From positions 62,001 to 126,000 of the forward strand of contig MNXJ01000057.1 in NCBI GenBank assembly GCA_001872455.1: 64,000 nt of DNA. Direction: 5' to 3'. Shown here in pieces: positions 1-64,000 of this stretch. Both the position numbers and the translations under genes were made by a program. This DNA is from Anaerolineae bacterium CG2_30_57_67. Lineage in GTDB: Bacteria > Chloroflexota > Anaerolineae > Anaerolineales > Villigracilaceae. The stretch's first letter is position 1; every line of letters starts with the position of its first letter. The notes under the pieces are model-generated. The model did no database searches. It had not been told where the DNA came from and was given only the letters and a program-made list of their open reading frames with translations.

Positions 1-887
1 AAAATGCCGTTGAAGGGTTGTGCGATTTCGACCACAAGCGGCGCTTCGGGGCGCTCATCCAGCGGGCGGATGATGACATCTGGGGTACGGTAGCCCGTTT
101 CCGGCTGTGGATTTCCCGGCCAGAAGGCGCGCGCCGGATACGGGGTCAGATTCGCGGCGATGAAGCGCTCCGCCTCCCGCAGGGAATCTTCTGTCAGTCC
201 GGTCAGGGCCGCCAGTTCTGAAAATTTTTGGCGGCTGAAGAGTTCAAACTGCCCCAGGCAAGCGCGCGCCGCGGCGGGGATTTCCCTTTCGAGCGAGTCG
301 AGCTGCGTTTGCAGCGCCTCGCGCGCGGCGAGGCTGGCGCATCCGACAGGTTGCACTTGCTGAATCTGACGGCGCACCGCCTCGACTTGCGCCAAGGCGA
401 CGTGAAAATAAGCCGCAATTTCAGCGGGCGCGGTAGGGTGAAGCAGGCCGTCGTCATCCAGCCCGGCCAGCAGGTGCGCGGCGATGGGACGGTCGGCGCG
501 CGCCAGTTCGGGGGCAATCTGGCGCAGCAGGTAAACAGCCAGGCTGGTGGTCTCGGCGCTTTCGGCTTCGACGGGTTCGGCATAGGGGTCGCCGCTGCGG
601 ACGCGGCGCGTGTCAGAAAATTGGCTGGAGGGGGCTGTGAAAACAATCACGCTGGCATTCTCGTGCCGGGCGCAAAGCGGGCAAAGACCAGGGCGCAAAG
701 TGGCGCAGTGGCAGGCCGGGCAGCGTGGCGATTTTGTCAGTTCGAGGGCGGGGTTATCAGCCAGGGCGCGTTGCACGGTTTGGCGCAATTCGGCGGCGTT
801 GAGCGTCAGCAGGTTCATGCTCTGCGTCAGTTGGGCGGTGATGAGCGGTTTATGGGTGAGAATTTGGCGTTGCGCGCTGGTAAACAT
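1..887 (-). CDS. rpoN: RNA polymerase sigma-54 factor, N-terminal part (runs off left edge)
   Basis: Minus-strand reading frame from ATG at 887, not in the ORF track because no stop is in the window. Hand translation MFTSAQRQILTHKPLITAQLTQSMNLLTLNAAELRQTVQRALADNPALEL... then LAVYLLRQIAPELARADRPIAAHLLAGLDDDGLLHP matches sigma-54 region I and core-binding domain motifs. Confidence 0.85.
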   Translation of the reverse strand, partial: MFTSAQRQILTHKPLITAQLTQSMNLLTLNAAELRQTVQRALADNPALELTKSPRCPACHCATLRPGLCPLCARHENASVIVFTAPSSQFSDTRRVRSGDPYAEPVEAESAETTSLAVYLLRQIAPELARADRPIAAHLLAGLDDDGLLHPTAPAEIAAYFHVALAQVEAVRRQIQQVQPVGCASLAAREALQTQLDSLEREIPAAARACLGQFELFSRQKFSELAALTGLTEDSLREAERFIAANLTPYPARAFWPGNPQPETGYRTPDVIIRPLDERPEAPLVVEIAQPFNGI

Positions 888-968
888 CGTGTAACCACAA
901 CCTTTCTGAAATTATACCTTATTTTGCAGGTACTTCAGGCTAAAGGTTGCAAGTTTTATGCCAAAAAA

Positions 969-2027
969 CTATTCGCCCACTCCAACTTTAATTTCCAGCC
1001 AGGCAATTCCTGCCAGCCCAAGCAGGCAGATGAAAATAAATAACCCGCTTGCGGCGGGCGGCGGCAGAAAAATGGCGAGAAAAGCCAGGTTGCTGAGGAG
1101 AAAGGCGACCAGTTGCAGGCAAAGCACTGCCTGTCCCGCCGAAAATCCGGCGCGTACCAGGCGGTGATAGGTGTGTCCCAAGTCGGCGTGAAAGATGGGT
1201 TTTCCACGCCGCAGGCGCGAAAGGGTGACCAGCGTGGTATCGAAGATGGGGACGCCGACCAGCAAAACGGGAACAAACCAGGTGGAACCTTGCGGCGCGT
1301 CAAGTGGATCGTACAAGATGCCGATGGCGGCCAGCAAAAAACCCAGCGTTTGTGCGCCAGAATCGCCTAAAAAAGAACGGGCGGGGGTGATATTGATGGC
1401 ATACAGGCTGACGCTGATGCCAAGAACGATGGCGCTGAGTAACGCAATCGAAGTTTGTCCGGACGCCAGGGAGAAGATGGTGCAAAAGCCGGAGGCAATC
1501 GCCGCCAGGCCGGAGGCCAGCCCGTCCATGCTGTCGGTCAGGTTGAAGGCGTTGATGACGCCCACCAGCCAGAAGAGTGTCACCGCAGCGTTGAGCCAGA
1601 CCGTCAGGGTCGGGTTGCTTTGTAGCAGCAGCGCGTCAAAAAAATGGACGGAGATATTTCCCCACAGCAAAAGCAGGCTTGCCAGGGTTTGTCCGGCGAA
1701 TTTTTGTGTGGCAGAAAAGCCGTACTGATCATCCAGCAGGCCAAATAAGAAAACGATTGACGCGGCCACAACAAGCAAAATGGTTTCACGCTGCCATAGG
1801 CCAAACAGAGTAATGAGAAGGGGCAGGCTGACCATTAAAATTAAGCCCCCAGCCAGGGGCGTGGGGACGGCATGTTGTTTGTGCGGAGAAGAACCGGGAA
1901 TATCAATCAGACCCAGGCGGCGCGTTAGCGCAATGGCGAACGGGCTGATGAGCAGGTTGAACAGGATGCTGACAGGAATGGCAGCGGCAATCAGAGTCAA
2001 GGCAGAGATGTCGAGTTGCAGGGTCAT
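969..2027 (-). CDS. MraY/WecA/TagO-like undecaprenyl-phosphate glycosyl-1-phosphate transferase
   Basis: 352 aa polytopic protein with NAFNLTDSMDGLA, FLGDSGAQTLGF and HADLGHTYHRL motifs of the PNPT family. Confidence 0.85.
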   Translation of the reverse strand: MTLQLDISALTLIAAAIPVSILFNLLISPFAIALTRRLGLIDIPGSSPHKQHAVPTPLAGGLILMVSLPLLITLFGLWQRETILLVVAASIVFLFGLLDDQYGFSATQKFAGQTLASLLLLWGNISVHFFDALLLQSNPTLTVWLNAAVTLFWLVGVINAFNLTDSMDGLASGLAAIASGFCTIFSLASGQTSIALLSAIVLGISVSLYAINITPARSFLGDSGAQTLGFLLAAIGILYDPLDAPQGSTWFVPVLLVGVPIFDTTLVTLSRLRRGKPIFHADLGHTYHRLVRAGFSAGQAVLCLQLVAFLLSNLAFLAIFLPPPAASGLFIFICLLGLAGIAWLEIKVGVGE

Positions 2028-2048
2028 GGAGAATTTTTCTTTGTACGA

Positions 2049-2077
2049 AAAAGGCCTCCCGAAGTGGGAGACCTTTT
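2049..2077 (-). terminator. Rho-independent terminator downstream of tRNA-His
   Basis: Inverted repeat aaaaggcctccc-gaag-tgggagacctttt directly 3' of the minus-strand tRNA. Confidence 0.7.
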
Positions 2078-2079
2078 AG

Positions 2080-2152
2080 GGTGGCTGATGGGGCTCGAAC
2101 CCACAACATCTTGATCCACAGTCAAGCACTCTGCCATTGAGCTACAGCCACC
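2080..2152 (-). tRNA. tRNA-His (GTG)
   Basis: Reverse complement folds as cloverleaf: acceptor GTGGCTG/CAGCCAC, anticodon arm CTTGA-CTGTGGA-TCAAG, TTCGAGC T-loop, G-1:C73 pair typical of tRNA-His. Confidence 0.95.
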
Positions 2153-2304
2153 ATGCTGTAAAGCCCGCCGATTATATCATCACCTTGGGGGGCTTTCAAG
2201 GATTTTCTGTTGAGTCTTTACAGGGGTTTCTTGAAGTCACGATGCTTTTTATCGCGAACAGCGTGAATTGATGAATGGCGCGAATAACCCCAGTAAAATT
2301 TGTG

Positions 2305-2350
2305 GAATTTGCTCATTCGCGTTAGGTGTTTTTTGACTTTAAGAAAGCCC
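2305..2350 (+). repeat. Interspersed repeat, copy 1 (partner at 44250-44298)
   Basis: gaatttgctcattcgcgttaggtgttttttgactttaagaaagccc matches gaatttgctcattcgcgttggatgtttttcgacttcaagaaagccc with few mismatches. Confidence 0.8.
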
Positions 2351-2442
2351 AGGCCTGGTGATTTGTGGGTAATCAATCACCAGTTTCTTGGTGTTTCAGT
2401 TTTTTGCCTGCTGGCAAGCCAAGACTTGCCAGCGTTGTCCTG

Positions 2443-4575
2443 CTATGGATATTGCGGTGGAAAAGTTGCCAGAACCAGGTTGAGTATCTGTTGCATTTCG
2501 ACAATTGTCAGCGGGCGGCGCAGGGTAAGAGTGAGTTCGCTTTTGCCGCTTGCCAGACTGGTTTCGGCCACGTCCTGCGCCGAAATAACAATCACGGGAA
2601 TATTTTCCAGCGCAGGTGAATTCTGTAGCCAGTCCCAGCCATTGCCGTCGGGAAGTTCCATATCGAGCAGAATTGCATCTACACGATTGGCGGCCAGCAG
2701 GATACTGGCCTGATCGCCATCGTGTGCGCTCAAAATGCGCAAGGTTGGGCCGGATTTGCGCGCCCGCAAGGTTTGGCTGACAAAGCGCGTCATGGCCGGG
2801 TCGTCATCTACCACCAACAGAGTGGCAAGGTCTGCGCCGAGTGCTTCAATTGCCCTGAGAAAAACCTCGCGGCGCACGGGTTTGACGAGGTGCGTGCGCA
2901 GGTTGGCGCTGAATCTGCTGGGGCGGGGCAGGTCAAGCCGCAGAATGGGTAAGTCGTAGGGCAGGCTGGTGATGGGCAGGTCGTCTACGCCGCCAGTGAG
3001 AATGACTGCGCGTGGAAATTGGTTTTTTAGGGCTTGTTCGGCATCAGCGATGGTTTCCACCCGTTGCAGGTTGTATCGTTCCGTGCTGTGTTGGAGCAGA
3101 CTGGCATCTTCGGCGCGGGGCGAGAGAAGCAACAGCAGACGATTGTCGCGGCGCGGGTCGGGGCGCTCCTCGCCCGTCACGCTTGTTTCGGGGAGTGTGG
3201 TATTTTCCAGCGGCAGAGTAAACCAAAAACGTGTTCCCAGGCCGGGCGTGCTGGCAACGTGCATTTTTCCGCCGTGCAGCTCGACGAAGTGACGGCTGAT
3301 GTACAGCCCCAGACCGGTTCCGGAGCGCCGGCGCCAGTTTTCTTCGCCCACTTGGCGGAACTCGTCAAAGACTTTTGGCAGATCTTCGGCGGCGATGCCT
3401 GTTCCGGTATCAATCACGCTGACCAGCAGGCTGTCGGCTTGTTTTTCCACTTGCAGGGTAACGCTTCCCTGATCGGTGAAACGCAGGCTGTTGTTGAGCA
3501 GGTTAATCAAAACCTGGCGGATGCGGGTCGTATCCATCGAAACGGCGGGCAAGCTGGGGGCCAGGTTCAGGCGCAGTTCGATTCCTTTTTGCGCAAAGGC
3601 GCTGGCGAGCATTTTGCGAACATCCGCCGCCACTTGTTCGATTTGTGTTTTTTCGCGGTAGAGCGTCATTTGACGGGCGTCAATTTTGCCCATGTCGAGA
3701 ATATCATTGATCAAGCGCATCAGATGTTTGCTGGACGTATAAATTTCCTGAGCGTCGTCGTACAGGCCGGGCGGCCAGGTTTCAAGTGGAGCGTAGGTTT
3801 CGGGGGCGTTGATCATCAGGTCGCTGAAGCCGATGATGAAGTTGAGCGGACTGCGTAATTCGTGACTGACGGCCAGCATGAAGCGGTTACGGTTCTCACG
3901 GGCATCTTCGGCCTGAACGCGCGCGGCGACCAGCATGTCGTTCATGCGCTCCAATTGATAATTGACTTGATTGCGGTCTTTTAACATGCGGCTGATTTCG
4001 GCGCGGTGATCGCGAGTTTCTTCCAGCAGGCGGCGGGCCTCGTGATAATGGTAGGAAGCGGTGTTGAGCGCCTGCAACAGATTGCTGGAGACGCCCCAGC
4101 CGAAAACGGTGGTAAAGAGACTGGCGAGCGGCAAGAAGAAAAAATAAAGTTGCGGCAACCCGCCCTGACGTATCAGCGCCCAGCCGATCAGGTTGACGAA
4201 AACAGTAATTGCGGCGGCGACGGGGATGCCGAGGGTGACGACGGCTAGCAGCGGCAGGAGCGTCAAAAAGAAGAGAATCTCGCCACGTTGGTAGATGGCG
4301 TAGGCCAGAATCACCGCCCCGGTCAACCCGGCCAGCCAGAAGAGTTGCGCCGTCAGGTAACGTTTTTTCATCAGCCGGCGGGTGGAAAGAGTCAGCGCCA
4401 GCATATAAATTGAAATACTCCACAGACTGGGGCTAAAATACTGCGGGTAGCCAAGAGTGGCGATGATGTGCCAGGTCAAATACAGCCCGGCGATGGTGTA
4501 GACCAGATTGCTGGCGGTGGCGCGCATCAGGTCTTGCAGTTCCGAGTCTTCGTTGGCGGTTTGTATCCAGCGCAT
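2443..4575 (-). CDS. Membrane hybrid sensor histidine kinase (TM-HisKA-HATPase_c-pseudoREC-REC)
   Basis: N-terminal hydrophobic helices, AVSHELRSPLNFIIGFSDL H-box, N/G boxes, C-terminal LLVVDDDPAM...LLDMELPDGNGW receiver. Confidence 0.9.
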   Translation of the reverse strand: MRWIQTANEDSELQDLMRATASNLVYTIAGLYLTWHIIATLGYPQYFSPSLWSISIYMLALTLSTRRLMKKRYLTAQLFWLAGLTGAVILAYAIYQRGEILFFLTLLPLLAVVTLGIPVAAAITVFVNLIGWALIRQGGLPQLYFFFLPLASLFTTVFGWGVSSNLLQALNTASYHYHEARRLLEETRDHRAEISRMLKDRNQVNYQLERMNDMLVAARVQAEDARENRNRFMLAVSHELRSPLNFIIGFSDLMINAPETYAPLETWPPGLYDDAQEIYTSSKHLMRLINDILDMGKIDARQMTLYREKTQIEQVAADVRKMLASAFAQKGIELRLNLAPSLPAVSMDTTRIRQVLINLLNNSLRFTDQGSVTLQVEKQADSLLVSVIDTGTGIAAEDLPKVFDEFRQVGEENWRRRSGTGLGLYISRHFVELHGGKMHVASTPGLGTRFWFTLPLENTTLPETSVTGEERPDPRRDNRLLLLLSPRAEDASLLQHSTERYNLQRVETIADAEQALKNQFPRAVILTGGVDDLPITSLPYDLPILRLDLPRPSRFSANLRTHLVKPVRREVFLRAIEALGADLATLLVVDDDPAMTRFVSQTLRARKSGPTLRILSAHDGDQASILLAANRVDAILLDMELPDGNGWDWLQNSPALENIPVIVISAQDVAETSLASGKSELTLTLRRPLTIVEMQQILNLVLATFPPQYP

Positions 4576-4577
4576 GG

Positions 4578-5768
4578 TTACTCCAAAAGGCCGAGGCGCG
4601 TCACGGCTTCGAGCAGTTCTTTTTGGATGACCGGTTTTTTGAGAAAAGCGCTCGCGCCCAAAGAGTGCGCCAACTGTGGCTCGGCCCAGGCTGAGCAGAC
4701 CAGAATGGGAATGTGACGGGTGAGTGGGTCAAGTTGCAGGGCTTGCAGAACTTCCCAGCCATCTACGCGCGGCATCATTACATCTAGCACAATCAGCGCG
4801 GGGCGGATTTGTTGAACGGTGGCGAGCGCCAGCGTGGGGTCGTTGAGGCCAATTACTTCCAGCGTGGTGCGGCTGAGATAGCGCTGGAACATTTTCAGCG
4901 CCGCGGGTTGGTCGTCAATCACCAGTAAGGTTTTTCGTCCGGCGGCGCTGAAAATCAGGCGCAGATGGGTTCTTCCGCTTGCGCCGGGGGGGGGATAATG
5001 CTCTTCCAGCCGGGCCGGCAGGCGCTGGCTTAAACGGCGGACAAATTGCAGCGAGTCTTGTTCGTCATTTTGGGCGTGATTCCACTGTTCGTCGCTTTCC
5101 ATTTCGAGTTGAATGACGGGCGTTTCGGTGTTGTTAGTGCTGATGTACAGATTGGGTGCGCCGCGCAGGTGCATGATGTAGTTGAGCAGGCTGAGCAAAA
5201 TTTGACGCAGCAGAACGCGGTCGGTGTGAACGGGCAGCGGGCCGGGGCTTAGGCGCAAGTCAATGATAATATTTTCGCTTTCCAGACGCCGATGGGCGAC
5301 ATCCAGCACGCCCTGGGTAATTTCGTTCAGGTCGAGCGCTTCGGGATGAAGTTCGAAATCGGGCTGGCTGGTTTCTCCGGTTTCTGGTTGCGTTTGTTCT
5401 GCCGCAAACAGCATTTGCCAGATGCGGGCGCTGAGCGATTGCAGGGCGCGGCTGTGGTCGCGGCGAAATTGCCGGTCGCCAATAAACAGCGCGGCGGCGA
5501 TGGCGCGCGGGTCGAGCCCATCGGCATAGCGTTGGCGTAGAATGAGATAGGGCCGCCACTCGGGCGACTGCATTTGCGCTTCTTTTTCGTCGGGGCGCAA
5601 GTGTTCGATTTCAGCGAGGATGAGTTGTTGAATGGCTTCGGCGCGGCGTTGTGTGGCCTTTTGTGGCGCGGGAAAGGAACCGGCCAGCGGGTGCGTTTCT
5701 ACCGCTACCTGGTCGTACAGGCGCGAAATCAGGTCTTTAAAAAGACTGCTAAAGGTTTGCTGGTTCAT
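4578..5768 (-). CDS. HTH-like N-terminal domain + degenerate HATPase-like domain + C-terminal receiver
   Basis: EWRPYLILRQRYADGLDPRAIAAALFIGDRQFRRDHSRALQSLSARIW (sigma region 4/HTH-like), weak HATPase remnant, LLVIDDQPAA...LIVLDVMMPRVDGW receiver. Confidence 0.7.
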   Translation of the reverse strand: MNQQTFSSLFKDLISRLYDQVAVETHPLAGSFPAPQKATQRRAEAIQQLILAEIEHLRPDEKEAQMQSPEWRPYLILRQRYADGLDPRAIAAALFIGDRQFRRDHSRALQSLSARIWQMLFAAEQTQPETGETSQPDFELHPEALDLNEITQGVLDVAHRRLESENIIIDLRLSPGPLPVHTDRVLLRQILLSLLNYIMHLRGAPNLYISTNNTETPVIQLEMESDEQWNHAQNDEQDSLQFVRRLSQRLPARLEEHYPPPGASGRTHLRLIFSAAGRKTLLVIDDQPAALKMFQRYLSRTTLEVIGLNDPTLALATVQQIRPALIVLDVMMPRVDGWEVLQALQLDPLTRHIPILVCSAWAEPQLAHSLGASAFLKKPVIQKELLEAVTRLGLLE

Positions 5769-5909
5769 GTCCGCTGATTGTCCGTCTTGTGTCCGTAAAC
5801 TGATTGAGTTGGGCTGGCGCGTTGGGTAAACTAATTGTAATCGTTATCCGTCGGGCTGGTGTTTTGCCGTCCGCGACGGTCATTCAAACGTTTCACAAAG
5901 GAGTAAGAG

Positions 5910-7265
5910 ATGTACGCTAAAAAGTTCAGTTTTACCCTGGTCAGTGTTCTTTTGCTGGCTGCTTTTGTTCTGGCCGCTTGTGGGCCTGCTGCTGTGACGG
6001 AAGTTCCTGCCGCAACCGCCGCGCCCGCCGCGACGGAAGTTCCTGCCGCAACTGAAGCGCCCGCCGCAACCGAAGCCCCCGTTGTGGCCCCGTCCAAGGT
6101 GGAAGTTTTCTCGTGGTGGACGGGCGGCGGTGAAGCCGCTGGCCTGGACGCGATGATTAAGGTCTTCCAGGCGCAATACCCCGATATTGAATTCTCCAAT
6201 GCCGCTGTTGCCGGTGGCGCTGGAACCAATGCTCGCGCCGTGCTTGCCACCCGCCTTCAGGCTGGCGATCCGCCAGATTCCTGGCAGGGCCACGCCGGGC
6301 AGGAATTGATTGGCACCTATGTCGCCGCCAATCAACTTCAGCCGCTCAACGACCTGTACAAGGCCGAAGGCTGGCTGGCTGTCATGCCCGAGACGCTTAT
6401 CCCGCTCATCTCGCAGAATGGCAACATCTACTCGGTGCCGGTCAACATTCACCGCGCCAATGTGATGTGGTACAACCCCGAACTGCTGGCCGACAACAAT
6501 ATTACCGTGCCGACCACCATTGACGAGTGGTTTACCGCCATGGACACCTTGAAGGCCGCTGGTGTCACGCCGCTGGCGATGGGCGAGCAGTGGACGGCCA
6601 TGCACCTGTTCGAGACTGTTATGCTCGGCACGCTCGGCGCCGAGAAATACAATGGTCTGTGGGACGGCAGTGTTGCCTGGGATGGCCCCGAAGCCAAACA
6701 GGGCATCGAAAACTACAAGAAAGCCCTGACCTATGTCAACAGCGACGCTTCCTCCCTGACCTGGCAAGATGCCGCTCAGTTGGTTGTCAATGGCGACGCC
6801 GCCTTCAACGTGATGGGCGACTGGGCCGAAGGCTACTTCCGCGAACTGGGCAAGACCCCCAATACCGATTATGGCTGGGCGCCGGTTCCTGGCACAGTTG
6901 GCGTCTTCCAATTCCTGTCCGATTCCTTCGTTCTGCCCGTTGGCGCCCCCAACGCGGACGGCGCGACGGCTTGGTTGAAAGTGGCTGGCTCCAAGGCTGG
7001 TCAGGAAGCCTTCAACCCGGTCAAAGGCTCCATTTGCGCCCGCACTGACTGCGACCCGGCGCTCTTCGGCGTCTACCTGCAATCTGCCATGGCGGATTGG
7101 TCCAGCAACGTCGTTGTCGGCTCGCTGACGCACGGCGTGGTTGCCAATGACTCCTGGAAGACGGACATCAACACCGCTCTTGGCCTGTTCCTGGCCGACC
7201 AGAATGTTGAAACCTTCCAGGCTGCGCTCGTGACTGCCTGCAAGGCCTCTGGCCCCTGCAAATAG
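5910..7265 (+). CDS. ABC transporter substrate-binding lipoprotein (sugar; MalE/UgpB family)
   Basis: Lipobox LLLAAFVLAACGP, T/A/E/P-rich linker, SBP family 1 body; followed by two permease genes. Confidence 0.9.
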   Translation: MYAKKFSFTLVSVLLLAAFVLAACGPAAVTEVPAATAAPAATEVPAATEAPAATEAPVVAPSKVEVFSWWTGGGEAAGLDAMIKVFQAQYPDIEFSNAAVAGGAGTNARAVLATRLQAGDPPDSWQGHAGQELIGTYVAANQLQPLNDLYKAEGWLAVMPETLIPLISQNGNIYSVPVNIHRANVMWYNPELLADNNITVPTTIDEWFTAMDTLKAAGVTPLAMGEQWTAMHLFETVMLGTLGAEKYNGLWDGSVAWDGPEAKQGIENYKKALTYVNSDASSLTWQDAAQLVVNGDAAFNVMGDWAEGYFRELGKTPNTDYGWAPVPGTVGVFQFLSDSFVLPVGAPNADGATAWLKVAGSKAGQEAFNPVKGSICARTDCDPALFGVYLQSAMADWSSNVVVGSLTHGVVANDSWKTDINTALGLFLADQNVETFQAALVTACKASGPCK

Positions 7266-7274
7266 TTTTCTTTT

Positions 7275-7318
7275 CCGATAGAGGGCGCGACCAATGCGCC
7301 CTCTATCGGTGTTTTTTT
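7275..7318 (+). terminator. Strong stem-loop between SBP and permease genes (intra-operonic attenuator/terminator)
   Basis: ccgatagagggcgc-gaccaat-gcgccctctatcgg followed by tgttttttt. Confidence 0.85.
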
Positions 7319-7357
7319 GGAAGAGCAGTGTAGATTTTTGGATGGCGGAGGAAGCCC

Positions 7358-8251
7358 ATGCCTAAGATAAAAAATCGCGACACCCTGATTTCTATAGCGC
7401 TGGTCATGCCGTCCATCGTGGCGGTGGGAATTTTTGTCTATGGGTTTATTCTCTGGTCTCTGCGGGTTTCGCTCAGCCAGTGGAAGGGGCTTTTGCCCGA
7501 TTACACCTGGGTGGGGCTGAAAAATTATTTTGAACTCTTTGCCGACCCGCGTTTTCATATTGATATTCGCAACACGGTTATTTTTACGGTCGTCTTTGTT
7601 GGCGGCTCGTTGGTGCTGGGACTGTTTATGGCGATTTTGCTCGACCAGAACTTGCCGGGCGAAAGTTTTTTCCGCAATATTTTTCTTTTTCCAATGGCGA
7701 TTTCGTTCATCGTCACCGGCGTTGTCTGGCGCTGGCTGATGAACCCGGCGACGGGCAGCCGTATCAGCGGTTTCAACCAACTCTTTCATTCGCTTGGGCT
7801 CGATTTTCTGATTAATCGCTGGCATACCACACCTACCTGGGGCATTGCCGCGATTGCTTTGGCCGCCATCTGGCAGATGTCGGGATATACGATGGCGATG
7901 TATCTGGGTGGTTTGCGCGGCATTTCGGATGATTTGCGTGAAGCCGCCCGTGTGGATGGCGCCAGCGAGTGGCAGATTTACCGCCACATCATTTTTCCCC
8001 TGATTAGCCCGATTACCCTGAGCGCCATGATTATTCTCGGCCACATCTCGCTCAAGGTTTTTGACCTGATTGTGGCGATTGCCGGAAAACAACTTCCGCT
8101 GGATGTCCCGGCTATTTATATGTGGCAGGTCACCTTTGACGGTTATTTCTTTGGCAAAGGCGCGGCCATTTCCATTTTGCTCTTGCTGGTGGTTTCTGTG
8201 CTGGTCATTCCATACATTTACTACAATCTCAAAAATGAGGCAGACGTATGA
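7358..8251 (+). CDS. Sugar ABC transporter permease (MalF/UgpA-like)
   Basis: BPD permease with EAARVDGASEWQIYRHIIFPLISP EAA loop. Confidence 0.9.
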   Translation: MPKIKNRDTLISIALVMPSIVAVGIFVYGFILWSLRVSLSQWKGLLPDYTWVGLKNYFELFADPRFHIDIRNTVIFTVVFVGGSLVLGLFMAILLDQNLPGESFFRNIFLFPMAISFIVTGVVWRWLMNPATGSRISGFNQLFHSLGLDFLINRWHTTPTWGIAAIALAAIWQMSGYTMAMYLGGLRGISDDLREAARVDGASEWQIYRHIIFPLISPITLSAMIILGHISLKVFDLIVAIAGKQLPLDVPAIYMWQVTFDGYFFGKGAAISILLLLVVSVLVIPYIYYNLKNEADV

Positions 8252-9090
8252 ATCTCTTCCAATCGCGCGTGCCTTTTCGATTTCAGTGGCGTTACCTGCT
8301 TTTGTTGCCGCTCCTTTTCATGACGGCTTTTTACCTGATTCCGATGTACCTGATGATTGTGACCGGTTTCAAGGCTTTTGACGAAGTCAGTTTGAAAACC
8401 ATTTGGCAGTTACCCTCCAGCATCGCTTTTGATAACTATATCGAAGCCTACGCCAAACTGACGCCGTATTTGTGGAACAGCATCAACATGGTTGTCCCCG
8501 CGGCCATTATCTCGTCTATTTTGGGTTCGGTCAACGGTTTTGTGCTGGCGCGCTGGAAGTTTCGCGGCGCCGATGTTATATTCCCGCTGATTTTATTTGG
8601 CATGTTCATTCCCTACCAGAGCATTCTCATTCCGCTGGTGGAATTTATGCGCAGCATCAACATGTATGGCGGCTTGCCGGGGCTGGTGTTGGCGCACGTC
8701 ATTTACGGTATTCCGATTACCACGCTCACGTTCCGCAACTATTACGCCACCATCCCGAAAGAACTCATCGAAGCAGCGCGCATTGATGGCGCAGATTTGC
8801 TCAAGACCTACTTTTATATTCTGCTGCCGCTTTCCATCCCCAGCTTTGTCGTGGTGCTTATCTGGCAGTTCACCTCGGCCTGGAATGATTTTCTCTTTGC
8901 GGTGGTCTTGACCAACCCGGACGCCTGGCCGATTACGGTGGCGCTCAATAATATGGCCGGCAGTCAAATTATTGCCTGGAATGTGCAGATGGCGGGTTCG
9001 CTGTTGGCGGCCTTACCGACCCTTTTGGTATATATCTTCCTGGGGCGATACTTCTTGCGCGGCCTGATGGCGGGCGCGCTGAAGGGATAA
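8248..9090 (+). CDS. Sugar ABC transporter permease (MalG/UgpE-like)
   Basis: EAARIDGADLLKTYFYILLPLSIPS EAA loop; ATGA overlap with upstream permease. Confidence 0.9.
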   Translation: MNLFQSRVPFRFQWRYLLLLPLLFMTAFYLIPMYLMIVTGFKAFDEVSLKTIWQLPSSIAFDNYIEAYAKLTPYLWNSINMVVPAAIISSILGSVNGFVLARWKFRGADVIFPLILFGMFIPYQSILIPLVEFMRSINMYGGLPGLVLAHVIYGIPITTLTFRNYYATIPKELIEAARIDGADLLKTYFYILLPLSIPSFVVVLIWQFTSAWNDFLFAVVLTNPDAWPITVALNNMAGSQIIAWNVQMAGSLLAALPTLLVYIFLGRYFLRGLMAGALKG

Positions 9091-9110
9091 GGTTTCTTCT
9101 CCTGATTTGC

Positions 9111-9138
9111 AAAACTGCTGGCTCCTGCCAGCAGTTTT
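9111..9138 (+). terminator. Rho-independent terminator after sugar ABC operon
   Basis: aaaactgctggc-tcct-gccagcagtttt perfect hairpin. Confidence 0.85.
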
Positions 9139-9354
9139 GTATTGTGCGTTCAACCGTAAAGGCTGATTGCGCCAACTTGCCCACGCAGTCAAAAGTGGCA
9201 TAAATGTCGCTTTACACAGAAAAACAAAGATGTGGTATTACCAGTTCCTGTTTGCACGCGGCGTTAACTACCGATACGATCTTCGTATAACGCCAGTGGG
9301 CTGGCGTCAAAACCGTGCGTGAAGATTTGACAGGAATTCTCGTTTTGGAGGCTT

Positions 9355-9933
9355 ATGAACTCAATTTGTGTTTACTGTGGCTCGTCGGATGACATTCATC
9401 CTGACTACAAAGACGCAGGTCGTCAGATGGGGCGTCTACTGGCAGAAAACAGCATCACCCTCGTTTACGGCGGCGGGAAAACCGGTATCATGGGCGCATT
9501 GGCAGAGGGCGCACTGGCCGCGGGCGGGCAGGTGATTGGTGTCATCGTTGAGAGTATGAATACCCCCGCGCTGGCACAGGGCGGATTGACGCGCCTGGAA
9601 GTGACCGCCACTATCCATCAGCGCAAGGCGCGTATGTACGAACTCGCTGAAGGCTACATTGCCCTGCCTGGCGGATTCGGCACGTTTGATGAGCTTTTTG
9701 AAACCATCACCTGGGGGCAGATTGGCATTCACCAAAAACCCATCGGTCTGCTGAATGTGCGCGGCTACTTTGACCCGCTGACCGCCGTCATTGACCACGC
9801 CCAGCGTGAGGGCTTTATTTTTCCGGAACATCGCCAGCTGTTGTGCATGGCTGATTCACCTGTCAGATTGTTGGACGCCATGCAGCAGCACCAACATCCA
9901 GTCGAAGCGGTTCGGCGCTGGATGCGTCAGTAG
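9355..9933 (+). CDS. LOG family protein (TIGR00730; cytokinin-riboside phosphoribohydrolase-like)
   Basis: CVYCGSSDD..., VYGGGKTGIMG, LPGGFGTFDELFE motifs. Confidence 0.93.
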   Translation: MNSICVYCGSSDDIHPDYKDAGRQMGRLLAENSITLVYGGGKTGIMGALAEGALAAGGQVIGVIVESMNTPALAQGGLTRLEVTATIHQRKARMYELAEGYIALPGGFGTFDELFETITWGQIGIHQKPIGLLNVRGYFDPLTAVIDHAQREGFIFPEHRQLLCMADSPVRLLDAMQQHQHPVEAVRRWMRQ

Positions 9934-10004
9934 CGGACGTTGTACGCCTCCAATTCCCTCTGCCTGTGTTATATCTGGCGATACTCTAACACGAGGAGAA
10001 AATT

Positions 10005-11246
10005 ATGCGAAAACGAGTCGTTGTTACCGGGCTGGGAGCTGTCAGCCCGATTGGAAATACGATGCTTGCTACCTGGCAGGCGCTCATGGCTGGTAAGTCT
10101 GGCGCTGATTTTATTACCCTGTTCGACGCCAGCCGCCACAAGACGCGCTTTGCCGCTGAAGTGAAAAATTTTGATTCCTCGGCATTGCTCGGTCACCGCG
10201 ATGCGCGCAAATTGGACCGCTTTGCCCAATTTGCTACCGTTGCTGCGCTTGAAGCCCTGGCGCAGGCCGGGCTGACGGTTGATGAAAACAACCGCGAGCG
10301 GGTCGGCGTGCTGATTGGCACCGGCATTGGCGGCATGTCCACGCTGCTGGAGCAGGTGGAAGTGATGCGCGAAAAAGGCCCAGACCGTGTTAGCCCCTTT
10401 TTAATTCCGATGATGATTTCGGACGGCGCGGCGGGCGCGATTGCCATTCGGGTTGGTGCGCGCGGCCCGAATATGGCCCTGGCGACGGCTTGCGCCACCG
10501 GTTCCAACGCAGTTGGCGAGGCGTCTGAGATGATTCGGCGTGGCGCAGCGGACGTGATGATTGCTGGCGGAGCGGAAGCCTCGATTACCGCAATTTCAAT
10601 GGCCGGGATGAATGTGATGGGCGCTCTTTCGACCCGCAACGATGACCCGCAAAGCGCCTCGCGCCCCTTTGACAAAAACCGCGATGGTTTTTTGATGGGC
10701 GAGGGCAGCGGTATTTTGATTTTGGAGTCGCTGGAACACGCCCGCGCGCGTGGCGCAACTATTCTGGCCGAGGTGAGTGGCTATGGCACGAGCGATGACG
10801 CCCACCATATTTCTGCCCCGCTAGAAAGCGGCGAAGGCGCGGCGCTTTCGATGCGCCTGGCGCTGCAAAGCGCCGGGTTGCCGCCGACGGCAATTGATTA
10901 CATCAACGCGCATGGCACCTCCACCCATTTGAACGATAAGGCTGAAACATTAGCCATCAAGACCGTCTTTGGCGACCATGCTTATGAACTGGCGGTTTCC
11001 TCCACAAAGTCGAATACCGGCCATCTGTTGGGTGCGTCCGGCGCGCTGGAAGCGGCTTTCTGCGTGCAAATTTTTCAGCACAATGTTTTGCCGCCCACCA
11101 TCAACTACCACACCCCTGACCCTGATTGCGATTTGGATATCATTCCCAATACGCCGCGCCCGGCCACGCCACGCCATGCCATGTCCAATTCATTTGGGTT
11201 TGGCGGCCACAACGCCACGCTGATTATCAGCCGCTTTGAGAATTGA
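10005..11246 (+). CDS. fabF: 3-oxoacyl-ACP synthase II
   Basis: VVVTGLGAVSPIG, ATACATGSNA active-site Cys, NAHGTSTHLND, KSNTGHLLGASG. Confidence 0.95.
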   Translation: MRKRVVVTGLGAVSPIGNTMLATWQALMAGKSGADFITLFDASRHKTRFAAEVKNFDSSALLGHRDARKLDRFAQFATVAALEALAQAGLTVDENNRERVGVLIGTGIGGMSTLLEQVEVMREKGPDRVSPFLIPMMISDGAAGAIAIRVGARGPNMALATACATGSNAVGEASEMIRRGAADVMIAGGAEASITAISMAGMNVMGALSTRNDDPQSASRPFDKNRDGFLMGEGSGILILESLEHARARGATILAEVSGYGTSDDAHHISAPLESGEGAALSMRLALQSAGLPPTAIDYINAHGTSTHLNDKAETLAIKTVFGDHAYELAVSSTKSNTGHLLGASGALEAAFCVQIFQHNVLPPTINYHTPDPDCDLDIIPNTPRPATPRHAMSNSFGFGGHNATLIISRFEN

Positions 11247-11252
11247 GTTCTT

Positions 11253-12356
11253 ATGCCTTACGCGCACATTACCGGTTGGGGCATGTCTATCCCCCAAAAA
11301 ATCTTAACCAATGACGACCTTGCCAAAATGGTGGATACCAACGACGCCTGGATTCAGGAACGCACCGGCATCCGCGAGCGTCACATTGCTGCCGAAAACC
11401 AATCCACCGCCAGCTTGGGCGCTGAAGCGGCGCTGCACGCCTTGCGGGTAGCCAATCTCGCGCCGACGGAGATTGACCTGATTATCTGCTCCACCTCGTC
11501 GCCGGAACATACTTTTCCGGCCACGGCCTGCCTGATTCAAGACGCGATTGGTGCGACCCGCGCCGGGGCGTTTGACCTTTCTGCCGCTTGTTCTGGCTTC
11601 ATTTTTGCTGTGAATATGGGCGCTCAGACGATTAAAACAGGCTCAGCCAAAAATGTGTTGGTGATTGGCGCTGAAACCCTGTCGCGCTTTGTGGATTGGA
11701 ATGACCGCAACATCTGTATTCTGTTTGGCGATGGCGCAGGCGCGTTTGTGCTTCAGGCCAGCGACAGACCGGGTGGCGTCATCTCAAGCGTCATGCGCTC
11801 GGATGGTTCTGGCAGCGATTTGCTCTCTCTGCCGGCGGGCGGCAGCAAACACCCCGCCAGCGAAATCACTGTTCATACCGGAATGCACTTTATTCATATG
11901 GACGGCAAGGAAGTTTTCCGCTTTGCCACGCGCGTTATGGCGCAGGCTACCATCGAAGTGGCTGAGAAAGCGGGCTGGAAAACCGCAGACCTGGCGCTGA
12001 TTATTCCGCATCAGGCCAATCGGCGCATCATTGATGCCGCCGCGCGCGGGCTGAAACTGCCGATGGAAAAATTCATGGTCAATGTTGAGCGCTACGGCAA
12101 CACTTCCACTGCTTCGATTCCGATTGCCACGGTGGAAGCCGTTCAGCAAGGGCGGCTGAAGCCTGGCGACAAGGTGGTCATGGTCGGCTTTGGCGCGGGA
12201 CTCACCTGGGGGGCGCTCGCCGCTGAATGGAGCGGCCCGATTTCCACCGAGCGCAAACTCGCCCCAGAGTGGTACGCCTGGTTCGCTCCGGCGCGTTCCC
12301 TCGTCCGGCGCGCCATCCGCCTGCTCGAAGGCCTCTTCTTTGGCCGCAAAAGTTAA
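11253..12356 (+). CDS. fabH: 3-oxoacyl-ACP synthase III
   Basis: TNDAWIQERTGIRERHI, DLSAACSGFIFA, IPHQANRRII; C-terminal extension of roughly 40 aa. Confidence 0.94.
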   Translation: MPYAHITGWGMSIPQKILTNDDLAKMVDTNDAWIQERTGIRERHIAAENQSTASLGAEAALHALRVANLAPTEIDLIICSTSSPEHTFPATACLIQDAIGATRAGAFDLSAACSGFIFAVNMGAQTIKTGSAKNVLVIGAETLSRFVDWNDRNICILFGDGAGAFVLQASDRPGGVISSVMRSDGSGSDLLSLPAGGSKHPASEITVHTGMHFIHMDGKEVFRFATRVMAQATIEVAEKAGWKTADLALIIPHQANRRIIDAAARGLKLPMEKFMVNVERYGNTSTASIPIATVEAVQQGRLKPGDKVVMVGFGAGLTWGALAAEWSGPISTERKLAPEWYAWFAPARSLVRRAIRLLEGLFFGRKS

Positions 12357-12415
12357 GCGCGGAATGGTCTGCGGTATAATCGCGCCACAGTAACAAATTT
12401 TCAAAGGAGTTTCTT

Positions 12416-12604
12416 ATGCGCGTATTTGGGCTTGGCCCCGTGGAACTGATTGTCATTCTGGTCATCATCCTGGTCCTGTTTGGGCCGGGACGCCTTAGCA
12501 AAACCCTGGGCGAACTTGGCTCCGGTTTGAAAAACTTTCGCGACAGCCTGGGCGGCAAGGATGACGCCGCGGGAGAGAAAAGCGACACCCCCGAAAATAA
12601 ATAA
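12416..12604 (+). CDS. tatA: Sec-independent translocase TatA/E
   Basis: 62 aa; LGPVELIVILVIILVLFGPGRLSKTLGELGSGLKNFRDS. Confidence 0.9.
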   Translation: MRVFGLGPVELIVILVIILVLFGPGRLSKTLGELGSGLKNFRDSLGGKDDAAGEKSDTPENK

Positions 12605-12627
12605 CGTACCCACTTTGTGCGTTTGCG

Positions 12628-12667
12628 AAAACTGCGGCAATTTCCAACAGGGAGTTGCCGCAGTTTT
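12628..12667 (+). terminator. Terminator after tatA
   Basis: aaaactgcggcaa ... ttgccgcagtttttac; overlaps the track ORF start at 12655, so that start is unlikely. Confidence 0.8.
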
Positions 12668-12684
12668 TACAGGGAAAAACAGCC

Positions 12685-13446
12685 ATGACCTTTTCCGCTT
12701 TTGACGGCTTGCTTTGGCTGGCGTTGATGCTGACCACGCTCTCTTTTCTGCAGCGCTTCTTGCACCGCGAAATTCAGACCGTGTTTTTGCTGCTGACGCG
12801 CGACATCAACATCACCATCATTTTATTTGCGCTGATTTTCATTCCGGGGGTCTTCCTGCACGAGTTGAGCCATTTTTTGACGGCAAAAATATTGCGGGTA
12901 GCCACGGGAGGCTTTTCGCTGATTCCCGAACCGCTTGATGGCGGGCGGCTGCGCATGGGCTACGTCGAAACCGCCGAAAGCGACATTCTGCGCGATTCGC
13001 TGATTGGCGCCGCGCCGATTCTTTTCGGCACGCTTTTTTTGGCCTGGGTGGCCGTCTCGCACTTGCATCTGGTGGTGATGTGGGATACCTTCCGCAATGC
13101 GCAGTGGACGCTGTTTGGCCTGGGCCTGCAAACCCTGCCCGCCCTGCCGGATTTCTGGCTGTGGTTTTACCTGGCCTTCGCCGTTTCCAGCACGATGATG
13201 CCCTCGGATTCTGACCGGAACGCCTGGACGCCGCTGCTTCTGATGGTCGGCGGGCTGCTGGCGCTTTTCCTGCTGGCAGGCGCCGGCGCGTGGATGGCGG
13301 CCACGCTCGCCCCGCCGCTGAATGTGTTTCTGCGTGGCGTGGCGCTGGTCCTGCTCTTCAGCAATCTCGTCCACATTTTTCTAATTCCGCCTTTTCTGCT
13401 TTTTCACCGCCTGCTGGTCAAACTCACTGGGCTGGATGTGGGCTGA
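12685..13446 (+). CDS. Polytopic membrane protein with HExxH motif (M50-like)
   Basis: FLHELSHFLTAKIL in an N-terminal helix; several hydrophobic segments; ATG at 12685 preferred over 12655. Confidence 0.6.
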   Translation: MTFSAFDGLLWLALMLTTLSFLQRFLHREIQTVFLLLTRDINITIILFALIFIPGVFLHELSHFLTAKILRVATGGFSLIPEPLDGGRLRMGYVETAESDILRDSLIGAAPILFGTLFLAWVAVSHLHLVVMWDTFRNAQWTLFGLGLQTLPALPDFWLWFYLAFAVSSTMMPSDSDRNAWTPLLLMVGGLLALFLLAGAGAWMAATLAPPLNVFLRGVALVLLFSNLVHIFLIPPFLLFHRLLVKLTGLDVG

Positions 13447-13456
13447 CGCGCCGCCC

Positions 13457-13498
13457 TTGACAGATTTTTTTAATCCCATATAATAACGAACGTTCGTT
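13457..13498 (+). promoter_or_regulatory. Consensus sigma-70-type promoter abutting TetR-type palindromic operator
   Basis: TTGACA (13457-13462), 16-nt spacer, TATAAT (13479-13484), then aacgaacgttcgtt palindrome (13485-13498). Confidence 0.85.
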
Positions 13499-13526
13499 CA
13501 CCTTGTGCTTTCCTTTCCGCCCACTC

Positions 13527-14138
13527 ATGAATCTTCCCGCTCCGTCCAAGGGTTCACAAACCCGCCAAACCATTCTCGATGCCGCGCACAGCCTGTTTCT
13601 CGAACATGGCTACGCCGCCACATCCATGCGTCAAATTGCCGGGCGCGCCGGGCTGGCCCTGGGCGGAATTTACAACCATTTTTCGGGCAAGGATGACATT
13701 TTCCAGGCGCTGATTCTTGACCGCCATCCCTACGTTCAAATTTTCCCCTTGCTGAAAAATGTGCCCGGCGACTCTGCCGAAGAATTTATCCGCAACGCGG
13801 CGGTCATCATCCAGGCCGAAATGGGCAGCCGCCCTGAGTTTATGAAGTTGATGTTCATCGAAATCGTCGAATTTAACGGCAGTCATTTCCCCAAACTATT
13901 TGACGTACTTTACCAGCAAATTCTTCCCATTCTTCAGCGTTTTCAGTCCCCGCAAAGCGGCGCGCGCGACCTGCCAGCGCTGTTAATTTTGCGCACGCTG
14001 ATGGGCACCATCGTCGCCTATTACGTCACCGAATTTTTGATGAACGACCCGGCCATTCCCGCCGCCCTACGCAGCGTCAGCCTGGCAGATTTTATGGAAA
14101 TTTACCTGCACGGCATTTTGAAACCGCCCACGTCCTGA
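13527..14138 (+). CDS. TetR/AcrR family transcriptional regulator
   Basis: N-terminal HTH: QTRQTILDAAHSLFLEHGYAATSMRQIAGRAGLALGGIYNHFSGKDDIF. Confidence 0.93.
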   Translation: MNLPAPSKGSQTRQTILDAAHSLFLEHGYAATSMRQIAGRAGLALGGIYNHFSGKDDIFQALILDRHPYVQIFPLLKNVPGDSAEEFIRNAAVIIQAEMGSRPEFMKLMFIEIVEFNGSHFPKLFDVLYQQILPILQRFQSPQSGARDLPALLILRTLMGTIVAYYVTEFLMNDPAIPAALRSVSLADFMEIYLHGILKPPTS

Positions 14139-14151
14139 TATCGGAGTCCCC

Positions 14152-15279
14152 ATGAATTCTCGCCTTTACGCCATCATCCGCAAAGAATTTATCCAAATTT
14201 TCCGCGACAAGCGCACCCTGGTTCTGATTCTGGTCATCCCCATCGTGCAGTTATTTCTGCTGGGCTACGCCGCTACCAACGATGTGCGCAACGTGCCGCT
14301 GGCGGTTTACGACCAAAGCCAAAGCCCTGAATCGCGCGCCCTGCTCGACGCCTACCGCGCCGCCGACTATTTCCAAATCGCCTACGCCGCCGGTTCCGAG
14401 GCCGAGATTCAGACGCTGATTGAAAAAGGCCTGGCGCGCGCCGCGCTGATCATCCCGCCCGATTATGCCAGCCGCCTGCGCGCCGGGTCGGCGCAGGTCG
14501 CCTTTATTTTGGATGGCTCCGACCCCTCCGTTGCGGCGACCGCGCTTTCAGCGGCGCAGTTAATCGGCCAAAGTCACGCCACCGGCATTTTGTCGCAAAA
14601 AATTTCCCGCGCCGGGCAAAATTTCAAGGTTCAGCCGCCAGTTGAAGTGCGCACCACCGTCTGGTACAACCCCGATTTAATTTCTGCCTACTTCATGATT
14701 CCCGGCGTGATTGGCATGATTTTGTTCGCCATCACCGCCATTCTGACCGCCACCGCCGTCGTGCGCGAGCGTGAGCGCGGCACGATTGAACAACTCATCG
14801 TCACCCCCATCCGCCCCTGGGAACTGGTGCTGGGAAAAATTATGCCCTACACGCTGCTTGGCCTGTTCGACACGCTGGAAATTTTGCTGGTCGGCCACTG
14901 GTGGTTTGGCGTCCCCATTCGCGGTTCCATTTTGCTGATTGTGCTGCTTTCGGCGCTGTTCCTGCTTTCGGGGCTGGGCATCGGCCTGTTCGCCTCGACC
15001 ATCGCCAATACTCAGCAGGAAGCCATGCTGACGGTTTGGATGACGCTTTTGCCGAGTATTTTCCTTTCCGGCTTTTTCTTCCCGCTGGACGCCATGCCCA
15101 AAGTGCTTTACTACATTTCGTACGCCATGCCGCTGCGCTACTATCTCAGCATCATTCGCGTGCTGCTGCTCAAAGGCGTGGGCATCGAAAGTATTTGGCC
15201 CGATGTCATTGCGCTGACAATTTTCGGCGTCGTCATCATGACCGCCGCCGCGCTGCGCTTCAAAAAACGTCTCGATTAA
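14152..15279 (+). CDS. ABC-2 type permease (YbhR/YbhS-like)
   Basis: KEFIQIFRDKRTLVLILVIPIVQLFLLGYA; C-terminal ABC-2 membrane domain. Confidence 0.9.
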   Translation: MNSRLYAIIRKEFIQIFRDKRTLVLILVIPIVQLFLLGYAATNDVRNVPLAVYDQSQSPESRALLDAYRAADYFQIAYAAGSEAEIQTLIEKGLARAALIIPPDYASRLRAGSAQVAFILDGSDPSVAATALSAAQLIGQSHATGILSQKISRAGQNFKVQPPVEVRTTVWYNPDLISAYFMIPGVIGMILFAITAILTATAVVRERERGTIEQLIVTPIRPWELVLGKIMPYTLLGLFDTLEILLVGHWWFGVPIRGSILLIVLLSALFLLSGLGIGLFASTIANTQQEAMLTVWMTLLPSIFLSGFFFPLDAMPKVLYYISYAMPLRYYLSIIRVLLLKGVGIESIWPDVIALTIFGVVIMTAAALRFKKRLD

Positions 15280-15291
15280 AGGAGTTTTTCC

Positions 15292-16632
15292 ATGTCTCAC
15301 AATCGCCCCCCTTTGCCCGTAATCGCCCTCGTCGTCTTGATTATTCTCGGCACCGCCGGATATTTTGGCTGGCAGGCGCTGGCCCCCAAACCGAATCTCA
15401 CGCTCACCGCCAGCGGAACGGTTGAAGCGGTGCAAGTTGCCATCGCCCCGGAAATTTCTGGCAAGGTGGCCGAAGTTCTGGTGAATGAAGGCGACGCGGT
15501 GCGCGCCGGAGACCTGCTGCTGCGCCTCGACGGGACGCTGCTCGAAGCGCAGAAAACCCTCGCCGCCGCGGGCGTGGATACTGCCCAAGCTGCCGCCGCC
15601 GCCGCTGAATCTGCCGCCGCTTCGGCGCGGGCGCAAGTTGACCTGGCGCTGATTGCCGCGCTCAACGAGCAAAAACTCACCCGCCTGGCCGACTGGACCG
15701 CCGCTGCGCCAACCGAATTTAACCAACCCACCTGGTATTTTGACTCGCCCGAACAGGTTGCCGCCCTCGAATCCGAAGCCGCCGCCGCTCAAACGGCGCT
15801 GAAAAAAGCGCAGGACGCCCTCAAATTTACGCAGGAAAAAGCCACCAGCGCCGGTTTTCTGGCCGCCGAAACGCGCCTGGCCGCCGCCCGCGCCGCTTTC
15901 CAGGTTGCGACGGATGTGCTGGCAAAAACCGCCAGCGCCGACCAGCCGCTGAAAGATTCGGCCCAACGCGCGCTGGATGACGCCCAATCGGAATTGACCG
16001 CCGCCCAAAAAGCCTATGATGACGTGGTCACTACCAGCGGCGCGGCGGATGTTTTGCAGGCGCGCGCTGACCTGGCGATTGCCCAGGAACGCGCCGATTC
16101 TGCCGCCGACCGGCTGCGCGCGTTGCAGACCGGGGTCAACTCGCCGAAAGTCGTCGCCGCGCAAAAGGCGGTTGACCAGGCCGAAGCGATGGCTGCGCAA
16201 GCCAAAACCGCTATCCGCCAGGCCGAAGCCAATTTGGCGCTGATTCAGGCTCAGGTGGCGAAGTTAACCGTCATCGCCCCGTCCGACGGGGTGATTCTCT
16301 CGCGCACGATCGAGCCGGGCGAGGTCGCCAATCCCGGTTCCATCGTGCTCACGCTCGGGAAATTGAGCGAATTGACGCTGACGGTTTACGTAGCCGAAGA
16401 CCGCTACGGCGAAATTTCGCTCGGCCAGGCGGTGGATGTGACCGTGGATTCTTTCCCCGGTGAAATTTTTGCCGCGACGGTGACACACATCGCCGACCGC
16501 GCCGAGTTTACGCCGCGCAATGTGCAAACTGCCGATGGCCGCAAAACGACTGTCTTCGCCATCAAACTGGCGCTGCTCGACCCGCAGGGAAAGTTGAAAC
16601 CGGGAATGCCGGGAGATGTGGTTTTTAAATAA
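15292..16632 (+). CDS. HlyD/YbhG-like periplasmic adaptor with long coiled coil
   Basis: N-terminal TM, ASGTVEAVQVAIAPEISGKVAEVLVNEGDAV, Ala-rich coiled coil, VIAPSDGVILSRTIEPGEVANPGS. Confidence 0.9.
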   Translation: MSHNRPPLPVIALVVLIILGTAGYFGWQALAPKPNLTLTASGTVEAVQVAIAPEISGKVAEVLVNEGDAVRAGDLLLRLDGTLLEAQKTLAAAGVDTAQAAAAAAESAAASARAQVDLALIAALNEQKLTRLADWTAAAPTEFNQPTWYFDSPEQVAALESEAAAAQTALKKAQDALKFTQEKATSAGFLAAETRLAAARAAFQVATDVLAKTASADQPLKDSAQRALDDAQSELTAAQKAYDDVVTTSGAADVLQARADLAIAQERADSAADRLRALQTGVNSPKVVAAQKAVDQAEAMAAQAKTAIRQAEANLALIQAQVAKLTVIAPSDGVILSRTIEPGEVANPGSIVLTLGKLSELTLTVYVAEDRYGEISLGQAVDVTVDSFPGEIFAATVTHIADRAEFTPRNVQTADGRKTTVFAIKLALLDPQGKLKPGMPGDVVFK

Positions 16633-16639
16633 TTATTCA

Positions 16640-16783
16640 GTTGACCCGTTGACCCGTTGACCCGTTGACCCGTTATCCAGTTAACCGGATAACCGGATAA
16701 CCGGATAACCGGATAACCGAATAACCGAATAACCGAATAACCGAATAATCGGATAACCGAAAAACCGAAAAACCGAAAAACTG
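16640..16783 (+). repeat. Octamer tandem array with strand switch (18 units), left flank of IVP cassette 1
   Basis: (gttgaccc)x4 gttatcca gttaaccg (gataaccg)x4 (aataaccg)x3 aataatcg gataaccg (aaaaaccg)x2 aaaaactg; gttatcc/ggataac inverted at the switch. Confidence 0.95.
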
Positions 16784-16797
16784 TATGGAGCGCACCC

Positions 16798-17208
16798 ATG
16801 ACCACCATCTCTCGTTTTGAGGAGATTGAAGCCTGGCAGACCGCCAGAGAGTTGACCAACCTGGTATATACTTTTACAAATCAAGAGAAATTTGCGCGAG
16901 ATTTTGGGTTAAAAGACCAAATTCGCCGGGCGGCTGTTTCAGTAATGAGCAATATCGCTGAAGGTTTTGAGAGCCAGAGCCAGCCAACGTTTAGCCGTTA
17001 CCTGCATATCGCCCAGGCATCTGCGGCTGAAGTTCGCAGTCAACTTTATATTGCGCTTGACCAAAAATACATCACCGAAGAAGAGTTTACGCAGGCCTTT
17101 GAGATGGCTTATAAAGTCTTACGTCAAATTGTTCGCTTTATTGCTTATCTTCAATCATCATCTGACCGTAAAATTCGGGATGACCAGCCTGAATATACAA
17201 CCGGATAA
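16798..17208 (+). CDS. Four helix bundle protein (23S rRNA intervening-sequence protein/S23 family, Avd-like fold)
   Basis: FEEIEAWQTARELTNLVYTFT...FGLKDQIRRAAVSVMSNIAEGFESQ...FSRYLHIAQASAAEVRSQLYIALDQKYI matches the IVP family signature. Confidence 0.92.
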   Translation: MTTISRFEEIEAWQTARELTNLVYTFTNQEKFARDFGLKDQIRRAAVSVMSNIAEGFESQSQPTFSRYLHIAQASAAEVRSQLYIALDQKYITEEEFTQAFEMAYKVLRQIVRFIAYLQSSSDRKIRDDQPEYTTG

Positions 17209-17298
17209 CCAAACAACCGGACAACCGGACAACTGAACAACCGGACAACCAAACAACCGGACAACCGGACAACTGAACAACCGAACAACCGGACAACT
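17198..17298 (+). repeat. Octamer tandem array, right flank of IVP cassette 1, with 40-bp higher-order period
   Basis: caaccgga/caaccaaa/caactgaa units in order ABAAC-ABAAC-D-A; directly abuts the ATG at 17299. Confidence 0.95.
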
Positions 17299-18303
17299 AT
17301 GATAACCGTTACTCACCTTCACAAATCCTTCGGCCACCTCCGCGCCGTGGATGGCTTGAGCCTGGCGGTGGCCCCCGGCGAAATTTACGGCCTGGTCGGC
17401 GCCGACGGGGCTGGAAAAACCACCGTCATGCGCCTGATTTGCGGCGCGCTGACGGCGGACGCGGGCAGCGTCAGCGTGGGCGGGTACGACATCAACCGTC
17501 AGACCGAGCAGGCGCGTGGGCTAATCGGCTACCTTTCGCAGCGCTTTTCCATGTACGAAGATTTGACCGTGCTGGAAAATATCCGCTTTTTTGCAGAAGT
17601 GCGCGGGCTGAAAGCGGACGAGTGGCTGCCGCGCAGCATGGAAATTTTGGATTTCGTTGGTCTGGCGGCGTTTAAAGACCGCTTTGCCGGGCATCTTTCG
17701 GGCGGCATGAAGCAGAAACTTGGGCTGGCCTCGGCGCTGGTGGCCCGCCCGCGCGTTTTACTACTCGACGAACCGACCACTGGCGTGGACCCGGTGACGC
17801 GCCAGGATTTCTGGCAGTTGATTATCCGATTGGTTAATCAGTTGTCTGGTTCTCCAGTTGACCGGTTAACTGAACAACCGGACAACCCAAAAACCGGAAA
17901 ACTGGATAACCGAACAACTGGAAAACCGCATAACCGCGAAGCCCAAGTCTCTGTCCTCATTTCCACCCCCTACATGGACGAGGCCGCCCGCTGCCATCGG
18001 ATTGGTTTTATGCGTCAGGGCAAAATTGTCGCGGAAGGCACGCCCGGCCAGTTGCGTGCGACCCTCGACGGCCAGATTTTGGAACTGCGCGGCACGCCGC
18101 TGATGGAAATTCGCCGCCTGGCGGCTGCGCTGGCTGGCGTGGAAGATGTTCAGGCGTTCGGCGACCGGCTTCACCTGCGCGTGGAAAAAGACCAGGCCGG
18201 GGCGGTGACCGAACGCCTGCGCGCCAGCGGTGCCGCCATCAGTTCGCTGCGCCCCCTGCCGCCCACGCTGGAAGATGTTTTCATCAAGATGAGCGTGGAA
18301 TAG
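17299..18303 (+). CDS. ABC transporter ATP-binding protein (YbhF N-half-like) with in-frame repeat insertion
   Basis: GADGAGKTT Walker A, LSGGMKQKLGLA signature, VLLLDEPTTGVDP Walker B; 38-aa polar insert before VSVLISTPYMDEA. Confidence 0.9.
   Translation: MITVTHLHKSFGHLRAVDGLSLAVAPGEIYGLVGADGAGKTTVMRLICGALTADAGSVSVGGYDINRQTEQARGLIGYLSQRFSMYEDLTVLENIRFFAEVRGLKADEWLPRSMEILDFVGLAAFKDRFAGHLSGGMKQKLGLASALVARPRVLLLDEPTTGVDPVTRQDFWQLIIRLVNQLSGSPVDRLTEQPDNPKTGKLDNRTTGKPHNREAQVSVLISTPYMDEAARCHRIGFMRQGKIVAEGTPGQLRATLDGQILELRGTPLMEIRRLAAALAGVEDVQAFGDRLHLRVEKDQAGAVTERLRASGAAISSLRPLPPTLEDVFIKMSVE
17829..17940 (+). repeat. In-frame octamer array with strand switch inside ABC ATPase gene
   Basis: gattggtt aatcagtt gtctggtt ctccagtt gaccggtt | aactgaac aaccggac aacccaaa aaccggaa aactggat aaccgaac aactggaa aaccgcat aaccgcga. 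Confidence 0.9.
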
Positions 18304-18311
18304 GAGCTTTT

Positions 18312-19217
18312 ATGCCGGTTATCTCTGTTGAAAACCTGACGCGCAAATTTGGCGATTTCACCGCCGTTGATGGTGTTTCCTTTGAAGTCAACGCCGGTGA
18401 AATTGTCGGCTACCTCGGCCCGAATGGCTGCGGAAAAACCACCACCATCCGCATGTTGTTGGGGCTGATTGCGCCCACCAGCGGCGCGGCCAATGTGCTG
18501 GGCTTTGATGCCTTCACCCAATCGGAACAGGTGCGCGCGCGAGCCGGGTACATGTCGCAAAAATTCGCCATTTACGACGACCTGACCGTCTGGGAAAACA
18601 TCACCTTTTACGGCGGCGTGTACGGCATCCACGACCTGGCGCGGCTGACGGAAACCCTGGCGCAAGTCGGTCTGACCGGCCACGAGCGTGAACTGACGGC
18701 CAGCCTTTCGGCGGGCTGGCGGCAGCGCCTGGCGCTGGCTATCGCCATCGTCCACCGCCCCCAACTTTTATTTTTGGACGAACCGACCAGCGGCGTGGAC
18801 CCCAACGCGCGCCGCGCTTTTTGGGATTTAATCTACGACCTGGCGGCTGAAGGCGTCACCATTCTGGTCACGACGCATTACATGGACGAAGCCGAATATT
18901 GCCATCGCGTTGGCATGATGCGCGACGGGCATTTGCTGGCGCTGGATACGCCGCTGGCGCTGAAAGAGCGTTTCGTGCGCAGCGACATTTGGGAAGTGAC
19001 CGCCGAGCCGCTGTTGGCGGCCTTCGCCGCGCTGGAAACCGTCCCTGGCGTGGAGCGCGTTGCGCTGGCGGGCGACCATCTGCGGGCGATGGTGGAAAAA
19101 GGCCTGAGCGCCGAGAAACTTCGCGCGGCGGTGGAGGCTGTCGGCGGGCAAATTCTCGCCCTGCAGCGCGGAGAACCGACGTTGGAGGATGTCTTCCTGA
19201 ATCTGGCAAAATCCTGA
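18312..19217 (+). CDS. ABC transporter ATP-binding protein (YbhF C-half-like)
   Basis: GPNGCGKTTT, SAGWRQRLALA, LLFLDEPTSGVDP, VTTHYMDEAEYC. Confidence 0.93.
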   Translation: MPVISVENLTRKFGDFTAVDGVSFEVNAGEIVGYLGPNGCGKTTTIRMLLGLIAPTSGAANVLGFDAFTQSEQVRARAGYMSQKFAIYDDLTVWENITFYGGVYGIHDLARLTETLAQVGLTGHERELTASLSAGWRQRLALAIAIVHRPQLLFLDEPTSGVDPNARRAFWDLIYDLAAEGVTILVTTHYMDEAEYCHRVGMMRDGHLLALDTPLALKERFVRSDIWEVTAEPLLAAFAALETVPGVERVALAGDHLRAMVEKGLSAEKLRAAVEAVGGQILALQRGEPTLEDVFLNLAKS

Positions 19218-19234
19218 CGGGGTATAATCGGCGC

Positions 19235-19402
19235 ATGAGCAAACGCCAAAAATTGCTGGAAAAAGTCCTATCTGGCTCACGCAACATTGCTTTCAGCGAA
19301 ATTCTACAGTTGGCGGAAGGTTTTGGCTTTCGCCTTGTTCGCGTTTCTGTTCGTCAGTTTTTGGATTTAATTGAACGTTACAACCTGCATCTGGAGGATT
19401 GA
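19235..19402 (+). pseudogene. hicA: HicA-family toxin with apparent internal in-frame deletion (55 aa)
   Basis: MSKRQKLLEKVLSGSRNIAFSEILQLAEGFGFRLVRVS|VRQFLDLIERYNLHLED: both ends resemble HicA, but the central GSHHIF...KPYQ-like segment is absent. Confidence 0.65.
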
Positions 19403-19404
19403 AA

Positions 19405-19632
19405 GTGAAAGACTATCACATCAATATTTTTTTTAGTGATGAAGACGGCGGCTACATTGCCGATATTCCCGATTTGGCGCATTGCTCTGCGTTTGGCGCG
19501 ACCCCTGAAGAGGCGTTGGCGCAGGTGATGGCGGCGAAACAGGCCTGGCTGCAGGCGGCGCGTGAATTGGGGAAGGCCATCCCCGCGCCGCGTTATCGTC
19601 CGGCGATTTATCAGGTTGCGGTGGCTGGTTAA
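19405..19632 (+). CDS. hicB: HicB-family antitoxin (partial RNase H fold)
   Basis: YHINIFFSDEDGGYIADIPDLAHCSAFGATPEEALAQVMAAKQAWLQAARELGKAIPAPRY. Confidence 0.85.
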   Translation: MKDYHINIFFSDEDGGYIADIPDLAHCSAFGATPEEALAQVMAAKQAWLQAARELGKAIPAPRYRPAIYQVAVAG

Positions 19633-19637
19633 CGCTC

Positions 19638-20804
19638 ATGCAAAAAATCCCCATGTCTTCCCCCGATTTGACCGAGGCCGACCGGCAGGCGGTGATGGAT
19701 GTTCTGAATACGCCCATGCTCAGCCTTGGCCCCAAAGTGATTGCGTTTGAGCAGGCGTTTGCCGCCTACACCGGCGCCAAACACGCCATCGCCGTCAACT
19801 CTGGCACGGCCGGGCTGCATTTGTGCGTGCGCGCCGCCGGGCTGACCGCTGGCGATTTGGCGATTACCAGCCCGTTTTCGTTTGTCGCCTCCAGCAACGC
19901 CCTGCTTTTTGAAAACGTCACCCCGCTTTTTGTGGATGTGGACCCCGTCACCGGCAACCTGGACCCGCAGCAGGCTGCCGATGCCGCGCAAAATCCCGCC
20001 CGCTACCTGCCGCGCCGCGCGCCGACTGACCTGCGTCATGCCGCGCTGAAAGCCATTTTGCCGGTGGACGTTTTCGGCCAGCCCGCCGAACTGGACAAAA
20101 TTACCGCCGTTGCCCGTCAGCACGGGCTGACGGTCATTGAAGATTCGTGCGAGGCGCTCGGCGCGACCTATCGCGGCAAAATGGCTGGCACATTTGGCGA
20201 GTATGGCGTCTTCGCTTTTTACCCGAACAAACAAATGACCACTGGCGAAGGCGGCATCATCATCACCGACGACGACCGCGCCGCCGCCCTGATGCGCGCC
20301 CTGCGCAATCAGGGGCGCGCGCCGGGCGATACCTGGCTTTCGCATACCTACCTCGGCTACAACTACCGGCTGGATGAAATGTCCTCCGCGCTGGGGATTG
20401 CCCAACTTTCCCGGCTGGAGCAAATGCTGGCGAAACGGGAGCAGGTGGCGGCCTGGTACGCTTCCCGGCTGGCGGAACTGCCCGGGGTGGAGATTCCCGT
20501 CATTCGCCCCGAAACCACCCGCATGAGCTGGTTCGTCTATGTCATCCGCCTGCAGGCGAAGATTGACCGCGCCTCGCTCGCCAAACGCCTCGAAACGCGC
20601 GGCGTGCCGATTCGCCCGTATTTCCTGCCGATTCATCTTCAGCCGTACATGGTGGAGCGTTTCGGCTACCGCGCGGGCGATTTTCCGGTGACGGAAGACC
20701 TGGGGCGGCGCGGCGTGGCGGTGCCATTCAGCGGGGTGATGAGCGAAGCGCAGGTGGAGTACGTTTGCGCCGCCTTGCGTGATGAGTTGCTTGCGCTGGC
20801 ATGA
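19638..20804 (+). CDS. DegT/DnrJ/EryC1/StrS aminotransferase
   Basis: FAAYTGAKHAIAVNSGTAGLHL, VIEDSCEALGATY, FAFYPNKQMTTGEGGIIITD. Confidence 0.93.
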   Translation: MQKIPMSSPDLTEADRQAVMDVLNTPMLSLGPKVIAFEQAFAAYTGAKHAIAVNSGTAGLHLCVRAAGLTAGDLAITSPFSFVASSNALLFENVTPLFVDVDPVTGNLDPQQAADAAQNPARYLPRRAPTDLRHAALKAILPVDVFGQPAELDKITAVARQHGLTVIEDSCEALGATYRGKMAGTFGEYGVFAFYPNKQMTTGEGGIIITDDDRAAALMRALRNQGRAPGDTWLSHTYLGYNYRLDEMSSALGIAQLSRLEQMLAKREQVAAWYASRLAELPGVEIPVIRPETTRMSWFVYVIRLQAKIDRASLAKRLETRGVPIRPYFLPIHLQPYMVERFGYRAGDFPVTEDLGRRGVAVPFSGVMSEAQVEYVCAALRDELLALA

Positions 20805-21703
20805 AATTCTTTTTTCCCCCGAAACAACGCGGTTACCTGGTTCACCTGGCGCTGATGGCGGCGCTGGGGCTGTTGGCCGTTTTCGCCGCCTGGAATGTGT
20901 ACGGCGTGCCGCTGGATTTGCGCTTCAGCCTGTTCATTGCCCTGTTTCTGGCGACGTTTTTGCCGCTTCCGGCGCTGGCCTACCGCGTCTACGCGCTTTC
21001 GCGCGCCAGTTACGGCCTCGACCGCAACACCCTGCGCCTGACGTGGGGCCTGCGCTCCGAGGAAATTCCCGTCGGCGATGTGGAATGGCTGCGCCCCGCG
21101 GACGATTTGACTACGCCCCTGGCGCTGCCCTGGCTGCGCTTGCCCGGCGGAATTTTGGGCGTCACCCGTCACCCCGACTTGCGCGAAGTGGAATTTCTCG
21201 CCTCGCGCGCCGACAGTTTACTGCTGGTGGCGACGGCGCGTCAGGTTTACGCCATCTCGCCCGCCGACCCGGCTGCTTTTGCCGCCGCCTTCCAGAAAAC
21301 CGTCGAAATGGGCAGCCTGCGCAACGCCGAATCGCGCTCGGAATATCCGTCTTTTGTGGTTGGGCTGGCCTGGGAAAATCGCCTGGCGCGCGGGTTGTGG
21401 GTGGCCGGTCTGCTGATTAATCTCGGCCTGCTGGTGTGGGCCAGCATTTTGCTGCCCGGCCTGCAGCGCCTGCCGCTCGGCTTTGACACGCTGGGGCGTC
21501 CGATTGATTTGGCGCCCGCCGGGCAGTTGATTCTCATTCCGCTGCTGAGCGCCCTGCTGGCGCTGGCGGGCTGGCTGGCCGGGCTGTTTTTTTACCGGCG
21601 CGAGGAACTGCGTCCGCTGGCGCTGGCGGTTTGGCTTTCCTCTGCGCTTTCCTCGCTGTCATTTTTGCTGGCCGTCTTTTTCATCGTCACCACCCCGCTA
21701 TGA
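20801..21703 (+). CDS. Membrane protein of unknown function (possible PH-like domain)
   Basis: Hydrophobic segments flanking a soluble domain; ATGA overlaps with both neighbours. Confidence 0.6.
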   Translation: MKFFFPPKQRGYLVHLALMAALGLLAVFAAWNVYGVPLDLRFSLFIALFLATFLPLPALAYRVYALSRASYGLDRNTLRLTWGLRSEEIPVGDVEWLRPADDLTTPLALPWLRLPGGILGVTRHPDLREVEFLASRADSLLLVATARQVYAISPADPAAFAAAFQKTVEMGSLRNAESRSEYPSFVVGLAWENRLARGLWVAGLLINLGLLVWASILLPGLQRLPLGFDTLGRPIDLAPAGQLILIPLLSALLALAGWLAGLFFYRREELRPLALAVWLSSALSSLSFLLAVFFIVTTPL

Positions 21704-22494
21704 CCACACAACTTTTGGCCGGATTTTTTCTCGCAGTTCTGGTGGCGCTGGCCGCTTTTGGCGCGCGCAGCCTCAGCCGCTCGGGCGCGCTGGCCGCCGC
21801 GCTGGTTGGCACTGTCATGTTTGGTATCGGTGGCTGGCGCTGGGCGGCGCTGCTGCTGACATTTTTCATCACCTCCAGCGCGCTCAGCCGCGCCTTCAAA
21901 ACCCGCAAGCGCGGCCTGAGCGAGAAATTTTCCAAAGGCAGTCAGCGCGATGCCGGGCAGGTTTTTGGCAACGGCGGCCTGGCGACGTTTTTCGCCGGGC
22001 TGTGGTTTTTCTTCCCCGGTCAGATTTGGGTTTGGGCGGCGTTTGCGGCCTCGCTGGCCGCCGTCAACGCCGACACCTGGGCGACGGAATTGGGCGTACT
22101 CAACCCGCATCCGCCGCGCCTGATTACCTCGCTGGAAATAGTGGAAAAAGGCACCTCGGGCGGCATTTCGCTGATTGGCACGCTGGCTGCCCTGGCCGGG
22201 TCGGCGCTGATTGGCGGGCTGGCCGCCCTGCTCGCCCCGCTGACGGTTTCGCCGTGGTTGGCAGTCTGGGTCACGCTGGCCGGTTTTTTCGGCGCGCTCT
22301 TCGACAGTTTTCTCGGCGCGACGGCGCAGGCGATTTATTTTTGCCCAAATTGTCAAAAAGAAACCGAACGCCACCCCCTGCACACCTGCGGCGCGCCGAC
22401 CACCCTGCTGCGCGGCTGGCGCTGGCTGGATAATGACCGGGTGAACTTTGCCTGCGCCCTGTTTGCCGTGCTTGTGGTGGTGATTTTGGTGTAA
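21700..22494 (+). CDS. DUF92 (TMEM19-like) family membrane protein
   Basis: GAFGARSLSRSGALAAALVG..., KGSQRDAGQVFGNGG, NADTWATELGVLNPHPPRLITS, GGISLIGTLAALAGS. Confidence 0.88.
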   Translation: MTTQLLAGFFLAVLVALAAFGARSLSRSGALAAALVGTVMFGIGGWRWAALLLTFFITSSALSRAFKTRKRGLSEKFSKGSQRDAGQVFGNGGLATFFAGLWFFFPGQIWVWAAFAASLAAVNADTWATELGVLNPHPPRLITSLEIVEKGTSGGISLIGTLAALAGSALIGGLAALLAPLTVSPWLAVWVTLAGFFGALFDSFLGATAQAIYFCPNCQKETERHPLHTCGAPTTLLRGWRWLDNDRVNFACALFAVLVVVILV

Positions 22495-22506
22495 AACGTC
22501 AGAAAC

Positions 22507-22545
22507 AAAAAAAGCGCCAACGTTTTTTTTGACGTTGGCGCTTTT
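22507..22545. terminator. Bidirectional terminator between convergent genes
   Basis: aaaaaaagcgccaacgt ... acgttggcgctttt. Confidence 0.88.
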
Positions 22546-22549
22546 GATT

Positions 22550-23041
22550 TTAGTGGTGATGCCCGTCACCGTGAGCGTGACCGTGCTCCGTCTCTTCCGC
22601 GCTGGCCGCGCGCAGGCCGACGATTTTTACGTCAAAATTTAATTCCTTGCCCGCCAGCGGGTGATTGAAATCCAGCCGAATCACGTCGTCAGTCACCAAA
22701 TCAATCCGCGCGTACATCGGCTGACCGTGTTCGTCCTGCACTTGCAATTCCGTGCCAACCTCTGCCGGAATATTTTCGGGGAAATCGGCGCGCGGCACAT
22801 CGGCGTAGGCATCCGGGTCCAATTCGCCGTAGCCATCCGCCGCGCTGACGGTCACTTTTTTGCTCTCGCCAACCGCCATGCCGTACAACTCATTTTCCAG
22901 GCCGGGGATGATGTTGCCGACGCCCTGCAAAAATTCTAGCGGTTCATGTCCAACCGAGCTGTCCATCAACTCACCATCCACCAGCAGACTGTATTCCAGC
23001 GAAACAATCTGGCCGTCCTCAACCTTGCTCACTTCACTCAT
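22550..23041 (-). CDS. FKBP-type peptidyl-prolyl isomerase (SlyD-like)
   Basis: VSLEYSLLVDGELMDSSVGHEPLEFLQGVGNIIPGLENELYGMAVGESKKV; His-rich tail. Confidence 0.9.
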   Translation of the reverse strand: MSEVSKVEDGQIVSLEYSLLVDGELMDSSVGHEPLEFLQGVGNIIPGLENELYGMAVGESKKVTVSAADGYGELDPDAYADVPRADFPENIPAEVGTELQVQDEHGQPMYARIDLVTDDVIRLDFNHPLAGKELNFDVKIVGLRAASAEETEHGHAHGDGHHH

Positions 23042-23140
23042 TGCGTCTCCTTGTTTTTTTTTCTGGCTAAATAGGTGTGGGGGGTAGCCAGCAAGTTTGC
23101 ATTTTACTTGCTTTTTTTATTTTGGGCGTAAAATATCCGT

Positions 23141-24814
23141 ATGAATCGAACCGAAACTTTGACATCCCTGCAAACGAAATCGCCTGATGTGCTGATTGTC
23201 GGCGCGGGCATCAACGGCGCGGGAACTTTCCGCGACCTGGCATTGAACGGCGTGAACGTGGCGCTGATTGACCGGGGCGACTTCTGCTCCGGGGCATCGT
23301 CCGCTTCCTCGCACATGGCGCACGGCGGTATCCGCTACCTGGAAAATGGCGAATTTCGCCTGGTGCGCGAGGCGGTACGCGAGCGCAATCGCATGATTGA
23401 AAACGCGCCGCACCTCGTCAAGCCCCTGCCAACCGTCGTGCCGATGTTCAAGATTTTCTCCGGCCTGTTGAATGCGCCCTTCAAGTTTTTGAACCTGCTC
23501 GACAAACCCGCCGAGCGCGGCGCAATCGTCATCAAAATTGGGCTGATTTTCTACGACGCCTTCACCCGCGCCCAAAAAACCGTCCCGCCGCACAAATTTG
23601 ACAGCCGCCAAAAATCGCTGGAAAAATACCCGCAGCTGGCGCCAGACATCAAATTCACCGCCACCTATTACGACGGGCAAATTCTCAGCCCGGAGCGCTA
23701 CGTCACCGAATTGATTCTGGATGGCGAAGCCGATGGCGGGCGGGCGCTCAACTACGTTTCCTTTGTCGGCGCGGAAAATGGCGCGGCGTTACTGCGCGAC
23801 GAACTGACCGGCGCCACCTTCCCCCTGCAGCCGAAAATCATCATCAACGCCGCCGGGCCGTGGATAGACGCCGTCAACCGCTCATTTGGCGTCAGCAATC
23901 GCTACATTGGCGGCACCAAAGGCTCGCACCTGGTCTTGAATCATCCCGAGCTGCGTCAGGCTATCGGCAAAAACGAATTTTTCTTTGAAAATAAAGATGG
24001 CCGCATTGTCCTGATTTTCCCCTTCCACGACAAAGTCATCATCGGCACCAGCGACATCCCCCTCGAAAACCCGGACGAAGCGCGCTGCACACCTGCCGAA
24101 GAGCAATACTTTTTTGACCTGGTTTCGCGCGTTTTCCCCTCCATTCAGGTAGGGCCGCAGCATGTTGTCTTTCGCTTCTCTGGCGTGCGCCCGCTGGAAT
24201 TTATGCAGGCCAAAACGACCGGCCAAATCACCCGCGACCACAACATCAAGGAAGATCGCCTCGGCGAGATTCCGGCCTATTCGCTGGTTGGCGGCAAATG
24301 GACGAGTTACCGCGCCTTCAGCGAGCAGGTGACTGATAAGGTGCTTGCCGGGCTGCAACAGACGCGCCGCGCCGGGACGCAGTCACTGGCTGTCGGCGGT
24401 GGCAAAGACTATCCGCGCGTCGGCTTGGCGCAGATTGAATACATCAAACAAATTGCTGAGGAAACCGGCCTGGGCGATTACATTCCGCGCAATTTGTTCG
24501 AGCGTTATGGCATGCGCGCCATGCAAATTGCCCGCTTCATTCGAGATGCCGCCGCGGTCGAACCGCTTGCCGCGCTCCCCGGCTGGACGGTGGGCGAAGT
24601 GCGTTTCCTCGTCGAGCGCGAAAAAGTCGTCCATGTGGAAGATATTCTCATCCGCCGCTCCACGTTGGCCTGGTTGGGCAACGTCACCCGCCCGGTAGTG
24701 GAAGAAATCGCCCAAATCGTGGCGGCCAGCCTCGGCTGGGGCAATTCACAGGTCAATAGCGAAGTGGAGAGAGCGCTGGATGTGTTGCGGGAGAAGCATG
24801 GGGTGATGTTGTAA
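23141..24814 (+). CDS. glpD: Glycerol-3-phosphate dehydrogenase
   Basis: DVLIVGAGINGAGTFRDLALNGVNVALIDRGDFCSGASSASSHMAHGGIRYLE. Confidence 0.94.
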   Translation: MNRTETLTSLQTKSPDVLIVGAGINGAGTFRDLALNGVNVALIDRGDFCSGASSASSHMAHGGIRYLENGEFRLVREAVRERNRMIENAPHLVKPLPTVVPMFKIFSGLLNAPFKFLNLLDKPAERGAIVIKIGLIFYDAFTRAQKTVPPHKFDSRQKSLEKYPQLAPDIKFTATYYDGQILSPERYVTELILDGEADGGRALNYVSFVGAENGAALLRDELTGATFPLQPKIIINAAGPWIDAVNRSFGVSNRYIGGTKGSHLVLNHPELRQAIGKNEFFFENKDGRIVLIFPFHDKVIIGTSDIPLENPDEARCTPAEEQYFFDLVSRVFPSIQVGPQHVVFRFSGVRPLEFMQAKTTGQITRDHNIKEDRLGEIPAYSLVGGKWTSYRAFSEQVTDKVLAGLQQTRRAGTQSLAVGGGKDYPRVGLAQIEYIKQIAEETGLGDYIPRNLFERYGMRAMQIARFIRDAAAVEPLAALPGWTVGEVRFLVEREKVVHVEDILIRRSTLAWLGNVTRPVVEEIAQIVAASLGWGNSQVNSEVERALDVLREKHGVML

Positions 24815-24881
24815 TCTGATGTTGTGTAGTCTTGAGAATCTGGAGTTTATCGCAATGGCCTTGAGATATAAGCGCGACCTG

Positions 24882-25487
24882 CTAATTCATTTCCTGCCGT
24901 CCGGAAAGCGCCCGCAAGAGGGTGTTTTGGTCGGCGTATTCCAGGTCGCCGCCGACGGGCAGGCCGCGCGCCAGGCGGGTGAGGTGTACGCCGAAGGGCA
25001 GTAGCTGCTGACGCAGATAAAGCGCGGTGGCGTCGCCTTCCATGCTGGGGTTGGTAGCCAAAATGATTTCTTTGGCCGCGCCCTGCGCCACGCGCGCCAA
25101 CAAAGGGCGGATTTTCAAGTCATCGGGGCCGATGCCCTCAATCGGCGAAAGCACGCCGTGCAGGACGTGATATTTTCCTTTGTAGACGCCGACCCGCTCC
25201 AGCGCAATCACATCCAGCGGCTCTTCCACCACACAGATGATGGCTTCCTCGCGGGCGGCGCTTTCGCAAATTTCACAGCGTTCGCGCCCAGCCAGCATGA
25301 TGTTGAAACATTCCGGGCAAAGCGCCGTCTGTGATTTGAGCGCCGTCAGCGCTTCGGCCAGTTGGGTGGAAATTTCTTCCGGCGCGCGCAGCAAATAAAA
25401 AGCCAGGCGCGAGGCGCTTTTTGGCCCAATCCCCGGCAGACGTTCCAGGGCGGTGATCAGATTTTGGATGGGTTCGGGGAGCAGCAT
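24882..25487 (-). CDS. recR: Recombination protein RecR
   Basis: LERLPGIGPKSASRLAFYLL, CPECFNI...CEIC zinc finger, Toprim region. Confidence 0.95.
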   Translation of the reverse strand: MLLPEPIQNLITALERLPGIGPKSASRLAFYLLRAPEEISTQLAEALTALKSQTALCPECFNIMLAGRERCEICESAAREEAIICVVEEPLDVIALERVGVYKGKYHVLHGVLSPIEGIGPDDLKIRPLLARVAQGAAKEIILATNPSMEGDATALYLRQQLLPFGVHLTRLARGLPVGGDLEYADQNTLLRALSGRQEMN

Positions 25488-25488
25488 A

Positions 25489-25821
25489 TTAAAACGGCAG
25501 GCCGCCCGCCAGCGGGCCCATGCGCTGCTGCTGTAGCTCGCGTGATTTTTCGAGCGCCATGTTGACCGCCGTCAGCAGCATATCCTGAAGCATTTCGGCG
25601 TCGGCGTCTTTCAAAAAGGCGGGGTCAATTTCGACGCCGGTGCATTTCTGGTCGCCGGTCATGCTGATTTTGATGGCGCCGCCGCCGGAAGTGGCGCTGA
25701 CGGTTTCGAGCGCCAACTGCGCCTGGGTTTCTTCCATTTGTTTTTGCAGGCGCTGAATTTGCTGCATTATACCGGCCTGCCCACCGCCCACTGCGGGCGC
25801 GCGATTAAATCCTTTTGCCAT
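25489..25821 (-). CDS. YbaB/EbfC nucleoid-associated protein
   Basis: GIMQQIQRLQKQMEETQAQLALETVSATSGGGAIKISMTGDQKCTGVEIDP. Confidence 0.92.
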   Translation of the reverse strand: MAKGFNRAPAVGGGQAGIMQQIQRLQKQMEETQAQLALETVSATSGGGAIKISMTGDQKCTGVEIDPAFLKDADAEMLQDMLLTAVNMALEKSRELQQQRMGPLAGGLPF

Positions 25822-25834
25822 AAAAAATCTCCTT

Positions 25835-27394
25835 TTACTGAATATCCACAATTTCCCCGCCAAGCTGATTGGCGGCGGCGACCATGCCGTCGGGTTTGAC
25901 GTGCGCGGGCAGGGCTTTTTTTCCGGCAACGACGGCCTGCAGGGGCAAATCGGCGCCGAGCAGTTCGCGCATGGCGGCGCGAATCAGGTCAAGCGCTTCG
26001 GGGCGGTTGAATTTTTCCTGCAAAATGTCGCTGGCGAAGGCCACCAGCAAAATTCCCTCGCGGATTTCGAGCGGCCTGCCGGAATTGAGCAGGGCGGCGA
26101 CGCCGGTGTCTTTGGCTTTCACCAGCGAGGCGATTTGCTTCCAGGCTTTGGTGATGGCTTCAAAGGCGGGCGCGCCCCCTGCCGGGCCGGATTCTGCGCC
26201 CGCAGCCGGTTGCCCGCTGTCAGCGGGGAGGCTGCGCGCGGGAGACGCTTCGGGCGGGGCCGAAACTGCCAGTTTGGCGTTCACTTTCGGCGCTGGACTC
26301 GTTTCCATCTGCATTTGCGGCGCTTCGAGCATTTCGGCAAAGGCCAGTTCGAGGCCGAGCGAGGGCGCCCAGCCGCCGCGCGGGTCGGTGGCGGCGGCGT
26401 TGAACGCGCGCATCATGCGCAAAATTTCGGCAGTGGGTAAGCGGCTGGCCTGCTGTTTCATTTGAGCGCGGGCGTCGGCGGTGACTTCGACCTGTTCGCC
26501 GTTGCCAAGTTGCAAGAGCAAAATATTGCGTAAATATTCGACCACCTGACGCGCCAAAGCGCGGGCATCCGCGCCGCCATCCAGGGCGTGATGAATTTCG
26601 TTCAGGCCGCGCGCCGGGTCCTGGTCGAGCAGGGCTTGAACGAGCGCAATCACGGATTGGCTGGTGGCGGTGCCAAGCACGGTTTGGGCAGTTTCGAGGG
26701 TGATGTTGCCGCCCGCCGAGGCGAGCTGGTCGAGCAGGGAAATGGCGTCGCGCAAGCCGCCAGCGGATTGGCGGGCGATGAGCGTCAGGGCGTCGGCGTC
26801 GGCGGAGATGTTCTCGCTCTGGCAGATTTCATTCAGGCGGCGGGTGATTTCGCCGAGCGGGAAGCGGCGAAATTCGTGCCGCTGACAGCGTGAAAGCACG
26901 GTGGCCGGGATTTTGTGAATTTCGGTGGTGGCGAGGATGAAAATGGCGTGCGGTGGCGGTTCTTCGAGAGTTTTCAGCAGGGCGTTGAAGGCCGCGGTCG
27001 AGAGCATGTGAACTTCGTCAATGATGTAAACTTTGTAGCGTCCCTGGCTGGGGGCAAAGTTGATTTTGTCGCGCAGGTCGCGCACATCTTCGACCGAGGT
27101 GTTGGATGCGGCGTCAATTTCGATTAAATCCATGAAGCGGTTTTCGTTGACGGCCAGGCAGTTGGCGCATTCATTGCACGGGCGTTTGGCTTTATCTTCG
27201 GCCAGGCAGTTGACGGCTTTCGCCAGCAGACGGGCGGCGGTGGTTTTGCCGGTGCCGCGCGGCCCGCTAAACAGGTAGGCGTGGGCGACACGTTCACCCG
27301 TGACGGCATTTTTCAACGTCTGGATGACGTGTTCCTGGGAGACGACTTCGTCCCAGGAAAGCGGGCGCCATTTGCGGTAGAGGGCCTGAGTCAT
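25835..27394 (-). CDS. dnaX: DNA polymerase III subunit gamma/tau
   Basis: ALYRKWRPLSWDEVVSQEHVIQTLKNAV, GPRGTGKTTAARLLAKAVNC, zinc module CNECANC. Confidence 0.95.
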   Translation of the reverse strand: MTQALYRKWRPLSWDEVVSQEHVIQTLKNAVTGERVAHAYLFSGPRGTGKTTAARLLAKAVNCLAEDKAKRPCNECANCLAVNENRFMDLIEIDAASNTSVEDVRDLRDKINFAPSQGRYKVYIIDEVHMLSTAAFNALLKTLEEPPPHAIFILATTEIHKIPATVLSRCQRHEFRRFPLGEITRRLNEICQSENISADADALTLIARQSAGGLRDAISLLDQLASAGGNITLETAQTVLGTATSQSVIALVQALLDQDPARGLNEIHHALDGGADARALARQVVEYLRNILLLQLGNGEQVEVTADARAQMKQQASRLPTAEILRMMRAFNAAATDPRGGWAPSLGLELAFAEMLEAPQMQMETSPAPKVNAKLAVSAPPEASPARSLPADSGQPAAGAESGPAGGAPAFEAITKAWKQIASLVKAKDTGVAALLNSGRPLEIREGILLVAFASDILQEKFNRPEALDLIRAAMRELLGADLPLQAVVAGKKALPAHVKPDGMVAAANQLGGEIVDIQ

Positions 27395-27397
27395 GAG

Positions 27398-28315
27398 TTA
27401 TCCTTCCGCGTTCTGCATTTTGATGGCCACCCAGTCGTTGATTTGGCGCTGCTCAACAAAGGTCAGGCCGTGGTTTTCACCGGCGGCGCGCACATCGGCG
27501 GCCAGGTGCTGCAGGATGCCAGAGAGGATGATGACGCCGCCGGGGGCAATCAGGTCGACCAGACCAGCCTCGAAGAGGCGCACCAGCACCGGGGCCAGGA
27601 TATTCGCCAGGACGAGCGGGGCCGTTTTCAGCGGGAAAGCGCCGCTTTTGATTTCGGTCACCGAACCCAGGCCGAGGAGAAATTTTTCGGCGGGGATGTC
27701 GTTCAGGTCGGCGTTTTCGCGGCTGTTTTTGACGGAAGCCGGGTCAATATCCACGCCCAGCGCCAGCTGCGCGCCGAGTTTGAGCGCGCCGATGGAGAGA
27801 ATGCCCGAGCCGCAGCCCACGTCAATCACGGCGGCGGGAATTTGGACGGTTTCCAGCAGTTCGAGGCAGAGTTGGGTGGTGGGGTGCGTGCCGGTGCCGA
27901 AAGCCATGCCGGGGTCAATTTTGATGGCGAGCCGGTCGGGGGTCGGGTTTTCCAGCCAGGCGGGGAGAATGAGCAGTTTTTCGCCAATCGGAATCGGGTG
28001 GTAGCGGGTTTTCCAGGCTTCCATCCAATTTTGGTCGGCGATGGGGGTGAAGGTGGGCGCGGGCAAGGGTTGAATCATGCCGAGGTAGTAGAGCGCTTCT
28101 TCCAATTTTTGGCGGGTTTCTTCCAGGGTTTCATCGGCGGGCAGGTAGGCGCGCACGGTGACATCGCCAACCGGTGTGCCTTCGTCTTCCTCGTCATTGA
28201 ATTTAACGGCCTGTTCGGTGGCGACGCCGTTGGGGGCAAAACGCGCCAGCACGTCGGCCACAAATTCGGCCAGCTCGCCGTTGACAGTCAGGGATACTTC
28301 AAGCCAGTTGGTCAT
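27398..28315 (-). CDS. prmA: Ribosomal protein L11 methyltransferase
   Basis: IDPGMAFGTGTHPTTQLCLELLE, VIDVGCGSGILSIGALKLGA. Confidence 0.92.
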   Translation of the reverse strand: MTNWLEVSLTVNGELAEFVADVLARFAPNGVATEQAVKFNDEEDEGTPVGDVTVRAYLPADETLEETRQKLEEALYYLGMIQPLPAPTFTPIADQNWMEAWKTRYHPIPIGEKLLILPAWLENPTPDRLAIKIDPGMAFGTGTHPTTQLCLELLETVQIPAAVIDVGCGSGILSIGALKLGAQLALGVDIDPASVKNSRENADLNDIPAEKFLLGLGSVTEIKSGAFPLKTAPLVLANILAPVLVRLFEAGLVDLIAPGGVIILSGILQHLAADVRAAGENHGLTFVEQRQINDWVAIKMQNAEG

Positions 28316-28324
28316 TTTTCTCTC

Positions 28325-29452
28325 TTACCCGCCCATGGCGTCGTTGAGCCAGTCAAAAAAGCCTTTTTCGTGGGTTGGTTTTGGGGTGGAGCCGAGTGTG
28401 GCGGCCAGCTTTCCAAACAAATCGCGCTGTTCGGAAGTTAATTTGGTGGGAATTGCGATGTTGATGGCAATTTTTTGGTCGCCGCGTCCACTTTGACGGA
28501 CGTGTGGCACGCCTTTGCCACGCAGGGTGAAAATTTTCCCCGGCTGAGTTCCGGCAGGAATTTGCAGTTTTTCCACGCCGTCCACCGTTGGAATTTCAAT
28601 TTCTGCGCCCAGCACGGCCTGGGCAACATTAATCGGCTGGTCGAGTAGAATATCGTCTTCGCGGCGCTTGAAAAATTCGTGCAGTTTGACCTCTACCACT
28701 AAAAACAGGTTGCCGTTGGGGCCGCCATTACTGCCCGGCTGGCCTTCCCCCGGCAGGCGGATTTGCATACCGTTATCTACGCCTGCGGGAACTGAGACCA
28801 TTTTACGAATTTTCTTGCGTTCCAGGCCGTGTCCCGAACAGGTGTGGCAAACTTTTTCGATGATTTGTCCACGCCCCTGGCAGGCCGGGCATGGCACAGT
28901 TTCAACCATCTGCATGATGAAGGTCTGGCGCACCTGACGCACTTCGCCGCGCCCGCCGCAGGTGGGGCAGGATTTGACGCTGGAGCCGGGTTCGGCCCCG
29001 TTGCCGTGACAGGTGGAACAGGTTTCATCCCGCTCGAAAGAAATTTCCTTCTCTACGCCGAAAATGGCCTCGTTAAACGTGAGCGCAATTGACATCTGCA
29101 AGTCGCGTCCGCGCCGGGGCGTGTTACGGCGCGAATTGCCGCGGCCTCTGCCCATGCCGCCAAAGCCGAACAGTTCTTCAAAAATATCTTCAAAGTGAAC
29201 ATTGTATCCCTGCGATCCGCCCATGTCACCCAGCCCGGCGCGGCCATAGCGGTCGTAACGGGCGCGTTTATCGGCGTCGGAAAGCACGCTGTAGGCTTCG
29301 TTGATTTCTTTGAATTTCTCCTCGGCGTCGTCTTCCTTGCTCACGTCGGGGTGGTATTGGCGCGCTAGTTTACGGAAGGCGCTTTTGATTTCATCAGGCG
29401 AGGCAGCGCGCTCTACGCCTAGAATTTCGTAATAGTCACGGTTGGTTGGCAT
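28325..29452 (-). CDS. dnaJ: Chaperone DnaJ
   Basis: J domain, G/F region, four CxxCxGxG-type repeats. Confidence 0.96.
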
Positions 29453-29464
29453 GATCGTTTATCT

Positions 29465-31294
29465 CTAAAGGAGTTTGGTTTCCGCGTCCGAGTTGGGGCG
29501 CGAAGGCAGGCCGCGCATGGCTTGCAGGGCCAGGTTGAGCATTTCGGTGCGGGTTTTTAGCAGGCGCACGTCGCCTGAGGTGATGACGCCCCGCAGCCCG
29601 ATCAGCGTTGCGCCGACTTCGTTGCGCACTGCTGCAGAGACCTGCGAACTGTGTTCGCGCAGGGCGTTTTCGGCAAAGTCAATGGCTTGCTCGGCCAGGT
29701 TGCGGGCTTCGATGGCGTCGCGGCGCTCGTGGTCAATTTTGGCGTTGGCGGTGGCATCGCGGCGCATCTGTTCGACTTCTTCGCGCGAAAGGCCGGAGGA
29801 AGCCGTCAGCGTGATGTGTTGGGTGCGCCCGGTGGATTTGTCGCGGGCAGTTACTTTTAGAATGCCGTTGGCGTCAATGTCGAAGGTCACTTCAATTTGT
29901 GGCATCCCGCGTGGGGCGGGGGTAATGCCTTCCAAAACGAAACGCCCCAGGGTCTTGTTATCTTGTACCATCGGACGCTCGCCCTGTACAACGCGAATTT
30001 CCACTTTGGGTTGATTGTCGGCGGCGGTGGAGAAGACTTCGGTGGCGCGGGTGGGAATGGCGCTGTTGCGCGCCAGCACCGGGGTGGCAACGCCGCCCAT
30101 GGTTTCAATCGAAAGCGTTAACGGGGTGACATCCAGCAAGAGTAAATCGGTTACCTGCCCGCTCAACACGCCGCCTTGAATGGCCGCGCCAATCGCCACG
30201 ACCTCATCGGGATTGACGCCTTTGTGCGGGTCTTTGTTGAAAAATTTACGCACCACCTTCTGAATGGCAGGCATGCGCGTCATGCCGCCGACCAGAACCA
30301 CGTCCTGAATTTTGGAGGGCGTCAGACCGGCATCTTGCAGGGCCTGGCGCATCGGAATCAGGGTGCGTTCCACCAGGTCGGCGGTTAATTGCTCCAGCCG
30401 GGCGCGCGTCAGCGAAACGGCCAAATGCTTCGGCCCCAGCGCATCTGCCATCAGGTAGGGCAGGTTGATTTCAGTCTGGAGCGTGGATGAAAGTTCAATT
30501 TTGGCTTTTTCTGCGGCTTCCTTGAGGCGCTGCATGGCCTGCTTGTCGCCGCGCAGGTTGGTGTTTTGTTCGCGCTCAAATTCTTTCAGCAGAAACTCGA
30601 TCACGCGCTGGTCAAAATCATCGCCGCCCAAAAAGGTATCGCCGCTGGTGGAACGCACTTCAAAGACGCCGTCGCCTACTTGCAGCACCGATACGTCGAA
30701 GGTGCCGCCGCCCAGGTCGTAGACCACCAGCGTTTCGTTTTTTCTTTTGTCCAGGCCATAGGCCAGCGCCGAGGCGGTTGGTTCGTTGATGATGCGCAAA
30801 ACTTCCAGCCCGGCAATTTTCCCGGCGTCTTTGGTGGCGTTGCGCTGGGCGTCATTGAAGTAGGCCGGGACGGTAATTACCGCCTGGGCGACCTCCTCGC
30901 CTAAGAAGGCCTCCACATCTGTTTTGAGTTTCGCCAGTATCATGGCAGAGACTTCGGGCGGGGCGTATTCTTTCCCGGCCATGCTGACGCGTGCGTCACC
31001 ATTTTCGGCGGAAGTTACCTGATAGGGGACGTGTTCCAGCGTGCGTTGAACCATTTCATCTTCAAACTTGCGCCCCATAAAACGCTTGACCGAAAAAACG
31101 GTGTTTTGCGCGTTGATGATGGCCTGGTTACGGGCTGGGCGGCCAACGATGCGTTCACCGTTTTTGTTAACGGCCACGACCGATGGCACCAGGCGTTCCC
31201 CCTCCGCTGAGGGGATGACGACCGGCTCATTGCCCACCATGATTGCGACCACTGAGTTGGTCGTTCCCAAATCTATGCCAATAACTTTGCTCAC
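29465..31294 (-). CDS. dnaK: Chaperone DnaK (Hsp70)
   Basis: [17 protein letters not shown]...; likely GTG start at 31294. Confidence 0.97.
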
Positions 31295-31358
31295 GCGAAC
31301 TCCTGACAATGGACGTTGGAATGGCGCCGATTGTCCTTCATCTGTGGTTTATTGTGGT

Positions 31359-31904
31359 CTATTCGGCTACTTTAACCAGCGCCGGGCGCAAAACAAGGTC
31401 ACCTTGCAGGTAGCCTTGCCGTAAAACAGCAATCACTGTGCCAGAAGCGTGCGCCTCCGAAGCCTCTTGTAAAATGGCTTCGTGAAACCTGGGGTCAAAC
31501 GGCTGCCCTTCGGCTTGCAGGCGCGTCACGCCTTCTTTTTCCAGCAAGGTCTGAAACTTGCGATAAATTAGCTCGACGCCATTTGCCCAAACATCTTCTG
31601 CCGGGCGATTTTGCAGCGCAAGCTGCAGGTCGTCCATCACAGGCAAAAATTTCTTAATGAGTTCGCCTGTTGCTTGTGACCAGATTTGTGATTTTTCCTG
31701 TTCCATGCGGCGGCGGAAATTGGTGAAGTCGGCGCGTTCGCGCAGCAGGGCATCGAGATATTCTTGCGATTTGGCCTGAGCGGCGGCGAGTTGAGTTTTC
31801 AACCCATCAAGTTCTTCCGCGCCGGAAGCAGAAGCGCCCTCAGCCGGAGAGGCGCTACCGTTGCTGGTATCTTTTTCTTTCCGTTTGTTTTTTTTGTCAG
31901 TCAT
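31359..31904 (-). CDS. grpE: Nucleotide exchange factor GrpE
   Basis: RERADFTNFRRRMEQEKSQIWSQATGELIKKFLPVMDDLQLAL. Confidence 0.93.
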   Translation of the reverse strand: MTDKKNKRKEKDTSNGSASPAEGASASGAEELDGLKTQLAAAQAKSQEYLDALLRERADFTNFRRRMEQEKSQIWSQATGELIKKFLPVMDDLQLALQNRPAEDVWANGVELIYRKFQTLLEKEGVTRLQAEGQPFDPRFHEAILQEASEAHASGTVIAVLRQGYLQGDLVLRPALVKVAE

Positions 31905-31913
31905 GTTACTTGC

Positions 31914-32972
31914 TCACTCGCTTGATAAAGGATTTTGTTCGCCCGAGAAGGCGTCATTGACCAGTTCACTTAATAAACCGGCCACGTAACGCACTGTCGG
32001 AATGGTGCGATTATACGACATGCGCAGCGGGCCAAGCACTCCTAAAGTTCCGGTTACCTGGCCGGGGATGCCATAATGCGCTAACACGATCGAGCATTGG
32101 CGCAACTCTACCCAGGCGCTTTCGCCGCCGATGAGCACTTGCATGCCATCTACGCCGCCTTCAGCCTCGGTGCGTGTCAGTAATTCGCGCAATAAATTGC
32201 GTTCGTCTAAAAGCCGCAAGGCGCGCCGCGCCTCATCCGAGTCGTTAAACTCTGGCTCGGATAACACGTTGAACAGACCGTCATAATACAACTGTCCGCC
32301 TGCTCGTTTTGCCACGCGGCGTAACGCTTGCGCCACAAGCATGGCAATATCGGCTTCCAGGGCGTCGGCGCGCGAGACTAAATTGGTAATTTCTTCAGCG
32401 TCGCGCCCGGCGCAAAGTTGATTTAGGCGGTTGGCTATGGCTGAGAGACGTTCCTGCGTCACTGGTTCGGCCAGCGCTAAAATTTGTTGGTTGACCTCAC
32501 CGCCCATCAGCACCAGCACCAATAATATCTGCCGTCCCTGAGTTGAAATCAGTTCGAGGTGCTTGTAGCGCGACTGAACTGCATGAGGTGCGGTAATCAG
32601 CGAAATTGCCTGCGACTGGCGCGCCAGCACCGAAACTGCCAGCGTCATCCACTGTTCTACCTCAGGTTTTGCTTGACGAAACTGCTGGCTGATGGTGAAC
32701 TGCACCGGTTCTGGCAATTCAGCCTGGCGCAGCATGGCGCTGACGAAGTAACGGTAGCCTGCCTCGCTGGGGATGCGCCCGGCGGAAGTGTGCGGCTGAC
32801 GTAAATAGCCCAATTCTGTCAACGCCGCCATCTCGTTGCGAACGGTGGCCGAACTCGTCTCCAGCCGATAATGTTCCAGCAGGCGCTGTGAACCTACCGG
32901 TTGGGCCGACTCGATGTAGTCGCGCACGACCAGTAGAAGAATTTTTTGTTGTCGCTCGGTTAAGTCGGTCAT
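31914..32972 (-). CDS. hrcA: Heat-inducible transcription repressor HrcA
   Basis: MTDLTERQQKILLLVVRDYIESAQPVGSQRLLE...SSATVRNEMAALTELGYLRQPHTSAGRIPSEAGYRYFV. Confidence 0.95.
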   Translation of the reverse strand: MTDLTERQQKILLLVVRDYIESAQPVGSQRLLEHYRLETSSATVRNEMAALTELGYLRQPHTSAGRIPSEAGYRYFVSAMLRQAELPEPVQFTISQQFRQAKPEVEQWMTLAVSVLARQSQAISLITAPHAVQSRYKHLELISTQGRQILLVLVLMGGEVNQQILALAEPVTQERLSAIANRLNQLCAGRDAEEITNLVSRADALEADIAMLVAQALRRVAKRAGGQLYYDGLFNVLSEPEFNDSDEARRALRLLDERNLLRELLTRTEAEGGVDGMQVLIGGESAWVELRQCSIVLAHYGIPGQVTGTLGVLGPLRMSYNRTIPTVRYVAGLLSELVNDAFSGEQNPLSSE

Positions 32973-32992
32973 CTCTAATTTTTTTATAAATG

Positions 32993-33019
32993 TTAGCACT
33001 CTTAAATTGCGAGTGCTAA
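32993..33019. promoter_or_regulatory. CIRCE element
   Basis: TTAGCACTC-N9-GAGTGCTAA exact consensus upstream of hrcA. Confidence 0.97.
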
Positions 33020-33077
33020 CATTACCCCCTATGATAACACTGCCGGTGATTGCTCACAAGTTGCCAAATTTCACCGG

Positions 33078-33189
33078 GTGTGCGGTGAATGGAGTGCAAA
33101 ATCTTCGCGAAGCACCCTGCAAAGGGCCTGATTTTGCTCGAAAGTCGGGAGGCTTTCGACTCCATCCCTGACATGATTTGCGCGCACAC
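33078..33189 (-). mobile_element. MITE-like repeat B, copy 1 (inverted and internally shortened relative to 44386-44518)
   Basis: gtgcaaaatcttcgcgaagcaccctgcaaagggcctgattttgctcgaaagtcgggaggctttcgactccatccctgacatgatttgcgcgcacac is near-identical to the reverse complement of 44386-44518. Confidence 0.85.
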
Positions 33190-33195
33190 TTTGCG

Positions 33196-36100
33196 CTATT
33201 GCCCCTTTTCCTTTTCGGAAACATCTCCATGGAGGATTGGGCTGCCCTTTTTTTTCTCAAGTATTTCCATAAATTTTTCCAGCACCTGTGGGTCGAAGTG
33301 TTTGCCGCTTTGGGCGCGGAGGTATTCCAGCGTGTTCTCCTTCGTCCAGGCGGGGCGGTAGGGGCGGTCACTGGTGAGCGCGTCCCACACATCCGCGACG
33401 GCGAAAATTCGGGCGGCGATGGGGATTTCCTGGCCTTTTAGCCCGCGCGGATAGCCAGAGCCATCCCATTTTTCGTGATGGCAGTAGGGAATATCCAGCG
33501 CGGGGTGCAGGTATTCGATCGGCAGGAGCATTTCATAGGCCAGCTGAACGTGACTTTGCATGATGCGGCGTTCTTCGTCGTTGAGCGGGCCGGGTTTGAG
33601 CAGAATGCTATCCGGCACGCCGATTTTGCCGATGTCGTGCAGAAGCGCGCCGCGCCGCAGGTGCAGCATTTCCTGTTCGCTCAATTTGCAGCGTTTTGCC
33701 AGATTCATAGCCAGGTCGGTGACACGCTGGGTGTGGCCTTCGGTTTCTTCGTCGCGCAATTCCAGGGCGCGCGACCAGCCTTCGATGGTGGCGTCGTAGG
33801 CCAGGGAAATTTCGAGGTTGGAGCGCTGCAGGTTTTCAAACAATTGGGCGTTGTCAATGGCGATGGCGGTTTGCCCGGCGAGCGTTTCCAGAAAGTTAAG
33901 CCAGTCGGGGCTGGGGTGCAGTTCGGCGCGCGAGAAAACCTCCAGCACGCCGCGAATTTCGCCCTTGCTGATGAGCGGCACAACGCAGTAGCCAATAAAA
34001 TGCTCACCGGCCAGGAGCGAGGCGCGCGTAAAATCAGCGGAGGCCTCGTTCAGGTTGGTGAGATAGGTGGTGTGGCCTTCCAGCGCGGCGCGTCCGGCGT
34101 GGCCGTCTCCCAGCCGCACCAGGGTGCGCTCAATGGCGCGGGTGTAAAATCCCTGGCCGCTTTCGTATTCCAGCGTTTGCAGGGCGGGGTGAAACAAAAG
34201 CACGGCGGCGGCGTCTACGCCAAGCTGCGACAGGCTGTAGATGAGAATGGTTTGCAGGCCGGGGCGCATGTTGAAGGATGAGCTGATGGCGCGGTCAATT
34301 TTGCGCAGGGCTTGCAGGTTTTGCAGGCGGCGTTCGGTTTGTTGGTGGAGTTGAGCGCGGTATAGGGCATTGCCGGTGATTTCGGCGATGGTGTCAAGCA
34401 GGCGAATTTCGTTGGGGGCGAAGGTGCGCTCACCGGGCGCGGCCACCAGCAGAACGCCCAGAATTTTCTGAGGAGAGCGGATCGGGACGCAGGCGCCGCC
34501 CCAGCCGGGTGGAAATTTATGCACCGCTTCGGGACGCGCGAGCGGGTCGGCGACGAAATTTGGGGTGACGTAGTTGTGCCCGCTGGTGAAGACGCGCCCG
34601 AAGATGCCTTCGTCGGGCGACTGTGGCGTTTCTTGGGTTTCGGCCAGCCAGCCGCGCGCGACGGTTTGGGCGAGTTTGCCGCTGGTTTCGTCGAGCAGGT
34701 TGATTGAGCCAGTCTCGATGTGCAGCACGGCCAGGGTTTCTTCGAGGCTGGCCGCCAGCAGTTCGGTGGGTTGGGTGATGGTGCGGGTGGCAGTCGAAAG
34801 GCGGTTGAGCGCTTCCAACTCTGTGACGCGTTGACGGACTTCCTCGAACAGGCGCGCGTTCTGAATGGCGGCGGCAGTTTGGGCGGCAAACAGCGAGAGC
34901 AGGCGCTCATCCGCTTCTGTAAATTTCCGTTGGCTGTCGCCAGCCTCGTGCATGACCAGCACGCCGATCAACTCATCCTGATAAATCATTGGCGTCTCGA
35001 GGGTGGCGCGGATAGGGATGCCCTCGTATTTTGAAGAACGACCCTCCCAGGTCATGTAATCATCTATCCGCATGGTCTGACGGGTTTGGGCGACTTTACC
35101 AGCCAGCCCTTCGCCCAGGGAGAGACGTGTGCCAATGGGGATGGAAGGATGCGTAAATACTTTTATTTCTAGTATTTTGGATGCCGGGTCATAGAGATAC
35201 ATGCCGACCCCGGTGATGCCGAACAAGCGGCGGGCGCTTTCGGTGATGTCTTTCAACACATCCTCCAATGAGATATTCCCGGCCAGCGCCTGGCTGCTTT
35301 CGTACAGCGCGGCAAACTCAGCGGCGCGGCGGCGGATTTCTTCCTCGGCTTGCGCCCGCTTGGTGATGTCGTGAATAATGGCGGTATAGAAATGACCTTC
35401 GTCAACCTGCCATTCCGATAGCGAAAATTCCACCGGGAATTCGCTGCCGTCTTTGCGCAGCCCCCCCGCTTCAATGCTTTTCCCGATGATGTGTTTCTCT
35501 CCGCCGGACTGTACGCGCGCCATGCCTTCCAAATGCGCGGCGCGATAACGCTCTGGCAGCAAGAGGGTCAGCGGCTGTCCGCTGATTTCGATTTCGGTAT
35601 AGCCAAATAGTTGTTCCGCGCCTTGATTCCAACTGACGATGTTCCCCGCGCTATCTGCAGAGACGATGGCGTCGCTGGCAGTTTGCGTCAATGCCCGATA
35701 ACGTTCCTTGCTGGCTTCCAGCGCTTTTTCATTTTCTTTGCGCTCGGTGATATCTTGTTTGATAGCGATAAAATGCGTGACCGCGCCGTTCTTATCTAGC
35801 ACAGGCGTAATCGTTTCCTCTTCAGCATATAAAGTTCCGTCTTTGCGTTTGTTGATGAGTTCGCCGCGCCAGACTTCGCCTGAAAGGATGGTTGCCCATA
35901 AGTTTTTATAAAACTCATTCGGCTGTTTGCCTGATTTAAGAACACGCGGATTTTTTCCGATGACTTCTTTTTTAGAGTAGCCCGTCAACGTGCTCCATGC
36001 CGGGTTGACCCATTCAATCGCGCCGTTTTTATTTGTGATGGCAATGCCGGTTGCCGCCGCTTCAAGCCCGGTGGCGAGCAGGTGCATTTGCTCTTCCGCT

Positions 36101-37977
36101 TGCTTGCGCTCGGTGATGTCTCGCGCCACCCAGAGCGTGTTATCGTTATCCATGGGCGAGATGGACGTGGAGAACCAGACTTCGCGTTCGCCAATTTTCA
36201 ATTGATATTCGATGCGAGCGGTTTCGCGCGTTTCCAATACTTGTCGCACCGTGCCGAGAAAAGTCTCTGCCTGTTCCACTGGGAAGACGTCCCGCAGGTT
36301 TTTACCGAGCAGCTCTTCAGGCGGCTTGATGAGCAACGCAGGGTTGGTGGGCGCAATCTTGCGATAGACTCCGTCCCGGTCAATCACCAAGACCACATCC
36401 TGCATGGAGGCGAACAGGGCGCGCAGTTCCGCTTTGGAGGCGGCGAGTTCCTTTTCCGCCAGTTTGCGCGCGGTGACGTCGCGCACAACGCTCTGGATGT
36501 GGAGCGGCTGTCCATCGGCGCCCCGCACCAGTTCGACGTTGATCTCCACCGGCACAAGGTCGCCGTTCTTTTTACGGAAAATACGCTCATACAGTGGGAC
36601 ATGCTCACCGGCGAGCAAGCGCTTCATTACCTGCTGGCTTTCCGGCAATTGGACAGAAACATCTTTGAATGAGAGCTTCAGGATTTCGTCATGAGTGTAT
36701 CCCAGCATTTCGGCGGCGCGCGGGTTGGCATCCAGGTGGCGGCCTTCCAAATCCAGGATGAAGATGGCATCGTGCGTTTGCTCGAACAGCGAACGATAAC
36801 GGATTTCCGCCTGGCGCTTGGCGTCTTCCGCCAGTTTGCGCTCGCTGATGTCGCGGATGATGATCTGCGTGGCAGGTTTGCCCTCATACGCGATGGGTGC
36901 GGCGGCAACTTCGACATCAATCGGCTGCCCGTCCAGGGTCACGAATTTCTCCTCCAGCAGGGAGGCCGGCAAGTGGTTTTCGTAACTGCGCCGGACACGC
37001 TGCATGGCGATGGCTCGGAAATCGGGGTGGACAAGCTGGATGACCGGCAAGCCGACCAGGTCTTGCGGGCGGTCGGCGTGGAAGAGTTTCACCGTCGCGG
37101 CATTGACGTACACCACTTTGCCTTCGCAGTGAATGCCGATGCCGTCGGGTGAGAGTTCGACCAAGGTGCGATAGCGCGCTTCGCTCTCACGCAGGGCAAC
37201 TTCCGCCCGCACCCGCTTGGTGACATCGCGCGCCACGCTATACACAAACGGCGCGGCCAGGGCCTCAGCCTGCAAAGTGTTGTTGAATTCCAGAATGTGG
37301 ATTTCGCCATCGGCGGTTTGGATGCGCATCAGGCCGCGCGCCTGGCCCTCGGTTTGAATCTCGGCCAAATACGCATCGAAACGATCGCGCACTTCCGGCG
37401 CAAGAATGTCGCGCAGGTTCATCTTCAACAGCGTTGCATTGGAATAGCCCGATATTTTCGTTCCGGCTTCATTGACAAAGAGCAGGTTACCTTGCAAGTC
37501 GTGCGTGCAGATCATATCCTGGCTGTTCTCCACCAGGTCGCGGTAATGTTCTTCGCTGACCTTCAGCGCCTTCTCTATTTGCTGGCGTTCCTCTTCCAGC
37601 CGTTTTTTTTCAAGCGCCGACTGAATGGTCTTGGGCAGGCGGCGGATGTGTGTGGGCGTTTTGATGACGTATTCCGCCGCGCCTCGTTGCATGGCTTCCA
37701 GCGCAATCTCTTCGGAGCCGGTGCCTGTTACGATGATAACGGGCAGAGTCGCGTCCTTAGCCTTGACTGCATCCAAAACCTGCAAGCCCTGGAAGCCGAG
37801 GATGTTGAAGTCGCTCAGGACGAGGTCAAAGCCTCCTTTGGCGAGAGCCGCTTCAAAGTCGGCGCGCGAAGCGGCTTGAGTCAGTTTGAATCCGCCGTGT
37901 TCTTTGAGCGCGTCGCGCACCAGTTCGCGGTCGAGCGGATTATCGTCAACGTATAAAATACGAATAAGTTTGTTCAT
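33196..37977 (-). CDS. REC-multi-PAS-GAF-HD-GYP signalling protein (putative c-di-GMP phosphodiesterase)
   Basis: N-terminal RILYVDDNPLD receiver, repeated PAS/PAC blocks, GAF domains, C-terminal HDIGKIGVPDSIL...HHEKWDGSGYPRGLKG. Confidence 0.92.
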   Translation of the reverse strand: MNKLIRILYVDDNPLDRELVRDALKEHGGFKLTQAASRADFEAALAKGGFDLVLSDFNILGFQGLQVLDAVKAKDATLPVIIVTGTGSEEIALEAMQRGAAEYVIKTPTHIRRLPKTIQSALEKKRLEEERQQIEKALKVSEEHYRDLVENSQDMICTHDLQGNLLFVNEAGTKISGYSNATLLKMNLRDILAPEVRDRFDAYLAEIQTEGQARGLMRIQTADGEIHILEFNNTLQAEALAAPFVYSVARDVTKRVRAEVALRESEARYRTLVELSPDGIGIHCEGKVVYVNAATVKLFHADRPQDLVGLPVIQLVHPDFRAIAMQRVRRSYENHLPASLLEEKFVTLDGQPIDVEVAAAPIAYEGKPATQIIIRDISERKLAEDAKRQAEIRYRSLFEQTHDAIFILDLEGRHLDANPRAAEMLGYTHDEILKLSFKDVSVQLPESQQVMKRLLAGEHVPLYERIFRKKNGDLVPVEINVELVRGADGQPLHIQSVVRDVTARKLAEKELAASKAELRALFASMQDVVLVIDRDGVYRKIAPTNPALLIKPPEELLGKNLRDVFPVEQAETFLGTVRQVLETRETARIEYQLKIGEREVWFSTSISPMDNDNTLWVARDITERKQAEEQMHLLATGLEAAATGIAITNKNGAIEWVNPAWSTLTGYSKKEVIGKNPRVLKSGKQPNEFYKNLWATILSGEVWRGELINKRKDGTLYAEEETITPVLDKNGAVTHFIAIKQDITERKENEKALEASKERYRALTQTASDAIVSADSAGNIVSWNQGAEQLFGYTEIEISGQPLTLLLPERYRAAHLEGMARVQSGGEKHIIGKSIEAGGLRKDGSEFPVEFSLSEWQVDEGHFYTAIIHDITKRAQAEEEIRRRAAEFAALYESSQALAGNISLEDVLKDITESARRLFGITGVGMYLYDPASKILEIKVFTHPSIPIGTRLSLGEGLAGKVAQTRQTMRIDDYMTWEGRSSKYEGIPIRATLETPMIYQDELIGVLVMHEAGDSQRKFTEADERLLSLFAAQTAAAIQNARLFEEVRQRVTELEALNRLSTATRTITQPTELLAASLEETLAVLHIETGSINLLDETSGKLAQTVARGWLAETQETPQSPDEGIFGRVFTSGHNYVTPNFVADPLARPEAVHKFPPGWGGACVPIRSPQKILGVLLVAAPGERTFAPNEIRLLDTIAEITGNALYRAQLHQQTERRLQNLQALRKIDRAISSSFNMRPGLQTILIYSLSQLGVDAAAVLLFHPALQTLEYESGQGFYTRAIERTLVRLGDGHAGRAALEGHTTYLTNLNEASADFTRASLLAGEHFIGYCVVPLISKGEIRGVLEVFSRAELHPSPDWLNFLETLAGQTAIAIDNAQLFENLQRSNLEISLAYDATIEGWSRALELRDEETEGHTQRVTDLAMNLAKRCKLSEQEMLHLRRGALLHDIGKIGVPDSILLKPGPLNDEERRIMQSHVQLAYEMLLPIEYLHPALDIPYCHHEKWDGSGYPRGLKGQEIPIAARIFAVADVWDALTSDRPYRPAWTKENTLEYLRAQSGKHFDPQVLEKFMEILEKKKGSPILHGDVSEKEKGQ

Positions 37978-38423
37978 AAATGATTCTCCGGGGGCGAGAT
38001 GTTAAGCGACAACCAGTAGCCATTGATTTCCCGAACGACGCCCAGAAAGCCTTCAAACGAAACAGGCTTGACCAGATAACTGTTCGCGCCAATGTCATAA
38101 GAGAGGGCGCGGTCGCCTTCGTCTTTCGATGAGGTGAGAATGACGACGGGAATGCGTTTGAGGACGGGCGTGGATTTGACCTGACGCAACACTTCAAAAC
38201 CGTCCACGCCGGGCAGTTTCAAATCCAGCAAAATAAGATTGGGCGTGGGATAAGTTTTGCGGTCGCTATATTTTCCGCGTCCGAAAAGATAATCCAGCGC
38301 CTCCTGTCCGTTGGATGCAACGTGGATTTTATTTTCAAGGCGCGCTTCCTTGAATGCATCGAGCGTCAACTCGACATCCATGCGGTTATCTTCGACGAGC
38401 AGTATGTGGGCGGGGTGGTTCAT
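37974..38423 (-). CDS. CheY-like response regulator
   Basis: ILLVEDNRMDVELTLDAF...LILLDLKLPGVDGFEVL...VILTSS...NSYLVKPV. Confidence 0.93.
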   Translation of the reverse strand: MNHPAHILLVEDNRMDVELTLDAFKEARLENKIHVASNGQEALDYLFGRGKYSDRKTYPTPNLILLDLKLPGVDGFEVLRQVKSTPVLKRIPVVILTSSKDEGDRALSYDIGANSYLVKPVSFEGFLGVVREINGYWLSLNISPPENHL

Positions 38424-38440
38424 GGGTCATTCCTTGTGAG

Positions 38441-38592
38441 AGCGTGGGGGAATCGTGGAGGGTGTATCGTGAAATCGTGGAGCGTGTAGCGTGGAGGGTG
38501 GAGCGTCGCTTCACGACTCACGCTTCACGCTTCACGTCCCTTACACTCCACGTCTCTTACGCTCCACGTCGCTATCGCTTCACGTCACTACG
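38441..38592. repeat. Heptamer-type tandem array with strand switch, 3' flank of IVP cassette 2
   Basis: cgtggag/ggtggag units switching to cttcacg/ctccacg units; contains the IVP stop codon. Confidence 0.93.
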
Positions 38593-38961
38593 CGGTTTCC
38601 ACTTTTCGGGTTCAGCCATCATCAACGTCAGTTGACTGCAAACGTGTTCATAGTGGTCGGTCAATTCCTTGTGCGTATCGGCGGCGAGGTAGCCAAAGCG
38701 CAGGGCGAAATCCAGCCAGACAATGGTCTCCGCAGATTCAGCGTCCGAGTCGCTCAACTTGCTTACAAAGTGATTGGGATAGCGGCGCTTGCGCCAGGCT
38801 TCTGCGATGTTCGCGCAGATGGAGCGCGACGAACGGCGAATCTGGTCTATGAGGCTGTAACGCTCCTCGGCGGGAAATTTCTTCGTCAGTTCCTGAATTC
38901 GCACGGATGATTCAAAAGCGAGTTGGTACACGCGCAATTCTCGGTAATCTTTGGCGGGCAT
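38572..38961 (-). CDS. Four helix bundle protein (23S rRNA IVP/S23 family)
   Basis: YRELRVYQLAFESSVRIQELTKKFPAEERYSLIDQIRRSSRSICANIAEAWRKRRYPNHFVSKLSDSDAESAETIVWLDFALRFGYL. Confidence 0.95.
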   Translation of the reverse strand: MPAKDYRELRVYQLAFESSVRIQELTKKFPAEERYSLIDQIRRSSRSICANIAEAWRKRRYPNHFVSKLSDSDAESAETIVWLDFALRFGYLAADTHKELTDHYEHVCSQLTLMMAEPEKWKPRSDVKR

Positions 38962-38996
38962 GGGGTTCTCCTTTTGATAAACTGGTATTCATAAAT

Positions 38997-39111
38997 CGTG
39001 GAGGGTGGAAAAATCGTGGAGCGTGTAGCGTGGAGGGTGGAGCGTCGCTTCACGTCTCTTACGCTCCACGCTTCACGTCTCTTACGCTTCACGCTTCACG
39101 TCACTATCGCT
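38997..39111. repeat. Heptamer-type tandem array with strand switch, 5' flank of IVP cassette 2
   Basis: Shares aatcgtggagcgtgtagcgtggagggtggagcgtcgcttcacg with the array at 38441-38592; contains the stop codon of the upstream CheB/R-kinase gene. Confidence 0.93.
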
Positions 39112-42100
39112 TCAACCTCACGCTAAACACACTGCCTTCGCCAACTTTCGATTCGACCGAGACGCTGCCTCCCAGCAACTCAACCGATTTCTTGACCGTC
39201 GCCAATCCAATGCCGGTGCCGGGATATTCTTCTTCACTATGCAGGCGTTGGAAGATGTTGAAGATTTTATCTTGGTATTCGGCGGGGATGCCGATGCCGT
39301 TGTCGCTGACACGCAGGATAACATCTTTATCATCGGTTTGCCAGTCAATTATGATTTGCGGAGCAACGTCTGGCTTGTGATACTTGACGGCGTTTTCCAG
39401 CAGGTTGCCGAAAATCTGGCTCAACAAGATTTTATCGCCTGTTACATCTGGCAAGTCTTCCGCAATGCTGATTGCGCCATGCAATTCGTCAAGGCGTCCT
39501 TTCAAATCTTTTACGATATTTGCAAATACATCCGCCAGCGAAATTCTCTCCATCCGCAAGCCCGCGCGCCCGAGACGGGAATAGGTCAGCAGGTCGTCAA
39601 TGAGATGCGCCATGCGCTCGCTGGCTTGGATGATGTTTTCGAAATAATGCCGACCTTCCTCGTTTAAGTCCGCGCGATGGCGGCGGGCGATAATTTCCGC
39701 AAATCCGCTGATGGCGCGCAGGGGGGCGCGCAAGTCATGCGAGACCGAATAGGAAAACGATTCGAGTTCCTTGTTGGCAAATTGCAATTGCGCGGTGCGT
39801 TCAAGCACGCGCAGTTCGAGCTCGGCGCTTTGTTTCTGAACCTGCTCGAACAATTTGGCATTGCGAATGGCGAGCGAAATCTCTTCCGCCGCCGTTTCCA
39901 GGAAAGCCGATTGTCGCTGAAAATCGCGCTCGCTGGCTGAGCCGACGCCCAACACGCCGACTACTTTTCCGTCTTCAATCAACGGCAAGGCGGCGAAGGA
40001 ATGTAATTCGGCTTTCTTACATTCTTCCCATGTACAGCGCACGTCATTGCGGATGTCGCTGGAGTAAACGGGCTTTTTACTGCTGACCGCAATGCCGCAC
40101 AAACATTCGCCCGCGCGATGGACGGGCGTGTTTTCGTGGCGATAAATTGAATCCGCTGGACCGGAACCGCGCAACTGCAAGTTTCCATTCTCGCGCAGGA
40201 AGAGCATGACCAGGTCGGCGGACAGCGGCGCGGCGACCTGCTCAATTGCCGCCTGAATGCGCGCATCCATTGAAAGGACGGCAGTCGTTGCCTTTGCCAG
40301 TTTGTTCAGCGCGGACAGTTCCTCACTGCGGCGGATGACTTCTTCCTCCGTCCGCTTGCGCTCGGTGGTATCGTAGAAAGCGCTAATCAGGTATTTCTTT
40401 CCCTGAACGGTGAGGATGCGACCTGACACCAGACCGTTACGAATCGCGCCGGACTTGTGATTCAAATCCGCTTCAAAATCCCTAACCATTCCTTCGGATT
40501 GGAGAATTGATAAAAAACGAAAACGCGCGTCAGGGTCTGCCCACATCTTCAGGTCTGCGGTGTTTTTATCCAGCGCTTCTTCGCGGCTGTAACCGCTGAT
40601 TAAAGAGAAATTGTCATTGACCTCAATCGTTTTTCCGTCGGGCAGTGAAGAAAACATCATGGATCCGGGAGCGGCTTTGAAAATCGTTTGAAATTTTTCC
40701 TCGCTCTCTTTGAGCGCTTCCTCCGCGCGCTTGCGCTCGCTGATGTCAATCGTGGTTGTAACGTGGCAGAGTTCGCCCTGTATTTCCATCGGTTTTGATG
40801 AAGATAACAGATTAATAGGTTTGCCGGATTTCGTCCGTGATAAGAATTCAAAATTTTGCAGTCCGCCTGACGCGATTTGCTGTTGTATGATTTTTGCGCG
40901 CTCCTCAGGCGTGAAAATATTTAACTCTATGGATGTATGCCCAATCGTTTCATCGCGGCTGAAATCAAATATTTTAAGAAAGGATTCATTGGCGTCAATT
41001 ATTTTCCCGTCAGCGATTCGGGTAATTACAATTCCTGCGGGACTCGCGTGGAAGGCATTGGAAAATAATTCTTCTGATAAGCGCCGTTCTTCCTCCGCGT
41101 GCTTGCGCTCGGTGATATCAATTAGACATCCGCGCACAATTGCGCCTTGTCCTTCTTGATTGCGTTCGACCACTTGACCAACGACCGACAACCAATGAAT
41201 GGACTGGTCAGGATAAACCACCCGAAAATCAAATTGGTACTGATTGGGACCGCCAGCGGCGACCGACTTCTGTATCATCTCGTTTGAAAACTCACGGTCA
41301 TCTGGATGGGTTGCATTCGTAAAAGTATTCAGGTCCCATTTTGTCTGCCATTCAAGCCCGTAGAGTTGGTCGTGATTTTTGGAGCGCGACATGCTGTTGG
41401 TAATAAAACTATATTCCCAAACGGCAACATTGGCTAATTCAGTGGACAATCGCAAACGCTCTTCGCTCGCGCGCACTTCCTCCTCCGCCCACACCCGCTC
41501 GCCGACGTCAATGATTGTCGTTATAAAATAGGAAGGTTTGCGTTCGGCGTCGCGCCGCATGACAACGCTGACGTCTGTCCAGATGTTCGAGCCGTTTTTA
41601 TGGATATAGCGTTTCTCGAAGCGGGCCGAATCTTCTTCGCCGCTCAAAAGCGGCTCCAATTTTTTTTGAATGGCTTCAATCTCCTCTGGGGGAGTCAGCT
41701 CCTGCCAGGTCTTGTTCTGCAATTCCGCTTGGGTGTAGCCCAGCATGTCGCAAAACGCCTGATTGACATTGATTTCGCCGCTTGGAAGAGTGATGGATTT
41801 TCCGACATTTGCGGCTTCAAATACATGTCTGAATTTCTCCTCGCTTTCTTTGAGCGCTTCCTGCGTCCGCCTGCGCTCGGCGATATCCTCGCCGCGCCCC
41901 GTCTTGCCGCCCACTTTGACGATGCTCGGCGCAGCCACATCGGTAAAGACGATCATCACCGTCCCGCTCAAGGCATTTTTTTCGCTGACGGGTTGAATGG
42001 CGACATTGATGGTCTGTGCGCCGCCATTGGCGCCGACGACGATATTTTTGAGCGTGATCGTCTGTTTTTGGCGGACTGCTTTTTGGAAAGCGTCCATCAG

Positions 42101-43888
42101 TTCGTAGCGCAAGCCTTCACGCGCCATGGCATGAATATTCCAGTTGGCTTTGCCCACGGCTGGCTCCAGGTATTTCCCCGTGCGCCCGCTGATGTAAAGA
42201 ATATCACCCGCCTCGTTGGTCAACACGGCCGCTGGAGAATAGGTCTGCAAGAGCAGTTGATCTGCCAGCGCCTGAACGTTGGGCGTCGGTTTTTGCGCCT
42301 TCTCTGCCTTGCCTTGTCGCCCCGCAGTAAACAGGATCGGGAAATCAACTGTCCGCTCGGCAAGACCCGCTTCCAGCCGCCGATAGAGGTGCGTTTTGCC
42401 ATCCAGCGCCGCGAACAGGTCGTTAAATCCGGCAGTGCTTTCGGAATTACCCCAAAACAAAATCCCGCCCGGGTTCAGGCTGTAATGAAAGAGCGGCAGA
42501 AGTTTCTTTTGCAATTTAGGCGTCAGGTAGATCAGCAGGTTACGGCAGTTCAAAATATCGAGCTTGGTAAAGGGCGGATCCATGATGATGTCCTGCTGGG
42601 CAAAGATGACCATCTCGCGGATGGCGTTTGTGACCCGATAGCCGCGCTCGGTCTTGACGAAGAAACGCTCCAGGCGTTCTGGTGAAACATCGGCGGCGAT
42701 GCCCGCCGGGTAGAGGCCCTCGCGCGCCTTCTCGATGGCTTTCGCATCCAGGTCGGTGGCGAAGATTTGCAAGGTAAAGTTTTTCGCTAACTTCTTCGGC
42801 TTGATCGCCTCCAGCGCCTCTTTGAAGGTTATTGCCAGCGAATACGCCTCTTCGCCAGTGGAACAGCCCGCCACCCAGGCGCGCAGGGTCTGCTCGGGGG
42901 CGCGCTCCGCCAACAGGGCGGGCAGGGCGGCGGCTTTCAACTGTTCCCACGCGCCAGGGTCGCGGAAAAAACTCGTCACGCCGATCAGCAATTCATTGAA
43001 GAGCGTTTCCACTTCCTCCGGTTTCTCGCGCAGGAAGCGCACATACGCGGCGATATTATCCATGTGGTGCAAGCCAATCCGCCGCTCGATGCGCCGATAG
43101 ACGGTGGTCTTTTTGTAGAGCGAAAAATCGTGTCCCGTTTGCGAGCGCAGGATCAGCATTATTTTTTCGATGGAACTCTTCGCCTGGTCTTCATCCAGTA
43201 AATTCGGTTTGATGAAGAGCGGCGCGTGGTGAATAAAGGCGCTGATACTGGCGGGCAGTTCGTTCACTGGCGCGATCACATCTGCCAGCCCCGCATCAAT
43301 CGCGCTGTGCGGCATCCCGTCAAATTTTGCCGTTTCTGGTGATTGCACAAAAACACTGCCGCCCTTTTCCTTGATGGCGCGCAGCCCCAGCGTGCCGTCT
43401 GACCCTATGCCCGAAAGGATCACGCCGAGGCTGTGTTCCTGCTGGTCTTCTGCCAGCGCGCGGAAGAAGAAATCAATCGGCAGGCGCAGTCCGCGCGGCG
43501 CAAGCGGAGCCAGCAGATGCAGGACTCCGTGCAGGATGGATAGGTCTTTGTTGGGTGGGATGACGTAAATACAGTTCGCTTCCACCCGCATCCGATCCTT
43601 GACCTGAAAAACCCGCATGGCTGTGCCACGCTGGAGCAGTTCCACCAACATGCCCTTGTACGTTGGGTCAAGGTGCTGGACGATGACAAACGCCATGCCG
43701 CTGTCGGCTGGCACGTTGGCGAGGAAAATTTCCAGCGCCTCCAGTCCGCCTGCGGATGCGCCGATACCGACGATGGGGAAGGTGGATCGCGTTGGCTGTT
43801 CAACGCGTGTCTCAGACCCGCGTCTGCCAGTCACCTTTTTCGGCTTGGAGATTTTCGATGTTGCGGTTTGTTTATTTTTTGTGGTTAT
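39104..43888 (-). CDS. CheB-CheR-PAS-GAF-histidine kinase fusion protein
   Basis: CheB FPIVGIGASAGGLEALEIF and ILSGIGSDGTLG, CheR WVAGCSTGEEAYSLAI, PAS repeats, kinase AVSHDLRAPLRAISGFAEII-type H-box. Track start is GTG 43834; upstream in-frame ATA at 43888 has a good SD. Confidence 0.9.
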   Translation of the reverse strand: MTTKNKQTATSKISKPKKVTGRRGSETRVEQPTRSTFPIVGIGASAGGLEALEIFLANVPADSGMAFVIVQHLDPTYKGMLVELLQRGTAMRVFQVKDRMRVEANCIYVIPPNKDLSILHGVLHLLAPLAPRGLRLPIDFFFRALAEDQQEHSLGVILSGIGSDGTLGLRAIKEKGGSVFVQSPETAKFDGMPHSAIDAGLADVIAPVNELPASISAFIHHAPLFIKPNLLDEDQAKSSIEKIMLILRSQTGHDFSLYKKTTVYRRIERRIGLHHMDNIAAYVRFLREKPEEVETLFNELLIGVTSFFRDPGAWEQLKAAALPALLAERAPEQTLRAWVAGCSTGEEAYSLAITFKEALEAIKPKKLAKNFTLQIFATDLDAKAIEKAREGLYPAGIAADVSPERLERFFVKTERGYRVTNAIREMVIFAQQDIIMDPPFTKLDILNCRNLLIYLTPKLQKKLLPLFHYSLNPGGILFWGNSESTAGFNDLFAALDGKTHLYRRLEAGLAERTVDFPILFTAGRQGKAEKAQKPTPNVQALADQLLLQTYSPAAVLTNEAGDILYISGRTGKYLEPAVGKANWNIHAMAREGLRYELMDAFQKAVRQKQTITLKNIVVGANGGAQTINVAIQPVSEKNALSGTVMIVFTDVAAPSIVKVGGKTGRGEDIAERRRTQEALKESEEKFRHVFEAANVGKSITLPSGEINVNQAFCDMLGYTQAELQNKTWQELTPPEEIEAIQKKLEPLLSGEEDSARFEKRYIHKNGSNIWTDVSVVMRRDAERKPSYFITTIIDVGERVWAEEEVRASEERLRLSTELANVAVWEYSFITNSMSRSKNHDQLYGLEWQTKWDLNTFTNATHPDDREFSNEMIQKSVAAGGPNQYQFDFRVVYPDQSIHWLSVVGQVVERNQEGQGAIVRGCLIDITERKHAEEERRLSEELFSNAFHASPAGIVITRIADGKIIDANESFLKIFDFSRDETIGHTSIELNIFTPEERAKIIQQQIASGGLQNFEFLSRTKSGKPINLLSSSKPMEIQGELCHVTTTIDISERKRAEEALKESEEKFQTIFKAAPGSMMFSSLPDGKTIEVNDNFSLISGYSREEALDKNTADLKMWADPDARFRFLSILQSEGMVRDFEADLNHKSGAIRNGLVSGRILTVQGKKYLISAFYDTTERKRTEEEVIRRSEELSALNKLAKATTAVLSMDARIQAAIEQVAAPLSADLVMLFLRENGNLQLRGSGPADSIYRHENTPVHRAGECLCGIAVSSKKPVYSSDIRNDVRCTWEECKKAELHSFAALPLIEDGKVVGVLGVGSASERDFQRQSAFLETAAEEISLAIRNAKLFEQVQKQSAELELRVLERTAQLQFANKELESFSYSVSHDLRAPLRAISGFAEIIARRHRADLNEEGRHYFENIIQASERMAHLIDDLLTYSRLGRAGLRMERISLADVFANIVKDLKGRLDELHGAISIAEDLPDVTGDKILLSQIFGNLLENAVKYHKPDVAPQIIIDWQTDDKDVILRVSDNGIGIPAEYQDKIFNIFQRLHSEEEYPGTGIGLATVKKSVELLGGSVSVESKVGEGSVFSVRLKR

Positions 43889-43941
43889 GCTGTTTCTCCT
43901 GAAACTTCAGTCGCCGATAACTGTTCAATGATAACTGCTCA

Positions 43942-43992
43942 CTGATTACTGATCACGATGCAATTGCGCCCGGCTTGCTTGGCGGCGTACAT
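43942..43992 (-). pseudogene. C-terminal remnant of a GGDEF domain
   Basis: SSAMYAAKQAGRNCIVISNQ* matches the terminal helix of GGDEF domains; no GGDEF motif upstream. Confidence 0.6.
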
Positions 43993-44093
43993 GGCAGACG
44001 ATTTCATTTTACTCTTTTTATAGATATACACCCTGGTACTACCCTCATTAGACCTGTTCTTGAATAGTTGTTTGTCCTTAAATCCACTCAAAA

Positions 44094-44229
44094 ATGTCAT
44101 TGCTTCGCCGTACTGCCCTGGCGCCGCCCGCCAGGGCAAGTGTGGCGAAGCACCCCCCCCTTTTATCGGAAATTGCTTACCACTGCGTGGCACACGTCGT
44201 CGCGGAGAGCACGCTCCTCGCAATGACAT
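44094..44229. mobile_element. MITE-like element A with 10-bp perfect TIRs
   Basis: atgtcattgc (44094-44103) / gcaatgacat (44220-44229), with internal inverted repeats. Confidence 0.75.
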
Positions 44230-44249
44230 CCTCCAAGCGGTAAATTGCA

Positions 44250-44298
44250 GAATTTGCTCATTCGCGTTGGATGTTTTTCGACTTCAAGAAAGCCCTGG
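44250..44298 (+). repeat. Interspersed repeat, copy 2 (partner at 2305-2350)
   Basis: See copy 1. Confidence 0.8.
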
Positions 44299-44385
44299 CA
44301 CTCTCCTGCAGGGCAAGCGCATCTAATTCGAGGCTGCATTGCCAGTTGTTGGGACGACTCGCCCTCTCTCAACGGGAGAGGGCCG

Positions 44386-44518
44386 GTGTGCACGCAAATC
44401 ATGTCAGGAATGGAGTCGAAAGTCTCCCGACTTTCGAGCAAAATCAGGCCCTTTGCAGGGCGCTTCGTGAAGATTTTGCACTCCGTCCACTGCGCTCTGA
44501 CAACCTTTGCGTGCACAC
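44386..44518 (+). mobile_element. MITE-like element B, full copy, 13-bp perfect TIRs
   Basis: gtgtgcacgcaaa (44386-44398) / tttgcgtgcacac (44506-44518); internal hairpin tcgaaag-tctcccga-ctttcga. Confidence 0.88.
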
Positions 44519-44593
44519 GAGGGCAGGGTGAATATCTTTCTTTCCGCCAAAATCGCTTACAATCTGGCAGAAAAAAAGGAAAAGGAGAACCCT

Positions 44594-45469
44594 ATGCAGC
44601 TTACCGAAGATATCCGCCAGAAAGTGCTGATTTTTCAGCGCACCGAGATTACCGAATATCACATCTACAGCCGCCTCGCCAAAAAAATTGGCTCACCAGA
44701 AAACGCCAAAATCATCCAGCAGATCGCGGACGATGAACTGCGTCATTACCACGGTTGGAGGAAATACAGCGGGCAGGAAATCCCGCCCGATCGCTTCAAG
44801 GTCTGGTTCTACTATTTCGTCAGCCTTGTGTTTGGTTTCACCTTTGGCGTCAAACTGATGGAGGGCGGCGAGGCAGCCGCGCAAAAAAAATATGCCGAGA
44901 TTGCAGGCGTCATCCCCGAAGCCGCGCAATTCCAGCACGAGGAGAATATCCACGAGGAGCAGTTGATCGGGATGCTGGATGAGGAACGCCTGCGCTACGC
45001 GGGCTCGGTCGTGCTCGGACTGAACGATGCCCTCGTCGAACTGACGGGCGCGCTTGCGGGACTGACGCTGGCCCTGCAGAACGGGAAGTTGATTGCCCTT
45101 TCGGGACTCATCACCGGTATCGCCGCCTCGCTCTCGATGGCTGCCAGCGAGTACCTCTCCACCCGTTCCGAAAAAACGGACAAGCAACCCGTGCGCGCTG
45201 CGGTTTACACGGGCATCGCCTACATCATCACTGTTACCTTGCTTGTCCTGCCCTATCTGATTATGCCCAAGAATTTCTATGTAGACCTCATCATCGCGTT
45301 GACCACAAGTGTTATTATCATCGCGGTCTTCAACTATTACATCTCGGTTGCCAAAGGCGAATCCTTCCGCGCAAGATTTGTGGAGATGGCAGGCTTGAGC
45401 CTGAGTGTGGCGGCGTTCTCGTTCATCATCGGGTACTTCATCCGTATGTGGCTGGGGATTGAAGTGTAA
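44594..45469 (+). CDS. Ferritin-like/rubrerythrin domain fused to VIT1/CCC1 iron transporter (MbfA/EVIT-like)
   Basis: MQLTEDIRQKVLIFQRTEITEYHIYSRLA...DDELRHYHGW...HEENIHEEQLIGMLDEERLRYAGSVVLGLNDALVELTGALAGLT; SD aaaggag. Confidence 0.9.
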   Translation: MQLTEDIRQKVLIFQRTEITEYHIYSRLAKKIGSPENAKIIQQIADDELRHYHGWRKYSGQEIPPDRFKVWFYYFVSLVFGFTFGVKLMEGGEAAAQKKYAEIAGVIPEAAQFQHEENIHEEQLIGMLDEERLRYAGSVVLGLNDALVELTGALAGLTLALQNGKLIALSGLITGIAASLSMAASEYLSTRSEKTDKQPVRAAVYTGIAYIITVTLLVLPYLIMPKNFYVDLIIALTTSVIIIAVFNYYISVAKGESFRARFVEMAGLSLSVAAFSFIIGYFIRMWLGIEV

Positions 45470-45476
45470 AGCAAAA

Positions 45477-45495
45477 TGCGGGGTCTTGCCCCGCA
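45477..45495 (-). terminator. Stem-loop between convergent genes, likely murJ terminator
   Basis: tgcgggg-tcttg-ccccgca, followed by TTTT on the minus strand. Confidence 0.6.
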
Positions 45496-45517
45496 GATTC
45501 CCAAAGAGCCAATAAAA

Positions 45518-47017
45518 TTAGAGGTGAAAAATTTGACGGGCTTCGGATGCGACGATGAGCAAGGCTAGCAGGCCGCCAGCAGCCATACCCGCCAAAGCGG
45601 TAATCAGTGCGCCGCCAGGGAGAAATAGCGCCAGGCTGTAGGTCACGCTTCCGCCTACCAGCGCGGCGGCCAGCCCCAGTAGAACCGAGCGTTCCACTTT
45701 CAGCGGGGTGTTCACCCGGCGCGAGAGAATTGTCAGGAGCGCAATTGCCTCCAGCAGCAAAGAAATCTCTGCCAGGGCAATCACTGGCGCGCCAATCTGG
45801 CGAAAGGTGGTTGCGGCGGCGGCGCCAAAGGCCGCAAATAAGAGGACGCGCAGGATGACGGCGTAGAGCGGAAACAATGGTTCTTTGCGGGCGTAGAAAG
45901 CGCGGGCGGCCACTTCTTGCAAGACATAGCCGGTCAGGGTGAACAGGTAAGCGCGCGCTGTCCAGGTGATTAACGCATCTTGAGTTGCGCCAAAGTCAAA
46001 GAAGGCGCTCACCAGCGGCGCAATCCCTGCCGCGAGGACGGCGGCAATCGGCAAGGTCAGTGCAATCAGCGCCCGCGTACCGCGCTCCATGCTTCCGGCG
46101 AAGCCTTTCCAATCACCACGGGCGGCCAGTTCTGCCAGAGCCGGGAGCATGGCCGTTGCAACCGCCGTGCCCAGCACCGTTTCGGGAACTTGCATCAGCA
46201 TCCAGCCGTAAGTCAGGGCGGTGACGGCGCCTTCCTGCCCGAGGCGCGAGGCGAAGTTATCGCGCAGAACAAAAATAACTTGAATGCCGCCCATCGTCAG
46301 CAGGCGTGGCCAGAGCAGGCGCAGGGCTTCGAGCAGGCCGGTGTTGCGCAGGTTGAGCGAGGGCGTCCAGCGGAAGCCGAATTTGATCAGGCCGGGGACT
46401 TGAATTAGCAGGTGCAGGGCTGCGCCTAAAATGACGCCGTAAACCAGGCCGTAAATGCCAAAGTGCGGCACGAGGAAAATCGCTCCGAAGATTTGTCCGG
46501 CGTTGTAGGCGATGGGCGCCAGCGCAGGCAGGAGAAAATGTTGATTGGCCTGCAAACTTGCCATCACCAGGCCGCTGACCGAGAAGATGAGCGTGCCGAT
46601 TAAGTTCAGGCGCATCAGCGCTGCCAGCAGAGTTAACTGCTCGGCGGGAAAGCCGGGCGCAATCACCCGTGAGGCAATCGGCGCGGCGAAGAGGGCAATT
46701 GCAATCGCTGCTGCGCCAGTGACGACGAAGGCCAGGTTCGCCACGCGTGAGAATAAATCCCAGGCGGCGGCGCGGTCTTTTTGGGTGAGATACTCTGTCA
46801 GCAATGGGATAAAGGCCATCGCCAGCGCGCCGCCTGAAATTAGCGCGAAGAGCATATCCGGCAGGTTGTTGGCGGCGTTGAAGGTATCCAGCAGGGCGAC
46901 TTCGCCGCGATATTGGCGCGAGATGATTCCGGCGCGGACAAAGGCCAGGGCTTTGTCCATTAAAAAGAAAAAAGCCACCAGCAGAGCATTGCGAGAAATT
47001 TGGGTAAGTTTACGCAT
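45518..47017 (-). CDS. murJ: Lipid II flippase MurJ (MviN)
   Basis: RAGIISRQYRGEVALLDTFNAANNLPDMLFALISGGALAMAFIPLLTEYL. Confidence 0.93.
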   Translation of the reverse strand: MRKLTQISRNALLVAFFFLMDKALAFVRAGIISRQYRGEVALLDTFNAANNLPDMLFALISGGALAMAFIPLLTEYLTQKDRAAAWDLFSRVANLAFVVTGAAAIAIALFAAPIASRVIAPGFPAEQLTLLAALMRLNLIGTLIFSVSGLVMASLQANQHFLLPALAPIAYNAGQIFGAIFLVPHFGIYGLVYGVILGAALHLLIQVPGLIKFGFRWTPSLNLRNTGLLEALRLLWPRLLTMGGIQVIFVLRDNFASRLGQEGAVTALTYGWMLMQVPETVLGTAVATAMLPALAELAARGDWKGFAGSMERGTRALIALTLPIAAVLAAGIAPLVSAFFDFGATQDALITWTARAYLFTLTGYVLQEVAARAFYARKEPLFPLYAVILRVLLFAAFGAAAATTFRQIGAPVIALAEISLLLEAIALLTILSRRVNTPLKVERSVLLGLAAALVGGSVTYSLALFLPGGALITALAGMAAGGLLALLIVASEARQIFHL

Positions 47018-47093
47018 GGCGAATGTCCCATTCTAAACGAAATTTGGCTGACAATAGCGTACAATTATGCTACTCATTTCACAGGAGGCCGCT

Positions 47094-47699
47094 ATGTCCA
47101 ATCCGAACATTCCTTACCTGAAAGACCCGCTTGGCAACGAGCATTTGCTGGCTGTCGCCGTTACTCGTTTGGGGCGCGCTGTGGAAAATGAGATTGTTAT
47201 CCTTAGCAACCGTGCCTCGCGTGAGCACGCTCACATTCGGCGCGACGGGCGCAAGGTCTTTCTGGAAGACATGAAAAGCACCAACGGCACACTTCTCAAC
47301 GGCCAGCGCCTGACGGGCAGCGCACAACTGCGCGATGGCGATGAAATCGCTATTGGCGAGGTGAGTTTCGTCTTCCGTGACCCTGATACTACCACCCGCG
47401 AAACGCCATTTCCCGAATTGGAAGTCAGCCTGGCATCAGGCGAAGCGCGTCTTAACCGGCGCTTGCTCTCGCTTTCGCCCAAGGAATTTGCGCTGTTATT
47501 TTATCTGTACGAAAATCGTGGAAAAGTCTGCTCAAAAGACGAAATTGGGCGCGCGGTCTGGTCAGAGTACCAATCGGGCATTTTTGATTATCAAATTGAA
47601 AATCTGGTGCGCCGCTTGCGCGCTAAAATCGAAATTGACCCTGCCGCGCCAGTGTTACTGCTGACTGTGCGTGGCAGAGGCTACAAGCTGGCGAGGTAG
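47094..47699 (+). CDS. FHA domain-winged helix (OmpR/PhoB-type) DNA-binding protein
   Basis: SNRASREHAHIRRDGRKVFLEDMKSTNGTLLNGQRL (FHA) + SPKEFALLFYLYENRGKVCSKDEIGRAVWSEY...LVRRLRAKIE...LTVRGRGYKLAR (wHTH). Confidence 0.92.
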   Translation: MSNPNIPYLKDPLGNEHLLAVAVTRLGRAVENEIVILSNRASREHAHIRRDGRKVFLEDMKSTNGTLLNGQRLTGSAQLRDGDEIAIGEVSFVFRDPDTTTRETPFPELEVSLASGEARLNRRLLSLSPKEFALLFYLYENRGKVCSKDEIGRAVWSEYQSGIFDYQIENLVRRLRAKIEIDPAAPVLLLTVRGRGYKLAR

Positions 47700-47704
47700 C
47701 CAGA

Positions 47705-49195
47705 ATGGCGCAACCAAACCTCGTTGGCGCAACGCTCGGAAAATACCGCATACTAGAAGCGTTGGGGCGCGGCGGCATGGCGCAAGTGTATAAGGCCTAC
47801 CATCCTCAACTTGAGCGCTACGTCGCCATTAAGATTTTGCATTCCGATTTAGTAGATGAAGATGAATTTCTGGCGCGTTTTCGACGCGAAGCGCACGCTA
47901 TTTCAGGGCTGCGCCACCCCAACATTGTGCAGGTCTTCGATTTTGACGTGCAGGATGACTTGCATTACATGGTGATGGAATTGCTGGATGGCGACACGCT
48001 CCGCGCGCGTTTGAATGCGTACCGCGTCAAAAATGAGCGCATGCCGTTGCCTGAGGCGTTGCGCATCTTGCTGGATGTTCTCGGCGGTCTGGCGCAAGCG
48101 CACCAGGCCGGCGTCATTCACCGTGATATCAAACCCGCCAACATCATGCTTACCCGGCGCGGGCAGGCGGTGTTGACCGATTTCGGCATTGCCCAAATTC
48201 TCGGCAGCACGCAATACACTGTCACTGGCGCGTTGATGGGGACACTGAGCTACATGGCGCCCGAACAGGGGCTAACGAACACTTGTGACCAGCGCAGTGA
48301 CTTGTATTCGCTTGGCGTTGTTTTTTATGAAATGTTGATGGGCTATCCGCCTTTTGACGCCGATACGCCGCTGGCAATTTTGTTAAAACACCTCAACGAA
48401 CCGCTGCCCCGGCCCAGCCAGTCCGACCCTGCTATTCCGCCCGTGTTGGAAGAGATTGCGCTGAAGGCGCTGGCGAAAACCCCTGAAGCGCGCTATCAGC
48501 GTGCGGAAGAAATGTCGGCGGCGCTGCTGCGGGTGATGGAGATGCCGCTGGCTGATGCGCCCCGCGGCGCGCTTGCGCCCCCGGGCGGATTTGCCGCTGG
48601 AGCGGTGGTATCGGGGGCGGCGCGCCAGCAAATCGGCAACCGGGAGTTACTTGAAGCGGATACCGCTGCCGGCGGCGCTGGCTCACTGGCGCCGCCGCCG
48701 CTGACAGGCGCGTTCCAGACAATTCGGCGGGTTACGCCGGCTCCCGTCAGCCCGATTTCTTCAGTTTTTGTCAGCCTGACGCTGTTTACCCTGGTCAATC
48801 TTTTGGCGGCGGGAGTCAATCGGCTGGCAACAATTAACGTTTTCGATTATGGCTGGTCGTTTGAAGTTTTTCTGGTTGCCAGCCTGCTGGCTTTTATCGG
48901 CTGGGGGACGCAAACGCTCTGGATGTTGATTCCAGCGCTGTTAGTGTTTGGTAATGCGATTTTGCTGGCCTATACAACCCTGAGCGGACGTTGGAATTTG
49001 TGGGTGGAAGTGTTGTGGATGTTGGAGCCGCTCGTTGTGGGCGTTTCCATTTACCTGCCGACTAAGTTAAACGAGCGCCCCAAACCCGAGGTTGCGATTT
49101 GGGGGCGTTTTGGCGGCTTTGCGCTGGGAGTGCTGGCGATTTTTCTGGCGTGTGTGACTTGTGCGCTTTCCATTGTGGTTGCGTTGGCGCGCTAA
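47705..49195 (+). CDS. Eukaryotic-like Ser/Thr protein kinase with C-terminal TM domain
   Basis: LGRGGMAQVYKAYHPQLERYVAIKIL, HRDIKPANIMLT, DFGIAQIL; several C-terminal TM helices. Confidence 0.94.
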   Translation: MAQPNLVGATLGKYRILEALGRGGMAQVYKAYHPQLERYVAIKILHSDLVDEDEFLARFRREAHAISGLRHPNIVQVFDFDVQDDLHYMVMELLDGDTLRARLNAYRVKNERMPLPEALRILLDVLGGLAQAHQAGVIHRDIKPANIMLTRRGQAVLTDFGIAQILGSTQYTVTGALMGTLSYMAPEQGLTNTCDQRSDLYSLGVVFYEMLMGYPPFDADTPLAILLKHLNEPLPRPSQSDPAIPPVLEEIALKALAKTPEARYQRAEEMSAALLRVMEMPLADAPRGALAPPGGFAAGAVVSGAARQQIGNRELLEADTAAGGAGSLAPPPLTGAFQTIRRVTPAPVSPISSVFVSLTLFTLVNLLAAGVNRLATINVFDYGWSFEVFLVASLLAFIGWGTQTLWMLIPALLVFGNAILLAYTTLSGRWNLWVEVLWMLEPLVVGVSIYLPTKLNERPKPEVAIWGRFGGFALGVLAIFLACVTCALSIVVALAR

Positions 49196-49247
49196 ACTGC
49201 ACCCCTGCGGTGAATAACTTGATTATCCAATTGTTGCGATTATCTCA

Positions 49248-50057
49248 CTATTTGCCGAAACCGTATTCTTTTAGAATACGCTCCAACGTTCCATCTTCAC
49301 GCATCGTTTTCAAGGCTGCATTGAACGCTTGCAACTTCTGCTCACTGCCTGCAACTTGCCGCGAAAAAATCACATAGAGTGACTGCTCCAGTAGTGGCGG
49401 TTCCATGAATTCCAGCGTACCAACCGCTTCAGGTATGCTTGTTTTTATGAGGTACTGTGCCACAAATTTGTCAATCACCACCAGGTCAATCCGTCCCAGC
49501 AACAGTTTTCGGAGATTTTGCTCATCGCTGTTGGTTGCTTCTTTCTGCAAATAATCTGCCGCATCGAATTCGGGGGTGTTAATGTATCCTAATACTACCC
49601 CAATCCGATAGGGTTTTAAATCATCCAACTTTGTATAGGTAATGTTATCTGCTTTGCGTTTGTAAAATCCCAGCGGCCCGGAGGCAAGCGGATCAGACAA
49701 GAAGAAGGTTTTGACTCGTTCTTCTGAGTAATACTCCGGATAGGCTGCGTCATAGTTTCCTGCTTCTGTTTCCTGCAAAACACGCGTCCACGGCATAAAG
49801 TCTACTTTGACTTCGTACCCGGCCCGTTTGAATGCTTCACTAACAATGGCGGTGGTGAAGCCGTACTGGGGCAAAACCTCTCCCACGTAGGGAGGCCAAT
49901 CCAGCGTTGCCAGTCTGATGATATGTTCATCAGAAGAAATTGTTGGGGAAATTGGTGTCAGCGGTGGTGTTGGCGGTGGTGTTGGGGCGGATTGACACGC
50001 GGCAAATACAAGACTCAAAACCAGCAATTTCAAGATCTGAATGTTAAAAACTTTCAT
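49248..50057 (-). CDS. Amino-acid-type ABC transporter substrate-binding lipoprotein (PBP2 superfamily)
   Basis: Lipobox LSLVFAACQS; LATLDWPPYVGEVLPQYGFTTAIVSEAFKRAGYEVKVDFMPWTRVLQE. Confidence 0.85.
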   Translation of the reverse strand: MKVFNIQILKLLVLSLVFAACQSAPTPPPTPPLTPISPTISSDEHIIRLATLDWPPYVGEVLPQYGFTTAIVSEAFKRAGYEVKVDFMPWTRVLQETEAGNYDAAYPEYYSEERVKTFFLSDPLASGPLGFYKRKADNITYTKLDDLKPYRIGVVLGYINTPEFDAADYLQKEATNSDEQNLRKLLLGRIDLVVIDKFVAQYLIKTSIPEAVGTLEFMEPPLLEQSLYVIFSRQVAGSEQKLQAFNAALKTMREDGTLERILKEYGFGK

Positions 50058-50178
50058 GGTTTTTCTCCTTGTGTGTTTTGCGTTTTGGCGTTAAATTCGA
50101 TATTTTTGCAACAAATCTATTGTGACTCCACTGCAAGAAGCCGGTTTTTAGCAGGCTATAAACTTGGCCCGAAGCCAG

Positions 50179-50436
50179 CTAGCGTGCCAGCAACGCCCGC
50201 GCTGATGCATAAAAAGAATCCGCTACCGCTTCTGACGGGTGATTTGGCTCACTTTTTGTGACTTGTGCCGTCTTTGTTTTGGTTGCCAAGTAATATTGGA
50301 TGCGCAGCGTGTTGGTTGTGGCGGCGGAGGCAATTGCCATCTTGACCCGGCAGGTGTAATAATCGGCGTCATCCTGGATGTAGGCCGCATCAAGAGACCC
50401 ATTACCATAATAAATCATACCATGAGTATTAAATAA
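50179..50436 (-). pseudogene. 3' remnant of an unidentified gene abutting a MITE-like element
   Basis: Frame ...QLFNTHGMIYYGNGSLDAAYIQDDADYYTCRVKMAIASAATTNTLRIQYYLATK...ALLAR is open up to the TIR, where a TAA closes it. Confidence 0.4.
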
Positions 50437-50611
50437 CTGATGTTACGCGGTACACCGTAGCACGACATTTGTGTCGTGCTGAAATTTAGATGGCGCCAAT
50501 TTTCAGACACCTGAAGATTATCAAACGGCTCTAAAAATGCGCTTCTCCGCTTTCTGTGGCGCAACCGCGACATAAATGTCGCGCCACAAGGTTCCTGCTG
50601 CGTAACATCAG
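50437..50611. mobile_element. MITE-like element C, 175 bp, 12-bp perfect TIRs
   Basis: ctgatgttacgc (50437-50448) / gcgtaacatcag (50600-50611); subterminal hairpins gcacgacatttgtgtcgtgc and cgcgacataaatgtcgcg. Confidence 0.82.
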
Positions 50612-50693
50612 CTAGTTTTATGCGTAAAAAGTGCGCAGACGGCAATATACGGTTTTTGGCTCTACCGTTTTTTGTGTCTGGCAAATGGCGTCG

Positions 50694-52049
50694 TCAAGCG
50701 CGGACGGCTTGTAACGCTAGATAACTTTCCAGCGCCTGCGCCGCTCTTTCGGCGTAACGGGCGGCGCGCTCACGTTTGCCCTGTTTCTGCTGGCTTTCAA
50801 GCGCCGGCAAAATGCCAAAATTGGCCTTCATCGGCTGGAAAGCCTTCATTTCGGCGTGGGTGATGTAGTGACACAGCGCCCCCAGCATCGTTTCGCGCGG
50901 CAGCTCCAGCAGGGGGGTGCCGGTCAGCAGGCGCGCGGCGTTTTGCCCGGCCAGCAGACCGGTGGCGATGTTGCCCAGGTAGCCTTCCACACCGGTAATC
51001 TGACCGGCGAAAAACAAATCGGCGCGGGCGCGGGTTTGCAGGCTGGGGTGCAGAATTTTGGGCGAGGCGATGAAGGTGTTGCGGTGCATTTGTCCGTAGC
51101 GCGCAAATTCCGCGTTTTGCAGGCCGGGAATCAGACGCAGGACGCGGCGCTGTTCGGGGAAGGTGAGATTGGTTTGGAAGCCAACCATGTTGTACAAATT
51201 TCCGGCCAGGTTATCCTGCCGCAGTTGGACGACGGCATACGGGCGGCGCGGCACGCGCGGGTCGTTCAGGCCAACCGGGCGCATCGGCCCGTAGGCCAGG
51301 GCTTTTTCGCCGCGGCGGGCGATGATTTCCACCGGCAGGCAGCCTTCAAAAAAAGTATCGTCTCCGGCGCGCACACCCTCTTCCAGCGGGCGCTCAAAAT
51401 CGCGCAGTTCAATCCGCTCGGCTGTCTTCAGCGCTTCGACAAAAATCTGATAATCGCTTTTGTTGTGAAATGGGCAGTTGATGTAATCGCCGCCGCTTTC
51501 GCCCTCGTCCCAGCGCGAGGCGCGGTAGGCGATGGACATATCCACCGAGGCGGCTTCCACAATCGGGGCGATGGCGTCGTAGAAGTAGAGATGCTGCTCG
51601 CCGCCGAAGCGTCCGATGGCGTGCGACAGGCTGTCGGATGTAAGCGGCCCGCTGGCAATGATGGCGGCCCCGGCGGGAATTTCCTGCACTTCGGCGCGCA
51701 TCAGCTCGATGGCTGGTTCCGCCAAAATGCGGCGGGTGACGCTGGCGGCGAATTTTTCCCGGTCTACGGCCAGCGCCGCCCCGGCGGGCAGGGCGGTTTC
51801 CTCGGCGATTTCCAACAGGGCAGAGCCCAATCGGCGCAATTCGGCTTTCAGCACGCCGGAGGCGCGGTCGGGTAAATTGGAGCCGAGCGAGTTGGAACAA
51901 ACCAGTTCGGCCAAATCGCCGCTGGTGTGCGCGCCGGTCGGTGTCACCGGGCGCATTTCGTATAATTTTACGTTGATGCCGTGTTTTGCGGCTTGCAGAG
52001 CGGCTTCGCTTCCAGCCAACCCGCCGCCAATGATGGTGAGCGTTTGCAT
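50694..52049 (-). CDS. trmFO: Methylenetetrahydrofolate--tRNA-(uracil-5-)-methyltransferase
   Basis: [54 protein letters not shown]. Confidence 0.95.
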
Positions 52050-52071
52050 GTTTTTATTATATAATCAAACC

Positions 52072-53238
52072 ATGATTTCTTCTGCAAACCTGGTGGAAAG
52101 CCTGCTGAAGGAAGCCTGCCTGCTGACCGGCTGCTGCTGGTCAGTTTCTTTAACTTGCCGGGGTGAAACCTGTCAGTTGGGCGAAAATTATCGCTTGACG
52201 AAGGCGCGTGAAAGTCAATTGCGTCAGTTTCTAAAAGAAAAAAACAACCTGGCCTGGCTGTTTGGCGTTTTCAGCGCCGGGCGGATGCGCGCGCGCGCCT
52301 TGCCCGCCGCCGAATCCAACTTGCGTTTGTATGCTTTTCCCTGCGCGGATGCGCAAACCGTTTTACTGGCCGCCTCTTCCGCCGAGTTGCCGACCACGCA
52401 GCAGCGCATCTGGCGATTGGTCAGTTTGGCGCGCCTGGGTGGAGAGCAAACTGCCCGCTTGCAGCAGGCAGTTTTGGCGCTGGAAGAAACACAGCAAGAA
52501 TTGCAGGCGCGGATTGCCGCCCAACGCGAAGCCGAGTCGCGCCTGGTGCAGGCCGCCAAACTGGCCGCCGTGGGCGAAATGGCCGCCGGGGTGGCGCACG
52601 AACTCAATAATCCATTGACCAGTGTGGTCGGTTTTACCGAACTCAGCCTCGACGCCCTGCCGCCCGATTCGCCAGTGCGCGGCGACCTCGACCTGGTGTT
52701 GCGTGAGGCGCAGCGCGCTCGCAGCGTGGTGCGCCGCCTGCTTGACTTTGCCCGTCAGGGCGAAACCCTGCGTGTCCGCGCTGACCTGAACGAAATTGTA
52801 GAAGATGTTGTCATGCTCACCAAACATTTTCTGCAAACCAGCGGTGTGCGACTGGATGTGCGTTTGGGTCAGGAACTTCCCTGGGGGCAGTTTGACCGTA
52901 ATCAAATTAAACAAGTCCTCATCAACCTGGTCAATAACGCCATGTACGCCATGCCTGAAGGCGGCAGTCTCATCCTGGAAACATCTAGGTGCGAGCGCTA
53001 TGCCCGCTCCTGGCTGCAATTGCAGGTGCGTGATACTGGCGTCGGCATTCCTGTCGAGCACCTGGAACGCATTTTTGAACCCTTCTTTACCACACGCGGC
53101 GAAAAAGGCGGCACTGGCCTGGGGCTTTCTGTCACCTACGGCATCGTGACTGATCACGGCGGCATGATTGAAGTGGAAAGCCAACCCGGTAAAGGCTCCA
53201 CCTTTACCGTCTGGCTGCCACTGGAGGCGCAGGCGTGA
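52072..53238 (+). CDS. Sensor histidine kinase
   Basis: AAVGEMAAGVAHELNNPLTSVVGFTEL H-box; N, G1, G2 boxes. Start at 52072 rather than track start 51616, which overlaps trmFO. Confidence 0.9.
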   Translation: MISSANLVESLLKEACLLTGCCWSVSLTCRGETCQLGENYRLTKARESQLRQFLKEKNNLAWLFGVFSAGRMRARALPAAESNLRLYAFPCADAQTVLLAASSAELPTTQQRIWRLVSLARLGGEQTARLQQAVLALEETQQELQARIAAQREAESRLVQAAKLAAVGEMAAGVAHELNNPLTSVVGFTELSLDALPPDSPVRGDLDLVLREAQRARSVVRRLLDFARQGETLRVRADLNEIVEDVVMLTKHFLQTSGVRLDVRLGQELPWGQFDRNQIKQVLINLVNNAMYAMPEGGSLILETSRCERYARSWLQLQVRDTGVGIPVEHLERIFEPFFTTRGEKGGTGLGLSVTYGIVTDHGGMIEVESQPGKGSTFTVWLPLEAQA

Positions 53239-54800
53239 CCAAACAGCGTATTTTGGTTGTGGATGATGAACCCGGCATTGCTCTGCTGTGTGAACGCCTG
53301 CTCACCCTCGCCGGGTTTGAGGCCGTCACTTATACCGACCCGCGTAAAGCGCTGGAACACCTGCAAACTGAGCGCGCCGACCTGTTGCTGGTGGATATTC
53401 GTATGCCCGAAATCAGCGGCTTCGATGTCATCCAATTGGCGCGCCAATACCAGCCCGAAATCGCCCTGCTTGCCATGACCGGTTACGGCACGGTCGAAAC
53501 TGCAATTCAGGCCCTGCGGCGCGGGGTGGATGGGCTGATTCTTAAACCTTTCGAGAAAGGTGAACTCATTCCGACAGTACAACAGGCGCTTGCGGATAGC
53601 CAGCAAAAGCAGGATGTTGCCCGTATGCGCGCTTTGCGCCCGCTCTTTAGCGTTACTGAGACTCTGTTCGCTGAAACCCGCCCAGAAGCCCTGCTTGACC
53701 TGTTACTTGGCACCGTTTCGCGGCAGTTGGCCTGCCCAAACGTTGCTTTTTATCAATACTTCTCGCGTGAAAACGAACTTCGTTTGTTGGGCGCTTGTGG
53801 GAAAAAGCCGTCCAGCAGCTTTGTTGCCCGCACTCATGATTTGGAGCAAGTCGTGTGGGGCGTTATTGGCCTGACGAAAGACGCCGCGCTGGAGCAGGAA
53901 ATGACGGAAGCGGGATTTTGCTCCATTTTGGTGGTGCCAACCTCCCTGGCCGATTCGCGCTCAATGTTGTTCGCCGCCCGCGATAGTGGTGAGACCCCTT
54001 TCCGTGAATCCGACATGGAAATGTTCATGATTCTGGCGCGGCAGGCGGCGATTGCCATGGAAAACGCCCGGCTCTACGATGAACTCCGCGCCTATGTGCG
54101 CCGTGTTGAGGAATCACAACAGGCGCTGGTGCAGGCCGAAAAACTAGCCACTGCCGGGCGGCTGACGGCTTCCATTGCTCATGAAATCAACAACCCGTTG
54201 CAGTCGGTGCGCAACTGTTTGCATTTGGCAACCCGCGAAGATGCGCCCGCAGAGATGCGTCAAAAATATATGGATTTGACCCGTCAGGAGCTGGACCGCC
54301 TGATGAACACCGTTCAGCGTATGTTGGATTTTTATCGCCCCAGTGTAGAGTTTCGCCCTGTTCAAATTCTAGATTTGCTCGAACACGTTCTCAATCTGGT
54401 TGGCTCACAATTGCGTGAGCGCAATATCCACGTTACCACAGCGTGGCCTGCAAAATTGCCTGGTGTGATGGCAATCAGCAATCAGTTGGAACAAGTTTTT
54501 ATCAACTTGATTCTTAATGCCTTCGATGCCATGCCGCAAGGCGGTGAAATTTTCGTCAGTATTGACAAAAAACGCAAATGGATCGAAATCACTTTTCAGG
54601 ATAATGGCCCTGGTGTTCCGCAGGAAATGCGGGAGAGCATTTTTGAACCTTTTATCAGTACCAAGGGCGGTACCGGGCTGGGGCTTTCCGTCAGCTACGA
54701 CATTATTATCGCGCACGGCGGGCAGTTGGATTATCTCGCCAATCATCAGCCGGGAGCCTGTTTCCGCGTGCGGTTGCCAATCAAAGAAAATCGGGAGTAA
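53235..54800 (+). CDS. REC-GAF-histidine kinase
   Basis: RILVVDDEPGIA...LLVDIRMPEISGFDVI...; GAF; ASIAHEINNPLQSVRNCLHLA. Confidence 0.92.
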   Translation: MTKQRILVVDDEPGIALLCERLLTLAGFEAVTYTDPRKALEHLQTERADLLLVDIRMPEISGFDVIQLARQYQPEIALLAMTGYGTVETAIQALRRGVDGLILKPFEKGELIPTVQQALADSQQKQDVARMRALRPLFSVTETLFAETRPEALLDLLLGTVSRQLACPNVAFYQYFSRENELRLLGACGKKPSSSFVARTHDLEQVVWGVIGLTKDAALEQEMTEAGFCSILVVPTSLADSRSMLFAARDSGETPFRESDMEMFMILARQAAIAMENARLYDELRAYVRRVEESQQALVQAEKLATAGRLTASIAHEINNPLQSVRNCLHLATREDAPAEMRQKYMDLTRQELDRLMNTVQRMLDFYRPSVEFRPVQILDLLEHVLNLVGSQLRERNIHVTTAWPAKLPGVMAISNQLEQVFINLILNAFDAMPQGGEIFVSIDKKRKWIEITFQDNGPGVPQEMRESIFEPFISTKGGTGLGLSVSYDIIIAHGGQLDYLANHQPGACFRVRLPIKENRE

Positions 54801-54805
54801 AAAAT

Positions 54806-55543
54806 ATGAAAGCCAATATCCTTGTTGTAGACGATGAACCGATTGCGCGTCAGTCGCTGAGCGATATTTTGCGGCTGGAGGGCTATACCGTCGTGTCCGT
54901 TGCAAACGGCGAATTGGCGGTGGAACATTTGCGCAACCACTCGGTTGACGTGGTTTTACTGGATTTGAAGATGCCCGGCATGAATGGGCTGGATGTTGTG
55001 CAGGTAGCCAACCAAATTGTTCCCGATACGGAAATTATTCTACTGACGGCCTATGGTTCGATGGAAACGGCCGTGGAAGCCTTGCGCCAGCGTGTTCATG
55101 ATTATCTGCTCAAACCTGCTTCCCCCAATCAGATTCTGGAAAGTGTGCAACGCGCTTTAACGCGCCGTGAAGTGCGTTTACAGGAAAGAGCATCTGCAGC
55201 GTCTAACGAAGAAATCACCATTCTCCGTACCCGCGATGGCGTAGAAGTGGATTTGTCGCGGCGTACTGTCAGCGGCGCGGGACATATCGAAAACCTGACT
55301 CCGGCAGAAGGCCATTTGTTGAAGGTTTTTGTGGAAAACCCTGGCAAGGTTTTCTCGCACCGCGACCTGGTCTTGTTGGTGCAAGGTTACGATGTTTCAC
55401 AGCGTGAGGCCCAGGAAATTTTACGTCCACTGGTCAGCCGTTTGCGCCACAAGTTGGAAGCGTTTGAAGGTTTGTTCGAGCGAATTGTCAGCGTGCGCGG
55501 CACGGGGTATATTTTTGAGATGGAGAACGCTGCGAAGAAATAA
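54806..55543 (+). CDS. Response regulator with OmpR-like wHTH
   Basis: ILVVDDEPIARQSL...VVLLDLKMPGMNGLDVV; wHTH LTPAEGHLLKVFVENPGKVFSHRDLV...VSVRGTGYIFE. Confidence 0.92.
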   Translation: MKANILVVDDEPIARQSLSDILRLEGYTVVSVANGELAVEHLRNHSVDVVLLDLKMPGMNGLDVVQVANQIVPDTEIILLTAYGSMETAVEALRQRVHDYLLKPASPNQILESVQRALTRREVRLQERASAASNEEITILRTRDGVEVDLSRRTVSGAGHIENLTPAEGHLLKVFVENPGKVFSHRDLVLLVQGYDVSQREAQEILRPLVSRLRHKLEAFEGLFERIVSVRGTGYIFEMENAAKK

Positions 55544-55545
55544 CG

Positions 55546-56493
55546 CTATTCTTGAAAATTCCAGGGGTCAATGTGAGGCGGATGCAGCCAGGCCAGCCAG
55601 CCGCCTTTCGGTCGTGATGACCCGGGTGATTCAAAGGACGCCAGCAGTAGCGTCACGCCTAAAATTCCCACTCCAGCCCACTGCAATGGACTGAGCCGTT
55701 CGCCAAGTAACAGATGACTAATGCCAATTGTCACGAAAATTTCTGTCAGACCAAGCAAGGCGGTTTGCGTGCCGCCGATATTTTTGATGCCCAGAAAGAG
55801 CGTGAAACGCGAGGCAAACGTAATCAGCGTCAGCAACAAGACCGGCGTAAAACTGATCGTTGCGGCGGGCAAGCTGCGGTCAAACAGCAGGTAGGCGGGT
55901 AGCGTGACGATTGTCATCGCCAGCAGTGTGTAAAATGTCACCGTCGGCGCAGGAATTTCGTATAGCACTCTCTGGTTAATGGGGATATGCAAAGCGTAGA
56001 GCGCCGCTGAGCCAATCATCATTAAAATGGCCGGCCAGTTGGTATTCATGCCATTGGCGATGGTTAATAAAAAAACAGCCAACAAGGCCAGCCCGGCTCG
56101 AATCATCGTCAGGCGGCTGATGGGTTGTTGGTCTAGCACCGAAAACACAGCGACAAAAATGGGGTAGAGCGAATAAAGCAATTGTCCTACGCTTGCGGGC
56201 AGGGTACTGAGCGAAACGTAGTACAGCAACGAGCCAAAGCCATTAATTGTCCCCGCTAACAGACAGCCCACCAATCCAACTGGAAAAATATACAAAAATT
56301 GTCGTCGAAAAAGCACCATTACTGCCAGCATCAGCAAGGTTGCCAGGCCGGTGCGTAAGGCAACCGTCAACAACGGGCTGAATCCAGAAAGGATTGCCCA
56401 GCGCCCAAAAACGGGCGCCAGCCCTAAAAATAGTGCAGAGGACAGAGCCGCCAAAATGCCGATGTTCTGTCGTTGCTTGGCGCTATGTTGCAT
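55546..56493 (-). CDS. DMT/EamA family transporter
   Basis: About 10 TM helices in two EamA repeats. Confidence 0.88.
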   Translation of the reverse strand: MQHSAKQRQNIGILAALSSALFLGLAPVFGRWAILSGFSPLLTVALRTGLATLLMLAVMVLFRRQFLYIFPVGLVGCLLAGTINGFGSLLYYVSLSTLPASVGQLLYSLYPIFVAVFSVLDQQPISRLTMIRAGLALLAVFLLTIANGMNTNWPAILMMIGSAALYALHIPINQRVLYEIPAPTVTFYTLLAMTIVTLPAYLLFDRSLPAATISFTPVLLLTLITFASRFTLFLGIKNIGGTQTALLGLTEIFVTIGISHLLLGERLSPLQWAGVGILGVTLLLASFESPGSSRPKGGWLAWLHPPHIDPWNFQE

Positions 56494-56500
56494 TGGTGCT

Positions 56501-58180
56501 TCAGCGTATCAGCGATTTGACTTCTTCCAAGAACTCATCGCTCATAAAATCGCCCTTTTGCATAAGCGCGTGAATTTGCCCTTGCAGACGGCCCTTTTCG
56601 CCTGGCGTTAATTCTTTTGCAGTTGAAACGATGACCGGGATTTGCGCTGTTTCCGGGTCGGCTTTGAGCGCATCCAGCACGGCGAAACCGTCCATTTCGG
56701 GCATCATCAGGTCGAGAATCAATAAGTCGGGGTGCTCACGCTGAATCAGTTCCAAGCCTTCACGGCCATTCGAGGCTTCAAAGAGGGTGTACTCGCCCTG
56801 TGATTGTAAAATGCGCCGGATCAGCCGCCGCGCGTCGGCAGTGTCGTCTACGATGGCAATGCGCGGGAAACGGTCGGGCGCAATGCGGCTGAGCGCGGCC
56901 AGTAAGCCTTCTTCTTGTGGAGATTCTTCCTGCGAGGGTAAAACCACGTTGCGCGCCCAGCTCGACCCCAACACCAGCGGTTCGGCGGGCATGGTATGCC
57001 CAGTGCAGTTGACTACGACTACGTCGTCCGGTTTGATAATTCCGGCGTGCGCCAGTTTAAACAGACCGGCAAAGGCGGCGGCAGAAGCGGGTTCTGCTGA
57101 GATTCCTTCCATCTTTGCCAGAACGTGCATGGCGCGGAAGGCTTCTTCGTCGGTGACGCTTTCAAACAGGCCATTAGCTTCCAGCATTTTTTTGCGCAAA
57201 ATTTTATAGGCGCGGCCAGGTGTGCCGGTTGCCAGGGTTTCGATGTGGGTTTTGGGGTTGACGACGGGGGAAGCATCGTCCAGATTTTGTTTCCAGGCGT
57301 GAACCATGGGGGCGCAACCATCAGCCTGGATGCAGGCGATGGCAGGGATTGTGCCGCTTGCACCGATGAAGCCCATCTGACGCATTTCGAGAAAGCCTTT
57401 GGTGACGCCAATGGGACCCAGCCCACCGCTGATGGCTTGGACGTACCAATCGGGAGTGCGCCAGCCGGGGCCTTGTGCCGGGGCGAGCCGGTCGCGGCCA
57501 AACTCCAGCGTTAGTTGTTCGGCGATTTCGTAGGCGATGGTTTTCATCCCCTCCACCGAGGTGATGGTGCGCGCGCCCATGTCGAGATACAGCCCGCGCT
57601 GGCTGGCAAAATCGGCGGCAATTTTTTTAACCTGGTCGTACGAGCCGGTCACTTTGACAACTTGACTGCCGTACAGGGCGATTTCGCGCATTTTGACGGC
57701 GGGTACCAGGCTGGTGACAAACGCCCACAGTTTGATGCCGGCGCGGGCAGCGTAGGCCGAATAGGCGATGGCAACGTTGCCGGTGGAAGCCGCCACCATT
57801 TCTGTAATTCCGGCTTCTTTCAGCGCCGCAATCGTCACCGCCGCCTGGCGGTCTTTGAACGAGGCCGAAGGTCCCTGGCGTTCATCTTTGATGAAAATGT
57901 TGTTGCACCCCAGCATCGTGCCGATGTTGGTGGCGCGGATGAGCGGCGTGCCGCCCTCGCCCATCCGCAAGGCGGGTTGCACTCGCGCGATGGGGAGCAG
58001 TTCTTGATAGCGCCACAAGTCGAACGAGCGTCCGGCGAGAACGCCCGGCAGGGCTTTAGCAATTTCGGTGTAGTCATAAATGGCCTCGCGCCACTGACTG
58101 TTACACTGCGGGCAGTTGATTTCGTTGGGGTGGTAGGCCGTCAGATGGCCGCAGTCCATGCACCGGACGCTGAAAGACAT
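56501..58180 (-). CDS. Threonine synthase-like PLP enzyme fused to a C-terminal receiver domain
   Basis: CMDCGHLTAYHPNEINCPQC zinc ribbon, GGTPLIRA, GPSASFKDRQA PLP lysine, AASTGNVAIAYSAYAARAG; then RIAIVDDTADARRL...LLILDLMMPEMDGFAVL...IVSTAKE...MQKGD. Confidence 0.92.
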   Translation of the reverse strand: MSFSVRCMDCGHLTAYHPNEINCPQCNSQWREAIYDYTEIAKALPGVLAGRSFDLWRYQELLPIARVQPALRMGEGGTPLIRATNIGTMLGCNNIFIKDERQGPSASFKDRQAAVTIAALKEAGITEMVAASTGNVAIAYSAYAARAGIKLWAFVTSLVPAVKMREIALYGSQVVKVTGSYDQVKKIAADFASQRGLYLDMGARTITSVEGMKTIAYEIAEQLTLEFGRDRLAPAQGPGWRTPDWYVQAISGGLGPIGVTKGFLEMRQMGFIGASGTIPAIACIQADGCAPMVHAWKQNLDDASPVVNPKTHIETLATGTPGRAYKILRKKMLEANGLFESVTDEEAFRAMHVLAKMEGISAEPASAAAFAGLFKLAHAGIIKPDDVVVVNCTGHTMPAEPLVLGSSWARNVVLPSQEESPQEEGLLAALSRIAPDRFPRIAIVDDTADARRLIRRILQSQGEYTLFEASNGREGLELIQREHPDLLILDLMMPEMDGFAVLDALKADPETAQIPVIVSTAKELTPGEKGRLQGQIHALMQKGDFMSDEFLEEVKSLIR

Positions 58181-58190
58181 AAGAATTCTC

Positions 58191-61100
58191 CTATCCCGCA
58201 TTTAACCGCTTAAGAGTTTTTTCCAGCGTGGAAAACAGTTCCTTTTCGGTCAACATGCCTTTTTGCAACATTTGCTTGCCCAGGTTGTCTAGTTTTTCGC
58301 GCTGTTCGCTGGTCAATTCTGCGCCGCTGATGACGAGTACCGGGATGTCGCGCAGTTTGGCGTCAGTGCGCAGACGTTCCAGAATGGCAAACCCATCCAT
58401 CTCGGGCATAAAAAGGTCAAGGATGATGGCCTGTGGATGATTGGTTTCAATCATTTTCCAGCCTACCAGCCCGCCCTGGGCCAGGACAGGCTGGTAGGAG
58501 CCGCTTTCGGAGAGAATTTTTTCAATCAGCCGCAGGTCTTCTGCTGAGTCGTCAATTACCAGCACTGATTGTATGCTTCCGTCGCCATTGAGCCGGTTGA
58601 GCGCCCCAATCAGGTCGTCTTCCAGAATGGGCTTGACCAGGTAGTCAGCGGCGCCCAGGCTGAAGCCTTTTTCTTCTTCTTCCACAATTGAGCAGATGAT
58701 GACCGGCAGGTTGCGTGTTTCTGGGTCATTTTTCAGTTCTTGTAAAATTTGCCAGCCGTCTACGTCAGGCATCATGATGTCGAGTGTGATGGCGTAAGGA
58801 TGCAGGCGTTTGGCGGCATCTTTGGCGGTGGCGGCGTTGCTGACCGGCACAACCTGATAGCCCTCGGGTTTCAGGTAGCGCTCGTACAGGCTGGTGATTT
58901 GCGGGTCATCATCAATACACAGGATGATTTTCCCATCGCCAACCGGATTATTTTTGGGTTGGTGGTACATTGGTAGGGTGAAGTAGAAGGTGCTGCCCTC
59001 GCCCTCGGCGCTGTGAACGCCGATGCGCCCACCGTGCAGGTCCACCAGTCGGGCGCAGATGGACAGCCCCAGCCCGGTGCCGCCCGATTTGCGGGTGGCT
59101 GACGAATCGACTTGAGAAAAGGCCAGGAAGAGTTTTTTCTGGTCTTCGGGTGAGATGCCCGGCCCTGTGTCGGTAACGCTGACCATTACCTCGTGTACGC
59201 CGTCCGAACTGACGTGCGCTTGTGCGGCAATGGTGATGGCGCCTTCTTCGGTAAACTTGGAGGCGTTGGATACCAGGTTGAGTAATACCTGCCGAATACG
59301 CATGGCGTCGGCGCGTACGGTGGGCAGCCCCGATTCGATTTCCTTGACCATCTGGATGGGTTTGTCTTTGATCAGCCCCATGGCGGTCGTCAGGACGCTG
59401 GAGATGCTATCGGCCAGGTTGACTTCTTCCAGCGCCAGCTCCATCTTTCCGGCCTCGATTTTCGACAGATCGAGAATGTCGTTAATCAACATCAGCAGGT
59501 GTTGCCCAGAGTTGTAAATGGCGAGCAAATCCTGATTTTGTTGTTCGTTGATGGCGCCGTCAATGCCCTTGATGATGACGCGCGAAAAGCCGATGATGGA
59601 GTTGAGTGGGGTGCGCAGTTCGTGCGACATGTTTGCCAGAAACTGGCTTTTGATGCGGTCGAGTTCGCGCATTTCGGTGACGGCTTTTTGCGCCAACTCG
59701 TAGGAGCGGGCGTTGTCAATGGCAACGGCCACCTGGTCGGCCAGCGTTTCCAGCACGGCGATGTCTTCGTCCAGGAAAGCGCCCACCTCGCGCGACTGAA
59801 TATCCAGCGCCCCGATGACGCGCTGACCGATTTTTAGCGGGATGCCCGCCTCGGCGCGGGTCTCTGGCAGTTGCGGGTTGATGCGGTAGATTGGGTCGAG
59901 CGCGGTATTGTTGACAATCAGTGTGCGCCCGTTGGCGGTGACATTGCCGATAATTGACTTTGAGCCAACAGCCAGGGCGTGTTGGCGGGCTTTCATCTCC
60001 TCGCCCGCCTCGCCGGTGGCTTCGCGCAACACGGCGTTGAAACCAGTTTCTTCGACAATGAAGATGGCAACGTGGTAGTAGCCAAAACGTGAGCGAATTA
60101 AATTGGTGGTGCGGTTGAAGAGTGTCGGCAGGTCGAGTGTGGAGGTGATGATGCGGCCTACCTCGGTGGCGGTTGCCAGATATTCATTTTGGCGGCGCAA
60201 GGCCTCTTCGGTGCGGTTGCGTTCGGTGACATCCTGCCAGATGCTGACGTAGTTGGTGACCTCGCCGCTGGCGTTTTTTACCGGGGTGATGGTTTGTTCG
60301 ATGATGAAGAGTGTGCCATCTTTGCGCCGGTTGGTGATTTCGCCAAACCAGGTTTTACCGCTGAGGATGGTTTCCCATAAATTGGTGTAGAAATCGGCGC
60401 CGTGTTTGCCCGATTTCAGCAGGCTGGTTTTACGGCCGATCACTTCCTCCCGGCTGAAGCCGGTTTGCTTTTCAAAGGCTGGGTTGGCCCAGGTGATGTT
60501 CGCTCCGAGATCGGTCAAAACGATGGTGTTGGCGGCCACTTCCAGTGCGGCGCTTTGGAGCAGAATTGACTCTTCGGCGCGGATTTTCTCGACAACGGTA
60601 GCAATTTGCGGCGCAAGGCGGCTCAAAATCTGCATGTGTTCGCGTGTCAGCACCAGGCTATCGTCGTAGGACTGGGTGGCGAACATGCCAATTGTTTCTT
60701 TGGTGCGTAGGGGCAAGCCAATCCAGATGTTGGAAGGCGTACCGCGTATAATGATTTCGCCCGCTTCGTTCATGGCTTGGACGTCTTGCGCGCTGGCATA
60801 GAGCGGGTTGCCCGTGTTGATGACGCGCGTGGTCAGATTGGTGCTGGGCGTGTGTGTTGACCAGGGTTCTGGGTCGTGTTCGTCGGCCTTGTAAGGGTAT
60901 GAAATTTGGTTGCGCTCGCGGTCGAAGAGCGCAAAATACAGGTTGCGGGCCGGGACGATGGTTTGCAGGGCGTGGTGGATTTCTTCCAGCGCTTTTGCCA
61001 GTATCACTTCTGTCACGCCGATTTCGGTAATTTTTGCAACCACTTCGTCAACTTTTTGGTCTGTACGCTGAACCGTGATGTCTTTATTGACGCCGCGGTA

Positions 61101-63374
61101 GCCGGTAAATTTTTTATTGACATCAAACATTGGCACGGCGTTGGTCAGCAAAATGACCTCGCGTCCGTCTTTGGCCAGGTTGCGGTTTTCCATATCAAGC
61201 ATGCGGCCTTTGCTGCGGTATAGGTCGCGCATCACGGTACCGATGCGCTCACTTTCGTCGGCGGGCATAAAAGCGCGCGGATTTTTACCGATGACTTCTT
61301 CTGGCGTATAGCCCAATACTTCGACGACTTTGTCGGAGCAATAGGTGTATCTGCCGCGGGAGTCAATTTCCCAAACCCAGTCGGCGGTTGCCAGCGCCAC
61401 GTCGCGGAAGCGGGTTTCGGAGTTTTGGATTTCTTGATAGAGCCGCGCGTTTTGAATGGAGGTGGCGGTTTGCAGAAAAATTGCTTCCAGCAATGATATT
61501 TCTCCCGGGCTGAGGCGGCGGTCTGCCTCGAGAATATCCACGCCGGCGGTGCCAATGACTTCCTCGCCTGCCAGAATGGGGAAGATTGCCAGGTTTTGCG
61601 TGCCGCGTTTCGCCATTATCTCGCGAATGGGTTCCATCAGTGGGCTGTTGGGCACATCTTCCACCCACAGGTGTTGACGGGTGTTTAGCACTTGTATGGT
61701 GGCGGCGTTGCCTTCGATGGGGATGTTCGTTCCCAGGTCGGGCGAGCCGCCTGCTGGGGCGGGCGTGTCGGCTACTAAAATCAGATGTTTTTTATCGGGG
61801 GAAATCAGCGTGATGCCGATATGCCCGACCTTGAAGTAGGCTTGAATTTTTTCGGCGATGCTTTGCAGGCTGTTTTCCAACTTGAGCGAGCCGGAAACAG
61901 AACTGACGATTTCGTTGAGGAGCGATTGTTCTTCAGCGCGCTGCTGCGCCTGGGCATACAGGCTGGCGTTTTGAATGGCAACGGCGGCCTGGGCGCCAAT
62001 GGACTTTGCCAGCGGCTTCATCTCGGCAGTGTAGGTATTGGCGGTTCCGTGGTCAAGAATCAAAATGCCGATGACGGCGCTGCCGACCAGTAGCGGCACG
62101 CCCATCCACGAGCTAATGTGCGCGGTTTCTTCGCGCACGTCCCAGCGTGGGTCTTGGCGCACATCGGCCAGGATGAGCGGTTCGCGCGTGGTGACGATTT
62201 CATGAATGATGGGGTCTTCCTGCTCGGGGCGCAGGTAGTAGCTATCGGGGTGGTGAATTTCTTCCAGACGTTCCTGGTCGTAACTGATTCCGCCTACTTG
62301 ACGGCGTTTCCCCTGTGATTCAACTAGTTGAATGCTGGCAGTGCCGAAGCTGAGCAGACGCGGCAATTGTTGCAACAGGCGTTGAACAACAATGTCCAAT
62401 TGCAACGACTCGCCGGTAATACGCGCCATGTCCGAAAGCGTATCGGCCACCTGGCGGCGATATTGTTCTTGCTGGTACAGCTGCGCGTTTTGAATCGAAC
62501 CGGCGATTTGGGCTGCCAGCGTGCTGAGAATGGCCTGGTCTTCTTCGCTGAAAAAATTGATCTTGTCAGAGTGAATATTGAGGACGCCCAAAAGGTTGTT
62601 GCCGGTAAAAACTGGCAGCGCCATCTCGGCGCGTATATTTGGCAACAACGGGTTGGCAAGCCAGTTTGGATCCTGGCTGACGTCGTTATCTACCACCACC
62701 TGGCGGCTACGGGCCGCGCGGGCGACAATGGAAACGGGTTGGTCAATCTCAACTTCGCGCGCGCCGTGCGTGCCCTGGTGTTCGTCATCTTCCTGCCAGC
62801 CGCAGGCTTGCACTTTTAGCGTGTGCTGGTTACTTTCCAACAGGAAGATGTGGGCGTGATACAGGTTGAAACGGCGTTGGGTGAGATGTACCGCTTCTTC
62901 GAGCAGGGGTTGTAGTTCGAGAATGGTCGAAATGCGGGTGGAAATTTCGGCAATCGCCTGCAGCTGCTGGGCCGATTTGCCGGTCTTCTGGAAGAGCTGC
63001 GCATTTTGCAGCGCCAGGCTCAGCTGGTCTACCACCTGACGTAATAATAATCGGTCATCTTCCTGCCAGACGCGGTGTGAATCGTCCACCACTTCCAGCG
63101 AAGTGAGGCCATCTTCTTGTTCAAAGGGAATGGCAAGCGTGGAAAGGTTGTCGCGCGAGGTTTGCGTGACGGTGACTGCGGACGATGGCAACATCCCAGT
63201 CAGTGCGCGGGTGTTGACCTGACGGGAGGCGGGTACCGGTTCTGCCGCAGTTATTTTTTTGGTCGGCTTTTTGGGCAGGGCAACTTCTCGCGGGGTTGCG
63301 GCTTCCTGCTCAGTGGGCTTGATGTCGCCAAAGATCTTATTCAGCCTTTTGCGCATTTCCTTGTTGTCTGACAT
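58191..63374 (-). CDS. Giant multi-GAF/PAS hybrid histidine kinase with two C-terminal receivers
   Basis: Repeated GAF and PAS modules, ANMSHELRTPLNSIIGFSRVI H-box, receivers ILCIDDDPQI...LDIMMPDVDGW and VLVIDDSAEDL...LDLFMPEMDGF. Confidence 0.93.
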   Translation of the reverse strand: MSDNKEMRKRLNKIFGDIKPTEQEAATPREVALPKKPTKKITAAEPVPASRQVNTRALTGMLPSSAVTVTQTSRDNLSTLAIPFEQEDGLTSLEVVDDSHRVWQEDDRLLLRQVVDQLSLALQNAQLFQKTGKSAQQLQAIAEISTRISTILELQPLLEEAVHLTQRRFNLYHAHIFLLESNQHTLKVQACGWQEDDEHQGTHGAREVEIDQPVSIVARAARSRQVVVDNDVSQDPNWLANPLLPNIRAEMALPVFTGNNLLGVLNIHSDKINFFSEEDQAILSTLAAQIAGSIQNAQLYQQEQYRRQVADTLSDMARITGESLQLDIVVQRLLQQLPRLLSFGTASIQLVESQGKRRQVGGISYDQERLEEIHHPDSYYLRPEQEDPIIHEIVTTREPLILADVRQDPRWDVREETAHISSWMGVPLLVGSAVIGILILDHGTANTYTAEMKPLAKSIGAQAAVAIQNASLYAQAQQRAEEQSLLNEIVSSVSGSLKLENSLQSIAEKIQAYFKVGHIGITLISPDKKHLILVADTPAPAGGSPDLGTNIPIEGNAATIQVLNTRQHLWVEDVPNSPLMEPIREIMAKRGTQNLAIFPILAGEEVIGTAGVDILEADRRLSPGEISLLEAIFLQTATSIQNARLYQEIQNSETRFRDVALATADWVWEIDSRGRYTYCSDKVVEVLGYTPEEVIGKNPRAFMPADESERIGTVMRDLYRSKGRMLDMENRNLAKDGREVILLTNAVPMFDVNKKFTGYRGVNKDITVQRTDQKVDEVVAKITEIGVTEVILAKALEEIHHALQTIVPARNLYFALFDRERNQISYPYKADEHDPEPWSTHTPSTNLTTRVINTGNPLYASAQDVQAMNEAGEIIIRGTPSNIWIGLPLRTKETIGMFATQSYDDSLVLTREHMQILSRLAPQIATVVEKIRAEESILLQSAALEVAANTIVLTDLGANITWANPAFEKQTGFSREEVIGRKTSLLKSGKHGADFYTNLWETILSGKTWFGEITNRRKDGTLFIIEQTITPVKNASGEVTNYVSIWQDVTERNRTEEALRRQNEYLATATEVGRIITSTLDLPTLFNRTTNLIRSRFGYYHVAIFIVEETGFNAVLREATGEAGEEMKARQHALAVGSKSIIGNVTANGRTLIVNNTALDPIYRINPQLPETRAEAGIPLKIGQRVIGALDIQSREVGAFLDEDIAVLETLADQVAVAIDNARSYELAQKAVTEMRELDRIKSQFLANMSHELRTPLNSIIGFSRVIIKGIDGAINEQQNQDLLAIYNSGQHLLMLINDILDLSKIEAGKMELALEEVNLADSISSVLTTAMGLIKDKPIQMVKEIESGLPTVRADAMRIRQVLLNLVSNASKFTEEGAITIAAQAHVSSDGVHEVMVSVTDTGPGISPEDQKKLFLAFSQVDSSATRKSGGTGLGLSICARLVDLHGGRIGVHSAEGEGSTFYFTLPMYHQPKNNPVGDGKIILCIDDDPQITSLYERYLKPEGYQVVPVSNAATAKDAAKRLHPYAITLDIMMPDVDGWQILQELKNDPETRNLPVIICSIVEEEEKGFSLGAADYLVKPILEDDLIGALNRLNGDGSIQSVLVIDDSAEDLRLIEKILSESGSYQPVLAQGGLVGWKMIETNHPQAIILDLFMPEMDGFAILERLRTDAKLRDIPVLVISGAELTSEQREKLDNLGKQMLQKGMLTEKELFSTLEKTLKRLNAG

Positions 63375-64000
63375 AGTCAACTAACTCCTGAGCAAGAATA
63401 CGGTATTGTTGTGAGCCGCGGCTGTTGGGGCGATACTGGCTGATGGGAATCCCCACGATGGGGCTTTCACGCAGGCGCGTGTCAATTTCGATCACTGCGG
63501 TAAACAACCCGGCGCCGAAAGTTTGTTGCAACTGCTCGCGGATGGCGCGGTGGGCGCGGTTGCGTTCATCCAGTAAGGTGATGAGAATGCGATACGCCAG
63601 ATCGGGGTTGCTATCTTTGCGAATGCGCCGGATGATGGTCATCATGTCACGCAGGGCGTAGGCTGAAAAATATTCTGCTTGGGTGGGGATAACCAGTAAA
63701 TTGGCCGCAGTCAGCGCGTTGGTGGTAATGGCGCCCATGGATGGCGGACAATCCATCAGAATATAGTCAAATTTTTGTGCTTCGGGGCTTTTAAGCGCAT
63801 CGCGCAAAATGAACTGGTAGTTCATCCGAACCGGTAAAAAATGTTCCGCATCTACCATGCGCGAGGAGGAAGCCACCAGCTGTAAGTTGGTCGTTTGGGT
63901 GGTCTGAATGCTGTCTTGCAGAGCCGACCCATCCAGTAAAATTTCGGCGCTGGTGTGGGCGCTTTTGCCCGGCTCCAGCCCGTTTGCCAGCGTCAGATTG
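63337..64000 (-). CDS. ParA/MinD/Soj-type ATPase (5' end beyond window)
   Basis: FDYILMDCPPSMGAITTNALTAANLLVIPTQAEYFSAYALRDMMTIIRRIR; frame open to the right edge. Confidence 0.9.
   Translation of the reverse strand, partial: NLTLANGLEPGKSAHTSAEILLDGSALQDSIQTTQTTNLQLVASSSRMVDAEHFLPVRMNYQFILRDALKSPEAQKFDYILMDCPPSMGAITTNALTAANLLVIPTQAEYFSAYALRDMMTIIRRIRKDSNPDLAYRILITLLDERNRAHRAIREQLQQTFGAGLFTAVIEIDTRLRESPIVGIPISQYRPNSRGSQQYRILAQELVDYVRQQGNAQKAE

Follow-up and report, generated by a model that had tools for sequence, protein, structure and literature searches.

The window (the whole 64,000-nucleotide stretch analysed here) encodes, on its reverse strand, a protein in which a threonine synthase-like PLP enzyme is fused to a C-terminal receiver domain, and which, judged from its sequence, is a response regulator that has a PLP enzyme as its output. 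In the reading that we favour and consider probable, this protein would act as a two-component response regulator whose output is a threonine synthase-descended PLP enzyme with a changed substrate, controlled by kinase phosphorylation of D490. The fusion and its parts are laid out as follows.

56501..58180, minus strand: fusion of threonine synthase-like PLP enzyme and receiver, 559 residues (ORF analysis, Pfam)
58103..58162, minus strand: zinc-ribbon-like N-terminus, C7-x2-C10 ... C23-x2-C26 (all four cysteines in 73/73 aligned fusions)
57002..57967, minus strand: fold-type II PLP-enzyme (PALP) domain, residues 72-393 (Pfam PF00291, E 4.8e-63)
57854..57856, minus strand: PLP lysine K109, equivalent to K61 of Tth threonine synthase, in an SFKDR motif (lysine in 71/71 fusions)
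57545..57586, minus strand: segment LDMGARTITSVEGM (residues 199-212), in place of the threonine synthase segment LVNSVNPHRLEGQ (Tth N154, S155 and R160 missing in 71/71)
56504..56872, minus strand: receiver domain with K-G tail, residues 437-559 (Pfam PF00072, invariant receiver residues)
56711..56713, minus strand: phospho-acceptor D490 (aspartate in 73/73 fusions)

Both the PALP and the Response_reg matches lie well over their Pfam cut-offs, the latter covering residues 441-524 (E 1.7e-19). The ATG at 58180 has an AGGAG ribosome-binding site in front of it and the stop codon of the upstream kinase gene 10 nt earlier, while an alternative start, the ATG at 58201, would give a protein of 566 residues. 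AlphaFold modelling of the full-length fusion from a 15-sequence alignment gave a mean pLDDT of 62 and a pTM of 0.60, values that are moderate to weak, so the interdomain contact through which a signal might be transmitted is not reliably modelled; a Foldseek search with this model returned threonine synthases as the first matches.

The same architecture recurs widely. Matches at E<=1e-50 were found in 53 of 61 relatives, mostly as full-length fusions with 65-83% identity within the family, a tally that includes a few genomes with a standalone threonine synthase only. Fusion matches were also found in many families of the class, and in a sample of the phylum 42 of 400 genomes matched at E<=1e-80, among them a distant family of 6-Mb genomes. 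A pattern scan of genome contigs returned full-length fusions solely from Anaerolineae/Chloroflexota records, the exact peptide patterns having been taken from the window protein, so that absence elsewhere was weakly tested. That two genes were joined by an assembly error or a frameshift has practically no probability, and is ruled out by the presence of this architecture in many independent assemblies, single-contig genomes included. Both domains lie in a single unbroken frame, with no internal stops, in the window as in all of the full-length homologues listed; when relatives with separate genes were sought, every homologue above about 45% identity was found to carry both domains, contig-edge fragments aside, and the fusion proposed in the sequence-only reading is thus real.

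The fusions form three paralogous clades, A (that of the window), B and C. A second fusion paralogue in the same genome (G000:C77) is 50% identical across its whole length, and lies 2 bp behind another histidine kinase gene and ahead of a single-domain receiver. Clade C includes variants with two tandem receivers after the threonine synthase-like domain (L166:8805-10943, L168:8038-10167, L182:9573-11642 and L165:8138-13225). When the fused enzyme domains were placed in a tree with solved threonine synthases and standalone homologues, they grouped as one clade with 100/100 support and a long stem; a single origin of the fused enzyme domain appears well supported, and the sister of this clade is unsettled because some outgroup branches are long.

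At roughly half the clade B loci we also observed, one or two genes downstream, a separate receiver-less threonine synthase-like PLP enzyme of about 400 residues, 30% identical to the fusion and with SFKAR instead of SFKDR. Its position close downstream suggests that the two enzymes may cooperate. Examples, among others, are listed here.

L145:8130-9320, minus strand: receiver-less threonine synthase-like enzyme
L148:6894-8096, minus strand: receiver-less threonine synthase-like enzyme
L154:4717-5943, plus strand: receiver-less threonine synthase-like enzyme
L155:11277-12485, plus strand: receiver-less threonine synthase-like enzyme

The residues on which phosphorylation of a receiver would depend are all retained. 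The acidic pair D/E445-D446, the phospho-Asp D490, T/S520 and K542 had been named correctly from the sequence alone, and prove to be invariant in 73/73 aligned fusions, which implies selection for switch function in the receiver. A gene with a histidine-kinase core immediately precedes the fusion, in the same orientation, in 63 of 72 fusion loci, with all three clades represented; of the other nine loci several are contig ends or fragments, and L052 and L163 are apparently real exceptions. It is this combination of a complete, invariant receiver with an upstream kinase that argues for a response regulator whose output is a PLP enzyme, and it bears out the earlier view of a complete PLP enzyme joined to a competent receiver and paired with the neighbouring kinase. 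One of the exceptions (L052:9294-10958, genome G049) is a clade A fusion without kinase, ParA or transporter neighbours, with a second copy elsewhere in the genome. The neighbours of the fusion in the window are these.

58191..63380, minus strand: giant hybrid histidine kinase with a GAF/PAS array, HisKA, HATPase_c and two receivers (Pfam; likely start at an ATG near 63374)
58194..58571, minus strand: last receiver of this kinase, its tail of the same class as that of the fused receiver (receiver comparison)
63337..63999, minus strand: ParA/MinD-like ATPase, the first gene before the kinase, running off the window and complete at L011:1338-2129 (Pfam AAA_31)
55546..56493, minus strand: EamA/DMT-family transporter, directly downstream of the fusion (Pfam EamA)
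52126..55543, plus strand: convergent set of histidine kinase, REC-GAF-histidine kinase and OmpR-type regulator, conserved neighbours (Pfam, locus comparison)

The giant kinase is likely to be the cognate kinase of the fusion. In clade A, genes for membrane HAMP/GAF sensors, ParA, the hybrid kinase, the fusion and the EamA transporter follow one another, together with the convergent set of two kinases and a regulator; one sensor of the window's operon has a dCache_3 domain. Within the order, almost every clade A locus has EamA directly downstream of the fusion; a single-domain receiver takes its place in clade B, in the majority of clade C and in the early-branching members of clade A. Several further features of these loci were noted. 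Clade A kinase orthologues (58191-63380 in the window; L045-L064) keep the C-terminal core while the GAF/PAS array is highly variable, giving lengths of about 1050 to 2630 residues, as if the sensing part had been reshuffled at a fixed locus. The kinase gene begins within the ParA/MinD-like gene, which many clade A loci retain in this position; the ATPase possibly serves to place the signalling complex within the cell. At the C77 locus, and only there among the loci examined, the membrane sensors are accompanied by an SBP_bac_3 amino-acid-type solute-binding lipoprotein (L009:11858-12661).

The nearest solved structures to the fused PLP domain are threonine synthases, as are its best NCBIfam models, yet the domain scores under the thrC cut-offs of both TIGR00260 (152.0 against 167.1) and NF006050 (251.1 against 303); with the cysteate synthase model TIGR03844 it reaches 111.8 (cut-off 324.9). 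An ordinary thrC, scoring 304 bits with TIGR00260 (cut-off 167), is present elsewhere in the same genome; its neighbour is a gene for a ThrB-like homoserine kinase that was named by sequence motif. The fusions were aligned to the Thermus enzyme with verified numbering (K61, S84-T85-G86-N87-T88, N154, S155, R160), and phmmer gave the same register. In Tth numbering, K61 and S84-T85-G86-N87 (the STGN or Asn loop) are kept in 71/71 fusions. Four positions that we take to be holders of the phosphohomoserine phosphate in the Thermus complex of Omi et al. 2003, namely T88, N154, S155 and R160, are each missing in 71/71 fusions and present in 5/5 solved threonine synthases compared. T88 is replaced by V, A or K, S155 always by G and N188 always by G, and the fusions share a new conserved set consisting of Q64, A65, S187-G-G-x-G-P192, T243 and H319, in which Q64, A65, S187, G188, G191, P192, T243 and H319 are invariant. 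The 11 standalone rows of the residue table include three fusions (L076, L078 and L157), which leaves the 71-fusion counts unaffected. Since the replacements are themselves conserved, they point to a new substrate rather than to decay. The PLP domain is probably descended from threonine synthase, with a substrate that has probably changed: this would be an alpha-amino acid, given the Asn loop that was kept, and not O-phosphohomoserine, given the phosphate pocket that was lost. With the active site rebuilt, the product is probably other than threonine.

These observations bear on whether the fusion might be a genuine threonine synthase, possibly with a variant pocket, whose receiver lets a kinase regulate the making of threonine. 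The structural and NCBIfam matches fit such an enzyme, as does the adjacent EamA gene, RhtA-type threonine exporters belonging to the superfamily of EamA transporters. We nevertheless regard it as unlikely in view of the missed cut-offs, the phosphate-pocket positions altered in every fusion, the long stem that separates the fusions from all threonine synthases, and the separate thrC adjoining thrB; the earlier description of the protein as a threonine synthase, and so as a core amino-acid biosynthetic enzyme, is not supported in that form, given the cut-offs, the pocket and the ordinary thrC. The kinase and receiver context would also suit a PLP domain that is no enzyme and serves as a ligand sensor or scaffold, with an amino acid binding to PLP and gating the receiver to give the phosphorelay a metabolite input; PLP folds are known as sensors, as in MocR/PdxR-type regulators (PMC5320631). 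This we hold to be quite improbable, as the PLP lysine, the Asn loop and the new pocket residues are invariant across deep divergence, which looks like catalysis under selection.

We therefore return to the phosphorylation-controlled PLP enzyme, for which the following course of events can be proposed. A signal would be sensed by the HAMP/GAF membrane sensors, some with dCache, and by the giant GAF/PAS kinase, which would autophosphorylate and then pass the phosphoryl group to D490 of the fused receiver, directly or via its own receivers. Phosphorylation of D490 would then cause a conformational change that acts on the PLP domain and modifies its activity, and in clade A the adjacent EamA transporter may, by inference only, export the product. 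Both phosphotransfer from the upstream kinase and phosphorylation control of catalysis are inferred from the sequences. The receiver-less kinases directly before the fusions of clade B make a direct transfer plausible; those of clade A carry receivers of their own, so that a phosphorelay may run by way of an HPt or another partner. More speculatively, and with little likelihood, the genes might constitute a make-export-sense circuit, in which the enzyme turns a substrate new to the fold into an amino-acid-like signal, EamA carries this signal out of the cell, and membrane sensors of the operon (dCache, HAMP/GAF and, at one locus, the amino-acid-binding lipoprotein) perceive it and feed the kinase.

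As to where the receiver came from, the sequence-only reading had pointed to a tail resembling that of the kinase's final receiver and had proposed that it was duplicated from the neighbouring gene and then fused. The similarity is real, at about 81 bits between the window's fused receiver and the last receiver of the adjoining kinase, but it is not specific: C-terminal hybrid-kinase receivers of unrelated phyla score 94-101 bits, and the best of the tail class 94-121 bits, in a comparison set picked by similarity. Hybrid kinases that end in such a tail are common in Pseudomonadota, Planctomycetota, Cyanobacteria, Bacillota and others. Receiver trees place the fused receivers and the last receivers of clade A kinases near each other without resolution, and a constraint uniting the two as one clade was neither borne out nor rejected (p-AU 0.42), the receiver being too short for a resolved tree. 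No receiver domain was found in the kinases adjoining clade B and C fusions, so that the fusion is most simply older than the kinase's last receiver, which it probably predates. A recent copy of the neighbouring receiver is not supported, given the higher scores of outside receivers and the receiver-less kinases of clades B and C, and the proposed duplication from next door is thereby weakened. If one receiver was copied from the other, transfer from fusion to kinase is at least as likely as the reverse, and the fused receiver was itself likely recruited from some hybrid kinase.

What most response regulators govern is transcription or the turnover of second messengers. In the fusion, a phosphorylation switch seems to be coupled directly to a PLP enzyme with the threonine synthase fold, and to have been kept through the deep divergence of a poorly cultured phylum. 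With the kinase, switch residue and catalytic lysine each specified, direct control of an amino-acid enzyme by phosphorylation is immediately testable, and from the rebuilt pocket one would predict an as yet unassigned enzyme activity. Similarity-based annotation would label these fusions threonine synthase, and would thereby mislead pathway reconstruction in Anaerolineae genomes.

Receiver domains joined to standard metabolic enzymes are known, with archaeal examples confined to one family or a few genera (PMC5847659, section vii, which cites Galperin 2006 and 2010 for REC-enzyme fusions). Our literature search found no paper that links a receiver domain to threonine synthase, an earlier mention in Galperin 2006, 2010 or Petronikolou 2019 being possible; new within the literature searched is such a PLP-enzyme output in three clades over a phylum, a spread that sets it apart from the archaeal cases. 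Response regulators with enzymatic outputs (GGDEF, EAL, HD-GYP, CheB) likewise combine a complete receiver with a catalytic domain and are encoded next to a histidine kinase; in the fusion, however, the output is a threonine synthase-related fold-type II PLP enzyme and the receiver is C-terminal. That receiver belongs to the same class as the C-terminal hybrid-kinase receivers with an ELTxxE...QKG tail, which elsewhere sit on kinases, whereas the window's copy is carried by an enzyme. With ThrC (TIGR00260; Tth 1UIM/1V7C, Bsu 6CGQ/6NMX), aligned over residues 56-422, the fusion has in common the fold, the PLP lysine in SFKDR and the STGN loop; it differs in the replacement of T88, N154, S155, R160 and N188, in the added receiver, in a score under the curated cut-off, and in an added N-terminal zinc ribbon that is also seen in some other threonine synthase-like proteins. 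Cysteate synthase (TIGR03844; CapA2 9K3C), which aligns with residues 6-389, is likewise a threonine synthase-derived PLP enzyme with an N-terminal extension. It has no receiver, unlike the fusion, and as a known relative of threonine synthase with a different product it provides a precedent for a changed substrate.
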